Assembly: GCF_029215955.1 (NCBI RefSeq)
Contig: NZ_JAEMVA010000006.1
Span: forward strand, 1-64,000
From: Sulfurimonas sp. SAG-AH-194-I05
Lineage (GTDB): Bacteria > Campylobacterota > Campylobacteria > Campylobacterales > Sulfurimonadaceae
Reading direction: 5' to 3'
DNA: 64,000 nt
A program made the position numbers and the translations under genes. The notes beneath the pieces were generated by a model. It was not told the DNA's origin. It did not search any database and saw only the letters and a list, made by a program, of their open reading frames with translations. How positions within the stretch are numbered: the stretch's first letter is position 1; every line of letters begins with the position of its first letter. Shown in pieces: positions 1-64,000 of this stretch.

Positions 1-656
1 TGTTCTAAGTGCTCAGTATTACTTAACGATAATCTTTCTAGAAAATAGCCTCTATCGACTTCTCTTGCTCCTAAACTCTTTAGGTGTTGGGTTGGTACTT
101 GGCAGTCTATAAAATTATATCCCCATTCTTTGAGATGTTTTACTAGAATAGCAAAAGCTGCTTTACTAGCATCAGTTTCATTTGCAAACATTGACTCACC
201 GCAGAATACTTTACCTATCTGCAGACCATACAGACCACCTACTAGTTTATCCTCTTTGTAGGCTTCTATAGAATGGGCTACACCCATTTTATTAAGTGTT
301 GCATAAGCTTCTATTGTTTCATCGAGTATCCATGTTCCTGTTTGTCCTTTACGAGCTTTGCTAGAACAATTTTGGATTACTTTTAAAAAGTTTGTATTAA
401 ATTTATAAGTAAATTTTTTTATACTTTTTTTAAGGGATTTACTTATTTTAAAGTCTTGGAGTTCCATAATAAGTCGAGGATTAGGAGAATACCACAAAAG
501 AGGGTCATCTTTTGAGTACCATGGAAAGATACCACTTCGATATGCTTGATACAGGCGTTGTGGATGTAAGTCTCCTCCCCAAGCTACAATTCCTTCCTTA
601 CTAGCCTCATTTGGATCAGGAAAGCTAAATGTCGATCTATTTAGCTGTTCTATCAA
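1..656 (-). CDS. aat: leucyl/phenylalanyl-tRNA--protein transferase (3' end outside window)
   Basis: Aat transfers Leu or Phe from aminoacyl-tRNA to proteins starting with Lys or Arg, creating N-degrons for ClpS/ClpAP in the cytoplasm. The visible 218 codons show the family signatures FSFPDPNEAS, VAWGGDL, GIFPWYS and WYSPNPR near the N terminus, then GGLYG and GESMF further on. No ATG fits: the frame is closed by a stop two codons above TTG at 656, so TTG is the likely start and the gene overlaps the end of clpA by 20 bases. The frame is open at base 1; the family is about 220-240 residues, so only a short C-terminal tail is missing. Translational coupling to clpA is inferred from the overlap. 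Confidence 0.93.
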   Translation of the reverse strand, partial: MIEQLNRSTFSFPDPNEASKEGIVAWGGDLHPQRLYQAYRSGIFPWYSKDDPLLWYSPNPRLIMELQDFKISKSLKKSIKKFTYKFNTNFLKVIQNCSSKARKGQTGTWILDETIEAYATLNKMGVAHSIEAYKEDKLVGGLYGLQIGKVFCGESMFANETDASKAAFAILVKHLKEWGYNFIDCQVPTQHLKSLGAREVDRGYFLERLSLSNTEHLE

Positions 657-2835
657 GTGCTATAAAGGTTAGTACTAATTCATTTGTATAAGTAACTTGA
701 ACCTCTCCACCATTTTTTAAAGCGCCAAAAAGAATAGCATCACTTAGTTTATCTGTAATATTATTTTGAATATATCTCTTAAGCGGTCTTGCCCCCATAT
801 CATCAGAATAAGCTTCTTTGGCTATATATAGTAAGGCTTTTTGATCTACAGTAATAATAATATTTTTCTTCTTTAGATCTTGATTTAATTCTTTTATAAA
901 TTTAGTTGTGATTCCTTTGACTGTATCCATACTAAGTTTTTTAAATTCTACAATTGCATCAAGTCTATTTCTAAATTCAGGAGTGAAAAATGATTTTAAT
1001 TCTTCATCTTGTGATAGGGAACTGTCTTTATTAAATCCCATAACACTTCTTGCTTGCGCCCCAATATTTGAAGTCATAATTAAAATAACATTTTGGAAGT
1101 TTGCTTTATATCCGTTATTATCAGTTAAAGTGGCACTATCCATGATTTGTAAAAGTATATTTATTAAATCGGGATGCGCTTTTTCAATCTCATCTAAGAG
1201 TAAAACAGTATATGGATGCTTTTTTATAGCTTCTGTGAGTAATCCACCTTGCTCGAATCCAACGTAACCAGGAGGTGCACCTACAAGTTTACTTAGAGCA
1301 TGTTTTTCCATATATTCACTCATATCAAATTTTTCAAAATGAATATTCATAGTTTTACTGAGTGCAATCGCAAGTTCTGTTTTTCCAACACCAGTAGGAC
1401 CTGAAAAAAGAAATGATGCTATAGGTTTGTCTTTTGTGGTAAGACCTGCTTTTGATATTTTAATTGCTTTTGATACTTCTTTTACAGCTTGATCTTGACC
1501 TATGACTTCTTGTTGTAAGTTTTCCTCTAAGCTTTGTAATGATTGTATCTCATTTTTATTTACTTGTATATTAGAAATTCCAATCATTTTTGATATTGTT
1601 TTTTCAATATCTTTTGTTGTGATTTTTATCTCTTTTGTAGATTTAATTTTTTTTAGGTGAAATGATGCAGCTGTTTCATCAATGATATCAATAGCCTTAT
1701 CAGGTAGAAATCTGTCGGTGATATATCTTTTTGATAAGTTAATAGCAGATTTTAAAGCATTGTCTGTGTATTTTACATTATGATGCTCTTCGTATTTACT
1801 TTTTAAGCCTTTTAAAATTTTATAACTTACTTTTACTGATGGTTCATCAACATCTATTTTTGAAAATCTTCTGCTGAGAGCTTTGTCTTTTTCAAATCCA
1901 TTTCTGTATTCTGTAAAAGTTGTAGCGCCCATACACTTAATTTCTCCTGATGCAAGAGCTGGTTTAAGTTGATTAGCCGCATCCATAGTGCCACTTGTCG
2001 CACCGGCACCGATAAGCGTATGTATTTCATCTATAAAAAGAATTGCATTTGTACGTTTTTTGAGCTCATCCATTACCCCTTTAAGACGTTTTTCAAAATC
2101 ACCTCTATATTTTGTACCAGCAAGGAGTGCACTCATATCAAGAGCAAAAAGTTCAGCATCTTTTATAATTTCAGGTACTTTTTGGGATACAATATTTAAG
2201 GCTAAGCCCTCAGCTATTGCAGTTTTTCCAACACCTGCTTCACCTACTAAAATTGGATTATTCTTTTTTCTTCTACAAAGAATTTGTGTAACACGTTGTA
2301 TTTCGTCATTGCGACCTATTACAGGATCGATTTTTCCTTCTTTTGCCTTTTCTAAAAGATTAAGAGTGTATTTGTCTAAATGACTTTGTTTCTCTTCGTC
2401 TTCATCTTCATCATTGTTATGTGAAATAACTTCAAGTATATCCAGTCGTGATATTTGATACGCATGGAGTAGCATATAGCTAAAAGTATTTTCTTCTTCA
2501 TACATTGCTGCTATAAAATCACCTATATCTGCAACATATTGCTGCGCAGATTTGATATGTTCCATCATATTATTAATTAAACGTGTAAGTGCAGCACTTT
2601 TATAGGGATCAAATTCTACTTCACTCACTAATGTACTTGTATCTGATTTAATATACTTCAGTAAAGAATCTTTCATATTTTCTATATCACCACCGCAGGT
2701 TACAATAATATGCTCCCCTTCTTTGGAACTCAAAAGAAGATAAAAGACATGTTCTATCGTTAAGTATTCATGGTTTAATTCTTTTGCCAGTACAATAGAT
2801 TGTTGAAACGCATTATTTAAAGTTGGAGTTATCAT
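637..2835 (-). CDS. clpA: ATP-dependent Clp protease ATP-binding subunit ClpA
   Basis: Hexameric AAA+ unfoldase that feeds substrates, including ClpS-delivered N-degron proteins, into ClpP. The 732 residues hold a Clp N-terminal domain (about 1-140), an acidic linker, AAA module 1 (Walker A GEAGVGKT at 198-205, Walker B LFIDE near 266-270) and AAA module 2 (Walker A GPTGVGKT at 479-486, Walker B LLLDE near 545-549). MGF at 599-601 lies where the ClpP-binding loop is expected. There is no ClpB-type coiled-coil middle domain, so ClpA rather than ClpB is right. The start codon overlaps the clpS stop by one base and the 3' end overlaps aat. Confidence 0.97.
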   Translation of the reverse strand: MITPTLNNAFQQSIVLAKELNHEYLTIEHVFYLLLSSKEGEHIIVTCGGDIENMKDSLLKYIKSDTSTLVSEVEFDPYKSAALTRLINNMMEHIKSAQQYVADIGDFIAAMYEEENTFSYMLLHAYQISRLDILEVISHNNDEDEDEEKQSHLDKYTLNLLEKAKEGKIDPVIGRNDEIQRVTQILCRRKKNNPILVGEAGVGKTAIAEGLALNIVSQKVPEIIKDAELFALDMSALLAGTKYRGDFEKRLKGVMDELKKRTNAILFIDEIHTLIGAGATSGTMDAANQLKPALASGEIKCMGATTFTEYRNGFEKDKALSRRFSKIDVDEPSVKVSYKILKGLKSKYEEHHNVKYTDNALKSAINLSKRYITDRFLPDKAIDIIDETAASFHLKKIKSTKEIKITTKDIEKTISKMIGISNIQVNKNEIQSLQSLEENLQQEVIGQDQAVKEVSKAIKISKAGLTTKDKPIASFLFSGPTGVGKTELAIALSKTMNIHFEKFDMSEYMEKHALSKLVGAPPGYVGFEQGGLLTEAIKKHPYTVLLLDEIEKAHPDLINILLQIMDSATLTDNNGYKANFQNVILIMTSNIGAQARSVMGFNKDSSLSQDEELKSFFTPEFRNRLDAIVEFKKLSMDTVKGITTKFIKELNQDLKKKNIIITVDQKALLYIAKEAYSDDMGARPLKRYIQNNITDKLSDAILFGALKNGGEVQVTYTNELVLTFIALDRTAK

Positions 2836-3134
2836 TATTCTTCTTCCATTGTAGCTTTGAGAGGGAAACCATTCTCTTGAGCTTTTTTTGTTACTTGTAG
2901 TACTTTTGTTTCCGCTATTTCATGTGAATAAACACCACATAAACCTTTGTCTTTTTTATGTACTTCTAGCATTATTGCTTCAGATTCTTCAAAGCTTTTG
3001 TGAAATACGGTCATTAATATATCTACAACAAAATCCATAGAAGTATAATCATCATTTAAAATAAATACAAGATGTCTTTTAGGATGTTTCACTGTTATCT
3101 TTTGCGCTAATTCATAGTCTATTTGAGAAGACAT
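2835..3134 (-). CDS. clpS: ATP-dependent Clp protease adaptor ClpS
   Basis: Adaptor of 99 residues that binds N-terminal Leu, Phe, Trp or Tyr and hands these substrates to ClpA. The core shows FILNDDYTSMDFVV (the NDD residues line the N-degron pocket) and MLEVHKKDKG, followed by the usual C-terminal helix and a short acidic tail. It overlaps clpA by one base at its stop and the upstream PLP gene by one base at its start, so clpS, clpA and aat are almost certainly co-transcribed. Length and motifs are normal for the family. Confidence 0.96.
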   Translation of the reverse strand: MSSQIDYELAQKITVKHPKRHLVFILNDDYTSMDFVVDILMTVFHKSFEESEAIMLEVHKKDKGLCGVYSHEIAETKVLQVTKKAQENGFPLKATMEEE

Positions 3135-4369
3135 TATTGCGCTGCTTGTAAAAAATCACTGATAATATCTTGAGGGTTTTCAAGACCTATTGAAATACGT
3201 ATTAAACCATCTGTAATTCCAAGAAAATCTTTTGTTTCATCATCAAAATCACTATATATAGTTGATGCCATGTGGAGTGCTAATGTTCTACTATCACCAA
3301 TATTTGCTGTAATAATTGCAAGTTTTGTTTTATTTAAAAAGGCAAAGGCTTTTTCTTTTGTTTGCATGTCGATAGTTAAAAGTGTTCCACAACCATTTTT
3401 AAATTCTGTTGTGTATAAAGTATGATGTGGATGAGATTTTAAACATGGATGGTTTATATTTAAACCATTTCTATCAAGTTCTTTAGCTATTGTCTCTACA
3501 CTTTTAACAATTCTATCCATTCTTAAAGGAAGGGTTTCTAAGCCTAACATTGTTTGATAAGAAGCATGTGCATTTGCACTCATTCCAAAGTCACGCATTA
3601 CACGTTTTTTAGCATTTGGAACAAGTGCCATTTTCCCAACTTTTTTTATAAAAGGATGTACTTCTGCATATCTGTCAGTTTTAAATTTGTCGTCGCCATC
3701 ATTAATAGCTCGAAATACTGCACAACCACCAAGAGCTGAAGCGTTTCCTGTAATGATCTTTGTAGTTGAGTAAACAACAATGTCAGCACCAAGCTTAAGT
3801 GGAGATATACTGAGTGGCGTAATAGTATTGTCAACCATTAAAACTATACCTGCTTTATTTGCTATTGTAGCAATAGCTTTAATATTTGGAAGTCGCATAT
3901 TTGGATTGCCAACACTTTCTAAAAATATAATTTTTGTATTTTCATTAATAGTGCTTTTGATATTCTCTAATTCTTCTACATCAAAAAAATGTGTAGTTAT
4001 ACCAAAACGTCTAAGTGTTTCATTAAACAAGGCATACGTTCCACCAAAAAGTCCACCAATAGAAATAATTTCATTGCCACATGCTAAAAGTGACATTGTT
4101 GCTAGTGTAGTAGCTGCCATGCCTGAACTTGTTGCTATTGCTCCAACTCCTCCGTCCATCTCTGCTAAAATAGATTCTAGTTTTGCAGTAGTAGGATTAC
4201 CCACTCGCGAGTAAAGAGGTTTTTTAACGCTGCCATCAAAAATACCTTCTCCTATTTCTGGAGTTCCATAGGCAAACGATGCTGAATTAATAACAGCTGG
4301 GCTAATAGCACCTTCTCTGTTACCAACACTTTGGACAAACTGAGTACAGTATTCTTCAAAATTATTCAT
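3134..4369 (-). CDS. Cys/Met metabolism PLP-dependent enzyme, likely O-acetylhomoserine sulfhydrylase
   Basis: A 411-residue fold-type I PLP enzyme of the cystathionine gamma-synthase / O-acetylhomoserine sulfhydrylase family, acting in methionine or cysteine synthesis. YSRVGNPT at 53-60 is the phosphate-binding signature. VDNT near 179-182 carries the Asp that contacts the pyridine nitrogen. K204 in STTKIITG is the predicted Schiff-base lysine. The sulfhydrylase assignment rests on overall resemblance; gamma-synthase or gamma-lyase activity cannot be excluded by eye. It is first in the run leading to clpS-clpA-aat and overlaps clpS by one base. A TATAAT sits in the 91-base gap upstream. Confidence 0.85.
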   Translation of the reverse strand: MNNFEEYCTQFVQSVGNREGAISPAVINSASFAYGTPEIGEGIFDGSVKKPLYSRVGNPTTAKLESILAEMDGGVGAIATSSGMAATTLATMSLLACGNEIISIGGLFGGTYALFNETLRRFGITTHFFDVEELENIKSTINENTKIIFLESVGNPNMRLPNIKAIATIANKAGIVLMVDNTITPLSISPLKLGADIVVYSTTKIITGNASALGGCAVFRAINDGDDKFKTDRYAEVHPFIKKVGKMALVPNAKKRVMRDFGMSANAHASYQTMLGLETLPLRMDRIVKSVETIAKELDRNGLNINHPCLKSHPHHTLYTTEFKNGCGTLLTIDMQTKEKAFAFLNKTKLAIITANIGDSRTLALHMASTIYSDFDDETKDFLGITDGLIRISIGLENPQDIISDFLQAAQ

Positions 4370-4460
4370 ATAATGTGACCTTCTTTATAGTAAGGTTATT
4401 ATATCTAAGAAGAGATAATTTTAAGGTTATGTACTTATGAAATTATTTAAGCTCTCTTGC

Positions 4461-5705
4461 TTATTCTGATAGAACGATATTTCTTCCCTCATTTTTAGCT
4501 TTATAAAGCATCATGTCAGCTTGATTAATAAGTTCTTCTATACTTTCTTCACTATCCATTGTGAATCCGATTGAGATAGTAAAACATATTTCTTGAGAGT
4601 CTTTCGTGTAGAGTGCTGCTTTTTCTACTTTTGTTCTAAGTTTTTCAAGAATATCTAGCGCGCTGTATTTGTTTACATTTTTTAAAATGATACAAAATTC
4701 TTCGCCACCAAATCGTGAAACGATATCTCTATAGTTTGTATTTGAAATTAAAATTTCTGAAAGGTGAATAATGACTTTATCTCCATTGTCATGTCCAAAG
4801 GTGTCATTGATTTTTTTAAAGTGGTCAATGTCTACCATAGCTACAGCATAGCTTTCTACATGTTGTGCCATCTCTTCTCTGTACTCGCTCATGTGGTTAA
4901 AAAAGTAACGACGGTTATACAAACCAGTTAAAAAGTCACGGTTGGCATGGTTTGTTGCTAGGTTTAAATTTTCTAAAGACTCTATAGTGTTGTTAACGCG
5001 ACAAGAAAATTCTTCTTTAGAAAAAGGTTTTTTAATGTAGTCATTTGCACCGTTCTTTAAAAACATAGAAATAATTTCATCATTTTCATCAGAGGAAAGG
5101 GTAATGATACTAAGGTCTTGTTTTGTATGGTTTTTTCTGATTTCTTTTGTGAGCTCAAAACCATCCATAACTGGCATGTGGTAATCTGTAATAACTAAAG
5201 ATATATCAGGGTGCGTTTGTAACATTCCTAAAGCTTCTTCCCCATGTGCAACAGTATAAACATCGAAAAATAAGTTTTTTAACATTGCACTCATTTGTTT
5301 TCTAAAGACCATAGAATCATCTACGAGGAGTACTTTATGCTCTTTATTTTTTTGTAAACGCTCTATTGTACTAACTATATAATTAATATTACTGATGCCG
5401 TCTTTATTTACAAAGTCTATAATATTTTTTTTAAGTATTTTTTTACGAAATTCTTTATCCTCATTTCCTGTGAGTACAATAACATGTTGTTCTTTTTTGA
5501 TAGAATAGTCTACTATCTCACCATTAGGTGCATCGGGTAGATTTAAATCAAGGAGAACAAGAAAATATTTATGAATTCTTAAAAAAAGTTTTGCTTCATG
5601 CATTGTATAGGCAATGTCAATTTCGAATTTTAAATTTTCTTTTATTTTTAATGCTATAAGTTTTGAAAGTGTTTTGTTATCTTCTACAATTAATAATCTT
5701 TCCAT
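4461..5705 (-). CDS. double-receiver response regulator with diguanylate cyclase (REC-REC-GGDEF)
   Basis: PleD-like architecture in 414 residues: receiver 1 (about 3-115, phospho-acceptor D53), receiver 2 (about 124-240, D174 in ITDYHMP, conserved K near 226) and a GGDEF domain (about 250-414). The active motif is GGEEF at 333-337 with DFLTGLYNRR upstream, so cyclic-di-GMP synthesis is expected. The inhibitory I-site, normally RxxD five residues before GGEEF, reads NYRD, so product inhibition is probably lost. No histidine kinase lies nearby. It is a monocistron, divergent from the helicase gene with 83 bases between them. Confidence 0.9.
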   Translation of the reverse strand: MERLLIVEDNKTLSKLIALKIKENLKFEIDIAYTMHEAKLFLRIHKYFLVLLDLNLPDAPNGEIVDYSIKKEQHVIVLTGNEDKEFRKKILKKNIIDFVNKDGISNINYIVSTIERLQKNKEHKVLLVDDSMVFRKQMSAMLKNLFFDVYTVAHGEEALGMLQTHPDISLVITDYHMPVMDGFELTKEIRKNHTKQDLSIITLSSDENDEIISMFLKNGANDYIKKPFSKEEFSCRVNNTIESLENLNLATNHANRDFLTGLYNRRYFFNHMSEYREEMAQHVESYAVAMVDIDHFKKINDTFGHDNGDKVIIHLSEILISNTNYRDIVSRFGGEEFCIILKNVNKYSALDILEKLRTKVEKAALYTKDSQEICFTISIGFTMDSEESIEELINQADMMLYKAKNEGRNIVLSE

Positions 5706-5788
5706 AGTAGTAAAATATCTCCAAAAAGTTTTTTATTATAATACTATAATTTATCTGTATTTATACATATTGTTGCTACTATCTTTTT

Positions 5789-7063
5789 ATGAAATTTTTA
5801 AGTGTTACTATAGATAAATTACGAAATAAACAAAATGTTTTTTTAACTGGTGGGGCTGGAGTCGGTAAGACAACTATAACGAAAGAAGTAATAGAAATAT
5901 TTGAAGGTGAAGCTAAAAAAGTTGCAAAACTTGCTTCGACTGGAATGGCCGCGACATTAATTGGTGGACAAACTTTACATAGTTTTTTTGATCTGGGTAT
6001 AGCATCGAGTATAGGTGAACTGGAAAATAATGCAAAGTACATAATAAAGAAAAAAATCAAGAAACGTATCCATGCAATGGATTTAATAGTAATAGATGAA
6101 ATTTCAATGGTAAGTGATACCCTTTTTGAAATGATTCAGTTACGATTAGAGCAAAGTAACTTTATGGGTGCGCTTTTAGTTGTGGGTGATTTTTTACAGT
6201 TGCCTCCCGTTGTCAAAGGTTCGAATGAAGTAATGTTTGCTTTTGAGTCTTCTGCATGGAGTTTATTTAACTTTGAGACTATTACACTTACACATATATA
6301 TAGAACTGATGATAAAAAGTTTATCGAACTTCTTCATCATATACGTTATGGCTTTATAAATGAGTCAATCCATCACCACTTAAATGAATACATACGACCC
6401 TTAGCAAATGATTTAAGTGCATTTACCTTTCTTTTTGGAAAAAATATTTCAGCATCACGTCACAACAAGGAACAGTTAAAACATATAGATGAGGAACTTT
6501 TTTGCAGTGAAGTTCAAGTTATTAAGCATGTGAAAAGTGTAAAAGAAAATGAAATTAATCGTTATATGAATGATGCAAGAATAGAAAAAGAGCTAGAACT
6601 AAAAATTGGAGCACCAATTTTATTTACGCGTAATGCTTGGAATTATTTTAATGGAGAACGTGGTGTTATTGTAAATAAAGACAGTACGTATATCTATGTA
6701 AAAAAAAGTAATGATGTTGTAATTAAAATAGAAGCAGTAGCACAAAGTAAAAGCATGTGGAAAGAAAAAACTATAGATGGAAAAAAGGAGATGGTAGAAG
6801 AAAATATTTTTACGCTTTATCAGTTTCCAATAAAACTTGCCTTTGCTATAACTATTCATAAATCACAAGGAATGAGTATAGAAGATTTAATTATAGATAC
6901 GAACGAGATTTTTGCACCCTCTCAATTTTATGTTGCACTCTCTCGAAGTTCTAACCCTCAACGACTGAATTTAATTGCTCCTCAATGCCAATGGTATGAA
7001 CTCGCCTTTGTAAATGAAAAGGCAGTGGCATTTGTAAAAGGGGAAGCATGCTCAAAGATATAG
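5789..7063 (+). CDS. Pif1/RecD-like AAA ATPase helicase
   Basis: A 424-residue superfamily 1 helicase. Walker A GGAGVGKT is at 21-28, motif Ia STGMAAT near 50-56, Walker B VIDEIS at 101-106, motif III GDFLQLPP at 133-140, and the C-terminal UvrD_C_2-type motif AITIHKSQGMS near 350-360 is followed by VALSRSS. This order matches small Pif1-like helicases common in Campylobacterota. A role in replication-fork or recombination DNA unwinding is inferred from family. The ATG at 5789 places the P-loop at the expected distance. The end overlaps the next gene by 16 bases, suggesting translational coupling, although the two functions have no obvious link. Confidence 0.88.
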   Translation: MKFLSVTIDKLRNKQNVFLTGGAGVGKTTITKEVIEIFEGEAKKVAKLASTGMAATLIGGQTLHSFFDLGIASSIGELENNAKYIIKKKIKKRIHAMDLIVIDEISMVSDTLFEMIQLRLEQSNFMGALLVVGDFLQLPPVVKGSNEVMFAFESSAWSLFNFETITLTHIYRTDDKKFIELLHHIRYGFINESIHHHLNEYIRPLANDLSAFTFLFGKNISASRHNKEQLKHIDEELFCSEVQVIKHVKSVKENEINRYMNDARIEKELELKIGAPILFTRNAWNYFNGERGVIVNKDSTYIYVKKSNDVVIKIEAVAQSKSMWKEKTIDGKKEMVEENIFTLYQFPIKLAFAITIHKSQGMSIEDLIIDTNEIFAPSQFYVALSRSSNPQRLNLIAPQCQWYELAFVNEKAVAFVKGEACSKI

Positions 7064-7953
7064 ACAAGGGTGTTTTATATATGTTCTTGGGTGCTTTGAT
7101 TTCTGCACTTAATGGAGCAATAGCAAAAATACTAACCCAAGACTTGACTGCCTTAGAGTTAGTTTTTTTTCGTAATTTACTTGGAGTTATTTTAATACTT
7201 TATGCGCTTAAACATACTCCTCCTACATTAGCAGGTGGCAAGTTGCATCTTTTAATTACACGTGGTGTATTTGGCTTTACTGCAATGATTTTATTTTTTT
7301 ATACAATTACAACTATACCATTGGGCGAAGCTATTACTTTAAATAAAACGTCTCCTTTATTTGGTACAGTATTAGCCTTTTATGTTTTAAAAGAGCATTT
7401 AAATACACAAACTATTTTTGCCTTACTCGTTGGATTTGTAGGAATTATATTTATTACGAAGCCTATGGGAATGAGTATTTCTTATGAGCACTTTCTAGGG
7501 ATATTAGGTGGATTTTTTGCAGCTGCTGCCTATACAACGATTAAAAAAATTAAAGATATCTATGATGCAAGAATTATTGTTCTTTCATTTGTAGGAATAG
7601 GGACTCTATTGCCAGCGCTTTTATTTTTACTCGCTCCACACGTAGACTCTCCTGATTCTTTGTCTTTCTTATTTCAAGAATTTAGAATGCCTGAGGGAAT
7701 TTTCATATGGCTACTTATAGGTTTTATGGCTTGTATCTCTACGCTTTCACAATGGCTTTTGACAAAGGCTTATAGTGCTTCAAAAATAAGTGTTATTGGT
7801 GTAATTTCGTATACAAACATTCCATTTGCTATTGGTTTTGGATGGATGCTTGGAGATGCATTTCCTGATTATTATACATTTGCAGGAATAGGGCTTATTG
7901 TATTGGGTGGTGCATTAGTGGGAAAAAAAGCGAAGAAAGTAAAAGTTATATAA
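7048..7953 (+). CDS. DMT superfamily permease (EamA family)
   Basis: An inner-membrane protein of 301 residues with about ten hydrophobic segments arranged as two EamA repeats (roughly 8-137 and 150-292), the usual RhaT/YdcZ-type layout. The first repeat starts MFLGALISALNGAIAK and carries the FFRN segment common in this family. The C terminus ends in a short cationic tail (KKAKKVKVI). The substrate is unknown; members export amino acids, nucleotides or other metabolites. The start lies inside the helicase gene in another frame. A hairpin a few bases downstream separates it from the convergent peroxiredoxin gene. Confidence 0.88.
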   Translation: MLKDIDKGVLYMFLGALISALNGAIAKILTQDLTALELVFFRNLLGVILILYALKHTPPTLAGGKLHLLITRGVFGFTAMILFFYTITTIPLGEAITLNKTSPLFGTVLAFYVLKEHLNTQTIFALLVGFVGIIFITKPMGMSISYEHFLGILGGFFAAAAYTTIKKIKDIYDARIIVLSFVGIGTLLPALLFLLAPHVDSPDSLSFLFQEFRMPEGIFIWLLIGFMACISTLSQWLLTKAYSASKISVIGVISYTNIPFAIGFGWMLGDAFPDYYTFAGIGLIVLGGALVGKKAKKVKVI

Positions 7954-7955
7954 AA

Positions 7956-7979
7956 TTCCACATGCCTCAGCATGTGGAA
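7956..7979 (-). terminator. hairpin terminator for the peroxiredoxin gene
   Basis: Perfect 10-bp arms TTCCACATGC and GCATGTGGAA with a 4-base loop lie between convergent genes. Read on the minus strand the hairpin is followed by TTTTAT, so it should end peroxiredoxin transcripts. The same arms recur after dnaK at 24874-24900. Confidence 0.75.
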
Positions 7980-7996
7980 AGCTTAGCTGAAAATGA

Positions 7997-8593
7997 CTAT
8001 AAGTCACCCTCATGCTTACCAAGATACTCAGCAACACCTTCAGTTGTTGCTTTCATACCTTCGTCACCTTTTACCCAACCAGCAGGACAAACTTCACCAT
8101 GCTCATCAGTAAACTGCATAGTATCTACCATTCGTAACATTTCATCAATGTTACGACCAAGTGGAAGGTCATTCACTACTGCATGACGAACGATACCTTT
8201 AGCATCGATTAAAAATGAACCACGTAAAGCAACAGCTCCACCAAAAAGAACATCATAATCTTTTGAAATTTGTTTTGTAAGGTCAGCTACTAGTGGGTAA
8301 CCAACTCTTCCAATTCCACCATTATTTACTGGTGTTTCTCTCCATGCAAAGTGAGAAAATTGAGAATCAACTGAACAACCGATAACGTTTACACCACGAT
8401 CTTTAAAGTCTTTAAGTCTATGGTCAAAAGCGATAAGTTCAGAAGGACAAACAAAAGTAAAATCTAATGGATAGAAAAATAAAACTGTCCCTTTTTCACC
8501 CATGTTTTCTGATAATTTAAAGTCGTCAACGATTGAACCGTCACCTAATACTGTTGTTGCTGTAAAGTCTGGAGCTTGATTTGTTACTAACAT
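7997..8593 (-). CDS. ahpC: AhpC/Prx1-type 2-Cys peroxiredoxin
   Basis: Cytoplasmic thiol peroxidase of 198 residues that reduces H2O2, organic peroxides and peroxynitrite. The peroxidatic C49 lies in DFTFVCPSE and the resolving C169 in GEVCPAGW. The tail AEYLGKH is the YF-like C-terminal segment. Length and motifs closely match the AhpC/TsaA proteins of Campylobacter and Helicobacter, which use thioredoxin as reductant; no AhpF is next door. The 124-base region upstream contains two 24-base tandem repeats and an inverted repeat, consistent with regulation by the adjacent PerR-like protein. TTGGA/AAGGA just before the ATG can serve as the ribosome site. Confidence 0.95.
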   Translation of the reverse strand: MLVTNQAPDFTATTVLGDGSIVDDFKLSENMGEKGTVLFFYPLDFTFVCPSELIAFDHRLKDFKDRGVNVIGCSVDSQFSHFAWRETPVNNGGIGRVGYPLVADLTKQISKDYDVLFGGAVALRGSFLIDAKGIVRHAVVNDLPLGRNIDEMLRMVDTMQFTDEHGEVCPAGWVKGDEGMKATTEGVAEYLGKHEGDL

Positions 8594-8615
8594 ATAATAT
8601 GTCCTTTGGATTAAT

Positions 8616-8663
8616 TTAGTGAATTCTAACTAAAAATAATTAACAAATTCTTACTAAAAATAA
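8616..8663. promoter_or_regulatory. 24-bp tandem repeat pair upstream of ahpC, possible operator
   Basis: Two adjacent 24-mers (8616-8639 and 8640-8663) agree at 20 of 24 positions. On the minus strand each contains TTATTTTTAGT followed by A or T and AGAATT. Each copy is itself partly palindromic (TTAGT...ACTAA in the promoter-proximal copy). The repeats lie 23 to 70 bases before the ahpC start codon. An operator role is inferred. Confidence 0.45.
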
Positions 8664-8681
8664 AGTAGTAATTTTATTTAA

Positions 8682-8696
8682 GGATAATTTTTATCC
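8682..8696. promoter_or_regulatory. inverted repeat GGATAA-TTT-TTATCC between ahpC and the PerR-like gene
   Basis: Perfect 6-3-6 inverted repeat. Its half-site GGATAA also occurs upstream of the PerR-like gene and before the desulforubrerythrin gene, suggesting a shared regulator. A 5-bp C/G-rich hairpin at 8694-8708 overlaps it and may act as a weak terminator for the PerR-like gene. Confidence 0.4.
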
Positions 8697-8717
8697 CCTC
8701 AAGGGGGACCCCGTCTT

Positions 8718-9119
8718 TTATTTACAATGTATACAAATACCAGATAGCACTAAGTCACTTGAAGTTGTATGGAATGCATTTGACTCAGATACTTGCATTA
8801 TGACTTTGTTTAAGTCGAGGCTAATATCTTCTATAGAACCACATGTAGTGCATACTATATGAGAGTGCGTTTCTTTTGTAAGTTCATAAACTGATTTTGC
8901 ATTAGGAAGCTTGACCTCTTGTATAAAAGAATGCTCAAGCATAAGGTTGATATTCTTATATATAGTAGCGAGAGAAATAGAAGTGAATTTTTTAATCATT
9001 TTTTCATATAAGGATTCTATATTTATATGTCCATTTGTGTAAAGTACATCAGTTATAGCTAATCTTTGAGGAGTAGCTTTTAAAGTATGTTCTCTTAATA
9101 TATTTGTATAGTTAATCAT
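8718..9119 (-). CDS. perR: Fur-family transcriptional regulator, PerR-like
   Basis: A 133-residue metal-dependent repressor. The winged-helix part contains LKATPQRLAI and ISLATIYKNI (recognition helix), matching PerR of Campylobacter. HSHIVCTTC and the terminal CIHC supply the structural zinc cysteines and metal-binding histidines. I chose the ATG at 9119; a GTG at 9134 would add five residues, and neither has a clear ribosome site. TATAAT lies directly upstream of the ATG, so leader length is uncertain. Placement between ahpC and desulforubrerythrin, with palindromes on both sides, argues for peroxide sensing, but Fur-type iron regulation cannot be ruled out from sequence. Confidence 0.82.
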   Translation of the reverse strand: MINYTNILREHTLKATPQRLAITDVLYTNGHINIESLYEKMIKKFTSISLATIYKNINLMLEHSFIQEVKLPNAKSVYELTKETHSHIVCTTCGSIEDISLDLNKVIMQVSESNAFHTTSSDLVLSGICIHCK

Positions 9120-9145
9120 AATGCAATTATACACTAATTAGTATT

Positions 9146-9212
9146 AAAGGATAAAAATTATTATTTATATTTAATAAAACAATAATTTATCAAAAGATAA
9201 TAATTATCCTTT
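9146..9212. promoter_or_regulatory. divergent control region with Fur/PerR-like palindrome
   Basis: Between the PerR-like gene and desulforubrerythrin there is a 6-1-6 palindrome GATAATAATTATC at 9196-9208, the size and style of Fur/PerR boxes. Flanking it, AAAGGATAA (9146-9154) and TTATCCTTT (9204-9212) form a larger inverted repeat with 49 bases between arms. The arrangement suits autoregulation plus control of the divergent gene. Confidence 0.6.
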
Positions 9213-9260
9213 AAGTAATATCGTACTATACTACGCTCACTTAAAACAAGGAAAGATATT

Positions 9261-9920
9261 ATGAGACAATATGAAACATACAAATGTAATACATGTGGAA
9301 ATGAGGTTGAAGTTCAAAATGTAGGTGGAGGAGAGCTTCACTGCTGTGGTAAACCAATGGAGATGACTACGAAAAATTTAACTATGGTAAATCTTCTCAA
9401 AGCATTTGCAGGAGAATCTCAGGCAAGAAATAAGTATGAGTATTTTGCAAAAGTAGCGCAAAAAGAAGGGTATAGAGATATAGCAGAACATTTTCAAAGA
9501 GCTGCCAATAATGAAAAAGTTCATGCAAAACTAGAACTTGCATTAAATAATAGAATGGCAAGTGACAGTGAAGAGAGTTTTGGAAATACAAAAGAAAATC
9601 TTCAAATGGCTATAGATGGTGAAAGTTATGAAAATGTGACAATGTATCCAGATTTTGCAACTATAGCTAAAGAGGAAGGCTATAAAGAAGCTGCAAGACT
9701 TTTTACAGGCATAGGTAAAATAGAAATAGAACATGAAAAAATGTTCAAAATGTTACTTCAAAGACTAGAAGATGAAGCCGAGTTTGTAAGTGAAAATGAA
9801 GAAGAAGCTTGGATATGTGAAGTGTGTGGGCATGTTCATTATGGAAAAAAAGCATTGAAAAAATGTCCAGTATGTAATCATGGTGAAGAATACCAGTCAA
9901 GACTTAACAGTAAAAAATAA
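9261..9920 (+). CDS. desulforubrerythrin (desulforedoxin-rubrerythrin-rubredoxin fusion)
   Basis: A 219-residue non-haem iron peroxidase with three domains. The desulforedoxin-like N terminus has Cys 9, 12, 28 and 29 (CX2C...CC). The four-helix di-iron domain (about 40-165) contains AGESQARNKYEYF, NNEKVHAKLE, DGESYE and EIEHEKMF. The C-terminal rubredoxin has two CX2C pairs, CEVC and CPVC. This is the layout described for Campylobacter jejuni desulforubrerythrin, which reduces H2O2 in the cytoplasm. AAGGAAAG lies before the ATG. Divergence from the PerR-like gene across a palindrome suggests peroxide control. Confidence 0.93.
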   Translation: MRQYETYKCNTCGNEVEVQNVGGGELHCCGKPMEMTTKNLTMVNLLKAFAGESQARNKYEYFAKVAQKEGYRDIAEHFQRAANNEKVHAKLELALNNRMASDSEESFGNTKENLQMAIDGESYENVTMYPDFATIAKEEGYKEAARLFTGIGKIEIEHEKMFKMLLQRLEDEAEFVSENEEEAWICEVCGHVHYGKKALKKCPVCNHGEEYQSRLNSKK

Positions 9921-10046
9921 TTAATGAGGCCCAAAAGAGAGTTAATACTAGTCATTTTAATTAATTTAGTGATGTATTTTCTATTTTTTAGCTATATTTA
10001 AAAGTACAAAGTGTATAGTCTGTTTATAAAAATTTAGGAGAAGAAT

Positions 10047-10331
10047 ATGTCAGTTATAATTAATGATACATGTATTAACTGTGGCGCTTGTATAGATGAG
10101 TGTCCTGTCGAAGCAATCGTAGATGAGGATGATAACCCAGAAGATGAGGACATATATTTCGTATATGGTGATAAATGTGTAGAATGTGTTGGTCATCATG
10201 ATGAGCCAGCGTGTGCAACAGCTTGCCCAACTGAAGGATGTATTACTTGGGACACTATCGGTGATAGCCCAGAACATCGTGAAGATGTTACAGAAGAGCA
10301 AAGAAATAACAAAGAAAATATTATCGACTAA
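10047..10331 (+). CDS. 2[4Fe-4S] ferredoxin, Alvin type
   Basis: A 94-residue cytoplasmic electron carrier. The first cluster motif is CINCGACIDECP. The second, CVECVGHHDEPACATACP, carries extra residues between the second and third Cys, which defines the low-potential Alvin (Allochromatium) type, and a C-terminal extension (DSPEHREDVTEEQ...). In Campylobacterota such ferredoxins serve pyruvate and 2-oxoglutarate oxidoreductases or FqrB; the partner here is not shown. AGGAGAAG precedes the ATG. It is a single-gene unit, 126 bases after desulforubrerythrin and closed by a strong terminator. Confidence 0.93.
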   Translation: MSVIINDTCINCGACIDECPVEAIVDEDDNPEDEDIYFVYGDKCVECVGHHDEPACATACPTEGCITWDTIGDSPEHREDVTEEQRNNKENIID

Positions 10332-10343
10332 TCTTTTTCTTTT

Positions 10344-10370
10344 AAGAAGTACTTTTTGTACTTCTTTTTT
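10344..10370 (+). terminator. intrinsic terminator of the ferredoxin gene
   Basis: AAGAAGTAC and GTACTTCTT form a perfect 9-bp stem with a TTTTT loop, followed by further T residues. It lies 12 bases after the ferredoxin stop. Confidence 0.88.
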
Positions 10371-10440
10371 AGTGAAACCCCCTTTCTCCCTTACAATATT
10401 CAAAAATTTCATTTTAAACTAAAACATATTTATATTTAGG

Positions 10441-10446
10441 TATAAT
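10441..10446 (+). promoter_or_regulatory. -10 element of the ndk operon
   Basis: TATAAT 32 bases before the ndk ATG, with AT-rich sequence and no clear -35, as is usual for sigma70 promoters in Campylobacterota. Confidence 0.6.
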
Positions 10447-10478
10447 TCCACTCATATTTTATATTTACAGGAGATTTG

Positions 10479-10892
10479 ATGGAAAGAACACTATCAATAA
10501 TTAAACCAGATGCAGTTGCTAAAGGTGTTATCGGAAAAATTTTAGACAGATTTGAGAGTAATGGTCTTAAAATTGCAGCTACAAGAAAAATGCAACTTTC
10601 TCGTGGTGATGCTGAAGCATTCTATGCTGTTCACGCTGAGAGACCTTTCTTTGGTGATTTAGTTGATTTCATGATTAGTGGTCCAGTTGTTGTAACTGTA
10701 CTTGAAGGTGAAAATGCTATGCAAATCAACCGTGATTTAATGGGTGCTACAAACCCTAAAGAAGCTGAAGCTGGTACTATCCGTGCAGATTTTGCTGAAA
10801 ATATAGATGCAAATGCAGTGCACGGAAGTGACTCTGTTGAAAATGCAGCTATTGAGATTGCATTTTTCTTTTCAGAGAGAGAAATTTCATAG
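10479..10892 (+). CDS. ndk: nucleoside diphosphate kinase
   Basis: Ndk transfers the gamma-phosphate between NTPs and NDPs through a phosphohistidine, balancing nucleotide pools in the cytoplasm. The 137 residues start [13 protein letters not shown]; the catalytic H115 lies in NAVHGSDS, and [15 protein letters not shown] is the nucleotide-binding segment. I use the ATG at 10479, preceded by CAGGAG, rather than the in-frame TTG three bases earlier. It appears to head a run through DUF177, rpmF, plsX and fabH; it is 6 bases from the next gene. Confidence 0.97.
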
Positions 10893-10898
10893 TTCACT

Positions 10899-11252
10899 AT
10901 GACAGTAATTCTTAGAAAAGTAACAAAAACACCATTAGATTTTGATATAAAGTCTAATGAAATAACTTTTAAAGGTTATTTAGAGTATCATGCAGGTAAA
11001 TTAATTTTGCTAAAAGCAGACCTCAGAGGTCTCGTTGATACTGAATGTAGTACATGTGGCGATGAATTTAAACTAAAAGTAGATGAAAAAGTTGAATTTT
11101 TCATCTCTGATGGTCTTTATGATGGAGATAATATCGATATAGATGTTGTTGAGTCATTTAATTCTTCGGCAGACCTTGATGAGCTTTTACTTTCCGAAGT
11201 AGAGCTTCTTAAGAGCGACTATCACAGTTGCAACAGTTGTGAAAAAAATTAA
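10899..11252 (+). CDS. DUF177 / YceD family protein
   Basis: A 117-residue protein of the YceD (DUF177) family, which is nearly always encoded directly before rpmF and has been linked to 23S rRNA or ribosome maturation. DTECSTCGDEF and the terminal HSCNSCEKN provide two CX2C pairs, suggesting a bound metal. The N-terminal half is beta-rich and ends in an acidic stretch (DGDNIDIDVVES). It is 6 bases after ndk and 17 before rpmF. Molecular function is not established. Confidence 0.85.
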   Translation: MTVILRKVTKTPLDFDIKSNEITFKGYLEYHAGKLILLKADLRGLVDTECSTCGDEFKLKVDEKVEFFISDGLYDGDNIDIDVVESFNSSADLDELLLSEVELLKSDYHSCNSCEKN

Positions 11253-11269
11253 AAAGAAGGAAATAAATT

Positions 11270-11419
11270 ATGGCAGTACCTAAGAGAAGAGTCTCTCATT
11301 CACGTTCAGCGAAAAGAAGAACTCACTATAAAATTACTTTAGCTAAACCAGTTAAAGATGCAGATGGAACGTATAGATTACCACATCACATTAACCCAAC
11401 TACTGGTGAGTATAAATAG
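11270..11419 (+). CDS. rpmF: 50S ribosomal protein L32
   Basis: A 49-residue ribosomal protein starting [20 protein letters not shown], the classic L32 N terminus, and ending [11 protein letters not shown]. It lacks the zinc-binding CX2C pairs of some L32 proteins, as in other Campylobacterota. AGAAGGA lies 8 bases before the ATG. It sits between the DUF177 gene and plsX, the widely conserved order, with only 3 bases to plsX. Confidence 0.97.
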
Positions 11420-11422
11420 TCA

Positions 11423-12418
11423 ATGGTTAAGATTGCTATTGACGCAATGGGCGGGGACTTTGGTCCTGAGCCGATTGTTAGAGGATGTATTGATGCTCTT
11501 AAAAAGAAAAAATTCATACCTATCCTTGTAGGAAAAAAATCAGAAATTTTACCTCTGTTACCAAAACGTTATAGAGATAAGATTTCTATACTTGACGCTG
11601 ATGATGTTATTGCTATGAGTGATGCAGCAACAGATGCGATAAAAAGAAAAGACAGTAGTATATATAAGGCTGTAGAGCTTGTTAAAAGTGGAGAAGCTGA
11701 CGGTGTAGTGTCTGCTGGACATAGTGGTGCAACCATGACATTAGCAACCTTACGACTTGGCCGTTTAAAAGGTATAGCGCGTCCTGCACTTATAACGTTT
11801 ATGCCAACAAAAGTTGGAACACGTTCTGTTATTTTAGATGTTGGTGCAAATGTAGATTCTAAACCAGAGCACTTAGTGCAGTTTGCTATTATGGGTGGAT
11901 GTTATTCTAAAGATGTCATGGGTGTTGCAAATCCACGTATAGGACTTCTTGCAAACGGTGAAGAGGAATCCAAAGGAAACGAAGTTACAAAAGCTGCATT
12001 TAAATTACTTAAAGGGCATGAAAACTTTATAGGTAATGTTGAGGGTGGCGATATTTTTAATGGTTCATGTGATGTAATTACATGTGATGGTTTCATAGGG
12101 AACTTAGTTCTTAAAACAAGCGAGGGTGTAGCTTCAACAATTAGCGGACTCATAAAAGAATATATTAGAAAATCACCAATCGCGATTACGGGTGCACTTT
12201 TAATGCGTAAGGTCTTTAAACTTCTTAAAAAACAGATTGATTATGCTGAAGTAGGTGGAGCTCCACTTATAGGTATTAAGGGTTGTGCAATTGTAAGTCA
12301 TGGTAAAAGTAATGCAAGAGCAATAGAAAATGCAATTTATCAAGCTATATCTTATGTTGACAATCATGTAAATGAGCATATTTTAGAAAAAATTCAAGAA
12401 TACAACGAAAACAACTAA
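11423..12418 (+). CDS. plsX: phosphate acyltransferase PlsX
   Basis: PlsX makes acyl-phosphate from acyl-ACP for PlsY in phospholipid synthesis. The 331 residues start with [12 protein letters not shown] and contain [25 protein letters not shown] and [15 protein letters not shown], all typical of the family. It lies 3 bases after rpmF and 10 before fabH, so ribosomal protein, membrane lipid and fatty acid genes are probably co-expressed here. No irregularities seen. Confidence 0.97.
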
Positions 12419-12428
12419 GGATTCCTAC

Positions 12429-13427
12429 ATGGCTTATGCAGCATTCCGTTCAATAGGTGCGTATGTACCTCAAAAAATACTTTCAAATGATGACTTATCA
12501 AAAATGGTTGATACAACAGATGAATGGATTACTAAAAGAACTGGTATAAAAGAACGTCATATCGCAGATGAGAATGAAACGACGAGTGACTTAGGAATGA
12601 AAGCTGCAAGTCTAGCTATTGAGCGTAGTGGAATAGATGCTAGTGCGATAGATATGGTTGTATGCGCAACTATCTCTCCTGATTATTTTTGTATGCCATC
12701 AACTGCCACAATAATTTCTAAAAAATTAGGTCTTGGACCTGTTACTGCTTTTGATATATCGGCTGCCTGTACTGGATTTGTTTATATTTTAGCTATTGCA
12801 AAAGCATTTATAGAATCAGGAATGAAAAAAAATGTTCTTATTATTGGAGCGGAGAAACTTTCAGCAATTACTGATTATACTGATCGCGGTACCTGTATTT
12901 TATTTGGTGATGGTGCTGGGGCTGCTGTAATTTCTGCTACTGAAAAAAAAGAAGAAGCTATCATTGATGTTCATACGGGTGCTGATGGTACGTATGCAGA
13001 CTTACTTATGACACCAAATGGTGGAACGGGATCTCCACACGATGCACTTGAGGGTGAAACTGGAGCTTGTTTTATGCAAATGAAAGGGAATGAAACATTT
13101 AAAGTTGCTGTTCGGACTTTAACCAAAGATGTAAAAGAAATCTTAGCTGCAAATAACCTTACTGGTGATGATATAAAGCACTTTATTCCGCACCAAGCAA
13201 ACTATAGAATCATAAAAGCTGTTGGAGATGCTCTTAAAATGAGAGAGGAACAAGTTGTTCTGACAGTTGCAAAGTATGGAAATACTTCTGGTGCTTCTAT
13301 TCCAATGGCTATGAATGATGTATACGAACAAGGCAATCTTAAAAAAGGTGCATTAATGCTTTTAGATGCTTTTGGTGGTGGACTCACATGGGGTTCAGCA
13401 CTTGTCCCTTTTTCCCCTTTAAAATAA
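12429..13427 (+). CDS. fabH: 3-oxoacyl-[acyl-carrier-protein] synthase III
   Basis: FabH condenses acetyl-CoA with malonyl-ACP to start type II fatty acid synthesis. The 332 residues carry the catalytic triad C114 (ISAACTGF), H255 (IPHQAN) and N285 (YGNTSG), plus the [12 protein letters not shown]-terminal signature. AGGATTC precedes the ATG. It follows plsX by 10 bases and is followed 15 bases later by aroK. Confidence 0.97.
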
Positions 13428-13442
13428 TTGAAGTAGTTTTTT

Positions 13443-13952
13443 TTGAAAAATATCTTATTCATTGGTTTTATGGGTGTTGGAAAGGGTAGTGTCGCTCGAG
13501 AAATTATAAAAAAATCTTCTTTTATTGCTATTGATACTGACGATTTAATAGAAAGTATGGCAAATAAAAAAATTAAAAAAATATTTGAAGAAGATGGTGA
13601 AGTATATTTTCGTTCTTTAGAAAAAGAGATCTCAGTATGGTTAGAAAAAAGTGTGAAAAGTACTTTAATTTCTACTGGTGGCGGTTTTTATAAGGTAAAA
13701 AATTTAAAAGATATTGGAACAGTAGTTTTCTTAGACTCTCCTTTTGAAGAAATAATTAAACGCATTAAAGAGCATCCAAATGCAAAAGCGAAATTAAAAA
13801 AGAGACCCTTACTTAATGACTTAAAAGCTGCTAAGGAGCTTTATAAACAAAGAAGACCTGAATATTTAGCGTTAGCTGACGTTGTTATTGATGTAACAGG
13901 AAAGAGTGTTATAGAATGTGCAAAAGAAATTTTAAAAAAGGTTAAAAAATGA
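13443..13952 (+). CDS. aroK: shikimate kinase
   Basis: Phosphorylates shikimate in the chorismate pathway. The 169-residue P-loop kinase opens with ILFIGFMGVGKGS; this Walker A has GKGS where most shikimate kinases have GKS[ST]. DTDDLIE (D34-type substrate contact), the GEVYFRSLEKE segment and STGGGF follow, then KKRPLL as the lid arginine region. The start is TTG at 13443; no ATG is available upstream and the P-loop would be lost from later starts. It overlaps the next gene by 4 bases (ATGA). Confidence 0.88.
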   Translation: MKNILFIGFMGVGKGSVAREIIKKSSFIAIDTDDLIESMANKKIKKIFEEDGEVYFRSLEKEISVWLEKSVKSTLISTGGGFYKVKNLKDIGTVVFLDSPFEEIIKRIKEHPNAKAKLKKRPLLNDLKAAKELYKQRRPEYLALADVVIDVTGKSVIECAKEILKKVKK

Positions 13953-14377
13953 TAATGAAAATATTATTTGTATGTATACTTCTAACAGCAAGTTTATTTT
14001 CCCAAGGTATTCAATGGGAAAAAGATTTTGAAACTGGTTTAGCAAATGCAAAAAAACAAAATAAACCTACATTATTTGTTTACTCTCGTCATTCATGTCA
14101 TTACTGTCGTGTTCTTGATGAAAATACATTTAAAGACCCTGCTGTTATTAAGGCTTTAAATGAGAATTTTATTTCTATTATTTCATATACCGATGAAAAT
14201 GACTATACACCTCGTCATTTAATGGCAAGAGGAACACCTGCTATTTGGTTTTTAGATACGAATGGCACACCAATGTTTCAGCGAATGATGGGGGCTGTAA
14301 AAGCAGATGCTTTTTTATATGCACTGAGACAAGTAAAAGCATATTATAAAGATTCCAATACGCAAGTAAAAAAGTAA
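13949..14377 (+). CDS. exported thioredoxin-fold protein (CxxC)
   Basis: A 142-residue protein with an N-terminal signal sequence (ILFVCILLTASLFS, cut near residue 18-20) and a thioredoxin fold. The redox motif is CHYC in YSRHSCHYCRV, and the cis-Pro loop is RGTPAIWF. It resembles SoxW / thioredoxin_7-type periplasmic proteins that reduce or handle thiols. Target proteins are not evident. The start at 13949 overlaps aroK by 4 bases; a second ATG at 13955 is equally possible. hisD follows after 28 bases. Confidence 0.82.
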   Translation: MIMKILFVCILLTASLFSQGIQWEKDFETGLANAKKQNKPTLFVYSRHSCHYCRVLDENTFKDPAVIKALNENFISIISYTDENDYTPRHLMARGTPAIWFLDTNGTPMFQRMMGAVKADAFLYALRQVKAYYKDSNTQVKK

Positions 14378-14405
14378 AATAAATTATAAAAATATAGGAA
14401 ATCAA

Positions 14406-15695
14406 ATGGTCTTTACAAACACTTCTTCTAAAACATTTTCTAAAGAGTTCGATGAACTTTTACAAAGAGGAAAAATGGATATGGCACATGTAAGCTCTAT
14501 TGTGGGTGGTATTATTGATGAAATTAAAGCTGAAAAAAATGAGGCTTTAGGGAGACATATCATTAAGTTTGATAACTGGACTCCACAAGTAGAGTCCGAC
14601 CTTAAAATAGAAACTTCAGCTATGGAACAAGCGTATAATATGATTGATGATGACTTAAAAGCAGCACTTCATTTAGCCCATGACAGAATCCGTAGATACC
14701 ATGAGAAACAAAAACCAAAATCATGGTTTGATGATGAGCCAAATGGTACTATTTTAGGGCAACGTGTTACTGCTGTTGAGAGTGCGGGTTTATATATTCC
14801 TGGTGGCAAAGCAGCCTATCCTTCATCACTTTTAATGAATGTCATTCCTGCCCAAGTTGCGGGAGTAGAAAATATTATAGTTTGTACACCAACTCCAGAT
14901 AATAAACCAAATGAACTTCTTTTAGCCGCTTGTCATCTTTGTGGAGTTCAAAACGTATATAAAGTAGGTGGAGCATCTGCCATAGCAGCAATGGCGTATG
15001 GAACAGAGACTATTCCTAAGGTAGATGTTATTACAGGTCCTGGTAATATTTTTGTTGCTACGGCTAAAAAAATGGTTTTTGGCGATGTAAATATAGACAT
15101 GATTGCCGGACCAAGTGAGATTGGAATTCTTGCAGATGATTCAGCAAATGCAAATCATTTAGCGATAGATTTACTTTCTCAAGCTGAACATGATGAAATG
15201 GCAAGTTCTATTTTAATTACTCCTTCTCAAGACTTAGCAGATGCAGTTCAAGAAGAAATAGAGAATTGGTTAGTAAAACTTCCTCGTCAAAAAATAGCAA
15301 GAAAGTCTATTGAAGAACGTGGTGCAATTATAGTTACAAAAACAATGGAAGAAGCAATTTATTTAATGAATAAAATTGCACCTGAGCATTTAGAAGTTGC
15401 AACAAGTTCTCCTTTTGAATTACTTCCTTTAATTAAACATGCTGGAGCTATTTTTTTAGGTCATAATACTCCTGAAGCGATAGGTGATTATGTAGCAGGA
15501 CCTAATCATACTTTACCTACGGGTGGAACAGCAAAATTTTATTCTCCTTTGGGTGTTGAGAATTTCATGAAAAAAACTTCCATTATTTCGTTCTCAAAAA
15601 AAGCAATTAATGAAATAGGAAAAGCCTGTGCCCTCCTTGCAGATACAGAAGGACTCACAGCGCATGCTGAATCTGTTAAAGTAAGACTAGATTAA
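14406..15695 (+). CDS. hisD: histidinol dehydrogenase
   Basis: Catalyses the last two steps of histidine synthesis, oxidising histidinol to histidine with NAD and zinc. The 429 residues contain the signature [10 protein letters not shown], the [15 protein letters not shown] stretch, [22 protein letters not shown] (zinc and base residues) and [10 protein letters not shown]. The start ATG at 14406 has a weak AGGAAATC before it. It stands apart from other his genes, which is common in Campylobacterota. Nothing unusual in length or sequence. Confidence 0.97.
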
Positions 15696-15754
15696 TACTT
15701 AATTAGATATAGTTTTTTATTATAAATTTTAATAAATAATGGAGGCGTTAAGAT

Positions 15755-17479
15755 ATGTTAGATAGTTCCAAAGAAATCACTCTATTATGTAAAGGATTAA
15801 AACTTTTATATGTAGAAGATGATATAAAAACGAGAGAAACTACGCTACATTTTTTAAACAACTTTTTTTCAAATATTATTATTGCAGTAGATGGAGAAGA
15901 TGGTCTCCAGAAATTTAAAGAAAATCCTATTGATATTGTTATGAGTGATATTAATATGCCAAAGCTTAATGGCTTAGCAATGGTTAAAGAAATAAAAAAT
16001 AGTAATGAAGATGTCTCCGTTTTAATGTTTTCAGCACATAGTGATAGTGTTTATTTCTTAGAAGCAATTCAGCTTGATGAAGCAATTCAGCTTGATGTAG
16101 ATGCCTACCTTTTAAAACCTTTAAATTATAAAGCATTCTCTGAGGCTTTAGCTAAAGTCTTAAAAAAAATGCGTTTGCTAAAATTAGCGAAAAACTATCA
16201 AAGCGACTTAGAATTCGAAGTGAAAAAGCAAAACGAAGCGATAATAAAACGGCTTTATTTTGATGACTTGACGAACCTCTATAGTCGGTACTCTTTTTTT
16301 AAAGATCTCGCAGCATTAAAAGCTCCGATGTTACTTCTTATCGATATAGATAATTTTAAAACAATTAATGAAGTTTATGGAAGTGAAATCGGCTCAGAGG
16401 TTTTAGTAAAGTTTGCAACCTATCTTAGTCTGACTCTTGAGAATGAAGTTGATAGTTATACACTTTACCGAATCTCTTCAGATGAGTTTGCACTTTTAGA
16501 TAAAACGGAACATATTATTCCTGAAAAATACGAAATTTTAATAGAAACTCTTTTTAGTAAACTTAATAATCTCACACTTGTAATACATAAGAATAAAATC
16601 ACTATAAATATTACTATAGGTCTCTCAAGTGTGGAAGAGCACTCTTATGAAAGTGCAAAAATAGCACTTGATTATGCTAAAGAGAATAAAAAACCTTATA
16701 TGATGTACTCGCAAGCTATTGATAACCGACGCAATAGTAGTTTAACATTACAATGCAGAGATGTGATTCTTCGTGCAATAGATACAAATGGAGTGGTTAA
16801 CGTTTATCAAGCCATAGTAGATAAAAATGAGAATACCGTTAAGTATGAAACCTTAATGCGACTAAGAAAAGAGAAAAGTTTAAAATTAATTGAACCTTTT
16901 GATTTTTTAGATGTAGCAATTAAAACAAAACTTTATGAACAACTATCAATGCGAGTGATTTTAAAAGCATTAGAAAAAGTAAGAACATCAGAGCATACGC
17001 TCAGTTTAAACTTTACGTATAGCGATATTAAAAACAGAGCACTCTTAGAAAAAATAGAAAGCTTTATGCGTGATAATCCACATGCAGGGAAGCGATGCAT
17101 CTTTGAAATTACAGAAAGTGAAAGTATTGAAAGTTACGAAGATGTTAAAACCTTTATTAAACGTTTCCGTAAGCATGGTGTGCTTATAGCAATTGATGAT
17201 TTTGGAAGTGGGTTTTCAAATTTTGAGTATATTTTAGAAATTGAACCTGATTATTTAAAAATAGATGGTTCGTTAATTAAAGATATTGACACGGATACAA
17301 AAGCATATACTTTAGTCGAAGCAATTGTAGGTTTTTCGCATAAACTTGGAATTAAAGTTATTGCTGAATACGTGCATTCAAAAATTATTTTTGATATGTT
17401 GAAGCAACTTAATGTAGATGAATACCAAGGCTTTTATTTTGCGAAAGCTGTAGAAAATATAGAGAAAGAGAAAAAATGA
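15755..17479 (+). CDS. response regulator with degenerate GGDEF and EAL domain
   Basis: A 574-residue cyclic-di-GMP-related regulator. The receiver (about 12-135) has D65 and K121. The GGDEF domain (about 165-315) has SSDEF at 241-245 and should be catalytically dead, possibly a GTP or ligand sensor. The EAL domain (about 330-570) keeps the key residues: E365 (YETL), LNF, ITESE, DDFGSG, YLKIDG, IAEYV and YQGFYF, so phosphodiesterase activity is likely. An exact 18-base tandem duplication (16061-16096) repeats EAIQLD at 103-108 and 109-114 inside the receiver. GGAGGCG precedes the ATG. The stop overlaps the next gene by 4 bases. Confidence 0.88.
   Translation: MLDSSKEITLLCKGLKLLYVEDDIKTRETTLHFLNNFFSNIIIAVDGEDGLQKFKENPIDIVMSDINMPKLNGLAMVKEIKNSNEDVSVLMFSAHSDSVYFLEAIQLDEAIQLDVDAYLLKPLNYKAFSEALAKVLKKMRLLKLAKNYQSDLEFEVKKQNEAIIKRLYFDDLTNLYSRYSFFKDLAALKAPMLLLIDIDNFKTINEVYGSEIGSEVLVKFATYLSLTLENEVDSYTLYRISSDEFALLDKTEHIIPEKYEILIETLFSKLNNLTLVIHKNKITINITIGLSSVEEHSYESAKIALDYAKENKKPYMMYSQAIDNRRNSSLTLQCRDVILRAIDTNGVVNVYQAIVDKNENTVKYETLMRLRKEKSLKLIEPFDFLDVAIKTKLYEQLSMRVILKALEKVRTSEHTLSLNFTYSDIKNRALLEKIESFMRDNPHAGKRCIFEITESESIESYEDVKTFIKRFRKHGVLIAIDDFGSGFSNFEYILEIEPDYLKIDGSLIKDIDTDTKAYTLVEAIVGFSHKLGIKVIAEYVHSKIIFDMLKQLNVDEYQGFYFAKAVENIEKEKK
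16061..16096 (+). repeat. exact 18-bp tandem duplication inside the receiver-coding region
   Basis: GAAGCAATTCAGCTTGAT occurs twice head to tail. It is in frame and adds six residues in the alpha4-beta5 region of the receiver. Removing one copy restores a normal receiver spacing, so this is a genuine insertion rather than a family feature. Confidence 0.93.
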
Positions 17480-19014
17480 AAATTGATGATATATTAATAT
17501 TAGAAAATTCCAAAAAATTAACAGTTTTGTATGTTGAAGATGATGCAGTGCTGAGAGAATCAACCCAAGAACTTTTTGTTACTTTTTTTCAACAAGTGGA
17601 TATTGGCATAGACGGTAAAGATGGTTTACTGCAATACCAAACATACTATGAAAAAATGGGTAGACATTATGATTTAGTTATAACTGATATACAAATGAGT
17701 TCTATGGATGGTCTTGAAATGGCTAGAAAAATGAAGCTCCTCAATTTTGAACAAGTTATTATTATCATTAGTGCTTTTAATGAAGTAAATTATTTACAAG
17801 AGGCAATACGACTTGGTTTAAATGGCTTTTTAACGAAACCTTTAGAATTAAAACAGGTACGAAATGTTTTGTACCAAACTACGCAACTCATCGCAGAGCG
17901 TATTCTTTTAAATGATTATTATAAGCAAATGGAAGAAAATCAAATAGTAGATAATGACAAAATAGATGCGAGTGGATTTAAAAGTGCACAAAATATAGTA
18001 CATGATTTAGAAAAGAATAAAGAAAAAATACTTCACTTATGGATGAAAAAGCCTGTAGTAAAAGAAAGGCTAGATAAATACTTTATTGATAAAGAGTATT
18101 TCCAAGACCATTATGCTACAAATGTAATAGAATACTTTTTGAGTGTTATCAATGGCGAAAATGATCTAGGGGATTGTCCTGTTATTTTTGCTATGTTAGA
18201 TTTTTTTAAACAAAAAAAAATGTTACTAGCAGATATTTTTATGGTTTGTATTCAGTTTAAAAATACATTAACAGAATATATATTAAGCTCGTACACATAC
18301 AATCAAGAAATATACGAAGATATTTCGATTATTTTAGATAGAAATTTTGAAGGTATGATTACTAATTATTTAAAACTTTATAACTCGAGTGATTATGGTA
18401 AAATAAAAAAAGTCACTAAAATGATTGTTTGGGATGAAGATAATTTAGAAGAAAATGTACAAATAAAAGAAGAAGACACTTCATTAATAACAGAAAGTAA
18501 AGAAGAAATTCCTCCTAAGATAATGGGCGAAGATGCTGAAGAAGAGTTAAACTACACCGACTATGTTTTAGAAACAGATGTCTACGAACTACAGGATTTA
18601 GAAGAAGATATTGACACTTTAGCAATCCTAGTTACGCAACATACTGACACAATAGAAACAAGTATAGAATTAGGTGAAAAAATTTATAGATATGGAAGTA
18701 TACTTGCTAATTATCCATTGTTTTCAAAACTAGGTTCTTCTATCAATAAGCTAGGGATCAATCTTGTTGATCATGCGCAATTGTTATTTGATGATAAAGA
18801 AAGAATGTCCAATATTACAGCGCTCATTGAAGGCTTTGTAAATGATCTCATCGTTTGGAGAAAAGAAATTTTTGAGCATAATATTTCAAACCCACACTTT
18901 TTAGATGATTCATTTTTTTCAAACGTAGATACAATAATTATGTTTATAGAGTATGATGAAAATGCAGTTGTTGAAGAGAATGAACTTGATGATGATATGT
19001 TCTTTGATTTTTAA
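17476..19014 (+). CDS. response regulator with uncharacterised output region
   Basis: A 512-residue protein with an N-terminal receiver (about 14-135; acidic pair E21-D22-D23, D71, K121). I do not recognise the rest. Residues about 165-315 are mainly helical, starting NIVHDLEKNKEKILHLWM, and recall globin-like or HD-like sensory bundles without diagnostic residues. A very acidic linker (about 325-360) leads to a second helical domain (about 365-490), and the end is strongly acidic, finishing DDDMFFDF. There is no DNA-binding, GGDEF, EAL or kinase motif. ATGA overlap with the upstream EAL protein implies coupled translation and shared signalling. No histidine kinase is adjacent. Confidence 0.75.
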   Translation: MKIDDILILENSKKLTVLYVEDDAVLRESTQELFVTFFQQVDIGIDGKDGLLQYQTYYEKMGRHYDLVITDIQMSSMDGLEMARKMKLLNFEQVIIIISAFNEVNYLQEAIRLGLNGFLTKPLELKQVRNVLYQTTQLIAERILLNDYYKQMEENQIVDNDKIDASGFKSAQNIVHDLEKNKEKILHLWMKKPVVKERLDKYFIDKEYFQDHYATNVIEYFLSVINGENDLGDCPVIFAMLDFFKQKKMLLADIFMVCIQFKNTLTEYILSSYTYNQEIYEDISIILDRNFEGMITNYLKLYNSSDYGKIKKVTKMIVWDEDNLEENVQIKEEDTSLITESKEEIPPKIMGEDAEEELNYTDYVLETDVYELQDLEEDIDTLAILVTQHTDTIETSIELGEKIYRYGSILANYPLFSKLGSSINKLGINLVDHAQLLFDDKERMSNITALIEGFVNDLIVWRKEIFEHNISNPHFLDDSFFSNVDTIIMFIEYDENAVVEENELDDDMFFDF

Positions 19015-19228
19015 GTTATTTTATAATCTTTTTTCCAAATTTACCCAACAAACAAAATTCTAAATTAAAGCCTAAGCTATTATAATAATTTTAAGTTCTT
19101 TTTAGATATTATCCAAGTAGTGAAATAGACAAAAAATATCATGAATGGTAATGAAATGTTTATTTTAAATTATATTAGTCATGACAAAATTTTTAAATTT
19201 GCCAATAAACAAGACTAAAGGAGAATAT

Positions 19229-19867
19229 ATGCAATTAGGCTTCCTAGTTGATTTGCACCTATGTATGGGTTGTAAAGGGTGTGAAATCGCATGTAAAGTG
19301 GAAAATGAAGTTCCACTTAGTACATGGAGATTACGTGTTAAGTATGTAGATGTAGGGACTTTCCCAGAGACAAAAAGAACTTTTACACCTTTAAGATGTA
19401 ACCACTGTGAAAATGCTCCTTGTGAGAGAATTTGTCCAGTATCTGCACTTCATTATTTGGATAATGGAATTGTAAACATTGATAAAGAAAGATGTATTGG
19501 TTGTGCTGGTTGTGTTATGGCGTGTCCATATGGAGCAATTTATATTGATCCGATTACACAAACTGCAGATAAATGTACATATTGTGCGCACCGTATCGCT
19601 TCATCTATGATGCCAGCATGTGTTGTTGCTTGTCCCGTTGAGGCAAATATCTTTGGTGACTTAGATGATGCAGCATCAAATATTTCTAAATATATTCAAA
19701 GAAATCAATCAAATGTTCAAGTTCGTAAACCAGAAAAAGGTACAAATCCTCATCATTATTATGTAGGTGGTGGCAATGTTTCATTAAATCCTCTTGCATC
19801 ACAGAGAAATGAAGGGCATAACTTATTTGGTAAAATCACGACACTTCCCGTAGGAGGACACCACTAA
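19229..19867 (+). CDS. PsrB-like [4Fe-4S] electron-transfer subunit of molybdoenzyme
   Basis: A 212-residue ferredoxin-like subunit with four cysteine clusters: CMGCKGCEIACK, CNHCENAPCERICP, CIGCAGCVMACP and CTYCAHRIASSMMPACVVACP, enough for four [4Fe-4S] centres. It would carry electrons between the NrfD membrane subunit and the catalytic subunit. I use the ATG at 19229, preceded by AAAGGAGAATAT, instead of the longer frame from 19181, which would put 16 unlikely residues in front. The stop overlaps the next start (TAATG). No signal peptide: it is probably exported in complex with the Tat-targeted large subunit. Confidence 0.92.
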   Translation: MQLGFLVDLHLCMGCKGCEIACKVENEVPLSTWRLRVKYVDVGTFPETKRTFTPLRCNHCENAPCERICPVSALHYLDNGIVNIDKERCIGCAGCVMACPYGAIYIDPITQTADKCTYCAHRIASSMMPACVVACPVEANIFGDLDDAASNISKYIQRNQSNVQVRKPEKGTNPHHYYVGGGNVSLNPLASQRNEGHNLFGKITTLPVGGHH

Positions 19868-20769
19868 TGGCAGCACATGAAATATTAGCAGCTACACAAG
19901 CTGTGGTAACTTTAGATGTAGCACTTCCAGGTACAGTTTGGCCTTGGTTAGTTACAGTTAATATGTGGGCAAAAAGTATTGGTACCGGTGTGATTTTCAT
20001 GCTATTCTTACTTCTTAGAACACATCCAGAATCAGGAAAGCAATTGCGATTTTTAACTGCTGCAACTGCATTTGTATTTATTAATATCTTTTTATTATTT
20101 ACGCTCGCTGACTTGCACCAACCATTTAGAATGTGGCATATATTTTTCCATCCTCATTGGTCTTCTGCAATTACATGGGGCTCATTTATGGCTTCAGCAT
20201 TTTTAGGTTTACTAACACTATTAGTATTTCTTTCATATACTAAAAAAGATGAAACATATGACAAAATATTGTTGTGGACTACTATTTTAGCGATTCCAGT
20301 TACACTTTATACAGCAGCACTTCTTTCACAGTGTACTGCACGTGAGCTATGGCAAATGCCAGCTGAGTCTGCTCAAATGATTCTTGCAGCAACATTGTCA
20401 GGTTCAGCAGCCATGATTCTTTTAGGTGGAAATAAACTTTCATATGAAGCAAAAAAATCTATGGGAGTGATCCTTGGTTTAAGTGCTTTAATGGCGTTTA
20501 TTATTTATATGTCTGAGTATGTATTTGGACCAATGAAAGCAGAAGAAATTGCAGCTACTATTGAGTATATCAAAGGTGATGGACCTTATGCAGTAATGTT
20601 CTGGATAGGTCAGTGGATGACATATATATTACCTATGTTACTTATTGTATTAAGTCGTGCAAGCAAATCTGAATCAATCTTAAAATTAGCAGCTATTTTA
20701 GCGCTAGTGGGTCTATTTATAGTTAAACATGTTTGGCTAATGATTCCACAATTATTACCAATGAGTTAG
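19867..20769 (+). CDS. NrfD/PsrC-type membrane subunit
   Basis: A 300-residue inner-membrane protein with about eight transmembrane segments, matching the NrfD/PsrC family that exchanges electrons with menaquinone. GTVWPWLVTVNMWAKSIGTG near 22-41 is the conserved N-terminal region, and DLHQPFRMWHIFFHPHWSSAITWGS near 77-102 is the loop and helix typical of the family. No haem-binding motifs are expected. It sits between the FeS and molybdenum subunits, overlapping the first by one base and 13 bases from the second. Confidence 0.9.
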   Translation: MAAHEILAATQAVVTLDVALPGTVWPWLVTVNMWAKSIGTGVIFMLFLLLRTHPESGKQLRFLTAATAFVFINIFLLFTLADLHQPFRMWHIFFHPHWSSAITWGSFMASAFLGLLTLLVFLSYTKKDETYDKILLWTTILAIPVTLYTAALLSQCTARELWQMPAESAQMILAATLSGSAAMILLGGNKLSYEAKKSMGVILGLSALMAFIIYMSEYVFGPMKAEEIAATIEYIKGDGPYAVMFWIGQWMTYILPMLLIVLSRASKSESILKLAAILALVGLFIVKHVWLMIPQLLPMS

Positions 20770-20782
20770 GGAGAAATATTTA

Positions 20783-23700
20783 ATGTATTTACAAAGTAGA
20801 AGAACATTTTTAAAAGGTGCTGCATTTACAGTTGCAGGTGCCGCTATCGCTAAGGGTGTATTTACAGCTGATGCTATGGCAGAATCTGTTAAACAAAGCA
20901 AATTTACAGACACACCAGACTCATTAGCATTCTATCCTCCAATGGAAGAATGGGATGATTTTAAAGAGTTAGATGGTGATGACTGGAAACGTGGTGGTAT
21001 AGAGCGCAAAGGTGTCCGTTCAGAAGATAATCCTGATGGAATAGAAGTAAATGATTTTATGATCATTCCTACAGCATGTTCTAACTGTGAGGCATCATGT
21101 GGTTTAACAGCTTGGGTTGATAAGAAAACTTTTACAGTTAAAAAGTATATGGGTAATCCTCTTCATGCAGGTTCTCGTGGACGTAACTGTGCAAAAGGTT
21201 ATGCAACACAATCACAAATGTATGATCCAGATAGAATAGCATTCCCTCTTAAACGTGCTCCAGGTTCTGCTCGTGGTGAAGGGAAATGGATTCGTACTAC
21301 TTGGGACGAAGCTATGACTACTATCGGTAACAAGATGCATGATGCTATGAAAGATGGCGACGAGTTATCTAAAAAATCATGTATGTTTCATGTTGGACGT
21401 CCAAATGAGAATGGTTTTACTGGTAAAGTTTGGCATACTCTTGGTCAAGATTGTTTCAACTCACATACAAATATTTGTTCATCTGGTGGTCGTACTCCGA
21501 CAATTCAGTGGTCAAATGATGATAGATCTTCACCAGATTGGGCAAATGCGAAATTAATTTTCCTTAACTCTTCACATGCTGCGGATGCTGGTCACTACTT
21601 CCAACAAGCTGCTGGGCATATCGCTGATGCAAGAGCGAAGGGTGCTAAACTTGTAGTTATGGATCCTCGTATGTCTAACTCTGCTGGTATGGCGGACCTT
21701 TGGATTGCTGCATGGCCTGGTACTGAAGCTGCTATTTACTTATACCTATGTCAACGTATGTTAAACGAAGGTAAGGTAAATAAAGCATTTGTTAAAAAAT
21801 GGTTTAACTGGGAAGTAATGATGGATAATACTAATTATCTTGAATTCATGGTAAAAGAAGGTTATATCTCTGCTGTTCCTACTGAGAAAACTTTTGATGC
21901 TTACATGGGTATGCTAAAAGAACTTTATAATCCGTATACTTTAGAATATGCTGTTAAAGAAACACATGTTCCTGCGTATAAATTAGAGCAATTATACGAC
22001 ATGGTTATTTGGGCTGAAACTTCAATTTCATCGTACTTCTGGCGTGCTGCTGCTGCTGGAAATCGTGGTGGTTGGACTTCTGGAAGAACAGGTTTTCTTA
22101 TGCTTGGTCTTCGTGGAGCAATTGGTCCAGAGGGTGGAACATTCTTCCATCACTGGCATGTAATTTCTGTTGCTGGTAAAGGTGGTTCTTCGACTGTTGG
22201 TCAGGGTGCACGTGGTTCAAACGTTCCTAAAATCGATATTTATAACGAACTTTCATTCCCACCAGAATGGCCATTATCATCATATGAAATGTCTTTCTTG
22301 CTTCCACATTTACTTGCAGATACTGAATGGCAAGATAAATGGATAGCAAAGGGTCTTAATGTACCTAAAAAGCTTTCTGTTTGGATTCCTCGTATGTATA
22401 ACCCAGTTTGGATTAACCCAGATGGTTTTAGATGGATTGAAACGATTAAAGATGAGTCTAAAATGGAACTTACATTTAACTTATCACCAACGTGGTCTGA
22501 GACGAACTGGTATGTAGATTATATTTTACCAGTTGGTTTAGCTGGAGAGAGACACGATCAACATTCTGAAGCTACTATGCCTGCACGTTGGACGTCATTC
22601 CGTCAACCTGTTATGCGTGTTGCCTTAGAAAAAATGGGATGGAAACCAAACAATCCAGCTCGTGCTACTCTTGAAGCGCATATTAAAGCTGGTCTTGGTG
22701 AAGTTTGGGAAGAAAATGAGTTCTGGTTTGACATGTGTGTTAATTATATTGACCCTAAGGGTGATTTATTTATTGATGATGCTAAAACTAAAACTGTTCA
22801 TTCCATGTGGGAATCTAAAAAAACTCCAGGTACTCCAGTTACTATTGCTGAGTGGTATGATGCAGCATTTGGTGATAACTTACCGAACTTGAAAAAAACT
22901 GCAACTGAAGATGCTAGATACAAAGATGCTGAATTCCCAGTATACGAGTATATGAGAGATCACGGTGCTTGGATGGAAGAAAACCATATTTATTCTCCAC
23001 AAGAAAGACCAGTTGAATTTGATGGTGAGCACCTTATTGCCCATGGTCACAAGTATAAAAAAGAAGAACTTACTAAAAATGAAACAACGGGTGTAATTTA
23101 TGCTAAAGATCATCATGGTGATGGGAAGTATAAAGACGACTTAAAACCTGTCGCTATCGAAATAGATGGTGAGATTATGGAAGGTTTTGCTACGCTTGAT
23201 AAAAAACTAGACTTTTTCTGTGATTGGTTAGCTGATGATTGGAAATGGCCAGAATATGCTGTTCCAATTTACCCAAGAAGTGAAGAAGAAAAGAAAAAAA
23301 TGGTTCATATTACATCGCATGTAAATCACATGTATATGGAAAAAGAAAAAAATGAGTACGCGCTAAATACTGTTTTTCGTTTACCATATAATATTCATAC
23401 GCGTTCTGCTAATAGTAAGCACCTTATGGAAATTTCTCAAAATCATGACCCTATTTGGATTTCAACTCCAGATGCTGCACGTCAAGGTCTTAAACGTGGT
23501 GATGCGATTCGTGTAAGAATCGTAGATACTGTAAAAAAAGATGCAAATGGTAATGATATGGAATCAGGTTACTTTGTAGCTATGGCAGTGCCAACTGAAG
23601 GAATTTTACCTGGTACTCTAGCATGTTCTCATCATGGTGGAAGATGGAAACTAGTTAACTCTGTTTCAGTTCCAAATGGTGTGACCGATGGTAAAGTTAC

Positions 23701-24241
23701 TTCTCAACCTATTAAACGTGACATGAACGACCCTAAATTTATGGCACACTCTCCGGAGAATGTTGGTAAAGAAGGTGCGCAAATTACAATTGAAGATTAT
23801 GATGGTACATCAGGAATAAATAGTTATGGTGTTCCAACAGCTGAGCTTCAAATGGATGGTAAGGTTGGTAAACTGAAGTATACACAAGGTATTGTTCCTT
23901 TTCATGCTGATAGATTTGCTGATTACAACAAAGATAGTGGAAATATTTGGTGGGATGGTCTGAGTGGTTCATGGCAAAATGCTGTAGCTGCTGTTCATCC
24001 TGACCCGATTTCTGGTATGCATTGTTGGCATCAAAAAGTTATAGTAGAACCTGCGCAACCAGGTGATAAAATTGGTGACATTTATGTTAACTATGAAAAT
24101 AACTTTGAAATTTACAAAGGTTGGAGAGATGATTTAACGCGTGGTCTTGATGAAAATTCAACCAAACGTCGTCCTCAACATATTAAACGTCCTTGGGTTC
24201 CATTATCAAGTAAAGCGTATAGAGTAAACATTAAAAAGTAA
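20783..24241 (+). CDS. Tat-exported molybdopterin oxidoreductase, PsrA/TtrA/SoeA-like
   Basis: Catalytic subunit of 1152 residues from the DMSO reductase superfamily, acting in the periplasm. The Tat signal is SRRTFLKG at 5-12 with a hydrophobic stretch to about 30. The N-terminal [4Fe-4S] ligands are C99, C102, C106 and C136. HTNICSSGG around 229-236 lies where the molybdenum ligand is expected, C232 being the candidate. The C-terminal molydopterin-binding domain begins near 870 and includes LKRGDAIRVRI. Typical PsrA/PhsA proteins are about 750 residues, so this is unusually large, with extra sequence around 650-850. Polysulfide, thiosulfate, tetrathionate, arsenate or sulfite are possible substrates. 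No TorD-like chaperone is adjacent. Confidence 0.85.
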   Translation: MYLQSRRTFLKGAAFTVAGAAIAKGVFTADAMAESVKQSKFTDTPDSLAFYPPMEEWDDFKELDGDDWKRGGIERKGVRSEDNPDGIEVNDFMIIPTACSNCEASCGLTAWVDKKTFTVKKYMGNPLHAGSRGRNCAKGYATQSQMYDPDRIAFPLKRAPGSARGEGKWIRTTWDEAMTTIGNKMHDAMKDGDELSKKSCMFHVGRPNENGFTGKVWHTLGQDCFNSHTNICSSGGRTPTIQWSNDDRSSPDWANAKLIFLNSSHAADAGHYFQQAAGHIADARAKGAKLVVMDPRMSNSAGMADLWIAAWPGTEAAIYLYLCQRMLNEGKVNKAFVKKWFNWEVMMDNTNYLEFMVKEGYISAVPTEKTFDAYMGMLKELYNPYTLEYAVKETHVPAYKLEQLYDMVIWAETSISSYFWRAAAAGNRGGWTSGRTGFLMLGLRGAIGPEGGTFFHHWHVISVAGKGGSSTVGQGARGSNVPKIDIYNELSFPPEWPLSSYEMSFLLPHLLADTEWQDKWIAKGLNVPKKLSVWIPRMYNPVWINPDGFRWIETIKDESKMELTFNLSPTWSETNWYVDYILPVGLAGERHDQHSEATMPARWTSFRQPVMRVALEKMGWKPNNPARATLEAHIKAGLGEVWEENEFWFDMCVNYIDPKGDLFIDDAKTKTVHSMWESKKTPGTPVTIAEWYDAAFGDNLPNLKKTATEDARYKDAEFPVYEYMRDHGAWMEENHIYSPQERPVEFDGEHLIAHGHKYKKEELTKNETTGVIYAKDHHGDGKYKDDLKPVAIEIDGEIMEGFATLDKKLDFFCDWLADDWKWPEYAVPIYPRSEEEKKKMVHITSHVNHMYMEKEKNEYALNTVFRLPYNIHTRSANSKHLMEISQNHDPIWISTPDAARQGLKRGDAIRVRIVDTVKKDANGNDMESGYFVAMAVPTEGILPGTLACSHHGGRWKLVNSVSVPNGVTDGKVTSQPIKRDMNDPKFMAHSPENVGKEGAQITIEDYDGTSGINSYGVPTAELQMDGKVGKLKYTQGIVPFHADRFADYNKDSGNIWWDGLSGSWQNAVAAVHPDPISGMHCWHQKVIVEPAQPGDKIGDIYVNYENNFEIYKGWRDDLTRGLDENSTKRRPQHIKRPWVPLSSKAYRVNIKK

Positions 24242-24260
24242 TTCGTACTTTTTAATACAT

Positions 24261-24289
24261 CGTAGCATGTGGTTTTTCCACATGGTACG
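24261..24289 (+). terminator. hairpin after the molybdoenzyme operon
   Basis: CATGTGG and CCACATG pair over a TTTTT loop and the stem continues by four further pairs after one mismatch. It lies between convergent genes. No T-run follows on either strand, so termination efficiency is uncertain. Confidence 0.5.
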
Positions 24290-24305
24290 ACTTCTCAAAT
24301 GGATT

Positions 24306-24803
24306 TTAAAGTGAAGCCCACCACATTCTTAGAAATAATCCCCATGTACTGGTATAACCAACATCACTAAAGACTAACTTTTTGTTTTTATCATAAATAA
24401 GCGTAGTTGGGAAAACAGCTACTTTAAAGTTTGCGCTGATAAAACCTGTTTGGTCATTAACTACATTATAGTCGTATCCATTTGCTTTAAGCCAGTTGTT
24501 TATGTCACTATTAGAACCTGATTTTACAGCTATTGTAAGTACTTCATAGCTTTTTGAGAGGGTTTGTATGTTTGATGCTTCTACTTTACATGTAGGACAC
24601 CATATAGCCCATATATGAACTAATGTAGGTCGGTCATTCTTTAGAGAATAATTTTCATTGTTTGTGAGATAAATATCGGCTAAACTCAAATCAGCATTAT
24701 TAAGTCCATGACTTTTATATAAGCTCAGAGCATTTGCAAAGATGGTTATTATAACAATAAATAGAATGATTTCTTTTACGTAATACTTTAGTTTTTTTAC
24801 CAT
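24306..24803 (-). CDS. membrane-anchored TlpA/ScsD-like thioredoxin
   Basis: A 165-residue protein with an N-terminal membrane anchor (about 12-28) followed by a periplasmic thioredoxin fold. The active site is CPTC in WAIWCPTCKVEA, and VFPTT is the cis-Pro loop. This is the TlpA/ScsD layout used in cytochrome maturation or thiol homeostasis. It ends convergent to the molybdoenzyme operon and may not be co-regulated with it. It has its own start preceded by TTCTCATGG; the gene is alone between the operon and dnaK. Confidence 0.85.
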   Translation of the reverse strand: MVKKLKYYVKEIILFIVIITIFANALSLYKSHGLNNADLSLADIYLTNNENYSLKNDRPTLVHIWAIWCPTCKVEASNIQTLSKSYEVLTIAVKSGSNSDINNWLKANGYDYNVVNDQTGFISANFKVAVFPTTLIYDKNKKLVFSDVGYTSTWGLFLRMWWASL

Positions 24804-24873
24804 GAGAATTCCAATTATATTTAAGATGTATAATTATAGTGAAATTTGGATTTTGAAAGTGAAAGAGGGTGGT

Positions 24874-24900
24874 TTTCCACATGCTAAGAGCATGTGGAAA
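24874..24900 (-). terminator. hairpin downstream of dnaK
   Basis: An 11-bp perfect stem (TTTCCACATGC / GCATGTGGAAA) with a 5-base loop lies 20 bases after the dnaK stop. The stem includes the same 10-bp arms as the hairpin after ahpC. No T-run follows, so it may protect the 3' end rather than terminate. Confidence 0.55.
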
Positions 24901-24919
24901 GTAAAATAATAGAGTTACA

Positions 24920-26815
24920 TTACTCTATTTCTGCATCGATAACATCTTCATCTTTTTTCTTCTTTTTTGCATCAGCTTCAGCAGCCTCAGCAGCTTCTGG
25001 ATTTTCTTTTTGTTTGTACATCTCTTCAGCCATTTTATGTGCAGCTTCAGTTAATGCTTTAACTTTTTCTTCTATCATCTCTTTTGTTGCAGATTCATCT
25101 TTTAGAATATCTTTAAGTTCAGTTGCAGCCGTTTCTATTTTAGCTTTTTCTTCTGCTTCAAGTTTCTCACCCATCTCCTCTACAGACTTTTCAGTTTGAG
25201 CGATAAGAGCGTCTGCTTGGTTTCTTAAGTCAACAAGAGCCTTTCTTTCTTCATCAGCAGCTTTGTTTTCTTCTGCATCTTGAACCATTTTATTGATTTC
25301 TTCTTCACTGAGTCCAGATGATCCAGAAATAGTGATTGACTGAGACTTACCAGTCCCTTTATCAGTTGAAGAAACAGTTAATATTCCATTTGCATCAATG
25401 TCAAAAGTTACTTCAATTTGAGGTACACCTCTTGGTGCTGCTGGAATATCTCCAAGTTCAAATAAACCTAATGATTTGTTATCTTTAGCAAACTCACGTT
25501 CACCTTGACCAACACTAATTGATACAGCTGGTTGGTTGTCTTCAGCAGTTGAGAATACTTGAGATTTTTTAACAGGAATCGTAGTTCCTTTTTCAATTAT
25601 TTTCGTCATAACTCCACCAAGAGTTTCGATTCCAAGTGATAAAGGAGTTACATCAAGAAGTAAAACATCTTTAACATCACCGCGTAAAACACCACCTTGA
25701 ATAGCAGCACCCGCAGCTACAACTTCATCAGGGTTAACACTTTTGTTTAAGTCTTTTCCACCGAAGAATTTAGAAACAGCTTCTTGCGCCATTGGAACAC
25801 GAGTCGATCCACCAACCATGATAATTTCTTTGATTTCATTGTTTTCTAAATCAGATTCTTTCATTGCAACTTTGATATGGTCAATAGTTTCTTCAACTAA
25901 ATCTGCAATCATAGCTTCAAATTTAGCACGTGTAAGTTTTACAACTAAATGCTGTGGTCCAGCTTCAGTCATTGTGATAAATGGTAAGTTGATTTCAGTC
26001 TCAGTTGCTGAACTTAATTCTTTTTTAGCATTTTCAGCTGAATCTTTAAGTCTTTGAAGTGCCATTTTATCGTTTTTAAGCTCAATTCCGTGTGATGATT
26101 TGAATTCATCATTTAAGAAATCAACAATTTTGTTGTCAAAGTCATCACCACCTAGGAATGCATTCCCATCAGTTGAAAGAACTTCAAAAGTACCATCAGA
26201 GATTTCAAGTGTTGTAACATCAAATGTTCCACCACCAAGGTCATAAACAAGTACGTTTTCTTCAGTTTTAGAGTCAAGACCATAAGCAAGTGCAGATGCA
26301 GTTGGCTCATTGATAATTCTTAAAACATTAAGACCTGCGATTGTTCCAGCATCTTTAGTTGCTTTTCTTTGGCTATCGTTAAAGTAAGCAGGTACTGTAA
26401 TAACAGCGTCAGTTACAGTTGAACCGATATACGCTTCAGCATCTTCTTTTAGTTTCACAAGAATTTTTGCAGAAATTTCTTGTGGAGTGTAGATTTTACC
26501 TGCTACATCAACACATGCTGCACCATCTTTGTCAACTATATTATAAGTAACTTTATCATGCGCAGCTTTTGCATTTTCTTCGTTCATCATAAGACCCATA
26601 ATTCTCTTAATAGAAGAAATCGTTTTTTCAGGGTTTGTGATTGCTTGACGTTTTGCAGGATCACCTACTAGAACATCACCTTTATCTGTAAATGCTACAA
26701 CTGATGGAGTTGTATTCTTACCTTCTGCATTAGGGATGATTTTCGCTTCACCACCCTCATAAACTGCAACACATGAATTTGTAGTACCTAAATCTATTCC
26801 TATAACTTTACTCAT
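24920..26815 (-). CDS. dnaK: chaperone protein DnaK
   Basis: Hsp70 chaperone of 631 residues working with GrpE and DnaJ in protein folding. It starts [22 protein letters not shown], contains the ATPase signatures [17 protein letters not shown] and [12 protein letters not shown], the linker [19 protein letters not shown], a substrate-binding domain to about 540 and a helical lid. The C terminus is lysine-rich then [10 protein letters not shown], a variant of the usual EEVKD-type end. grpE lies 41 bases upstream; the pair is one transcription unit. dnaJ is not in this window. Confidence 0.98.
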
Positions 26816-26856
26816 ATTATTTTCCTTATTTAATTTATATTTATTTGTTTTGCGAA

Positions 26857-27402
26857 CTAATTCGCTACGATTACCATCGCTTCACGTAATGGTCTGCTTT
26901 TATATTTATAACCAGTTTGAAAAGTTTGTACGATTTGTCCTGATTCTACTGTATCGCTATCCATTGTTTGGATTGCGTTGTGAATATTTGGATCAAATGG
27001 TTCATCATGTGGAACTAAAGATACCCCATGTTTTTCTAACTGCGTAAGAAATGACTTATGTGTAAGTTCTATTCCTTCTTTGAGTTTATCAAAAAGTTCT
27101 GCTTTGTCTGCATCACCTTCTACTGACTTCATAGCACCATCAAGTGCATCAAGAACAGGAATCATATCTTTGGCAAATTTTTCGTTTGCATATTCTACCG
27201 CTGTATATTTTTCACGTTCTAATCTTTTTTTGATGTTATCAAAATCAGCGTGTACGCGTGCATACTTATCTTTTAGAGCTATTAATTCTTCTTGTAAAAG
27301 ATCGAACTCATTCTCTACTGCTTCAGCCTCAGCTTCAGCTTCTTCGTTTGTTGTTTCCTCTTCATTTGTTTGAGGTTCTTCTTGTATTTCATCTTTTGAC
27401 AT
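26857..27402 (-). CDS. grpE: nucleotide exchange factor GrpE
   Basis: A 181-residue DnaK nucleotide exchange factor. The first 40 residues are acidic and Glu-rich, followed by a long coiled coil (about 40-95) with [18 protein letters not shown], and the beta-rich C-terminal domain with the family pattern GVSLV...FDPNIHNAI and [20 protein letters not shown]. In many Campylobacterota hrcA precedes grpE; here the upstream neighbour is a divergent AsmA-like gene, so hrcA is missing from this locus. A consensus promoter and a HAIR-like operator lie upstream. Confidence 0.96.
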
Positions 27403-27439
27403 AATTGTTTAATGACTCCTATTTATAAAAGATAACAAC

Positions 27440-27468
27440 ATTATACATATTGAGTGTAACAATGTCAA
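27440..27468 (-). promoter_or_regulatory. consensus sigma70 promoter of grpE-dnaK
   Basis: On the minus strand TTGACA (27468-27463) and TATAAT (27445-27440) are separated by exactly 17 bases. Full -35 boxes are rare in Campylobacterota, so this should be a strong promoter. The -10 lies 37 bases before the grpE start. Confidence 0.85.
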
Positions 27469-27497
27469 GTATTAGTTTAGTTAAATAATTTAGATAA

Positions 27498-27518
27498 CTT
27501 GAGTCTATTTGAATCAAG
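27498..27518. promoter_or_regulatory. HAIR-like element (HspR-type operator)
   Basis: CTTGAGT-N7-AATCAAG differs from the HAIR consensus CTTGAGT-N7-ACTCAAG at one position. It lies 30 bases upstream of the grpE -35 box and 74 bases before the divergent AsmA-like ATG. In Helicobacter and Campylobacter HspR controls the heat-shock operons; hspR itself is not in the window. Confidence 0.7.
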
Positions 27519-27591
27519 TATGAGAACATGCTTCCTTCGTAGGTAAATATAGATTACTGTATTATTACAAAATATTAATGTGGAGAGTTAT

Positions 27592-29589
27592 ATGAAAGTA
27601 TTATCGTGGTTGTTAGGACTTGTTGTCGTTGTGTTTGTTGGTATATATGTAATCGCATTTACGGGATTTGGTAATTCTATAGTTGGACCTCTTGTAGAAG
27701 ATACAGTGAAAGAACACACTAAACTCAAAAGTAAACTTAAAACATTTATTGTAACATCGAGTTTTATTGAAGTAAATTTAGAACTTAATAAAAATAATAC
27801 TATTCATATAAAAGGAGAGTATTCATTGTTCTCTCAAAGCTTTGATGTGAAGTATTATGTTGAATTAGCTGAGCTAGAAACACTTCGTCCATTAACAGAA
27901 AAACTTTTAATAGGTTCGTTTAATACAAATGGAGTTGCAAAAGGTGATGTGGCGTTTATGGATGTTGATGGCACGAGTGATGTAGCTCTTAGTAGTACAA
28001 AGTACCATGTGGAACTCACCGACTTCAATCCTACATCTATTATAGCTACGATTACGAATGCAGATTTAGAGACCTTACTTAAGCTTGTTGGTCAAGATGC
28101 AATGGCTAAGGCAAAAATAGATGTTGCTGTTAACTTTAAAAATATAGCGCCACATGAACTGGATGGAGATATTTCTTTAGTAACAAAAGAGGGAAGTGTA
28201 AACCTTGGCGTTATGAAAAAAGTATTAGACTTGCATCTTCCTAAGACGAATTTTACGATGAAGCTTGATGCTAAACTTAAAGGTGATTCTATTAATTACG
28301 TTTATGCTTTAAATTCTAACCTTGCAAAAATAAAGTCTTCGGGTAAAGTGACACCTGAACCATTAACTACCGATATTAAGTACAGTTTAGATGTAAAAGA
28401 ACTTGCTATATTAAAGCCTATTACAAATGCTGATATTCGAGGTCCATTACGTTTAAATGGTACTGTAAAAGGTTCACAAAAGAACATGTCCGTAAAAGGT
28501 ATAAGTGACTTCGCTTCATCTGACACATCATTTACAATGACTTTAAAAGAGTTAAAGCCACATGCTTTAACGGCTAGTATGAAAAATTTAAAATTAGCAA
28601 AAGTTCTTTATATGGTGAAACAACCACATTACGCTGATGGCATTTTTACACTTGATGTAAATATCAATGACTTAAGAGAAGGTAAGTTAAAGGGGACTAT
28701 TGTTTCGAGTATTAAACAAGGTCTGGTTGATTCTAAGTTTGTAACTAAAGAGTACAAGTTTAAAACGCGTATGCCAAAAACAACTTTTAATTTATCAACA
28801 TATTCGGAGTTAAATGCAAATACAATAGACAGTAAAATTAATTTGAACTCTTCTCTTGCTAGTTTTACTATCAAAAAAGCTAGAGTGAACTTAGAAGATA
28901 GTTCTATTGAAAGTGACTATGTAGTTAATATTCCTAACCTTGATAAACTCTACTTCGTAACTGAGAGACACTTAAAGGGAAGTTTACGTGCGCATGGTGA
29001 CTTCAAGCAAGCTAAGGATTTAGATTTTACAATGCAGACAAAAGTAGCAGATGGAAAAATTGATGTTACATTACATAATGATGATTTACATGCACAACTT
29101 ACATCATTAAAAACATTACAAGCATTAGATATGTTGCTCTATCCTGAGATTTTTGATGCATCACTTGATGGCGATGTAAAGTATAATTTACTCAAGAAAA
29201 AGGGAACATTTAATGGTCATTTGGTTGATGGAAAATTTACACAAAATCAAGTCTTTGTTCTTGTTCAAAAATATGGAAAAGTTAACTTATACAAAGAAAG
29301 ATTTACAGGTAATGTACGTGCAAATATTAATCAAGAGAAAATCGTTGCTTCATTAGATTTAGGTTCAAATAATGCGTCTATAAAAACAACAAATACAAAA
29401 TTAAATTCTAAAACACAGGATATTAATTCAAAAATTGATATTATGGCTTACAAGCAAAAGTTTAGCTTAAAACTTTCAGGTAAAGCAACTGCTCCAAAAG
29501 TGAAAATTGATGCAGAAGATATAGTAAAAGAAAAAGTAAAACAAGAAATTAATAAAAAACTAGGTAACTTTTTACAAGGTTTATTTTAA
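27592..29589 (+). CDS. AsmA-like / repeating beta-groove protein
   Basis: A 665-residue protein with one N-terminal membrane anchor (about 2-24, LSWLLGLVVVVFVGIYVIAF) and a long beta-rich periplasmic body of repeated alternating strands. It ends KEKVKQEINKKLGNFLQGLF, the kind of amphipathic end seen in AsmA/YhdP/TamB-like proteins. Such proteins are thought to bridge the periplasm and carry phospholipids to the outer membrane; that role is inferred. I start at ATG 27592, which has GGAGAG in front, rather than GTG at 27580. It is divergent from grpE and overlaps comF tail to tail by 9 bases. Confidence 0.7.
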   Translation: MKVLSWLLGLVVVVFVGIYVIAFTGFGNSIVGPLVEDTVKEHTKLKSKLKTFIVTSSFIEVNLELNKNNTIHIKGEYSLFSQSFDVKYYVELAELETLRPLTEKLLIGSFNTNGVAKGDVAFMDVDGTSDVALSSTKYHVELTDFNPTSIIATITNADLETLLKLVGQDAMAKAKIDVAVNFKNIAPHELDGDISLVTKEGSVNLGVMKKVLDLHLPKTNFTMKLDAKLKGDSINYVYALNSNLAKIKSSGKVTPEPLTTDIKYSLDVKELAILKPITNADIRGPLRLNGTVKGSQKNMSVKGISDFASSDTSFTMTLKELKPHALTASMKNLKLAKVLYMVKQPHYADGIFTLDVNINDLREGKLKGTIVSSIKQGLVDSKFVTKEYKFKTRMPKTTFNLSTYSELNANTIDSKINLNSSLASFTIKKARVNLEDSSIESDYVVNIPNLDKLYFVTERHLKGSLRAHGDFKQAKDLDFTMQTKVADGKIDVTLHNDDLHAQLTSLKTLQALDMLLYPEIFDASLDGDVKYNLLKKKGTFNGHLVDGKFTQNQVFVLVQKYGKVNLYKERFTGNVRANINQEKIVASLDLGSNNASIKTTNTKLNSKTQDINSKIDIMAYKQKFSLKLSGKATAPKVKIDAEDIVKEKVKQEINKKLGNFLQGLF

Positions 29590-30153
29590 CTCTGCGTCCG
29601 CTAAGGTTAAACAAAAAAGAACTTCTTTTTTGCTTAGCTTCATAACAGTAATCGCTTCATTTAGTGTTGTCCCTGTCGTTATAATATCATCTACTAAAAT
29701 CACTTCATTTCCCTTAAACTTTTTTAACTGAAAATCTCTTGGATTTATAAGTCTAAATTCTTTATTTTTACCTGAATATGAAACAGAGTTTTTTGCTCGT
29801 AATATATTATACTGAGGCTTTATATATTTAGATTTTAGGGCTTTATTTAGTATGGCAGTATGGGAATAGTTTTCATCACTTTTATCATCAATAGCGATAG
29901 CTTGAAGCTTCTGTGTAAAGTTAAATTCTTGTGCAAACTTTGTAAAACTATTTTTTGCTAAAATTGTATAAATATAATACCCTAAGTCAGTATGTTTTGT
30001 ATGAAGTAGATTTTTGATATCTTGGTATTTATAAAAAGAAATAACTTCAATATTTTGAATTGTACGTTTAGAGAGGCTAGGGGTAAGGAAGATTTCTTGG
30101 CATGTGGAACATATATGCAAAAGTGAAAAACTTTCACATAATAAGCATTTCAT
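29581..30153 (-). CDS. comF: ComF-family phosphoribosyltransferase-like protein
   Basis: A 190-residue protein with N-terminal zinc cysteines (CLLC and CSTC, residues 3-19) and a C-terminal phosphoribosyltransferase domain with the PRPP loop VILVDDIITTGTT. ComF proteins take part in DNA uptake in competent bacteria and in related single-strand DNA processes; the phosphoribosyl activity is unproven. It lies 9 bases after lepA on the same strand and is probably co-transcribed. The 3' end overlaps the AsmA-like gene by 9 bases, stop inside stop region. Confidence 0.85.
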   Translation of the reverse strand: MKCLLCESFSLLHICSTCQEIFLTPSLSKRTIQNIEVISFYKYQDIKNLLHTKHTDLGYYIYTILAKNSFTKFAQEFNFTQKLQAIAIDDKSDENYSHTAILNKALKSKYIKPQYNILRAKNSVSYSGKNKEFRLINPRDFQLKKFKGNEVILVDDIITTGTTLNEAITVMKLSKKEVLFCLTLADAELK

Positions 30154-30162
30154 AGCGCTCTT

Positions 30163-31953
30163 TTAGTCCATTTTTAAAACAGACATAAACGCTTCTTGAG
30201 GAAGTTGTACCCGTCCTATAGACTTCATACGTTTTTTACCAGCTTTTTGTTTTTCAAGAAGTTTACGTTTACGAGTAATATCACCGCCATAACATTTTGC
30301 AGTAACATTTTTTCCCATTGACTTGACGGTTTCGCGTGCAATAATTTGAGAACCTAAAGAAGCTTGAACAGCTACTTCAAAAAGTTGTCGAGGGATTTGT
30401 TCTTTCATGTTTTTAACTAAAATACGTCCACGAGCAAGCGCTTGGTTGCGAGGAACGACAATACTAAGAGCATCAACAGCTTCACCAGCTACTTTAATAT
30501 CAAGCTTAACAAGATCTCCAACTTTAAAGTCTATAGGTTCATAATCAAATGATGCATAGCCCTTAGATATAGATTTAAGAGTATCGTAAAAATCCATAAC
30601 GATTTCATTCATAGGTACTTCATACTCAAGCATAACTCTGTCCTCATTGAGGTAGGTCATTTTTGTTTGCGTTCCACGCTTATTGATAAGAAGCGTGATG
30701 ATGTTTCCTAGGTATTCGCTAGGTGTTATGACCGTTGCTCTGACATACGGTTCTTCGATTCTGTCAATTCTATTTACTTCTGGTAATTGAGAAGGATTTT
30801 GTACATTTATAAAATCACCATTGCTAAGGTAAACATTATAGATTACAGATGGCGCAGAAGCAATTAAATCAAGATTAAATTCTCGCTCAAGTCGCTCTTT
30901 GATAACTTCCATGTGAAGCATTCCAAGAAAACCAACACGGAAACCAAACCCAAGTGCAACTGATGTTTCAGGTTCATACGATAGAGAACTGTCATTAAGG
31001 CGAAGTTTGTCAAGTGCATCACGTAGGTCTTCAAACTTGTCTGTATCTATTGGAAAAATTCCTGCAAAGACAAATGGTTTTGCTGGTTCGTATTTTCCAA
31101 CAGGCTCGGCAGTCGGGTTTCTAACATCAGTAATAGTGTCACCAACGTTGATAACAGCTACCTCTTTAAGACCAAGAACAACAATCCCAATCTCCCCACA
31201 TTCAATTACTTTTGTCTTGATTTTTTTCATAGGATGTGGGTACATTAAGTCGAGTATTTGGTGTTCTTCACCATTACTCATAAGCTTAATATTTTGACCT
31301 TTTTTAACCTGACCATCAAAGACACGAACAAGAGCTAATGCACCAAGGTATTGGTCAAACCAAGAATCATAAATGATAGCTTTTGTAGTTGCCTCAGGAT
31401 CACCTACTGGTTCTGGAATACGGTCAACGATTGCATCAATAAGTGCACGAATTCCAACACCTGTTTTTGCAGATACTAAACAAGCATCTGTAGCATCGAT
31501 GCCTATAGAAGTCTCTATCTCTTCAGCTACACGGTCCGGATCAGCTGCTGGGAGGTCGATTTTATTAATAACAGGAATAAGCTCAAGGTCATTATCAAGG
31601 GCAAGGTAAACGTTTGCAATCGTTTGTGCTTCAACACCTTGTGCAGCGTCTACGATAAGTAAAGCACCATCAGAAGAAGCAAGTGATTTTGCTACTTCAT
31701 AAGAAAAGTCCACATGCCCGGGAGTGTCAATAAGGTTAAGTATGTAGTGTTCGCCATCTTTGACATAATCAAGACGCACAGATTGTGCTTTAATAGTGAT
31801 GCCACGCTCTTGTTCAATGTCCATAGTATCCATCATTTGCGTGCTCATTTCACGTTCACTTACAGAACCACATTCTTGTATGATTCTATCTGCTAAAGTA
31901 CTTTTTCCATGGTCAATATGCGCGATGATTGAGAAGTTTCTAATGTTTTTCAA
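30163..31953 (-). CDS. lepA: elongation factor 4 (LepA)
   Basis: Ribosome-associated GTPase of 596 residues acting in translation or 30S maturation under stress. It opens [20 protein letters not shown] (G1), has DTPGHVDF (G3), NKIDLP (G4) and SAKTG (G5), EF-G-like domains, and the LepA C-terminal domain with [19 protein letters not shown]. No domain IV typical of EF-G, so LepA is firm. Upstream is 149 bases to the PAS-GGDEF-EAL gene on the same strand. Confidence 0.98.
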
Positions 31954-32102
31954 TAGAGATATCCTAGTGTATAAAATAAATAATAGTATATTTTATTTAA
32001 TACAATGATTATACAAAAATTGTGCTGATAGAGTTGTTAAATTAAGTTGTGTAGTAGTATGATTTCTACAATGAAGTAAAAGTTGATTCTTAAATACCTT
32101 TT

Positions 32103-33839
32103 TTATCCTTGTATCTCGATAACTTTTTTCCATTGTTTTTCAGGAGTATATTTTTTTGACCACACAAGAAATTCTAAAATTGGCATAGGTTTAGCTATGT
32201 AATAACCTTGGGCATTGACACAACCTAGTTCAAGTAAAGCTATTCCATCTTCAAGGGTTTCTACTCCTTCTGCAATTATATCAACATCAAAAGCTCTTGA
32301 AAGAGCAATAATTCCATTTATAAGGCTTCGATCTTTTTTATCAGTAAGAATGTCTTTAACAAAACTTTGATCAATTTTCAAGCAATTTATAGGTAACTTT
32401 TTAAGATAAAGTAATGAACAATACCCTGTTCCAAAGTCATCTAATGCAAAATGAACACCTAAAGATTGGCATGTTGTGATGCGTGAAGATACAGAATTTA
32501 GATCACTAAAATCTTCTGTTTCTAAAATCTCTATTTCAAGAAACTTTCCTAGTGGATTAGCATACTGTGATAAAGCATTTTCCAAAGCAGAACAAAAATC
32601 ATTATTTGTAAAGTGATACGCGTCAATATTAATGCTCATACGCCATTGCTTTTTTTCTTTATACCAAAGGTTTAGCTGGTGTAAAGCTTGTGAAATTACC
32701 CATTTTCCAAGTTCTATCATAACAACTGTTTTTTGAATATAAGGTAAAAATTCAATCGGAGACTGTAAACCTTTGGTTGGATGGTTCCATCGTATTAAAG
32801 CTTCAACACCATAAATATAACCAGTTTTCATATTTATTTTAGGTTGATAGTATAGTCCCATTTCATTGGAGGCAATAGCTCTTGAAATAGTGTCTAAAAA
32901 ATCGGCGTATATTTGTGTTGAATGTTCTTTTTTCGCATCAAAAAATATAAATTTATTTTTACCAGATATTTTTGCTTCATACATGGCCTGGTCTGCATGT
33001 CGGGTTAATACATCAGCATCGGCATCATCATAAGGGTAGAGAGTGATGCCACAAGATGCAGTGATACTATGTGTATTCCTACTAAGACAATAAGGTTTAG
33101 ATAGAGTTGTTAAAATTCTTTTAACGAGATCCTCGCACTCTTTTTGAGAGTGGACGCCTAGAAGCATTGTAAACTCATCACCACCCATCCGTGATACAGT
33201 GTCTTCCCTTCGTATACAAGAATCTAAGCGTTGTGCAATTTCTACTAAAAGTTGATCACCTTCCTCATGACCATAGTTGTCGTTAATTGGTTTAAAATGG
33301 TCAATATCAACGAAACAAACTGCTAAAAGTGTTTCGTTTCTATTTGCATGGGCTAATGCGATTTTAAAACGGTCGGCAAATAATGTTCTGTTTGGTAAAC
33401 CAGTAAGAATATCATAATGAGCAAGGCGTTGCATCTGAAATTGCTGTTCTTTTTTTTCTGTAATATCACGCCCTTCAGGTACAAGGTACTCAACATTTCC
33501 TTCATCATCAAAAATAGGGTGCATACTGTACTCAATCCAGATTAATGTACCATCAGCTGTTGCAAGTTGAATTTCATGTAAAAGACTATTTCCAGCAGCA
33601 CAGCTTTGGGAATCATTTTGAATAGCATCAATAGCATCTTGTGAATATGCCCACCAAGAAGCATCCCAAAATTTTATACCAACAATATCTTTGAGCGTTA
33701 TACCAGCCGCTATAAGAGGCGTATTATTTACAAAAATTATAGTTCCAGCAGTGTCTAAAACTGCTACAAAAGTGACCATGTCATCAAGGAGCTTTTGTGG
33801 ATCAAATTCTAGTTTTTTTCTATTTTTTTGTTTTAGCAT
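32103..33839 (-). CDS. PAS-GGDEF-EAL cyclic-di-GMP signalling protein
   Basis: A 578-residue protein without clear membrane segments. A PAS domain with PAC (about 18-130) senses an unknown signal. The GGDEF domain (about 138-300) has an intact GGDEF at 219-223 and an intact I-site RRED at 210-213. The EAL domain (about 318-565) has EAL at 346-348, DDFGTGY, CLKIDQ, IAEGVET and AQGYYIAKP, so both cyclase and phosphodiesterase activities look possible. An in-frame stop just before the ATG fixes the start. A run of ten G lies 61 bases upstream, suggesting phase-variable expression. Confidence 0.9.
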   Translation of the reverse strand: MLKQKNRKKLEFDPQKLLDDMVTFVAVLDTAGTIIFVNNTPLIAAGITLKDIVGIKFWDASWWAYSQDAIDAIQNDSQSCAAGNSLLHEIQLATADGTLIWIEYSMHPIFDDEGNVEYLVPEGRDITEKKEQQFQMQRLAHYDILTGLPNRTLFADRFKIALAHANRNETLLAVCFVDIDHFKPINDNYGHEEGDQLLVEIAQRLDSCIRREDTVSRMGGDEFTMLLGVHSQKECEDLVKRILTTLSKPYCLSRNTHSITASCGITLYPYDDADADVLTRHADQAMYEAKISGKNKFIFFDAKKEHSTQIYADFLDTISRAIASNEMGLYYQPKINMKTGYIYGVEALIRWNHPTKGLQSPIEFLPYIQKTVVMIELGKWVISQALHQLNLWYKEKKQWRMSINIDAYHFTNNDFCSALENALSQYANPLGKFLEIEILETEDFSDLNSVSSRITTCQSLGVHFALDDFGTGYCSLLYLKKLPINCLKIDQSFVKDILTDKKDRSLINGIIALSRAFDVDIIAEGVETLEDGIALLELGCVNAQGYYIAKPMPILEFLVWSKKYTPEKQWKKVIEIQG

Positions 33840-33899
33840 AAGTTATTATAATGGTATTTTTATTTAAAAGAGACGATTGAGCGTGTAAATATTGTAAAT

Positions 33900-33909
33900 G
33901 GGGGGGGGG
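33900..33909. repeat. poly-G tract of ten bases
   Basis: A run of ten G on the plus strand in an otherwise very AT-rich 161-base gap between prs and the PAS-GGDEF-EAL gene. In Campylobacterota tracts of this kind slip during replication. An in-frame stop upstream of the PAS-GGDEF-EAL ATG means length changes could alter promoter spacing or the leader, not the protein. Confidence 0.9.
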
Positions 33910-34000
33910 TGAGGAGTAAAGTAACAATACGTAACAACTTGTATCACCTATATCATAATTGAGCAGAAAGAGAAGATAATTTTCTCTTTTTACTAAAATT

Positions 34001-34927
34001 TTATTCAAAAAGTCCATTAACGCTTTCGTTGTGGTATACACGACGAATTACTTCTGCGAAAAGAGGAGCAACTGTTAATACCTTGATTTTTTTATGTTCT
34101 GTAGAATCGAGGGTATTTGTAATGATGAGTTCATCGAGTTCCCCATTTTCTAGGTTGTCGTAGGCTTTTCCGCTGAGAACACCATGTGTAGCACATGCCA
34201 TAACAGATGTCGCACCTTTATTTTTTAAAGCAGTTGCAGCTTTTACCATGGTTCCAGCAGTATCTACCATGTCGTCTATCATGATTACATCGTATCCTTC
34301 AACATCTCCAATGATTCCCATTACTTCAGCTTCGTTTGCTTTTTCGCGGCGTTTATCAACGATAACCATCTCTAAACCCATACGTTTTGCAAAGTATCTA
34401 GCCCTAGCAACGCCACCAATATCTGGACTCGCAATGATAGGATTTTTAAGATTTTTACTTTTTATATAATGCTCAAAAGTGATAGAACCATAAAGATTAT
34501 CCACTGGAATATCAAAGAAACCTTGAATTTGTCCTGCGTGTAAGTCCATTGTAACGACTCTATCGATTCCTGCAGTTTCATAAAGGTTAGCTACAAGTTT
34601 CGCTGTGATAGGAACACGAGGAGCAGCTTTTCTGTCTTGACGTGCATACCCATAGTACGGTACAACAGCTGTAATGCTTGAAGCAGATGAACGCTTGAGT
34701 GCATCTGTCATAATGAGAAGTTCCATTAAGTTATCATTTGATGGAGCTCCTGTACTTTGTACAATAAATACATCGCGTCCACGAACTGATTCAGCAATTT
34801 GCACTGAAATTTCTCCGTCACTGAATTTTTTAATATCAGCCTTACCTAATGGTACATCTAAAACTTGACAAATCTCTTTAGCAAAATCAACACTTGCACT
34901 ACCAGCAAAAATTTTATAACCACGCAT
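34001..34927 (-). CDS. prs: ribose-phosphate pyrophosphokinase
   Basis: Makes PRPP from ribose-5-phosphate and ATP for nucleotide, histidine and tryptophan synthesis. The 308 residues contain KFSDGEI, GRDVFIVQST, YYGYARQDRK, MDLHAGQIQGFFDIPVDNL and the PRPP loop VIMIDDMVDTAGTM. Start at ATG 34927 is preceded by AAAGGAATCC. Length and motifs are normal. It is followed by the gap with the G tract. Confidence 0.97.
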   Translation of the reverse strand: MRGYKIFAGSASVDFAKEICQVLDVPLGKADIKKFSDGEISVQIAESVRGRDVFIVQSTGAPSNDNLMELLIMTDALKRSSASSITAVVPYYGYARQDRKAAPRVPITAKLVANLYETAGIDRVVTMDLHAGQIQGFFDIPVDNLYGSITFEHYIKSKNLKNPIIASPDIGGVARARYFAKRMGLEMVIVDKRREKANEAEVMGIIGDVEGYDVIMIDDMVDTAGTMVKAATALKNKGATSVMACATHGVLSGKAYDNLENGELDELIITNTLDSTEHKKIKVLTVAPLFAEVIRRVYHNESVNGLFE

Positions 34928-35120
34928 TGGATTCCTTTTGGAAAAATTAATATGTGATTATATAGCAATAGTGCTGAGTGGTTATTAAAAGTAGCCTTTT
35001 TATATGAAAATAAATTCAAGCTCGAATTTTTTAAGATACTTTATTTAAAACTTAGATAAAATGCTTTTATGAAGTAGTTTTTACTGCTTCATTAAAAACT
35101 CGATATTAAGGATTTATAAC

Positions 35121-35345
35121 ATGGAAATAAAAATATACTTTTGCGCGATTCTTTACAATGAGGATTCTGAAATTATTCAAGTATCTGACATCAAAAAACA
35201 AGATACTAACAATGGAAATGTTGCATCGAATATTCAAGACTCAAAAACTACATTATCAGCTTTATATAAAGATGGTTGGAGATTAATTCAAGCAGTACTT
35301 TCACCAGATACAAACGGCTATCGACTTTTTTTAGAAAGAGGATAG
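35121..35345 (+). CDS. small DUF4177-like protein
   Basis: A 74-residue protein. The C-terminal part LYKDGWRLIQAV...GYRLFLERG follows the pattern of DUF4177 proteins, which are short with a GWxLxxV core; the match is by eye. There are no signal or membrane segments. AAGGATTT precedes the ATG. It is a single gene between divergent prs and convergent MATE transporter genes. Function is unknown. Confidence 0.65.
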   Translation: MEIKIYFCAILYNEDSEIIQVSDIKKQDTNNGNVASNIQDSKTTLSALYKDGWRLIQAVLSPDTNGYRLFLERG

Positions 35346-35360
35346 CCTAGGTAGTACATT

Positions 35361-35390
35361 TTAGGAATAGACTTGAATGTTTATTCCTAA
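35361..35390. terminator. bidirectional hairpin between convergent genes
   Basis: TTAGGAATA and TATTCCTAA form a 9-bp stem with a 12-base loop, just after the DUF4177-like gene and just before the MATE gene stop. T-rich sequence flanks the plus-strand side. Confidence 0.6.
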
Positions 35391-35392
35391 TC

Positions 35393-36745
35393 TTAATTCT
35401 TGTATCTAGCACGTTCTAGCTGTTTTTTTGTATATATTTTCATATAAATCGCTGCACTAGAAATAATGAGAAGCATACTCATCCACAAATATATAATATC
35501 TAAATGAAAAATATAAACTACTCCATAGAAAAAAATGAGAGGCATGAATACTTGTCTATAAAAACTAATATAAGGCACTATAAAAGGATTTTTAATGCCT
35601 TGAAGTGTAGAAACAGATATAAAAAGTGTGATAAATGAAAAGAAAATAAAACTTTCAAATATTATATATGTATATGCGATATCTATAACTTCTACGTCCG
35701 TGTCAAACGCCATAATAATATACTTTCCAAAAAAGACTATTAAAATAACTCCGATTGCACTCATGGCATAGCCATATTTTAAAGCTTTATGTATCACTTC
35801 ATCAATTCGATCAAAATTTTTAGCACCAAAATTATTTGATACTATGGACATAACGGCTGTATTTAACCCAAGCATTGGAAGTAAAATAATTTGCTCAACT
35901 CTATAGCCTATACCAAAGGCAGCAACAGCTTTAAACCCATATGTAGATACAAAGTACACAACAATCATGCTTCCAAAAGACATTAAAAGCATATTTGCAC
36001 TCGAAGGAATAGCTTGGAGGAGTAAATGTTTAAAGGCTCTTTTGTTTACAGAAGATTTCAAAAATAAAGAAATATTAAAAAGATTTGTTTTGTAAAGTTT
36101 GTAGAGCATATAAAAAAGTGTGATGTATTGAATTAAAACAGTTGCTATTGCAACTCCACTAAGTCCAAGTGCCGGAATAAAATAAAAACCATATATAAAT
36201 AATGGATCAAAAATTACATTTAAAACAAATCCAAGTATTAAAATATTTCTATAACTTTTAGTATCCCCTAAGGCTATTAAAACTGCATTTGCACCTAAAC
36301 CAATAAGCATTGGAAATATTCCTAAAAGTATGATGTATGTATACTCAAGTGCATATTCTAAGACTTTTCCTGATGCACCCATGCTAACAAATATATATTC
36401 TAAGAGCACAAAACTTATAATGGATAAAACAAAAGAAGTAATTAGAAATAAACTAATACCGTTTGATACATAAATACGTGCCATATTACGCTTATGTTTA
36501 CCAAGTGCTCCTCCTACGTAGGCTGTCATAGCAGAAGAAAGACCAAAACTTACAGATAAAAGCATGAAGAAAATCATAAAACTATACGTAAGTGCAGAGA
36601 TAGCTTCTGTAGATATTTGACCTACATAAAAGGTATCTACTACGTTGTACATCGTATTAAAAAACATACCTATACTTGAGGGTATAGCGATTTGAATGAT
36701 TAATTGTTTGATGTCTTTGGTGAGAAGTTCATTTTTATTTTTCAT
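35393..36745 (-). CDS. MATE-family efflux transporter
   Basis: A 450-residue inner-membrane protein with about twelve hydrophobic segments in two MatE repeats (about 15-180 and 235-400). Typical features are the N-terminal QIAIPSSIGMFFNTMYNVVDT and GLGANAVLIALGDT. Members exchange Na+ or H+ for cationic drugs or metabolites; substrate unknown. The last residues are cationic (KKQLERARYKN). Two tiny lysine-rich genes lie immediately upstream on the same strand and may share its transcript; the MATE start is 3 bases after the first of them. Confidence 0.9.
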   Translation of the reverse strand: MKNKNELLTKDIKQLIIQIAIPSSIGMFFNTMYNVVDTFYVGQISTEAISALTYSFMIFFMLLSVSFGLSSAMTAYVGGALGKHKRNMARIYVSNGISLFLITSFVLSIISFVLLEYIFVSMGASGKVLEYALEYTYIILLGIFPMLIGLGANAVLIALGDTKSYRNILILGFVLNVIFDPLFIYGFYFIPALGLSGVAIATVLIQYITLFYMLYKLYKTNLFNISLFLKSSVNKRAFKHLLLQAIPSSANMLLMSFGSMIVVYFVSTYGFKAVAAFGIGYRVEQIILLPMLGLNTAVMSIVSNNFGAKNFDRIDEVIHKALKYGYAMSAIGVILIVFFGKYIIMAFDTDVEVIDIAYTYIIFESFIFFSFITLFISVSTLQGIKNPFIVPYISFYRQVFMPLIFFYGVVYIFHLDIIYLWMSMLLIISSAAIYMKIYTKKQLERARYKN

Positions 36746-36748
36746 AAA

Positions 36749-36868
36749 TCATTCTACTTTTATTTCATCATTTTTTTGCGCTAATTTTTTCTTACGCTTT
36801 TCTTCTTTTTTTTTCTCTTTTTCTAGCTCACGTGTGTGTTTTGCATAACTGTAGTTTGCTTTAGCCAT
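36749..36868 (-). CDS. very small lysine/glutamate-rich protein
   Basis: A 39-residue reading frame starting MAKANYSYAKHTRELEKEKK and continuing as a run of Lys and Glu to DEIKVE. It would be one charged helix. Similar short MAK...ELxKxKKxEEK proteins occur in many proteobacteria and are rarely annotated. It lies 3 bases before the MATE gene and 8 after the next small gene on the same strand. No strong ribosome site is seen. Function unknown. Confidence 0.6.
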   Translation of the reverse strand: MAKANYSYAKHTRELEKEKKKEEKRKKKLAQKNDEIKVE

Positions 36869-36876
36869 GACTAATT

Positions 36877-36978
36877 TTAACCTTGGCTTTTTTTTAGTTT
36901 TTTGTCATTACGCTTTTCTTTTAAGCTTTTTGCTGGTGCTTTCTTCACTGATTTTTGACTATCTTTACCTTTTGCCAT
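36877..36978 (-). CDS. very small lysine-rich protein
   Basis: A 33-residue frame starting MAKGKDSQKSVKKAPAKSLK, with about 40 percent Lys. GGAGAA lies 7 bases before the ATG, a good ribosome site, which supports translation. It heads a three-gene run with the second lysine-rich peptide and the MATE transporter. Extreme basicity suggests contact with RNA or ribosomes, but that is a guess. Confidence 0.6.
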   Translation of the reverse strand: MAKGKDSQKSVKKAPAKSLKEKRNDKKLKKSQG

Positions 36979-37152
36979 ACGTATTCTCCATTTATTTAAA
37001 TTTGTTACTTGGTTGCACATTCTATAGGAGATATACTTAAAGTAATCGTTTTTAAAAACATTTAGTGAAAATTGGGGATTGATTATATTTTAAATTGTAA
37101 GGTAATTACTAATCTTAGATATACTTCATTCCATAAAAGACTAGGAATATCA

Positions 37153-37563
37153 ATGTTATTAATGCAGTTAAAGAATAATGAGAAGTTTGCTTTTTTAAAT
37201 CTTGCTTACTATATCGCTAATATAGATGGTGAATTTGAACAAGAAGAAAAAAATACTATTGAAGAGTATTGTGCTGAAATGGGAATTGAAAATGTTGCCT
37301 ATAACGAAGATATGTTTAGTTTAGAAGATACCCTGAAGCAAATAAGCAGCTTAAAAAGTAAAAAAATAGTTTTAATGGAGCTTATGATATTAATACATTC
37401 TGATGATAAATTCCATCGTTTTGAGCAAGGTATTATAGAAAAAATAGCCGATAATTTTTATATATCTAAAAATCAACTTGTCATTTATTCTCAATGGGGA
37501 AAAATGGCTTCTTCTTTATATCAACAAGGAAATCTATTTTTAGAGGATGGTTTATCTGTTTGA
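37153..37563 (+). CDS. TerB-like domain protein
   Basis: A 136-residue, mostly helical, acidic protein. LAYYIANIDGEFEQEEKNTIEEYC followed later by LMELMILIHSDDKFHRFEQGIIEKIA repeats the TerB pattern of a helix, an Asp-Gly metal-like loop and a second helix. I start at ATG 37153, which has AGGAATATC in front; a TTG 81 bases earlier would extend it with unlikely sequence. TerB-like proteins bind metals or sit under membranes in stress responses; the role here is unknown. It is alone, upstream of the chemoreceptor gene. Confidence 0.62.
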   Translation: MLLMQLKNNEKFAFLNLAYYIANIDGEFEQEEKNTIEEYCAEMGIENVAYNEDMFSLEDTLKQISSLKSKKIVLMELMILIHSDDKFHRFEQGIIEKIADNFYISKNQLVIYSQWGKMASSLYQQGNLFLEDGLSV

Positions 37564-37627
37564 GGCTCACTTAATTACAAAAAAAAATCTCATTGAACGT
37601 AGTAACACTACATTATTACCCCCTTTC

Positions 37628-37670
37628 AAGCTTAAAAAAATCAAATATAATTATTTTAAGCTTTTCTTAT
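37628..37670 (+). terminator. inverted repeat with T-rich end
   Basis: AAGCTTAAAA (37628-37637) and TTTTAAGCTT (37654-37663) are perfect 10-base arms with a 16-base loop, followed by TTCTTAT. It probably ends the TerB-like transcript. A second perfect palindrome CTTACGTAAG lies nearer the chemoreceptor start. Confidence 0.5.
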
Positions 37671-37731
37671 GTAAAAAAAGTAGATAATAGACTTAAAGTA
37701 TATTACGCTTACGTAAGATAAAGGAAAACCT

Positions 37732-39996
37732 ATGAATATAAAAACAAAAGTTATAGCTGCTGTTGTAGTACTGTTAGCACTCTTAACGGGAGTTCTTTCG
37801 TACCTAGCAGTTTTTAAATCGGCAGAAGCTTTGCAAGAAGCAGATATGATGAAAATGGAATCAGTTCGGGTAGCAAAACAAGGAGAGATAGAAGCTTATT
37901 TTGGTTACCTTGGAGGTTTACTTACCTCTCTCGCAGCACAAGAGGGAACTCGTGATGCTTTTGTTGCACTTGATGCAGGCTTCTATAAACTAAGCGAAGA
38001 GCTAGATCTCAATCAAAACACTGTGGTCTCTGCACTAAAATCAAATTTCCAAACAGAGTATCTTGATGGTGTAAATTACGCTGTACCCAACGGTGATAAA
38101 AGAAAGTCTATTGAAAGCTATATTCCTAAAAATGAAAATGCACAAATCGCAGAATATCTTTTTATTGTGGACAATAGTGCAAAACTAGGTGAAAAAAACA
38201 GTATGTCGTATAATGCTAAATATGATTCGAGTTATATGCAAGCGCACAAGCGTTATCATCCTGCTTTTGATAAGTTTTTGAATGCTTACAGTTTGTACGA
38301 TATCTTTATGGTAGATTTAAAGGGAAACCTTATCTACACTGATTTTAAAGAGAAAGATTTTGCTACTAACTTAAAACATGGTATATATGCTGCAACAGGT
38401 TTAGGTCGTACGTATAAAAAAGCACTAACACTAAGTGAAGGTGCGATAGCATTTGATGATTTTGCTCCTTATGAACCAAGTTATAATGCTCCCGCAGCAT
38501 TTATAGGAACACCTATTTATATAGATGGTATAAAAAAGGGTGTGCTTATTTTTCAAATGCCAGTAGATGTTATTAATACTATTATGCGTTTTGGAGATAA
38601 ATTTAAAGAAGCAGGACTTGGAGAAAGTGGTGAATGTTATCTTGTAGGATCAGATTACTTGATGCGAAGTAATTCACGTTTTCAAAAAGATATTGAGGAC
38701 AAAACAGTTCAAGCTTTAGGAACAACTATCGGTGTTTGGAAGGTTACAACGAAAAGTACGGAAGCCGTAGTCAATGGTGAATCCCAAGGAAAATGGCTAA
38801 TAGATGATTATAGAGGCGTAAAAGTCTTGAGTACGTATGCAGCAGTTAATGTCTTTAACCAAGCTACATGGGCAATAGTCGCAGAAATAGATGAAGAAGA
38901 AGTTATGCAACCAGCATATAACTTACGGGATGAAATTCTTATAATCGCTGGAATAATTCTTTTAGTTTCTATTGGTTTTTTCTTCTTACTAATTAATACC
39001 CTTATGGTTAAACCACTTAAAGAGTTAGAAATTAGGGCTAAGGATTTAGCACATGGAGAGGGTGATTTAACACAAAGACTTACGATTAAAGGGAAGGATG
39101 AAATCTCTATAGTAAGCCATCATATTAATGCATTTATAGAAAAAGTACAAGATACAATTATACAGGCGAAAGAAACAGGAAATGAGAATGCTTCTGTAAG
39201 TGAGGAACTTGCTCGAACATCACTTCATATTGGTCAAAAAGCAGAAGAAGAATCTGTAATAGTAGGAGAAGTGAGCACGCAAGGTAAAGGGCTTCAAATC
39301 GTTCTTCGTGATGCTATAGAAAATGCAAAAGAGACTGAAGATGAGCTTAACGGTGCAGAAGATAGTCTTGGTAATGCGAACAGTATGATTATATCTTTAG
39401 CTGATGAGATTAGTGTCCGTTCAGAAGCAGAAAGAGAACTAGCTGATAAACTTTCAAGTCTCAGTAGTGATGCGCAACAAGTAAAACAAGTGCTTGAAGT
39501 CATAGGCGATATCGCTGACCAGACTAATCTTTTAGCACTTAATGCAGCAATTGAAGCAGCACGAGCGGGCGAACATGGACGTGGTTTTGCAGTTGTAGCT
39601 GATGAGGTAAGAAAACTTGCTGAGAGAACACAAAAATCACTTTCAGAAATTAATGCAACAATTAGTGTCATAGTCCAATCTATCACAGATGCAAGTGATG
39701 CAATTTCACATAATGCACTCGAAATAGAAAAACTCTCAGGTAATGCAGGAAGTGTACAAAATGAGATTTCAAGCAGTGTGGATGTTATGGCACAAGCGGT
39801 TAAAAAAGTAGACGAGATGGTGGATGGCTATGTACAAAATGGTACAGCAATTCAAGCGATGATAGATAAAGTAGAAGATGTAAGTGAACTCTCTACCTCT
39901 AATGCGAGAAGTGTTGAAGAGATAGCATCAGCATCTGACCATCTTTCCGCCATGACAGCAAAACTTAATAAACTACTCGCAAGTTATAAAAGTTAG
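37732..39996 (+). CDS. methyl-accepting chemotaxis protein with double-Cache sensor
   Basis: A 754-residue transmembrane chemoreceptor. Transmembrane segment 1 is at about 7-27, a large periplasmic sensor (about 35-390, probably dCache, with [13 protein letters not shown]), transmembrane segment 2 at 402-423, HAMP at about 424-475 with [15 protein letters not shown], and a signalling domain with the hairpin [20 protein letters not shown] near 595-615. There is no C-terminal CheR/CheB tether pentapeptide. AAAGGAAAACC precedes the ATG. A CheR gene follows 122 bases downstream. Ligand unknown. Confidence 0.95.
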
Positions 39997-40118
39997 TTGT
40001 TCAACGTAAATTACTTCTTATTGGGAGCCTCTACATGAGGCCCTTCACTTCTAAAAGAAATATACTTACAAAAAGCTTGAGTTTTGAAGAGATAAAAGTT
40101 TTTATGAGGAGTTTATAG

Positions 40119-40949
40119 ATGTTTGACTGGTTGCACAGAACTAAAAAAGAACCAATACTTCAAGAGAAGCAAGAGCATAAAAAAGAGAAGGATTTTACAA
40201 ATTTTTCTTTAGTCGCAAAGTATCTTTATGACAAAAGTGGTATAACAGAGTTGGACAAGCGCCATCTTGTAGCTTCAAGACTTCAGAGTTACGCACAAAA
40301 GTTGGATATCTACACAACAAATGAATTTTTAGATAGATTGAAAAATGATTCCCAGTTTTATCAAGAAGTCCTTAATATTGTTACCGTGAATGAAACATTT
40401 TTTTTACGTGAAATAAAAGAGTTAGAATGGCTTATAGAGTATATAAAAAAGGCAAATGGAATAGTTAAGATACTTTCTCTTCCTTGTTCGAGTGGGGAAG
40501 AGATATATTCTATTTTACTTTTAATGCAAGAGCATTCTATCTCTTTAGACAAAGTAGAAATAACGGGCTACGATATTAATACATATGCACTTTCCTTAGC
40601 AAAAAAAGGCATTTTTGATGAGCATTCACTCCATAAAATAGAAAAGACAACATGTGATAAATATTTTATACCTTTAGAAAATAATACATTTCAACTTAAT
40701 AAAATTTTTTGCAATAGAATACACCTGCAACAGAGAAATATTTTTGAGATAAGAGAAAAAAATTGCTTTGATATTATACTCTCTCGTAATATGTTCATTT
40801 ACTTTGATGCACAAAAACGAGAAGAAGCTACAAAAGTAATAATAGATTTACTTGTAGATGGTGGCATATATATAAAGGGTCATGCTGATCAGATCTATAA
40901 AGACCCACGACTAAAGAATCTGCACTTTGGTATTTATTCTAAAGAATGA
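40119..40949 (+). CDS. cheR: CheR-family protein-glutamate methyltransferase
   Basis: A 276-residue SAM-dependent methyltransferase that methylates glutamates of chemoreceptors for adaptation. The helical N-terminal domain contains RHLVASRLQ, VNETFFLRE marks the conserved CheR loop, LPCSSGEEIYSI is the SAM-binding motif and DIILSRNMFIYF the catalytic-domain motif. GAGGAG precedes the ATG. There is no TPR or REC extension. Its position behind a chemoreceptor suggests they work together, though CheR usually serves all receptors in a cell. Confidence 0.9.
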   Translation: MFDWLHRTKKEPILQEKQEHKKEKDFTNFSLVAKYLYDKSGITELDKRHLVASRLQSYAQKLDIYTTNEFLDRLKNDSQFYQEVLNIVTVNETFFLREIKELEWLIEYIKKANGIVKILSLPCSSGEEIYSILLLMQEHSISLDKVEITGYDINTYALSLAKKGIFDEHSLHKIEKTTCDKYFIPLENNTFQLNKIFCNRIHLQQRNIFEIREKNCFDIILSRNMFIYFDAQKREEATKVIIDLLVDGGIYIKGHADQIYKDPRLKNLHFGIYSKE

Positions 40950-41069
40950 TAACCTGTACTTTTGCGACTACTGTATTAAACAGTGCTGCTTCGGAACTTA
41001 TTTTTCATTGTTTTGGCAGCATATTGATTCCAAGTATTAGTAAGTAAAGCTCTATAAGTAGTTAGAGAA

Positions 41070-41765
41070 CTACCATTTATACATTACGATGGCTTGTAAT
41101 ACATTTGACTTGGTATTTGTATCTTTTAGCTTATAGTAATGCCATTCAGTTCCAACAAAAATAGTACTATTTAATTTATACAGTAATTTATTTTGAGAAA
41201 GTAAGTCTCCCTTAGTCCAGTCAGTAAATCCATCAAAAGTAATCTTAGTATTGAAGATATTATTACTTGTGTAGTTAAAGGATAGTTGATACGTATCATC
41301 TCCGAAATTTTGTTTTTTATTATAAAGATTACATCCAAAAATGTCAAAACCTTTCATCTTTAAATCACTCCCGATTCCGTAAAGTTTAGCTTCGTAGTCT
41401 TCGAACGTATGCACTTGTCTATTGTATTGGAAGGCTATAAAAATATCTTTTACAAAGAGAAAAGTAAAGTCTTTTTTCACTAGTTTAGAGAAACTAAACC
41501 TAGGAGATATCTCAAAATAAATGTCAGAAGATTTGTCACTTCTAAATACATCATCAGCAACTCCAATATCAATAAAGGCAAAAATATCTCCATATTGATA
41601 CGCTGTAAAATGTTCTAAGGTAACCGTACTTTTCCCACCATTTACAGTGTCAAACCCACTATTTCCATTAAAATTTCCATACAAGTATTGGATATTTGTT
41701 GTGGAGAAAGAATGAAGGTAAAGAGGGATTAAAAGCATTACTAGAGTTTTTATCATTACTTTCAA
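41070..41765 (-). CDS. Tsx-like outer-membrane channel protein
   Basis: A 231-residue protein with a signal sequence (KTLVMLLIPLYLHSFS, cleavage about residue 18-20) and alternating beta strands rich in aromatics, ending YKW with a terminal aromatic as in outer-membrane barrels. TTNIQYLYGNF and DGFTDWTKGD fit the nucleoside-specific Tsx channel family by eye. Function would be small-molecule uptake. It is isolated: 120 bases after cheR (convergent) and 213 bases of AT-rich gap on the other side in which I see no gene. Confidence 0.65.
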   Translation of the reverse strand: MKVMIKTLVMLLIPLYLHSFSTTNIQYLYGNFNGNSGFDTVNGGKSTVTLEHFTAYQYGDIFAFIDIGVADDVFRSDKSSDIYFEISPRFSFSKLVKKDFTFLFVKDIFIAFQYNRQVHTFEDYEAKLYGIGSDLKMKGFDIFGCNLYNKKQNFGDDTYQLSFNYTSNNIFNTKITFDGFTDWTKGDLLSQNKLLYKLNSTIFVGTEWHYYKLKDTNTKSNVLQAIVMYKW

Positions 41766-41978
41766 TGTATTTCCTTGTTTTTATAAAATTTCTACTCGGT
41801 TTCTACCATTATTATCTTTAATTATATTTAAGTATAAGAGTATCTCATATTATTTATATATACTTTCTTAAATTTCTATTTTTAAGCATTACATTCCTAA
41901 ATAAGGTTTCAATACTTATTATTAGTTTTTGACTTTTTATATACCAAAATCTAAATAAATTTTTTTATAAAAGGTAAT

Positions 41979-42272
41979 ATGATGCATATTATAAAGCTAC
42001 AAGTTAATGAGTCAATATACTCTCAAGTTTTATCTTTTATAAATCAATTTCAAACTAATGAACTTAGTCTTATAGAAGATAAAAAAGAAGATGACTATGT
42101 CGTATCATCTGTTGAAGAGGTTCAAAAAAGAGTTTTTCAAGTAGAGCAAAATGCTAACTATGTTTCGGTTGATACATTCTTCTCAGATATGGATAAAAAA
42201 ATCTGCTTCTTAACTCTCCTTTTATGTGTAGACCTTCCATCTATTTTGAAGATGCGAATTATAGAGATTTGA
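41979..42272 (+). CDS. antitoxin-like protein, 3' end altered by deletion
   Basis: A 97-residue frame. Residues 1-73 look like a small antitoxin with VVSSVEEVQKRV and ending FFSDMDKKI, the kind of C terminus that normally overlaps a ParE/RelE toxin start. The last 20 or so residues (CFLTLLLC...) are out of character and come from reading the toxin gene in another frame. AAGG before ATGATG gives two possible starts (41979 or 41982). It may still make a stable antitoxin, but the partner toxin is broken. Confidence 0.6.
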   Translation: MMHIIKLQVNESIYSQVLSFINQFQTNELSLIEDKKEDDYVVSSVEEVQKRVFQVEQNANYVSVDTFFSDMDKKICFLTLLLCVDLPSILKMRIIEI

Positions 42273-42355
42273 TTTTTAAAGGTTACACTGTTATCTATAA
42301 AGTTGAAGATGAAGAGATTAAAGTTTTGGATATTTTCAAGTGGCAAGATAGATAA
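42197..42355 (+). pseudogene. N-terminally truncated ParE/RelE-type toxin remnant
   Basis: In the frame one base behind the antitoxin, codons 42197-42352 read as a toxin C terminus: SPFMCRPSIYF, YRDLIFKGYTVIYKV and IKVLDIFKWQDR then stop. This is the familiar last half of ParE/RelE ribonuclease or gyrase toxins. The expected N-terminal 45-55 residues and start are absent; the remnant joins directly to the antitoxin end, so an internal deletion is the simplest explanation. An internal ATG at 42224 has no ribosome site. Confidence 0.7.
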
Positions 42356-42365
42356 TTACAGTGAA

Positions 42366-42395
42366 TTAAAAAGTGGCTGCTAATAGGCAGTCACT
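42366..42395 (-). terminator. intrinsic terminator of serS
   Basis: On the minus strand AGTGACTGC and GCAGCCACT form a 9-bp stem (one G-U pair) with a 6-base loop, followed directly by TTTTTAATT. It lies 28 bases past the serS stop. Confidence 0.88.
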
Positions 42396-42423
42396 CTTAA
42401 CGATTTACTTGAAAATTAGTAAT

Positions 42424-43674
42424 CTATATATTTAAGTACGGCTTTAAAACCTCAGGAATATCAATACTTCCATCTTCATTCTGATAGTTTTCCATAATAG
42501 CAACTAAGGTTCTACCAACTGCAAGAGAACTGCCGTTGAGTGTATTAACAAAGACATTTTTCTTCCCATCTTTATAACGGATTTTTGCGCGTCTTGCTTG
42601 AAATTCTCTTGTGTTACTTATAGAAGAGATTTCACGGTACTGGTCTTGACCTGGTAGCCACACCTCTATGTCAGTTGTATGTGCTGCTGAAAATCCTAAG
42701 TCTCCGGTACAAAGATTTACGATTCTGTGAGGGAGTTCTAGGGCTGTTAAAATGTCTGATGCACATAAAACCATCTCGTCAAAAATAGCCTCACTCTCTT
42801 GAGGTTTTGAGAGTACTACGAGTTCTACTTTATGAAATTGATGTTGTCGAATCATCCCGCGTGTATCTCTTCCTGCTGCACCTGCCTCTTTTCTAAAACA
42901 CGATGTGTACGCTGTCATTTTTTTAGGGAGGGAATCTGCTGAGAGAATCTCATCTTGGTAGATGTTGGTTACTGGAACTTCTGCTGTTGGAATTAAGAAA
43001 AGTTCCTGTCCATCTATTTTATAAAGGTCGTCTTCAAATTTTGGAAGTTGTCCAGTTCCTTCGAGTGCAGTACGGTTTACAAGGGCAGGGACGCTTACTT
43101 CTTCGAATCCTCTCTCACGGTTAAAGTCAAGCATAAAGTTAATCAAAGCACGCTCTAGTCTTGCTCCCATTCCAAAGGAAACGGAGAATCGTGAAGTTGC
43201 GAGTTTAACACCACGCTCAAAGTCTATCCAGCCATTTTCTTCTGCGAGTTCCCAGTGTTCTTTTGGAGAGTAAGAAAAAGTTTTTGGCGTGAGTACTTTT
43301 TTGAGTTCAACATTGTCATTTTCATCTGCACCATCTGGGACAGAATCATCGGGGAGATTTGGAATTGCCATCGCCATAGATTCGAGTTCTTCTTGTTTTT
43401 GTCTTTGAATATCTAAGACCTTCGTTATCTCGATTTTGTTTGCATCGACCTTGGCTTTTAGTTCACTTATATCTTTACCCTCACGTTTATAAGCACCAAA
43501 TTCTTTGCTCATAGAATTTTGAAGGGCTTGAAGTTTTTCAAAATTTTGTTTTGCAATTTTCAATTCTTCATTTTTTGCTTTTAAAGTATCGAGCAGTGTA
43601 CCTGCAACACCTTTTCTCATAAGTTTTGTTCGCATAGCATCGAAATCTTTTTGTAATAGTTTTAAATCAATCAT
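42424..43674 (-). CDS. serS: seryl-tRNA synthetase
   Basis: Class II synthetase of 416 residues that charges tRNA-Ser. The N-terminal antiparallel coiled-coil arm (about 25-110) is followed by the catalytic core with LIPTAEVP, motif 2 [20 protein letters not shown] and motif 3 [19 protein letters not shown]. Upstream 15 bases is a MetF-family gene on the same strand, so a two-gene transcript ended by the hairpin at 42366-42395 is likely. Nothing unusual. Confidence 0.98.
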
Positions 43675-43689
43675 TTTTTTCCTTTGTTC

Positions 43690-44601
43690 TTATACTAATA
43701 TATCATGTGCCAGTTGGAACTGGTTTGCTGTCATTAAATGTATTTTTGGATGGAGTTTTTTTATGTCATCAAAAAGGTTCTTGCTTAATTCAAAACCAAC
43801 CTTATATTCTTCTTCTATACCTTTTTCACTTGCAACTCTTAATGCTTCTATCCAAGAGTCGGGTACATTAATTCCGGGAACATGTGCAGAGAGAAACTGT
43901 GCAGTTCTTAGTTTAGTGATAGGAAATATTCCGAGTATAAGTTCAGTACTTTTATTTTCATTACAACATTCTTGGTTTGCGGCTTCTTTTAACGCTAAAA
44001 GTTGTTTGGCATTTTCTAAATCGTACACAGGTTGGGTAATAATCCCTATCGCTCCATGCTTCATTTTTTTCTGCATTTTTTTTTGAAGTGTTTTTGGATT
44101 TTTCGCATAAGAGTTTACAACAGCAAAAGGGTAAAGCTCTTGAGGTTTATGTGTAAAAGGTTTTCCCCCATAATCCATTCCTGAGTTAAATGCAGAGATA
44201 ATGTCTAAAAGTAAAGAACTATCTGCTTCAAAAACACCTTTGGCATGTGGTTGGTCTGAAATAGTAGCCGGGTCACCTGTGAGTGCTAAAATAGCTCTGA
44301 TATCTACTTCATTTGCACCTAATAAATCAGACTGTAAGCCTATTTTATTTCTGTCTCGCATACTCATTGTTGCAATAACTGGCTTATTAAACCTTTCTTG
44401 CAATATTTTTGCTGCAAACAGAGCATTGTATTTTAATTTTGCGAGTGGATTATCTGTTGTTGAAAATCCATCGACTAAATTTTGTAAATCTAGGCTTTCT
44501 ATTTTGTCTACTGTTGGAGTAAACTGAGGAGAGTGCCCAGGGGTAGTTTCTAGTGTTATGTATGTGCCATTTTGTAGTTTATCTATAAGTGTATCAAACA
44601 A
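43690..44601 (-). CDS. methylenetetrahydrofolate reductase family protein
   Basis: A 303-residue TIM-barrel protein. DGFSTTDNPLAK, MSMRDRNKIGLQSDLLGA and ILALTGDPA are MetF-family signatures around the FAD and folate sites. It would reduce 5,10-methylene-THF to 5-methyl-THF for methionine synthesis. The N-terminal E-x-PPK pattern of classical MetF is replaced by LETTPGHSPQ, so it belongs to a divergent branch and may have another partner. It is divergent from serB across 54 bases that contain TATAAT at 44619-44624. Confidence 0.78.
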   Translation of the reverse strand: MFDTLIDKLQNGTYITLETTPGHSPQFTPTVDKIESLDLQNLVDGFSTTDNPLAKLKYNALFAAKILQERFNKPVIATMSMRDRNKIGLQSDLLGANEVDIRAILALTGDPATISDQPHAKGVFEADSSLLLDIISAFNSGMDYGGKPFTHKPQELYPFAVVNSYAKNPKTLQKKMQKKMKHGAIGIITQPVYDLENAKQLLALKEAANQECCNENKSTELILGIFPITKLRTAQFLSAHVPGINVPDSWIEALRVASEKGIEEEYKVGFELSKNLFDDIKKLHPKIHLMTANQFQLAHDILV

Positions 44602-44618
44602 AAAAAATCCTAATTCGC

Positions 44619-44624
44619 TATAAT
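44619..44624 (+). promoter_or_regulatory. -10 element for serB
   Basis: TATAAT 31 bases before the serB ATG in the 54-base divergent gap; a second TATAAC lies 8 bases further on. No -35 consensus is seen. Confidence 0.5.
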
Positions 44625-44655
44625 TGCGACATTATAACAAAAGAGAGTATTTTAT

Positions 44656-45279
44656 ATGTTAAAACTAGCAGTATTTGACTTTGATTCTACACTAATGGAT
44701 GGCGAAACGATAGATTTTTTTGCACAAGAATTAGGAATAGGCGAAAAAGTTGCAAAAATAACTGAAGAAGCAATGTCTGGAAGATTAGATTTTTTTGAGT
44801 CTTTACAACAAAGAGTAGGGCTTTTAAAAGGGCTGGACTATAAAATAGTAGAAGAGATTAGTCAAAACTTACCCTATATGCCAGGTGCAAAAGAAACAAT
44901 AAGAGAACTGAAAAAAAGAGGTGTGACTGTTGTTTGTTTTAGTGGTGGATTTCGTTCGGCTACTGGATTTGCAAAAGATATTTTAGGCTACGATGCGGAC
45001 TTTTCAAATATATTACATGAAAAAGATGGCAAACTTACTGGTTTAGTAGGTGGAGATATGATGTTTAACTACTCAAAGGGTGACATGTTAGTACGTTTGC
45101 AAAATATTCTTGGAATAAAAGAAGAAGAAACCTTCGTTTGTGGCGATGGAGCAAACGATTTGTCCATGTTTGCACATGCTGGCACTCGTGTAGCTTTTTG
45201 TGCACGAGAAATTTTACAAGCCGAAGCAAATATAATTATAAATGAAAAAGACTTAACGAAAATATTGGAGAAAATATAA
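44656..45279 (+). CDS. serB: phosphoserine phosphatase
   Basis: HAD-superfamily enzyme of 207 residues performing the last step of serine synthesis. HAD motif I is DFDSTLMDGE with D8 and D10, motif II is VVCFSGGF, the lysine region is YSKGDMLVRL and motif III-IV is CGDGANDLSMFAHAG. No ACT domain is fused, as in other Campylobacterota. AGAGAG lies before the ATG. The stop shares a base with the ATG of the next gene. Confidence 0.94.
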   Translation: MLKLAVFDFDSTLMDGETIDFFAQELGIGEKVAKITEEAMSGRLDFFESLQQRVGLLKGLDYKIVEEISQNLPYMPGAKETIRELKKRGVTVVCFSGGFRSATGFAKDILGYDADFSNILHEKDGKLTGLVGGDMMFNYSKGDMLVRLQNILGIKEEETFVCGDGANDLSMFAHAGTRVAFCAREILQAEANIIINEKDLTKILEKI

Positions 45280-45581
45280 TGTTAGATAATACAGTATGGA
45301 GACAGTACCACAGTGAAAACAACTATAAAGAGTTTTTAGCAGAATATACAAAAATTGAAATTTTAGATTTAATTGATGATGAAAAAGAACTTTATGGGGT
45401 TTTAAAATCAAAATTAACAAAAAAAGAATTAAAATTGTTTGCTATGGATAGCGCAAAAATAGAAGATGAAAAAATGAAAGCTGATTTTTCTTATTCGGAT
45501 GAAGATTTAGAAAAAGCAAAATTTAAACTCTATAAAAAATTTAAACAAGATAAAACACGATTAAGCTTTAGAATACAATAA
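45279..45581 (+). CDS. small conserved-looking protein of unknown function
   Basis: A 100-residue, highly charged, probably helical protein (Lys 20 percent or so, many Asp and Glu) starting MLDNTVWRQYHSENNYKEF. I recognise no domain. It overlaps serB by one base and has GGAG within the serB end, so it is likely translated with serB. No signal or membrane segment. It could be a protein-protein adaptor but nothing in the sequence shows this. Confidence 0.65.
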   Translation: MLDNTVWRQYHSENNYKEFLAEYTKIEILDLIDDEKELYGVLKSKLTKKELKLFAMDSAKIEDEKMKADFSYSDEDLEKAKFKLYKKFKQDKTRLSFRIQ

Positions 45582-45724
45582 GCAAGCTACACAATTATTG
45601 CACGATTAAGAGTTACAATTACACTCAACTTAATAGAACTCAATTGTTTTATGATTAATTAATAATAACTTTATTAAGAAAGATGTAAAATATCACAGTT
45701 TTATCACAACAAAGGAATATAAAT

Positions 45725-46063
45725 ATGAAAAAAACAACATCATTATTATTAGCTGCTATTGTTGCTAGTTCAATGTTCTCAACATCTGCTATGGCAAGTG
45801 CGAAAAAAGGTCAAAAATTTTATCTTAAAAAATTAAAAGTTTGTAAAAAAGACGGACTTAAAAATGGTGCATTATTTGCAGTGAAGCATAATCGTGCTGA
45901 ATGGGCAAAAATCAAAGATGATGGTGCTTTAATCACAGAATGGACTGCAATTTGTCCACATGGTGAGAAGAAATTTTCTAAAATGAAAGAAAAACATATG
46001 AATAATCTTTATGATTTTGTATGGAAGTATGCTTCAGATGGTGATGCGCCTTCTTGCGGATAG
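45725..46063 (+). CDS. exported small Cys-containing protein, possibly haem-less cytochrome c-like
   Basis: A 112-residue protein with a clear signal peptide (SLLLAAIVASSMFSTSAMASA, cut at about 25). The mature part has KVCKKDG, AICPHGEKK and a final PSCG, three Cys but no CXXCH. Its GQKFYLKKLKVC, AEWAKI and NLYDFVWKYASDG spacing recalls small class I cytochromes c that have lost haem binding; this is inferred by pattern only. AAAGGAATAT precedes the ATG. Alone, followed by a strong shared hairpin. Confidence 0.6.
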   Translation: MKKTTSLLLAAIVASSMFSTSAMASAKKGQKFYLKKLKVCKKDGLKNGALFAVKHNRAEWAKIKDDGALITEWTAICPHGEKKFSKMKEKHMNNLYDFVWKYASDGDAPSCG

Positions 46064-46079
46064 TTCTTCTTTTTTAAGC

Positions 46080-46110
46080 CAAATGATTCAAATTTCTTTT
46101 GAATCATTTG
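46080..46110. terminator. bidirectional terminator overlapping a stop codon
   Basis: CAAATGATTCAAA (46080-46092) and TTTGAATCATTTG (46098-46110) are perfect 13-bp arms around a 5-base loop. The right arm includes the stop codon (46104-46106) and last codon of the minus-strand gene. T-rich sequence before the stem belongs to the convergent plus gene. Confidence 0.8.
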
Positions 46111-47318
46111 CTCATGGTAGCATCTTCCTTAATTTTAACAATCCACATTTTTGATTCTTGAGAATTTTCATTTGTAGTTATTCCAACAACTGCAGCTTTA
46201 GAAGTATTTAAAATACTAACTGCATTGAACATATCTCTATTTTCCCCTCCATAATGTTGTTGATGTAGCATATTAAACTCACTATCTATAATCATTACAA
46301 GAGCATCTGTATTATACATGTCTTGAACATAACCCACACCTATAATATTTCTATTTGAATATTCTTTTATATCTTTAAGTACACTTGAATAGGAGGTGTA
46401 AATTTCTTTATCGAGTAATATATCTTGCTGTAGATTGAATTTTATGAGGCGTATTTGTTCTTTGTTGAGTTCATTCTTTTGTGTGAGTGCAATTACAAAG
46501 GAATTGTCTCTTAGTTTTATTATTTTATATGCTTTGAGTTTATTCGTTCTTTCTATAGTATGTAGCCATAATTTATTTCCATTCTCTCCAAGACGCATGA
46601 TGGTTATTTTACTTGAATTTTTCGTTAAAGTAGTTGCGAGTATAATCAAAGAACCATCATCTGCTTCAACTGCGTCTATACCTTGGTCATCATCGCTTGT
46701 ACCAAATTTTTTATTCCAAAGTATTTTGCCATTTTTGTTTAAGCGTATGATGTACGTGTCGTTACCACCTAATCCGCTTTGAAATAAGTCGTCACTAGGG
46801 TACCTTGATGTTTTAGAGTACCCTATACAAAGTAAACCACCGTCTTTGAGTAGGCTTAATTTAGTAAGAGTATTGTTATTCTTCGTACCAAGTTCTTTTG
46901 TAAATATACTTGTACCTTTAGCATCGAGTTTTTGTATAATAAATGTACCATTAATAGAATTACCTCCAATATAGTAGCCATCGTTAGGAGTCTTTAAAAC
47001 TGAAACAGCTTCTTTAAAATTTGCTAGCGTAGTAGTACGCTCATCTCGTATACTACCATTAGGATGAAGTGAAATTAAGTACATTCGAGGACCATAAAAT
47101 TTTGATCTTTGACTAAGGTAATCAAATGCATTGGTATAAGAAGAGGTGTCAATACCTTGATTCTCAATTACATTTGAAAATCCTATAGCACTCAGTGACC
47201 TGTCATAGTTTTGTGTAATGTCAAAGAGAGCACTATTAAACTCTTTGTTGATTGTAATGGAAAAGTCTTTTGACAGAAGAAGTTGTATGCTTAATAAGAG
47301 TAGTATTATATATTTCAT
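46104..47318 (-). CDS. exported propeller-like repeat protein
   Basis: A 404-residue protein with a signal sequence (YIILLLLSIQLLLS, cut at about 16-17). The body repeats units of about 45-50 residues with the pattern hydrophobic-xx-L/I-x-x-x-G-x-x-L/I-W/F...K-x-F/L-G, for example IIRLNKNGKILWNKKFGTSDDD and IMRLGENGNKLWLHTI. Such units build PQQ-like or delta-60-type beta-propellers. Function is unknown; secreted propellers often act in envelope protein interactions. It is a single gene convergent to the small exported protein. Confidence 0.7.
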   Translation of the reverse strand: MKYIILLLLSIQLLLSKDFSITINKEFNSALFDITQNYDRSLSAIGFSNVIENQGIDTSSYTNAFDYLSQRSKFYGPRMYLISLHPNGSIRDERTTTLANFKEAVSVLKTPNDGYYIGGNSINGTFIIQKLDAKGTSIFTKELGTKNNNTLTKLSLLKDGGLLCIGYSKTSRYPSDDLFQSGLGGNDTYIIRLNKNGKILWNKKFGTSDDDQGIDAVEADDGSLIILATTLTKNSSKITIMRLGENGNKLWLHTIERTNKLKAYKIIKLRDNSFVIALTQKNELNKEQIRLIKFNLQQDILLDKEIYTSYSSVLKDIKEYSNRNIIGVGYVQDMYNTDALVMIIDSEFNMLHQQHYGGENRDMFNAVSILNTSKAAVVGITTNENSQESKMWIVKIKEDATMSK

Positions 47319-47438
47319 AGTTGAATAAAAGCAAAAAATATTCCTTTGTCTTAGCGTATAAACTTAAAAGATAAAATGAGGTTATTTAAGTTAATTTTGT
47401 TATACTTACTTGATTAAAATAAAAAAACAGGAGCTATA

Positions 47439-47666
47439 ATGGCACTTATAGATGATATTAAAGAAGTAGTAGTTGAGCAATTAAGCGTAAATGCAGATGA
47501 AGTAAAAAATGATGCAAAATTTGTTGAAGATTTAGGTGCTGATAGCCTAGATGTTGTTGAATTAGTAATGGCTCTTGAAGAGAAATTTGATATCGAAATC
47601 CCTGATGATGAAGCAGAGAAAATTCAAACACTTAACGACGTAGTTACATATATCGAAAGTAAGTAG
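47439..47666 (+). CDS. acpP: acyl carrier protein
   Basis: A 75-residue acidic carrier for fatty acid synthesis. S36 in [16 protein letters not shown] receives the phosphopantetheine arm. CAGGAGC lies 8 bases before the ATG; TATACT about 33 bases upstream is a likely -10. fabF follows after 131 bases and accA after that, the usual cluster in this phylum. Fully typical. Confidence 0.97.
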
Positions 47667-47797
47667 TATCGTAAATAATAACGATAAAAAGTAGTTTTAT
47701 AACATTTTTAACTGAGTGTATTCTCGGTTAAAATATTTTTAGTAGTTAGTTTATAACTAGTTTTTAAAAGTATTTCATATTTTAGGGAGAAAGTTTA

Positions 47798-49021
47798 ATG
47801 AGAAGAGTAGTAGTAACTGGTCTAGGAATGATTAATTCTGTTGGTAACGACAAAGAAACATCATTCAAAGCAATATGTGATGGTGAGTGTGGAATAGATA
47901 CAATTACAATTTTTGATCCTGAGAATTATAGTGTTAAAATTGCTGGTGAAGTCAAAGATTTTGACCCTAAAACAGTTATGGCACCAAAAGAAGTAAAAAA
48001 AGCTGATAGATTTATTCATTTAGGACTTAAGGCTGCGCAAGAAGCGATGTCTGATGCAAACTTTTCTGATAATGACACGATTGACATGACGCGTTTTGGT
48101 ATCAGCGCTGGTTCTGGAATTGGTGGTCTACCTTCAATTGAAAAGAACTCAAATATTTTAAAAGAAAGAGGGCCAAGAAGAATTTCTCCTTTCTTTATTC
48201 CTGGAGCATTAGTCAATATGCTTGGTGGATTTGTTTCCATAGAGCATGGAACACAAGGACCAAACCTTTCAAGTGTTACAGCATGTGCAGCTGGTACACA
48301 TGCTATTAGTGAAGCGTGTAAAACTATTATGTGTAATGGTGCTGAGAGAATGTTAGTTGTATCTGCAGAATCTGCAATTACAGGTGTTGGAATCGGTGGA
48401 TTCGCTGCTATGAAAGCATTATCAACAAATAATGAAAATCCAAAAGGTGCTTCTCGTCCTTTTGATGCAAACCGTGATGGATTTGTAATGGGTGAGGGTG
48501 CAGCAGCTCTTGTTTTAGAGGACTATGACAGTGCAAAAGAACGTGGTGCTAGAATTTATGGTGAAATTATAGGTTTTGGTGAATCTGGTGATGCAAATCA
48601 TATTACAACACCTTCTCTTGATGGTCCTTCTCGTGCAATGAAAGCAGCATATAAAATGGCAGGTGAGCCTACAATTGATTACGTTAATGCGCATGGTACA
48701 TCTACGCCAATTAATGATAAAAATGAAACAGCAGCCGTAAAAGACTTACTAGGTGGTAAAGAAAAATGTCCTCCAATGAGTTCTATTAAAGGACAAATTG
48801 GACATTGTCTCGGTGCTGCTGGTGGTATAGAAGCAGTTACGTGTTTAATGGCAATGCGAGATGGGATTATTCCTCCAACGATTAATTACGAGACGGAAGA
48901 TGAGAATTGTGATTTAGATTATGTTTCAAATGGTTCACGTAAAGCTGACTTAAATGTTTGTATGAGTAATTCATTTGGCTTCGGTGGCACAAATGGTGTT
49001 CTTATCTTTAAAAAAATCTAA
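47798..49021 (+). CDS. fabF: 3-oxoacyl-[acyl-carrier-protein] synthase II
   Basis: Elongating condensing enzyme of 407 residues. C163 (VTACAAGTH) is the acyl-accepting nucleophile; the two histidines are in NAHGTSTP and IGHCLGAAGG; the C terminus has SNSFGFGGTNGVLIF. GGGAGAAAG precedes the ATG. It is 13 bases before accA, so elongation and malonyl-CoA supply are co-expressed. Confidence 0.97.
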   Translation: MRRVVVTGLGMINSVGNDKETSFKAICDGECGIDTITIFDPENYSVKIAGEVKDFDPKTVMAPKEVKKADRFIHLGLKAAQEAMSDANFSDNDTIDMTRFGISAGSGIGGLPSIEKNSNILKERGPRRISPFFIPGALVNMLGGFVSIEHGTQGPNLSSVTACAAGTHAISEACKTIMCNGAERMLVVSAESAITGVGIGGFAAMKALSTNNENPKGASRPFDANRDGFVMGEGAAALVLEDYDSAKERGARIYGEIIGFGESGDANHITTPSLDGPSRAMKAAYKMAGEPTIDYVNAHGTSTPINDKNETAAVKDLLGGKEKCPPMSSIKGQIGHCLGAAGGIEAVTCLMAMRDGIIPPTINYETEDENCDLDYVSNGSRKADLNVCMSNSFGFGGTNGVLIFKKI

Positions 49022-49034
49022 ATAAGGATTTACT

Positions 49035-49970
49035 TTGGCTGTTTATTTAGACTTTGAACAAAAGATAAAAGCGATTCAAGAAAATATCATTTCTGCGCAA
49101 GTACGCCATGATGAAAGTGAAGTAAAAAAATATCAAGAAGAATTAGATAAAGAAGTATCAAATACTTATGGTAATTTAACTGATTTTCAAAAACTACAAC
49201 TTGCACGACATTTAGATAGACCGTATGCACTTGATTATGTTAATTTAATTATGCATGATAAGTATGAAATTCATGGCGATAGACATTTTCGTGATGATGA
49301 AGCTATTATTTGCTATATGGGTTATATTGGTGATGAGAAAGTTATTGTCATCGGTGAACAAAAAGGATATGGAACAAAAAATAAAATACGAAGAAACTTT
49401 GGTATGCCACATCCTGAAGGATATAGAAAAGCTCTTCGTGCAGCTAAAATGGCTGAAAAATTTAATATTCCTCTTTTAATGTTGATAGATACACCGGGTG
49501 CATACCCAGGTCTAGGAGCAGAGGAAAGAAATCAATCTGAAGCGATTGCTAGAAACTTACTTGAGCTTGCTGAACTTGATACACAGACTGTATCTATTGT
49601 CATAGGTGAGGGTGGTTCAGGTGGAGCATTAGCTATTGGTGTAGCCGATAGATTTGCTATGATGCGATATTCTGTATTTAGCGTAATCTCTCCAGAGGGC
49701 TGTTCAGCAATTCTTTGGAATGATCCTAAAAAAGTAGAAGCAGCTACAAATGCTATGAAAATTACGAGTCAAGATTTAAAGGAACTAGGTTTAATTGATG
49801 ACATTCTTGCTGAGCCATTAATTGGGGCACATAGAGATAGAGATACGAGTGCGAATGCTATTAAAGAGTATTTTCTTTCTCAGGTAAAAGAGCTTAGAGA
49901 AATGGGTACGGAGAAACGTATGCAAGATCGTTATACAAAACTTACATCAGTTGGAGCATACGCAGAATAA
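49035..49970 (+). CDS. accA: acetyl-CoA carboxylase carboxyltransferase subunit alpha
   Basis: Alpha subunit (311 residues) of the carboxyltransferase that makes malonyl-CoA. [39 protein letters not shown] and [17 protein letters not shown] are the family signatures. The start is TTG at 49035 giving [20 protein letters not shown] lies before it, and no in-frame ATG is close. accD is elsewhere. The stop codon lies inside a hairpin shared with the convergent exonuclease gene. Confidence 0.95.
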
Positions 49971-49982
49971 GATTTTATTCTG
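49963..49982 (+). terminator. hairpin terminator embedding both convergent stop codons
   Basis: CAGAATAA and TTATTCTG form a perfect 8-bp stem with a GATT loop, followed by TTTTCT. The left arm holds the accA stop and the right arm the complement of the exonuclease stop; only 4 bases separate the genes. Confidence 0.8.
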
Positions 49983-50826
49983 TTTTCTCCTCTGTTTCTT
50001 CTTTTAAAAATGGATCAAATTTTGGTCTTTTCTTTCTCTTTGCAATTTTAGAAAATTTTATTAAATCTTCTACATTATTTATATTTTCATCCATTGATTC
50101 GAGTGATAATTTAAATAGGGCATATGTTGTGAGTACATCACTCATAGCCCTATGATGTGTTGCATTTGGGTTAAGGTTAAATGTTTTTTCTAAATAAGAA
50201 AGTCCATAACGATAAGAAACTAAACTTCTTTCAGCTAATGCAAGAGAACATAGGTTGCGATTTAAAAGTGGTTCTAATCCTATTTTTTCAAAAGAAAGTG
50301 AAATAAATCTATAGTCAAACTTTACATCATGTGCTATAAAAATAGCATCACCTAAAAAGAGTTTAAAATCATAAAGAACTTGCTTTAAATTTGGTGCATC
50401 TTTTGTATCATCTACTGTAATACCTGTAATTTTTATAATATGCTCATTTATCTCTGAGCACTTTACCAGTGATTCAAATCGTTCTGTAATCTTTCCATAT
50501 TTTATTTTTACACCAGCAATTTCAATGATTTGATGTTCTTCAATCTTTGAACCATTCGTTTCAATATCGACAATACAGAACTCTGCTTTTTCTAATGGTA
50601 GAAATTTTGTATTAAAATAAAAGTATCCTTTGGATTTTACAATATCAAGACCTTGTGCTCTCCATAATTCGAGAGAATAGTCGAGACTATCATCTATTTG
50701 TGCTTTTAAAATTTCAAGGGGAAGTCCTCTTGTGGAGAGTCTTGAGATGCTTTTCTCATCGAGGGGAAAGTTATTCGCTAGCATTTGTAATAAAGCTTTG
50801 AACTTTTTGAATATCTTTCTTTCCAT
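49975..50826 (-). CDS. DnaQ-like DEDDh 3'-5' exonuclease
   Basis: A 283-residue exonuclease. After an N-terminal extension of about 80 residues, the DEDDh motifs are FCIVDIETNG (Exo I), IAHDVKFDYRF (Exo II) and HHRAMSDVLTTY (Exo III). This fits a polymerase III epsilon-type or RNase T-type proofreading nuclease; which one cannot be told by eye. The ATG at 50826 overlaps trpF by 56 bases. A later ATG at 50787 would shorten the overlap to 17 bases; neither has a clear ribosome site. It is last in the trpF-rpe group on the minus strand. Confidence 0.85.
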   Translation of the reverse strand: MERKIFKKFKALLQMLANNFPLDEKSISRLSTRGLPLEILKAQIDDSLDYSLELWRAQGLDIVKSKGYFYFNTKFLPLEKAEFCIVDIETNGSKIEEHQIIEIAGVKIKYGKITERFESLVKCSEINEHIIKITGITVDDTKDAPNLKQVLYDFKLFLGDAIFIAHDVKFDYRFISLSFEKIGLEPLLNRNLCSLALAERSLVSYRYGLSYLEKTFNLNPNATHHRAMSDVLTTYALFKLSLESMDENINNVEDLIKFSKIAKRKKRPKFDPFLKEETEEKTE

Positions 50827-51358
50827 GTGCTTTTTCTACACCACTACTAACATCAACGCCATAGAAACCGTATTGCTTTAACGCGGCTACATTGGTGTCA
50901 TCTAAACCACCAGCTAAAATTATTTTAGAATTATCTGTATCTTCAAACCATTCGATATTTATTCGCTTACCCTCTCCACCATAAGCTTCACAGTACGCAT
51001 CAACAAGTTTATATTCGTTTGGATACTTTAAAATATCTTCTTTTGATTTAGCACGAATTACCTTCACATGTGGAATTAAAAGATTTTGATAAAGTAAGTC
51101 ATCTGCATCAAAATGAAGTTGTGCTAGGGTTGCTCCAACTTCTTGACATGTGGTATTAATCGTTTTTGCATCTACATTGACAAATAAAGCTACTTTTTCT
51201 ACAAAAGGGGGAAGCTGTTGTATGATTTTTTTTGCATTTTCAATCGTAATATATCGAGGTGATTTTTTATAAAACACAAAACCTAATGCATCTGCTCCCG
51301 CGTTAATTGCAACAAGAGCATCTTCTATATTTGTTATACCACATATTTTTGTACGCAT
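50771..51358 (-). CDS. trpF: phosphoribosylanthranilate isomerase
   Basis: Third step of tryptophan synthesis, a TIM barrel of 195 residues. KICGIT at 4-9 carries the catalytic Cys; GADALGFVFYKKSPRYI follows; the phosphate-binding end is LAGGLDDTNV and GVDVSSGVE, with the catalytic Asp in the latter. It shares one base with the rpe stop upstream. It stands apart from other trp genes. Sequence and length are normal. Confidence 0.95.
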   Translation of the reverse strand: MRTKICGITNIEDALVAINAGADALGFVFYKKSPRYITIENAKKIIQQLPPFVEKVALFVNVDAKTINTTCQEVGATLAQLHFDADDLLYQNLLIPHVKVIRAKSKEDILKYPNEYKLVDAYCEAYGGEGKRINIEWFEDTDNSKIILAGGLDDTNVAALKQYGFYGVDVSSGVEKAHGKKDIQKVQSFITNASE

Positions 51359-51999
51359 TAAATTTGCAGACTTTGAATGGCTTGCGCTTTATCTTTATGT
51401 TTGAAAACATAACTACCTGCGACAACAACATCAACACCAGCATTTTTTAGAAGTTGTATATTTTTATCATTTACGCCGCCATCAACTTCAATAAGACAAT
51501 TCGGATTTATTTTATTTCGCATTTCGTTGAGTTTAAAAGCTTTGGGAATGACATTATCAATAAAACTTTGTCCTCCGAAACCAGGATTCACACTCATTAA
51601 AAGGACCATGTCTAAGTCTTTTAGCAGGTACTCTACAGCCTCGGGTGGCGTATGTGGGTTAAGAACAATGGCAGGTTTGATTCCAAGAGAACGAATTTTT
51701 TGAATAAGTCTATGCGGATGCTTTTCCTCTTCAATATGAAAAGATATATAGTGAGGTTTTAATGGAGCAAAGAGTTCAACAAAAAAAGTATTATTCTCAA
51801 CCATTAAATGAATGTCAAGAGGCTTTGTAGCAGCTTTTGCAATAGCAGAGACTACAACAGGTCCAATAGTTAGATTTGGAACAAAATGTCCATCCATAAC
51901 ATCTACATGAACTAAATCGCAACCACTGTTACAAATTTCTTCAACATCACGTTGAAGGTTTCCAAAATCAGCACTAAGAACACTTGGGGCTACGAGCAT
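51358..51999 (-). CDS. rpe: ribulose-phosphate 3-epimerase
   Basis: Interconverts ribulose-5-phosphate and xylulose-5-phosphate in the pentose phosphate path. The 213-residue TIM barrel shows APSVLSADFGNL, VHVDVMDGHFVPNLTIG (metal His and Asp), HLMVENN, MSVNPGFGGQSF and EVDGGVN. ATG at 51999 is preceded by AGAGGTGATTTT. It leads the rpe-trpF-exonuclease run, each overlapping the next. Confidence 0.97.
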   Translation of the reverse strand: MLVAPSVLSADFGNLQRDVEEICNSGCDLVHVDVMDGHFVPNLTIGPVVVSAIAKAATKPLDIHLMVENNTFFVELFAPLKPHYISFHIEEEKHPHRLIQKIRSLGIKPAIVLNPHTPPEAVEYLLKDLDMVLLMSVNPGFGGQSFIDNVIPKAFKLNEMRNKINPNCLIEVDGGVNDKNIQLLKNAGVDVVVAGSYVFKHKDKAQAIQSLQI

Positions 52000-52047
52000 A
52001 AAATCACCTCTTTTTATTAATTATGAAAGTATACTATGGAGAGACTT

Positions 52048-53442
52048 TTATCTAGTTAAGAAGAATATAAATTTGTCATCATCAAAGGTAAGGTCAACTT
52101 GTACACCTTTTCTATCTTTAGCCACTTCAAGTAAGCTACTTACATCATTATATGTTCTTGGAAGAGTAATGGTTACCTTAATGTTATTATCTGCTAAAAG
52201 TGTTTTTACTTTACCCCCAACAATATTTACAAGTTCTGCGAGAGTATCGAGGATAAGTTCTTCATCATCAGTTTCTTCTCCAATGAGGAGTTGACAAGCT
52301 TTCTTCGCTATGTCTTTTGGAAATACTAAAATTACCATTCCGTCCATATCACCATAATAACCTATGGAGCTAGCTATTTTATCTGTATGATCCTCTATGT
52401 TTATTTGACTCACATTTACAGCATTTTTTATAGCCTTTGCGTTTGTCATCATCTCTATGGTTGCAGCAGTTGCATCTATGAATTTTGGGAGTTCAGTGAT
52501 TGTCATTTTATTTATAACGCGTTTATTCTTTCCAGCAGCAGCACTGCTTGCTCCGAGTTCTGCTAGGAGGTCTTTATCTCCTAATATATTTTCCATATTA
52601 TCAAAAAACATTATTCCGGAGTCTTCCATATTTTCTTTAAAGGCAGTGGGGATTTTATCGAAGGTAAGTCCTACAAAACAAATGCTTGCATTATATTCTG
52701 CTCCAGAACTCGAAAGTTTTGCAAAGAAATTTAAAGCATGAACATTCATGCTAACTACTTTATACGCATCGAATATAAATAGTCTAAAGCCAACATTAAG
52801 AGAGTTGTTGTGGTAAGTAATATTGAAGGTATTACCAATATCCGCATCTAAAAATGAAGAAACAGTATAGATAATAGCATTCCCTGTGACTCGAGTGGCA
52901 ATATTGTGTCCCATTTCTCCAAGAAAAGTATCATGTATTATAACATCATAGGAAGTTTTTACTTTTTTCTTTGTGTTAAATTCTTCTTCAGTTTGCGCAA
53001 CTATAGGATTGTGTCCTCCATCATGAAGTTCTATTGCCATTGCTGATCGTTGTGATTTGTCATCATTGTAAAGGAGTACATTTAGGTTTGTTGTATCAAA
53101 ATTCGTACTAAAAAGTGATGCTATCTCAAGCGATGCAAAAAGTGAAAAATTGGTTTCTTTATGGTAGAAATTTTTAATAGCATTAAATTTTTTAAGATCA
53201 TAGTCACAAAAGCCAACAATTATACTTTGTTTTTCACGTACTTTAGCAAACATTTTTACAAATATATCAAGCCCATTTCGGTTAAAAAAGATAACTTTTT
53301 TTAGTGAAACAAGAACCATGTCCGCGTTTGTCTTTGTTGTTGCTTCTATGTCTTCTATTGTTAAAAAAGCACCGCCATTATTTCCATCGAGAAAACCTTG
53401 TGGCGAGAAAACGCCAATGCCATTTTTTACAACTGCTCTCAT
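52048..53442 (-). CDS. composite STAS / receiver-like / CheX-like protein
   Basis: A 464-residue protein with three recognisable blocks. Residues 1-115 look like a STAS-type fold (VLVSLKKVIFFNRNGLDIFVKMFAKVRE). Residues about 120-240 resemble a receiver, with an acid pair at D127-D128 and D171 in IIHDTFLG, but no convincing lysine. Residues about 320-464 are a CheX/CheC-like domain with the phosphatase signature E403-x-x-N406 in LAELVNIVGG. A role in dephosphorylating CheY-type regulators is inferred. The ATGA overlap with an HDOD protein upstream indicates coupled function. No other che genes flank it. Confidence 0.7.
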   Translation of the reverse strand: MRAVVKNGIGVFSPQGFLDGNNGGAFLTIEDIEATTKTNADMVLVSLKKVIFFNRNGLDIFVKMFAKVREKQSIIVGFCDYDLKKFNAIKNFYHKETNFSLFASLEIASLFSTNFDTTNLNVLLYNDDKSQRSAMAIELHDGGHNPIVAQTEEEFNTKKKVKTSYDVIIHDTFLGEMGHNIATRVTGNAIIYTVSSFLDADIGNTFNITYHNNSLNVGFRLFIFDAYKVVSMNVHALNFFAKLSSSGAEYNASICFVGLTFDKIPTAFKENMEDSGIMFFDNMENILGDKDLLAELGASSAAAGKNKRVINKMTITELPKFIDATAATIEMMTNAKAIKNAVNVSQINIEDHTDKIASSIGYYGDMDGMVILVFPKDIAKKACQLLIGEETDDEELILDTLAELVNIVGGKVKTLLADNNIKVTITLPRTYNDVSSLLEVAKDRKGVQVDLTFDDDKFIFFLTR

Positions 53443-54236
53443 AAAATTTCCATTACACGAATAAAGTCATCGTAAATATCACTTACATAGTCTAGTTGAA
53501 ATTCTATAAAATCATTGAGTCCAGCTTCCACATAAAGTGTTTGAGAAAGTTCGTAAAAAAGAAGTAGGTGCATCCATTTTCCTAATGTATTTAATTCTTG
53601 CTCTTCTATTGGTTTAAGACCAGATGCTGCGTGAATTATAGTTGCGATAGAATCTGGCATATTCCATTTCTCAGCTATTTTTTGACATATATCAAAAAGG
53701 TCTAGTCCACAAAGACGAGAAAGCACAGTATTTAAGTCAATATCGTGTACAGTTCTTAACAAGTCAACATCATCTTTCTTTTCACAAAACAAGGCTTCAG
53801 ATACAATAATGCTTGCAGGGAGAAGCGTTATAGCACTTTCGATAGTATTGTCTTTTATATTTAAATGTGCCAGTATCATTTTCCATTTAATAGATAGTCT
53901 TGCTTGTAAGTCCTGAAATGTAGAAGCTTGTAATTTAAATAATTCCCACTTGTCAGGTGAAAGCAGCGTCATCATATAGTTATAGACAGTTTGTTGTGCT
54001 GTACTAAGTCCTAAAATTCCAAAAATTTGTACAATATCTGTTACTTCATTTCTAAACCCGTAAATTGGCTTATTTACAATATTTTTCAAATATGAGCAAA
54101 GGGCTAAGTCTGTCTGCGCAATTTGCCCAGCCTTCGTTAGCTCACCTTTATTGAGAAGTATTATAGTTGCCTGTAAAGCCTTCGGTGCTGGTGGGATTTT
54201 TTCTATAAAGTCATTAATTTTATTCTTTGTTATCAA
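53439..54236 (-). CDS. HDOD-domain protein
   Basis: A 265-residue helical protein of the HDOD family (HD-related output domain without the metal-binding His-Asp pair). IPPAPKALQATIILLN, DLALCSYLKNIVNKPIYGF and VQIFGILGLSTAQQTVY cover the typical N-terminal half. HDOD proteins act as adaptors in signalling, motility and stress. It is translated into the composite CheX-like gene by a 4-base overlap. Its promoter region is the 191-base gap before rpmB (divergent). Confidence 0.82.
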   Translation of the reverse strand: MITKNKINDFIEKIPPAPKALQATIILLNKGELTKAGQIAQTDLALCSYLKNIVNKPIYGFRNEVTDIVQIFGILGLSTAQQTVYNYMMTLLSPDKWELFKLQASTFQDLQARLSIKWKMILAHLNIKDNTIESAITLLPASIIVSEALFCEKKDDVDLLRTVHDIDLNTVLSRLCGLDLFDICQKIAEKWNMPDSIATIIHAASGLKPIEEQELNTLGKWMHLLLFYELSQTLYVEAGLNDFIEFQLDYVSDIYDDFIRVMEIL

Positions 54237-54388
54237 TAAATTCTACTTATATATATGGATTTTTTATATTCTATCTATTAAATTATAAAAAGAAACTAAA
54301 AAGTGACTCAAATGTGATAGCATTTTCTTTTATGTACTTTAATAAGCATTTTTTTATACACTTAAGTTGTAGTTATGCTTTGTCTTGA

Positions 54389-54394
54389 TATAAT
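54389..54394 (+). promoter_or_regulatory. -10 element of the rpmB operon
   Basis: TATAAT preceded by TTGA, 33 bases before the rpmB ATG. The 191-base gap between the HDOD gene and rpmB holds nothing else I can identify. Confidence 0.6.
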
Positions 54395-54427
54395 TCGCAA
54401 CTTTAAAACCTATAAAAGGAGTTTCAG

Positions 54428-54616
54428 ATGGCAAGAAGATGTGCTATTAGTGGCAAAGGCCCTATGAGTGGAAACAATGTTTCTCATGCAAAAAATAGAA
54501 CAAAACGTCGTTTTTTAGTTAACTTAAGAACTGTTCGTATTACTTTAGAAGACGGTACTACTAAGAAAATTAAAATTTCTGCAAAAGAATTAAGAACACT
54601 TAAGAAAAACTCTTAA
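54428..54616 (+). CDS. rpmB: 50S ribosomal protein L28
   Basis: A 62-residue ribosomal protein opening [21 protein letters not shown], with [13 protein letters not shown] and an all-basic tail. AAAGGAG lies 7 bases before the ATG. The following gene, a potassium channel, is also its neighbour in Helicobacter, so the order is conserved across the phylum. Confidence 0.97.
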
Positions 54617-54639
54617 GTCTTCTTAATTAGGAAATCACT

Positions 54640-55770
54640 TTGAATCTTTTATCAAGGATTCGTACATTTCTACACTGGGAGAAAACTCCCACCCCCGATG
54701 TTGAACTACTTCCTGAAATCTATTCACATTTAAAAGCTTTTCGTTTACCTTTAATTTTTACTGTTTTAACTATGATGATTGGTACTGTTGGTTATGTCAT
54801 AATAGACGATTTTGAACTAATGGATGCAATTTATCAAACTGGTATAACATTTACTACAGTTGGTTTTGGTGAAATCTCTCCTGTTTCAGATGCTGGAAGA
54901 ATATTCACTATTACTTTAATTATTGCTGGTTTTGCGGTGTTTTCAAGTGCCATAGGTATTATGGTTTCGGAGTTAAATAACGGGAATATTTTTGCTATTT
55001 TAAAGGAGCGAAGAATGCTATACAAAATTGCAAGACTGAAAAACCATTTTGTTGTTTGTTATCATAATGATTATTCAGTAGAAGTGACCAAACAACTTAG
55101 AAAAAATCATATTCCTTTTGTTGTTATTGATCCAAGAAAAGAGATCCATGAATGGGCACAAGAGTATAAGTATTCGACATACCTTCAAGCAGAACCTCAT
55201 ACTGAAATTGCAATGCTTAAAGCGCATCTTTCTTCTGCTAAAGGTCTTATCAGTCTCTCAGATTCTATTTCAGATAATATTGCGATTATTGCCTCGGTAA
55301 GACTTTTTGAAAAAGAACATGAATTACCAAATGCGTATAATGTGATTTCTACAGCGGAAACTATGGGTGATGTTGAAAAGTTAAAAAAACTTGGAGCGGA
55401 CACTGTTGTCTCTCCAACGAAGCTAACTGCTAAAAGAGTAAGTGCAATGGCGGCACGTCCAGATATGGAAAACTTACTTGAAGAATTTTTATATAAAAGT
55501 GATAATCCTCTTGATATGGAAGAAGTTTTGATTCCTCGTTATAGTTGGGCTGTACTCAAAAAATTAAAAGAAACACACTTAAGAGAAATGACAAATACTT
55601 CTATAATTGGTATAACAAAAAAAGATGGTAAATTTATGTCTATGCCTAAGGGTGATGTTCTCATTACAAGTGAATCAAAACTTTTAATTATTGGAACACA
55701 AAAAGATATTGCACGTGCGAAAATAATTTTTCTTAAAAGAGATAAACCTAAGGAATTAAAATTTGTATAA
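54640..55770 (+). CDS. potassium channel with RCK-like C-terminal domain
   Basis: A 376-residue two-transmembrane channel like HpKchA. Helices lie at about 34-54 and 86-110, and the selectivity filter TVGFG is at 73-77 after the pore helix. Residues about 135-260 form a TrkA-N/RCK-type Rossmann fold, though the glycine-rich loop reads CYHNDYS and probably does not bind NAD; a RCK_C-like domain follows. The start is TTG at 54640 (MNLLSRIRTFLHW) 23 bases after rpmB. The end overlaps argJ by 8 bases. Confidence 0.88.
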   Translation: MNLLSRIRTFLHWEKTPTPDVELLPEIYSHLKAFRLPLIFTVLTMMIGTVGYVIIDDFELMDAIYQTGITFTTVGFGEISPVSDAGRIFTITLIIAGFAVFSSAIGIMVSELNNGNIFAILKERRMLYKIARLKNHFVVCYHNDYSVEVTKQLRKNHIPFVVIDPRKEIHEWAQEYKYSTYLQAEPHTEIAMLKAHLSSAKGLISLSDSISDNIAIIASVRLFEKEHELPNAYNVISTAETMGDVEKLKKLGADTVVSPTKLTAKRVSAMAARPDMENLLEEFLYKSDNPLDMEEVLIPRYSWAVLKKLKETHLREMTNTSIIGITKKDGKFMSMPKGDVLITSESKLLIIGTQKDIARAKIIFLKRDKPKELKFV

Positions 55771-56941
55771 ACTGAAACAACTAGAAAATGGTGTGTGTAG
55801 CGCAAATGGTTTTTATGCCGATGGCATAAGTGCCGGACTAAAGTCTGAGAATGCAAAAGATATGGCTTTCATATATAGCGAAAGCTTATGTGAAATAGCT
55901 TCTCTCTTTACTACAAATAAAATGACTGCAGCACCCATTAGGCACTTCCGTAAAAAAGGTGACTTTCAAACAAATTTTATTCTTATAAATGCAAAAAATG
56001 CAAATGCTATGACTGGAAAAGCTGGCGTGCGCGATATTGAAGAAGTACTCTCTACATGTGAGAATAGCATTATAAACCCAGTAATGAGTTCAACGGGTGT
56101 CATTGGTGTACGGTTACCTAAAGAAAAAATTATGAATGGAATGAAACTTTTTTCTTTAAAAAAGAAAAATCCACATGCTGCGGCACAAGCTATTATGACA
56201 ACAGACAGCTTTTCAAAAGAATGTGCATATCAGGTTACATTAGAAGACGGTAGTAGTTTTAGCATAGGTGCAATGGCTAAAGGTGCGGGTATGATTAACC
56301 CTGCCATGGCTACTATGCTTTGCTTCATCACTACAGATGCAAAAGTATCAAAAAGCGAGATGCAAGATATTTTAGATGAGGTCACACAGACTACATTTAA
56401 TGCAGCGAGTGTAGATGGTGATACATCTACAAATGATACAGTACTTCTATTAAGTAATGCTTCAAGTGGTGTTTATAATAAAGAAGCATTTAAAGAAGCT
56501 CTTCATAAAATAATGCTGTTTCTTGCAACCGAAATGGTACGTGATGGAGAGGGTGCTACAAAACTAGTTACATACAAAGTAACAGGTGCTAAGAATGATA
56601 AAGAGGCTGAGAAAGTAGCAAAAGCACTGTCTGATTCACTCCTTGTAAAAACGGCATTATATGGTGAGGACCCTAACTGGGGTAGAATTGCGTCTACAGT
56701 TGGAGCGAGTGGTGTTGAAGCAGATGAAGAAACTTTAAGTATTTCCTTTGATACCTTATGTGTTTACGATAAAGGTACTTTACTCTTTGATGAAGCTATG
56801 GAAGAAAAAGCATCTCTTGTTATGAAAAAAGATCGGTTTACTATTGTCTGTGACCTAGGTATATCTCATGGTAGTTTTACATCGTATGGATGTGATTTAG
56901 GGTATGAATATGTTAAAATAAACGCAGATTATAGAACATAA
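55763..56941 (+). CDS. argJ: bifunctional ornithine acetyltransferase / N-acetylglutamate synthase
   Basis: ArgJ recycles the acetyl group in arginine synthesis. The 392-residue precursor cleaves itself at T184 in NPAMATML, giving alpha and beta chains. FTTNKMTAAPI, SSTGVIG and GEDPNWGRI are typical, as is the C-terminal SYGCDLGYEYVKINADYRT. The start is TTG at 55763 inside the channel gene; no ATG precedes the conserved GVCSANGFYADGI. Co-expression with the channel is inferred from the 8-base overlap. Confidence 0.94.
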   Translation: MYKLKQLENGVCSANGFYADGISAGLKSENAKDMAFIYSESLCEIASLFTTNKMTAAPIRHFRKKGDFQTNFILINAKNANAMTGKAGVRDIEEVLSTCENSIINPVMSSTGVIGVRLPKEKIMNGMKLFSLKKKNPHAAAQAIMTTDSFSKECAYQVTLEDGSSFSIGAMAKGAGMINPAMATMLCFITTDAKVSKSEMQDILDEVTQTTFNAASVDGDTSTNDTVLLLSNASSGVYNKEAFKEALHKIMLFLATEMVRDGEGATKLVTYKVTGAKNDKEAEKVAKALSDSLLVKTALYGEDPNWGRIASTVGASGVEADEETLSISFDTLCVYDKGTLLFDEAMEEKASLVMKKDRFTIVCDLGISHGSFTSYGCDLGYEYVKINADYRT

Positions 56942-56950
56942 GGATTTTAA

Positions 56951-58156
56951 ATGGGTGTATTGTATTTTGCAAAACAAAAAATTTACAATAAAAATAAAAA
57001 AGTTTTCGCTCATGAATTGTTATTTAGAGATTCTGAACATGGGATTAAAAATTTTCCTACGAATATAAAAGCTACCTCAAATGTTTTAATCAACGTGCTT
57101 ATTAATGTATCAGATGTTATTGAAGAAACCGGTACTGTTCTTGTAAATGTTGATGAAGCTTTCTTGCTCTCTGGCATGATTGATTTACTCGATAAAAAGA
57201 AATTCATGTTAGAAATTTTAGAAACTACAGATTTAACTGATAAAGTAATAGCTAAAATAAAACAGTACCATAAACGTGGTTTTAAAATTGCGATTGATGA
57301 CTTTGATTGTACTGCTGAAATGACACGTAAGTTTACCCCAATTTTAAAGTATGTGCATTTAGTTAAAATAGATGTTATTTTAGCTGAATACGAAAATATA
57401 AAGGCTATGGTACCGAAACTTAAAAAATTAGGATTGAAAGTTCTTGCTGAAAAAATAGAAACTTTAGAAGAATATACATCGTATGTAGAGATGGGATTTG
57501 ATCTTTTTCAGGGCTATTATTTAAGTAAACCCCAAACTGTTGAGATAAATAGATCTCGAGATTTAACTGAAGTTGTTATTTTAAATGTTATTAAACTACT
57601 TAGAAACGATGCAGACACCCATGCGATAGAAGCATATATCAAACAACGTTCAGAATTATGTTTTAAATTAATTAAGTTCTTAAATGTTGAAGGTGCTTTT
57701 GAATCAGAAATTGTTTCAATTATCCAAGCAATTACTCTTCTGGGTAGAGATAAATTGTTACGTTGGTTATTCCTTTATTTACATGCAGAGATGGAAGAAA
57801 GTCCTATTTCTCAAATAATTCTTGAAATTTCCCTTCACCGAGCTGAGATTATGGAAGCAAATGTAACTTCCGCAGATAAAGATAAAGCGTATTTAGCTGG
57901 TATGTTTTCTATGATAGGTCCACTTTTTGATACTACAAATGCTGAAATTGTTAAAGATATAAATCTTGATAAAGAGATTGAAGACTTAGTGGTTCGAAGT
58001 AAGGGAAAATTTTTATCAGGGTTAGTAAAAGCACAAGTAAAAGAACAAGCGTATTTAAAACGTTTATTCATGGAAAAATTTGATAAGATAGACCCTATTG
58101 ATATTCTCTATACACTTGAAGCAAATGGAATTGAGGTAGATACTTCTAAAATGTAG
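56951..58156 (+). CDS. EAL-HDOD signalling protein (YuxH type)
   Basis: A 401-residue protein with an EAL-like domain (about 1-200) and an HDOD domain (about 205-390). The EAL motif reads ELL (AHELLFRD) and the conserved DDFGTG loop is DDFDCT, though E, N, K and Q positions (EILE, VKIDV, AEKIE, FQGYY) persist. Members of this group usually bind rather than hydrolyse cyclic-di-GMP. AAGGATTTT precedes the ATG, 9 bases after argJ. Role unknown; probably an adaptor in the same network as the other GGDEF/EAL proteins. Confidence 0.88.
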   Translation: MGVLYFAKQKIYNKNKKVFAHELLFRDSEHGIKNFPTNIKATSNVLINVLINVSDVIEETGTVLVNVDEAFLLSGMIDLLDKKKFMLEILETTDLTDKVIAKIKQYHKRGFKIAIDDFDCTAEMTRKFTPILKYVHLVKIDVILAEYENIKAMVPKLKKLGLKVLAEKIETLEEYTSYVEMGFDLFQGYYLSKPQTVEINRSRDLTEVVILNVIKLLRNDADTHAIEAYIKQRSELCFKLIKFLNVEGAFESEIVSIIQAITLLGRDKLLRWLFLYLHAEMEESPISQIILEISLHRAEIMEANVTSADKDKAYLAGMFSMIGPLFDTTNAEIVKDINLDKEIEDLVVRSKGKFLSGLVKAQVKEQAYLKRLFMEKFDKIDPIDILYTLEANGIEVDTSKM

Positions 58157-58158
58157 AA

Positions 58159-58183
58159 TACCAAGAAAACTTTATTCTTGATA
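58159..58183. terminator. weak hairpin between convergent genes
   Basis: CAAGAA and TTCTTG pair around a 7-base loop, with two further pairs after one mismatch. The right arm overlaps the end of the minus-strand LbH gene. Confidence 0.4.
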
Positions 58184-58699
58184 CTCATTTTTAAAACGCA
58201 CATAGCGATGTGCTGATGCATAAAGTTCTTTTACTTCTGCATCTGTGAGTTCTCTTATACGTTTAGCAGGGCTTCCCATAATAAGTGAGCGTGGAGGAAA
58301 GACTTTGTTTTTTGTAACAAGTGAACTCGCCCCGACAATAGACTCTGTACCGATAACAGCACCATCTAAGATAGTAGCACTCATACCAATTAAGCAAGCT
58401 GGCTCAATAGTACAACCATGAAGCATAACACGATGCCCAATTGTCACATCATCGCCGATAATAGTAGGATGTCCATCGCTTCTATCGTCTTTTTTATGGT
58501 GTGTGACATGTACCATACTTAGGTCTTGGATACTAACACGGTCTCCAATTCTGATATAGTGAACATCTCCACGAACAACACTTCCAAACCAAAAAGAACA
58601 ATTTTCTCCACATGTAACATCTCCAACTACATCAGCAGAAGATGCTACCCATGTGTCTTTTCCTAGTTTTGGTAAATAATTCTTAAACTTATGTATCAT
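58172..58699 (-). CDS. gamma-carbonic anhydrase-like hexapeptide-repeat protein
   Basis: A 175-residue left-handed beta-helix protein of the YrdA/PaaY/gamma-CA group. Hexapeptide repeats run through most of the chain. The histidines HVTHHKKDD and IGHRVMLHGC match the trimeric zinc site. Carbonic anhydrase activity is possible but many relatives have other or no known activity. It starts directly after the ppk stop without a gap, so it is translated from the ppk transcript. Confidence 0.88.
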   Translation of the reverse strand: MIHKFKNYLPKLGKDTWVASSADVVGDVTCGENCSFWFGSVVRGDVHYIRIGDRVSIQDLSMVHVTHHKKDDRSDGHPTIIGDDVTIGHRVMLHGCTIEPACLIGMSATILDGAVIGTESIVGASSLVTKNKVFPPRSLIMGSPAKRIRELTDAEVKELYASAHRYVRFKNEYQE

Positions 58700-60799
58700 T
58701 TAACTCTCCATAAACAGACGCGCTGCAATTTGTTGTATTTCACTCGCTGATTTTTTCTTTTTTGCTTTAGATATTCGGTTTACATAATCTTCTAAAAATT
58801 TATGATTATTAATAGACTTTACACCTTCTTTTTTGACTTTTAAGTAGGTTCCATCACTTTGTAGTTCATGTGCTAAGCTATTATCTGAGCGTTGTAATTG
58901 TAAAATTTGAATAATTTTTTCTCTTGAGCTATCATCTTTTATTCCTGTGAGAAGTTCAACTCTACGCACAAGGTTTCTCGGCATCCAGTCGGCTGATGAA
59001 ATATAAACTTGTACAGCATCATTTTTAAAGTAAAAAACTCTCGGATGCTCAAGGTATTTTCCTAAAATAGAAGTAACTGTTATATTTTCACTTACTCCTT
59101 CTATTCCTGGCTTTAAGCAGCATACACCACGAACAATTAAGTCGATTTTTGTACCAGCTTGACTTGCCTTATAAAGCCCACGAATAACATCTTCATCAAC
59201 GAGAGAATTTATCTTTGCGATGATATGTCCATCTTTTCCTTTTCTCATTTCATTTTGAATAAGGGAAAGAATTTTTGGCTTAATTTGTGCTGGAGCCATA
59301 TAAAGTTCGTTAAGTTTTCCTTTATTACTAAAACCTGAAAGAAAATGAAAAAATCGGGTTAAGTCATTTGTTATTTCATCTTTAGCTGTCATATAGCTCA
59401 TGTCTGTATATATTTTTGCCGTAGCAGGGTTATAATTTCCTGTTCCTAAGTGTGCATACTGTTTAAGTTTACCATTTTTTCTTCGTGTAATAAGTGCTGC
59501 TTTAGCATGAACTTTAAAGCCTTTTATTCCATAAATGACATGCGCTCCAGCTTTTTCAAGTGCTTTTGCCCAAATAAGGTTATTCTCTTCATCAAACCTA
59601 GCTTTAAGTTCAACCATTACTGTTACTTGTATACCTGATTCACTTGCATTCATAAGTGCTTGAACGATAGGAGAGTTTGTTCCTGATCGGTAAAGTGTCA
59701 TTTTAATGGACACAACATCAGGGTCTTTTGAAGCAGATTGAATAAGTTGCACAACTGGTTCAAAACTTTCATAAGGGTGGTACAGTAAAACATCTTGTTT
59801 TTCTAAGGTAGAAAAAATATTTTCACTGCAATCAAAGGGTGGTAAAAGTTTAGGTTTAAAAGGTTCAGATAAAAGATGAGCATGCTTTTTACTTCCAACG
59901 ATTTGCCAAAGACTTGCGAGGTTTAAAAATGTATGAAATCTATAAATATCGTCTTTAAATACATTTGTATGGTTGTTAAAAAAGCTAATAATTTCTTCAT
60001 CGCTCTTGCTTCCAACTTCAAGACGAACCATTGCACCTTTTTTACGAAGTTTGAGTCCTTCTTCAAGGATTTCCATAAAGTCATCTGCTTCTTCTTCTTC
60101 TATTTCAAGGTCGGCATTTCTTGTCACTCTAAATGATGAATATTTAAGTAAAGAATACCCTGGAAATAAGTCTTCCACATGCTGCGCAACGAGTGTTTCT
60201 ATAGTTACATAAATACCATTTTCTAGCTCAATAAAACGCTCAAGCACACGAGGAATACGAATAAGTCCAAAACGTTCAATATCTTGGTTGTCGTTATCAC
60301 TTAGTTTTACGATAAGCCCAAAACTAAGGTTATTTAAATGTGGAAAAGGGTGTGTTGCATCAATAGCAATAGGAATAATAACAGGGTAAATATTCTCTTG
60401 AAAATACTTATTGAGTATATTCTTTTCATGTTGATTTACTTCTGAATATGTACGAATAAAAACATTGTTAAGCTCAAGTTTTTTTAAAATACCAATCATG
60501 CAGTGTTCAACAACTTGTTGTTCTTGGTGTAAATACTTTCTAATTTCACGAAGTTGTTGGAGAGGAGTCAGTCTATCTGCACCTGAGACAATAATTCCTG
60601 CCGTAAAAAGTTTTTTTAAGCCAGCGACACGAATCATATAAAATTCATCTAGGTTTGTTCCATAGATTGCAAGAAATTTTAAACGTTCTAGAAGAGGTAA
60701 TGATTCATCCTGTGCTTGTTTAAGCACACGGGTATTAAACTGTAACCATGAAAGCTCACGGTTGTTATAAAGTTCGGGATTTTTAAGGTTAATAATCAC
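58700..60799 (-). CDS. ppk: polyphosphate kinase 1
   Basis: Builds polyphosphate from ATP; 699 residues. YNNRELSWLQFNTRVLKQA is the N-terminal domain signature, LLYHPYESFEPVVQLI and SIKMTLYR mark the phospholipase-D-like core, VHAKAALITR contains the predicted phosphohistidine and HLGTGNYNPATAKIYTD follows. Polyphosphate is tied to stress tolerance and motility in Campylobacterota. AAGGAAATG lies upstream of the ATG. It is followed without gap by the hexapeptide-repeat gene. Confidence 0.97.
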   Translation of the reverse strand: MIINLKNPELYNNRELSWLQFNTRVLKQAQDESLPLLERLKFLAIYGTNLDEFYMIRVAGLKKLFTAGIIVSGADRLTPLQQLREIRKYLHQEQQVVEHCMIGILKKLELNNVFIRTYSEVNQHEKNILNKYFQENIYPVIIPIAIDATHPFPHLNNLSFGLIVKLSDNDNQDIERFGLIRIPRVLERFIELENGIYVTIETLVAQHVEDLFPGYSLLKYSSFRVTRNADLEIEEEEADDFMEILEEGLKLRKKGAMVRLEVGSKSDEEIISFFNNHTNVFKDDIYRFHTFLNLASLWQIVGSKKHAHLLSEPFKPKLLPPFDCSENIFSTLEKQDVLLYHPYESFEPVVQLIQSASKDPDVVSIKMTLYRSGTNSPIVQALMNASESGIQVTVMVELKARFDEENNLIWAKALEKAGAHVIYGIKGFKVHAKAALITRRKNGKLKQYAHLGTGNYNPATAKIYTDMSYMTAKDEITNDLTRFFHFLSGFSNKGKLNELYMAPAQIKPKILSLIQNEMRKGKDGHIIAKINSLVDEDVIRGLYKASQAGTKIDLIVRGVCCLKPGIEGVSENITVTSILGKYLEHPRVFYFKNDAVQVYISSADWMPRNLVRRVELLTGIKDDSSREKIIQILQLQRSDNSLAHELQSDGTYLKVKKEGVKSINNHKFLEDYVNRISKAKKKKSASEIQQIAARLFMES

Positions 60800-60853
60800 G
60801 CATTTCCTTAGTAAAAATATCTTAAATTATATCTAAAGGAACTTAGTATTAAA

Positions 60854-62089
60854 TTATTTGATAACTCCTGTTCCTTTGGAATTAACAGAATGGTACACTG
60901 TAATATTATTTTTACGAGCATAATAACGTAACAATAGGTTTTGTAAGGTTGGTTCTATAGAGGGGGCAAACCATGCATTATTACTAGTTGCTATGAGAAA
61001 CTTCACATCACCTTCGTAAATTTCTGGACATGTGGCTTCCCAACAAATCGCATTTCTGAATGTTTCACCCTTAATAATAAAATCAGTTGGCTCAGATGCA
61101 CCAGTAAAGTCAGCTTGAGAATTAAAAAAAGTATCATTAATGATTTTTCGTGCAAATTTTGGAAGTGGAATGTATTCACCAAAAGGAACAAGTAGCATTT
61201 TTTTAGCGATTTCATATTTTCCATCTTGAATCATATAGGTAACATTGAAGTTTTGTTTATTTTCTCTCAATAATGATCCAGCTACAATAGTTATATGGTG
61301 GGACTTTATTAAAAGAGTATTCAGCACATGTGGATTTTTATTCATATAAAGTGGAAAAATGGATTCTGGAAAAATAATGAGGTCATATTTATTCTCTATT
61401 GCTTCATCAATATGTTGGTAAATCATAGTTATCGTTGGTCTAAGTGATTCTCTTTTCCATTTCTTTTCTTGTGCAATATCAGTAGCCACTAGTTTTATTT
61501 TGAGTTTACTTTCTTGAGGAACTTCAGCATTGAAATTGAATGCGACTACTATAAACAAGAGAGGTAAATATTTCATTTTTTTTGGTATATAAGTGGGTAA
61601 GCTAAGAGCGAGTAAAACTAAAATGAGTTGGTACTTTGCTATTCCTATATAGCTTTCAATAAAAATGAGTTCTATTTGTAACCAGTTGAGATCAATCGGT
61701 TCAACATAGCTTAATCCAAAAAGTAAGATAGCCCTTAAATACACTTTATTAGTTAAGGCAAGTACTCCAAAAAAGAGAGTGTAAAGAAAACCGAAAAATA
61801 AGGTGATAATAGGTTCCATGTAAGTTACACCCTGATGTTTAAAACTAAATCCAACCCAGTAGAACCAAAAGATACCCATGAAAAATCCAGCAAAAAGAAT
61901 GGATTTCTTTGAAGAATATAAAAGTAAGGTTAAAGCAGCTAAAGCAAAAATCGTATTTATAAACTTCGAAGTAATTCCAAAATGTTCAAAGTACAAAAAA
62001 GCACTAAAAAGTAAGGCAGTTAATAATCCACATGCAGCATTAAATAAGAGAGGTTTTGTATTTTTGAGGGTTTTTAATTTTTCTATCAT
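60854..62089 (-). CDS. lnt: apolipoprotein N-acyltransferase
   Basis: Final step of lipoprotein maturation: adds the third acyl chain. The 411 residues have about six N-terminal transmembrane segments and a nitrilase domain with the catalytic triad E242 (FPESIF), K297 (AKKMLLVPFGEY) and C349 (ICWEATCPE). It ends soon after ITVYHSVNSKG, shorter than gamma-proteobacterial Lnt, as in other members of this phylum. I use ATG 62089; a TTG 66 bases further out would overlap the yajC promoter. Divergent from yajC. Confidence 0.88.
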   Translation of the reverse strand: MIEKLKTLKNTKPLLFNAACGLLTALLFSAFLYFEHFGITSKFINTIFALAALTLLLYSSKKSILFAGFFMGIFWFYWVGFSFKHQGVTYMEPIITLFFGFLYTLFFGVLALTNKVYLRAILLFGLSYVEPIDLNWLQIELIFIESYIGIAKYQLILVLLALSLPTYIPKKMKYLPLLFIVVAFNFNAEVPQESKLKIKLVATDIAQEKKWKRESLRPTITMIYQHIDEAIENKYDLIIFPESIFPLYMNKNPHVLNTLLIKSHHITIVAGSLLRENKQNFNVTYMIQDGKYEIAKKMLLVPFGEYIPLPKFARKIINDTFFNSQADFTGASEPTDFIIKGETFRNAICWEATCPEIYEGDVKFLIATSNNAWFAPSIEPTLQNLLLRYYARKNNITVYHSVNSKGTGVIK

Positions 62090-62132
62090 ATACGTATTAT
62101 AACAATTAACTTCTTTATAAATATAATTTTTG

Positions 62133-62138
62133 TATAAT
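62133..62138 (+). promoter_or_regulatory. -10 element of yajC-secD
   Basis: TATAAT 35 bases before the yajC ATG in the 83-base divergent gap. A second TATAAT on the minus strand lies just before the lnt ATG, which would leave a very short lnt leader. Confidence 0.55.
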
Positions 62139-62172
62139 CGCTGTAATTTATTCAAACAAAAGGAAACTAAAC

Positions 62173-62439
62173 ATGGAAATTATTTCTCAACTATTACCAT
62201 TCGTATTTTTAATTGCAATTATGTACTTTGTAATTATTCGCCCACAACAAAAAGAGGCTAAGGCTAGAGAAGCTATGATAAGTGCTCTTAAAAAAGGTGA
62301 TAAGGTTGTTACCAATGGTGGTTTTATTGTTACTATAAATAAGGTTGAAGAAAACTTTTTAAGTGTTAAAATGAATGCTGATACTATTGCACAAATTACA
62401 AAAGACTCTATCGCGAAAAAGTACGAGGATGAAGCTTAA
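62173..62439 (+). CDS. yajC: preprotein translocase subunit YajC
   Basis: An 88-residue single-pass membrane protein associated with SecDF. The N-terminal helix (about 4-22) is followed by IRPQQKEAKAREAMISALKKGDKVVTNGG, the family signature. AAAGGAAAC precedes the ATG. The 3' end overlaps secD by 11 bases, the usual tight order. Confidence 0.96.
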   Translation: MEIISQLLPFVFLIAIMYFVIIRPQQKEAKAREAMISALKKGDKVVTNGGFIVTINKVEENFLSVKMNADTIAQITKDSIAKKYEDEA

Positions 62440-63994
62440 TTACCGTATAGTAGTTCTTGCTTTAGCCGTAGTTTTTGGTGTATTTTTTTCAATGCCATCT
62501 CTTATGCAGATGGAAAGTGGAAAAAAAGTAACGCTTGGACTTGACCTCCAAGGTGGACTTCACATGCTTCTTGGTGTTAAAACCGAAGAAGCAACAAAAT
62601 CACGTGTTAAATCGATAGCTGCTAGTATAAAACATTTCTCAGAACGTAAAGATATTTTAGTTGATTCTTTAACCTTTAATGAAACAAGTATTACCTTTGC
62701 ATTACTAGATTCTGATGACATACCGCAAATGCAAGAGTTTTTTAAAGAGATAGAAGGGATTAATCTTCTTGTGCAAGGGGAAAGTTTTACTCTGAGTTTA
62801 ACTCCTGAGGAAATTATTAGAACTGAAAAAGAAGCTATTTCTCAAGCGATAGAAACAATTAGAAATAGACTTGATCAGTTTGGATTAGCTGAACCTGTTG
62901 TAGCCCGTCAAGGTGAAGAAAAAATCCTTGTGCAATTAGCTGGTATTAAAACACAAGAAGAAGAACAACGTGCTCGTGAGCTTATTTCTCGTGCTGCAAA
63001 ACTTGAACTCATGGCTATAGACGAAGATAGAATTGGTCGAGTTTATACAATGAGTGATGCTGATGCAAGTGAATATGGTGATGTGATTTTAGAAGATGCT
63101 AAAAATCCTGCTATAAAGTATCTTGTACGTGAAATTCCTATTTTAGATGGTGGCATGCTTACGGATGCCTCTATGGGTTTTAATCAAAACAATCAACCGC
63201 AAATTAACTTTACACTTAATGCTGAGGGTGCGGAAATTTTTGGTGATTTTACAGGTCGAAGTGTTGGAAAACGTTTAGCTGTTGTTCTTGATGGAAAGGT
63301 ATATTCCGCTCCAAATATTAATGAGCGTATCGGTGGAGGTTCCGGTCAAATCTCCGGTAACTACACTGTAATGGAAGCCAAAGATTTAGCTATTGCCTTA
63401 CGTTCGGGTGCTTTGCTTGCGCCTATTTATTTAATGGAAAAACGCTCAGTTGGACCAAGTCTTGGTGCTGATTCTATTCGTGCAAGTATGATAGCTCTCG
63501 TTGGCGGTTTTATTTTAGTAATCATTTTTATGGTTGTTTATTATCGTATGGCAGGTGTTATTGCAAATATTGCTCTTATTGCTAACTTATTTATTATTTT
63601 AGCGGTTATGAGTCTTTTTGGTGCAACACTTACGCTTCCTGGTATGGCTGGTATTGTTTTAACTGTTGGTATGGCGGTAGATGCGAATGTTATTATTTCA
63701 GAGAGAATTCGTGAGCTCATTTATGAGGGTAAATCAATGCACAAAGCTATAGAAGATGGTTATGCAAATGCTATGCGTGCAATTTTAGATGCAAATATTA
63801 CAACGCTTATTGCAGCTGTTGTTCTTTATGCGTATGGAACTGGTGCAATTAAAGGGTTTGCCATTACTATAAGTATAGGTATTTTAGCTTCTATGCTTAC
63901 TGCGATTCTTGGAACACATGGAATCTATCAGATGTTAGAAGAAAAAATAGCAAAAAGTAAAAATAACCATTTTTGGTTTGGAATTAAAGGATAA
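62429..63994 (+). CDS. secD: protein translocase subunit SecD
   Basis: A 521-residue inner-membrane protein that uses the proton gradient to pull secreted proteins through SecYEG. An N-terminal helix, GLDLQGGLHMLL, a large periplasmic domain (about 40-330) and six C-terminal transmembrane segments with GMAVDANVIISERIRE are all present. I start at ATG 62429 preceded by ACGAGG, giving MKLNYRIVVLALAVVFGVFF, not the longer frame from 62375. The gene ends complete; ATGG at 63997-64000 is probably the first codon of secF. Confidence 0.96.
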   Translation: MKLNYRIVVLALAVVFGVFFSMPSLMQMESGKKVTLGLDLQGGLHMLLGVKTEEATKSRVKSIAASIKHFSERKDILVDSLTFNETSITFALLDSDDIPQMQEFFKEIEGINLLVQGESFTLSLTPEEIIRTEKEAISQAIETIRNRLDQFGLAEPVVARQGEEKILVQLAGIKTQEEEQRARELISRAAKLELMAIDEDRIGRVYTMSDADASEYGDVILEDAKNPAIKYLVREIPILDGGMLTDASMGFNQNNQPQINFTLNAEGAEIFGDFTGRSVGKRLAVVLDGKVYSAPNINERIGGGSGQISGNYTVMEAKDLAIALRSGALLAPIYLMEKRSVGPSLGADSIRASMIALVGGFILVIIFMVVYYRMAGVIANIALIANLFIILAVMSLFGATLTLPGMAGIVLTVGMAVDANVIISERIRELIYEGKSMHKAIEDGYANAMRAILDANITTLIAAVVLYAYGTGAIKGFAITISIGILASMLTAILGTHGIYQMLEEKIAKSKNNHFWFGIKG

Positions 63995-64000
63995 TTATGG

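Follow-up and report, generated by a model that had tools for sequence, protein, structure and literature searches.

A Sulfurimonas response regulator with a predicted globin-fold domain and an undescribed output domain ending in an acidic, phenylalanine-terminated tail

Introduction

The N-terminal domain of RsbR is known to be a non-heme globin (PMC6614362). Other globin-like sensor domains are those of pXO1-118 and pXO2-61 (PDB 3pmd and 3pmc), which are free-standing Bacillus sporulation inhibitors. Noncanonical-output response regulators combine an N-terminal intact receiver (REC) domain with an output that does not bind DNA. Of the response regulators of free-living Campylobacterota, one in five is reported to carry an output whose function is mostly unknown; unknown too are many of the chemosensory outputs of species with several chemosensory classes (PMC9239204).

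The locus described here lies in a window of 64,000 nucleotides (the whole stretch analyzed) from Sulfurimonas sp. SAG-AH-194-I05 and consists of two overlapping genes, ORF1 and ORF2. ORF2 is best read as an atypical, non-DNA-binding response regulator of an undescribed family defined by its second C-terminal block, block 2. It resembles the noncanonical-output regulators in its N-terminal intact REC domain and its non-DNA-binding output, and neither block 2 nor its acidic, Phe-ended tail is described in the libraries searched. The first block, block 1, compares with the N-domain of RsbR from the Bacillus subtilis stressosome (2bnl): both have a globin fold (predicted for block 1) with no family-wide heme-ligand histidine and are fused to a signaling module. 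Unlike RsbR, block 1 has neither a Pfam match nor a STAS partner, carries an invariant cysteine pair (C234/C258) and is fused to REC/block 2, GGDEF or a histidine kinase.

Organization of the gene pair

The features of the locus, all on the forward strand, are as follows.

15755 to 17479, forward: ORF1, REC-degenerate GGDEF (SSDEF)-EAL protein, 574 aa (open reading frame list, Pfam, motif positions)
16061 to 16096, forward: 18-bp perfect tandem duplication in the ORF1 REC domain, EAIQLD EAIQLD, before beta-5, EAIQLDEAIQLD (sequence, alignment)
17476 to 17479, forward: ATGA stop/start overlap of ORF1 and ORF2 (sequence)
17476 to 19014, forward: ORF2, REC-block 1-acidic linker-block 2-acidic tail, 512 aa (open reading frame list, Pfam, structure predictions)
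17524 to 17868, forward: ORF2 receiver domain, residues 17 to 131, with acceptor D71, S99 and K121 (Pfam, motif positions)
17989 to 18387, forward: block 1, residues ~172 to 304, predicted non-heme globin fold, RsbR-N-like (model, Foldseek, alignment)
18175 to 18177 and 18247 to 18249, forward: invariant cysteines C234 and C258 of block 1 (alignment)
18388 to 18570, forward: acidic linker, residues ~305 to 365 (sequence)
18571 to 18978, forward: block 2, residues ~366 to 501, five-helix output domain of an undescribed Campylobacterota family (profile searches, model)
18979 to 19011, forward: C-terminal acidic tail ending in Phe (...ELDDDMFFDF), family-wide (tail census)
19181 to 24241, forward: downstream molybdoenzyme operon with Fe-S subunit, NrfD-like subunit and 1152-aa catalytic subunit (conserved right flank)

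Coordinates, lengths and domains agreed with the initial annotation, which had described a REC/degenerate-GGDEF/EAL gene overlapping that of a 512-residue REC protein by ATGA. Pfam placed the REC domain of ORF1 at residues 18 to 131, GGDEF at 168 to 309 and EAL at 338 to 564, the last with 190.5 bits. The GGDEF motif has degenerated to SSDEF (residues 241 to 245); the EAL residues that we take to be catalytic (E365, N419, E451, D481/D482, K502, E538, and Q558) are all there, and the presumed acceptor residues of the REC domain (D65, S93, K121) are intact, these roles being assigned, in ORF2 as well, from family knowledge. Judged by its sequence, ORF1 is probably an active, phospho-regulated c-di-GMP phosphodiesterase, predicted to be co-translated with ORF2 here. 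The 18-bp duplication was found neither in the two ORF1 orthologs nor in two paralogs; it could perturb the stretch from alpha4 to beta5, or it could be an assembly or recent mutational event.

The REC domain of ORF2 matched Response_reg with 64.8 bits against a cut-off of 30.2 and is complete, with the acidic pair D22/D23, acceptor D71, S99, and K121. Beyond residues 17 to 131, Pfam gave no match to ORF2 even at E<=10 and NCBIfam likewise returned only REC, and the last ~340 residues matched nothing in Pfam, NCBIfam, or PDB sequences. Relatives of the two blocks showed no consistent Pfam match and no PDB sequence match; NCBIfam, run on block 2 relatives only, had none for them either. The succession of helical block, acidic linker, second helical block, and acidic end that had been read from the letters was seen again in the structure predictions; the anatomy of ORF2 is well supported. 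The two blocks were also considered as homologs of each other and this was rejected (profile comparison probability, 0.4%).

The region after REC had been called unrecognized. That description held for all sequence libraries and for the structure of block 2, while block 1 is predicted to resemble the RsbR globin and appears to be a recognizable fold in a new setting. A clear match to a known output domain was named as the result that would speak against novelty, and Pfam and PDB searches and the block 2 structure gave none. Block 2 with its tail is a real family, undescribed as far as the searched libraries and open-licence papers show.

A predicted globin fold in block 1

The AlphaFold2 model of block 1, built on 11 rows from window and genome-contig sequences, reached a pLDDT of 85.5 and a pTM of 0.78. 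Its top Foldseek match in the PDB was the RsbR N-domain 2bnl (prob 1.00, TM 0.63/0.70, E 0.04). The pXO1-118/pXO2-61 domains ranked second and ninth (prob 1.00) with the highest TM-scores, 0.67-0.68/0.66-0.77, at 18 to 19% identity in the structural alignment. Together the RsbR and pXO matches span TM 0.61 to 0.77, and globins and phycobiliproteins rank after them. Because the Foldseek E-values are weak (0.04 to 0.5) despite probabilities of 1.00, the assignment is one of fold and not of family membership. Neither block 1 nor its relatives matched a globin or RsbR model in Pfam or any PDB sequence. The model predicts, with moderate strength, that block 1 adopts a non-heme globin fold like that of the RsbR N-domain.

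Seven residues (C234, P235, C258, W189, F209, G232, and N290) are invariant in all 39 distinct block 1 sequences. No family-wide histidine was found in this set; the only His-rich columns, 202 and 260, hold Tyr and Gln in ORF2. These features suggest that block 1 may be a thiol-, redox-, or ligand-sensing input domain, while conservation of C234 and C258 could be structural instead of sensory.

Block 1 is a portable input domain, found in the architectures REC-B1-B2, B1-B2, B1-GGDEF, and B1-kinase(-REC) and as a stand-alone protein of a SiaABC-like operon; fusion to STAS is absent among those seen (REC/B2, GGDEF, kinase, or stand-alone). B1-B2 proteins lacking REC are present in other families of the order (loci L011, L013, and L014). 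The window's own genome encodes three block 1 paralogs (matching query residues 164 to 300), one before GGDEF, one before a histidine kinase and one stand-alone. In this one genome, the cysteine-marked input of predicted non-heme globin fold is combined with kinases, with diguanylate cyclases, and with a SiaABC-like operon.

The stand-alone copy recalls the SiaABCD biofilm pathway of Pseudomonas aeruginosa, as it lies in a SiaA/SiaB/SiaC-like operon and another block 1 fronts GGDEF. The order of that operon (locus L050, 7571 to 14139, contig G000:C56) is SiaA-REC-SiaB-SiaC-HD-GYP-block1-SiaC, with a SiaA-like phosphatase, an HD-GYP-like protein, and a second SiaC-like gene after block 1. It holds no SiaD-like cyclase, and the block 1-GGDEF protein is encoded elsewhere (G000:C45). 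The N-terminal part of SiaD is a coiled-coil stalk (PMC8457831), and with block 1 globin-like, the stalk was rejected as a relative. In most genomes of the genus (L057 to L081) we also observed one hybrid kinase of the form block 1-(PAS)-kinase(-REC) that shares the invariant cysteines, its gene usually downstream of a ~270-aa open reading frame that looks peptide-deformylase-like by eye.

Block 2 and its C-terminal tail

The block 2 model, built on 11 sequences, shows five main helices (pLDDT 84.3, pTM 0.80). Its search against the PDB and viral models gave nothing convincing, the best PDB match being PdhR (prob 0.69, TM 0.49). Profile searches detected 75 copies of block 2 (E to 1e-45), spread over 10 of 58 genera and 32 of 298 Campylobacterota genomes. 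Among 60 relatives, 24 have it, with up to 13 copies per genome; no paralog was found in the window's genome, which is 85% complete. Most often block 2 forms the C-terminal end of a REC protein, after a middle segment that varies and is unmatched in Pfam; "undescribed output domain" is a fair description of block 2. The middle segments at L018, L022, and L023 make up at least two further Pfam-unmatched families, which we named mid18 and mid23. CheO of Campylobacter jejuni (PMC9665402) was considered as a possible relative and is a lead at most, block 2 having been found in only 10 genera by the phylum searches.

Among the block 2 proteins whose C-terminus is complete (58 distinct sequences), 55 have exactly Phe as their last residue, and a Phe end together with at least 4 acidic residues in the last 12 was seen in 47 of the 58, compared with 1 of 375 controls (the other proteins of the same loci); as related sequences these are not independent trials, and a Fisher value on them is no true probability. 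Members that share only ~25% identity in the domain still retain the tail. SSB-Ct and CheZ have acidic C-terminal docking tails with a hydrophobic end. By analogy, the pattern points to a C-terminal docking peptide with putative binding via the terminal Phe. The case for a docking output of block 2 consists solely of tail conservation and genomic context.

Proposed mechanism

We put at about even odds the reading that ORF2 is an accessory response regulator under kinase control and that its output module displays a docking tail for a partner. A histidine kinase, which adjoins ORF2 in three relatives and would be encoded elsewhere in the window's genome, would phosphorylate D71. In the same chain this phospho-signal would be joined with a second input, that of block 1 with its globin-fold domain and invariant cysteine pair, and the combined inputs would alter the five-helix block 2. 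Block 2 would then offer its acidic Phe-ended peptide to a partner protein, much as an SSB or CheZ docking tail might.

More tentatively, and at odds clearly below even, block 2 and the tail may form a phylum-specific, phospho-switched docking module that chemosensory arrays, orphan response regulators, and globin-fold sensors would employ in parallel, all of them leading to one receptor protein. If true, a shared output route would stand behind a large class of Campylobacterota response regulators of obscure output. The family offers a concrete output module for some such regulators, with a near-universal C-terminal peptide as bait for partners.

Linkage of ORF1 and ORF2 among relatives

A dedicated ORF1-ORF2 complex, in which phosphorylated ORF2 would control the EAL phosphodiesterase and c-di-GMP breakdown, is the strongest of the alternatives and still unlikely. 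The ATGA overlap in the window is in its favor, as are the abutting genes of locus L085 (without a kinase, like the window) and the near-adjacency in L091. So too are a B1-B2 protein without REC 15 bp downstream of a dCache-GGDEF-EAL protein (L090) and the B1-GGDEF fusion. Against it stands the distribution of the genes. A scan of 84,980 genomes yielded ten loci with block 1-block 2 proteins, six of them close ORF2 orthologs (about 50% identity) from Sulfurimonas or Helicobacteraceae. Genome searches found an ORF1 ortholog in only 2 of these 10 genomes and none in the other 8, including 4 of the 6 with close orthologs, several of the genomes being draft MAGs in which absences are soft. An EAL neighbor is lacking for most block 2 proteins.

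In L091 the order is hisD-ORF1-kinase-ORF2-convergent OmpR-type regulator-regulatory genes-molybdoenzyme operon, with the kinase between the two genes. ORF2 stands without an adjoining ORF1 in L082, L083, and L084, and in L082 and L084, where ORF1 is absent, a DUF7494-type protein precedes it. A histidine kinase lies directly upstream of ORF2 in L083, L087, and L091, so the initial statement that no kinase or regulator gene adjoins applies to the window and fails for these orthologs. A phospho-controlled complex linking the ORF2 effector to c-di-GMP breakdown had been proposed, and co-occurrence of the two genes had been named as a check; the relatives with unlinked genes and the kinase intervening in L091 tell against such coupling as the conserved system and leave the novelty of the output domain untouched. 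Because the kinase separates the genes in L091 and an ORF1 ortholog was found in only two genomes, the window pair is most simply explained by loss of an intervening kinase gene or by independent placing at one site, and not as an obligate couple. ORF1 is not an obligate partner of ORF2, and a link to c-di-GMP, though possible, is not conserved.

In L082, the gene before ORF2 (785 aa) was considered as a sensor kinase gene and rejected, as it encodes the DUF7494 protein without a kinase domain. In L091 (3053 to 4754), a 101-aa open reading frame after the kinase gene resembles a second, truncated HATPase piece.

The junction with the molybdoenzyme operon

It is rather improbable that the module serves the neighboring molybdoenzyme complex as a regulatory add-on, responding for example to its electron acceptor. 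In favor of this reading, the molybdoenzyme operon lies to the right of the module in five of the six ortholog loci (L082, L084, L085, L087, and L091), as in the window. On the left, L082 and L084 have a different flank, and a convergent regulator of the OmpR type comes after ORF2 in L085, L087, and L091. However, the enzyme is present in 42 of 60 relatives, nearly all without ORF2, and ORF2 of L083 lies elsewhere, not adjoining the operon; the junction may be a permissive insertion site. It looks like an insertion site, and the insert is somewhat poorer in GC (28.6% versus 33.2%). ORF1 and ORF2 were not found at the junction in 11 other genomes of the genus, which have none or one unrelated gene there. 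In the relatives, this hisD/molybdoenzyme junction (window 14406 to 24241; L174 to L187) is either empty or occupied by a protein of ~160 aa, by one of 412 aa, or by the signaling module.

Chemosensory and kinase neighborhoods of block 2

Block 2 recurs in several types of chemosensory operon and with kinase-linked regulators. In a sample of 36 block 2 loci, the same directon held che genes in 15, a histidine kinase in 16, and either in 21 (che identities by Pfam for L045, L047, and L048, and by BLAST to those for the remaining loci). Three gene orders recurred, namely kinase-[REC-mid-block2]-cheY-like-cheW-mcp-orf87-cheA-cheR, cheA-(cheW)-~90-aa open reading frame-ParA-like-REC-kinase-[REC-mid-block2], and mcp-cheW-REC protein-cheR-cheB-[block2]-~136-aa open reading frame.

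These neighborhoods bear on two further readings of block 2. It could be a phosphatase of the CheZ type, or a tail module that binds phospho-REC, with CheY-like proteins as its targets; we consider this slightly less probable than the molybdoenzyme add-on. Block 2 proteins do adjoin cheY-like genes in chemosensory operons, and their acidic, hydrophobic-ended tail recalls what we know of the CheY-binding end of CheZ. The Campylobacterota CheZ, encoded upstream of trhP, is likewise a helical chemotaxis protein with an acidic, hydrophobic C-terminal end, but it has no detectable homology to block 2: an hhalign comparison with a Campylobacterota CheZ alignment, built via trhP synteny, gave a probability of 0.3%, the block 2 alignments have no conserved counterpart of the CheZ QDIHRQ motif, and CheZ is not among the PDB fold matches listed for block 2. 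A histidine phosphotransfer (HPt) relay domain, which a helical bundle C-terminal to REC and phosphorelay-rich operons might suggest, is very improbable, as the block 2 alignments have no invariant His and no Pfam Hpt match and no HPt structure is among the fold matches listed.

Two small conserved proteins accompany block 2 in these operons. The ~136-aa protein is encoded directly after block 2 in operons of the mcp-cheW-cheR-cheB type (L047, 3249 to 3656, a copy with no Pfam match; also L141, L145, and L146). The 87-aa protein, with no Pfam match for its L048 copy (4020 to 4280), lies between mcp and cheA there and in L142 and L150.
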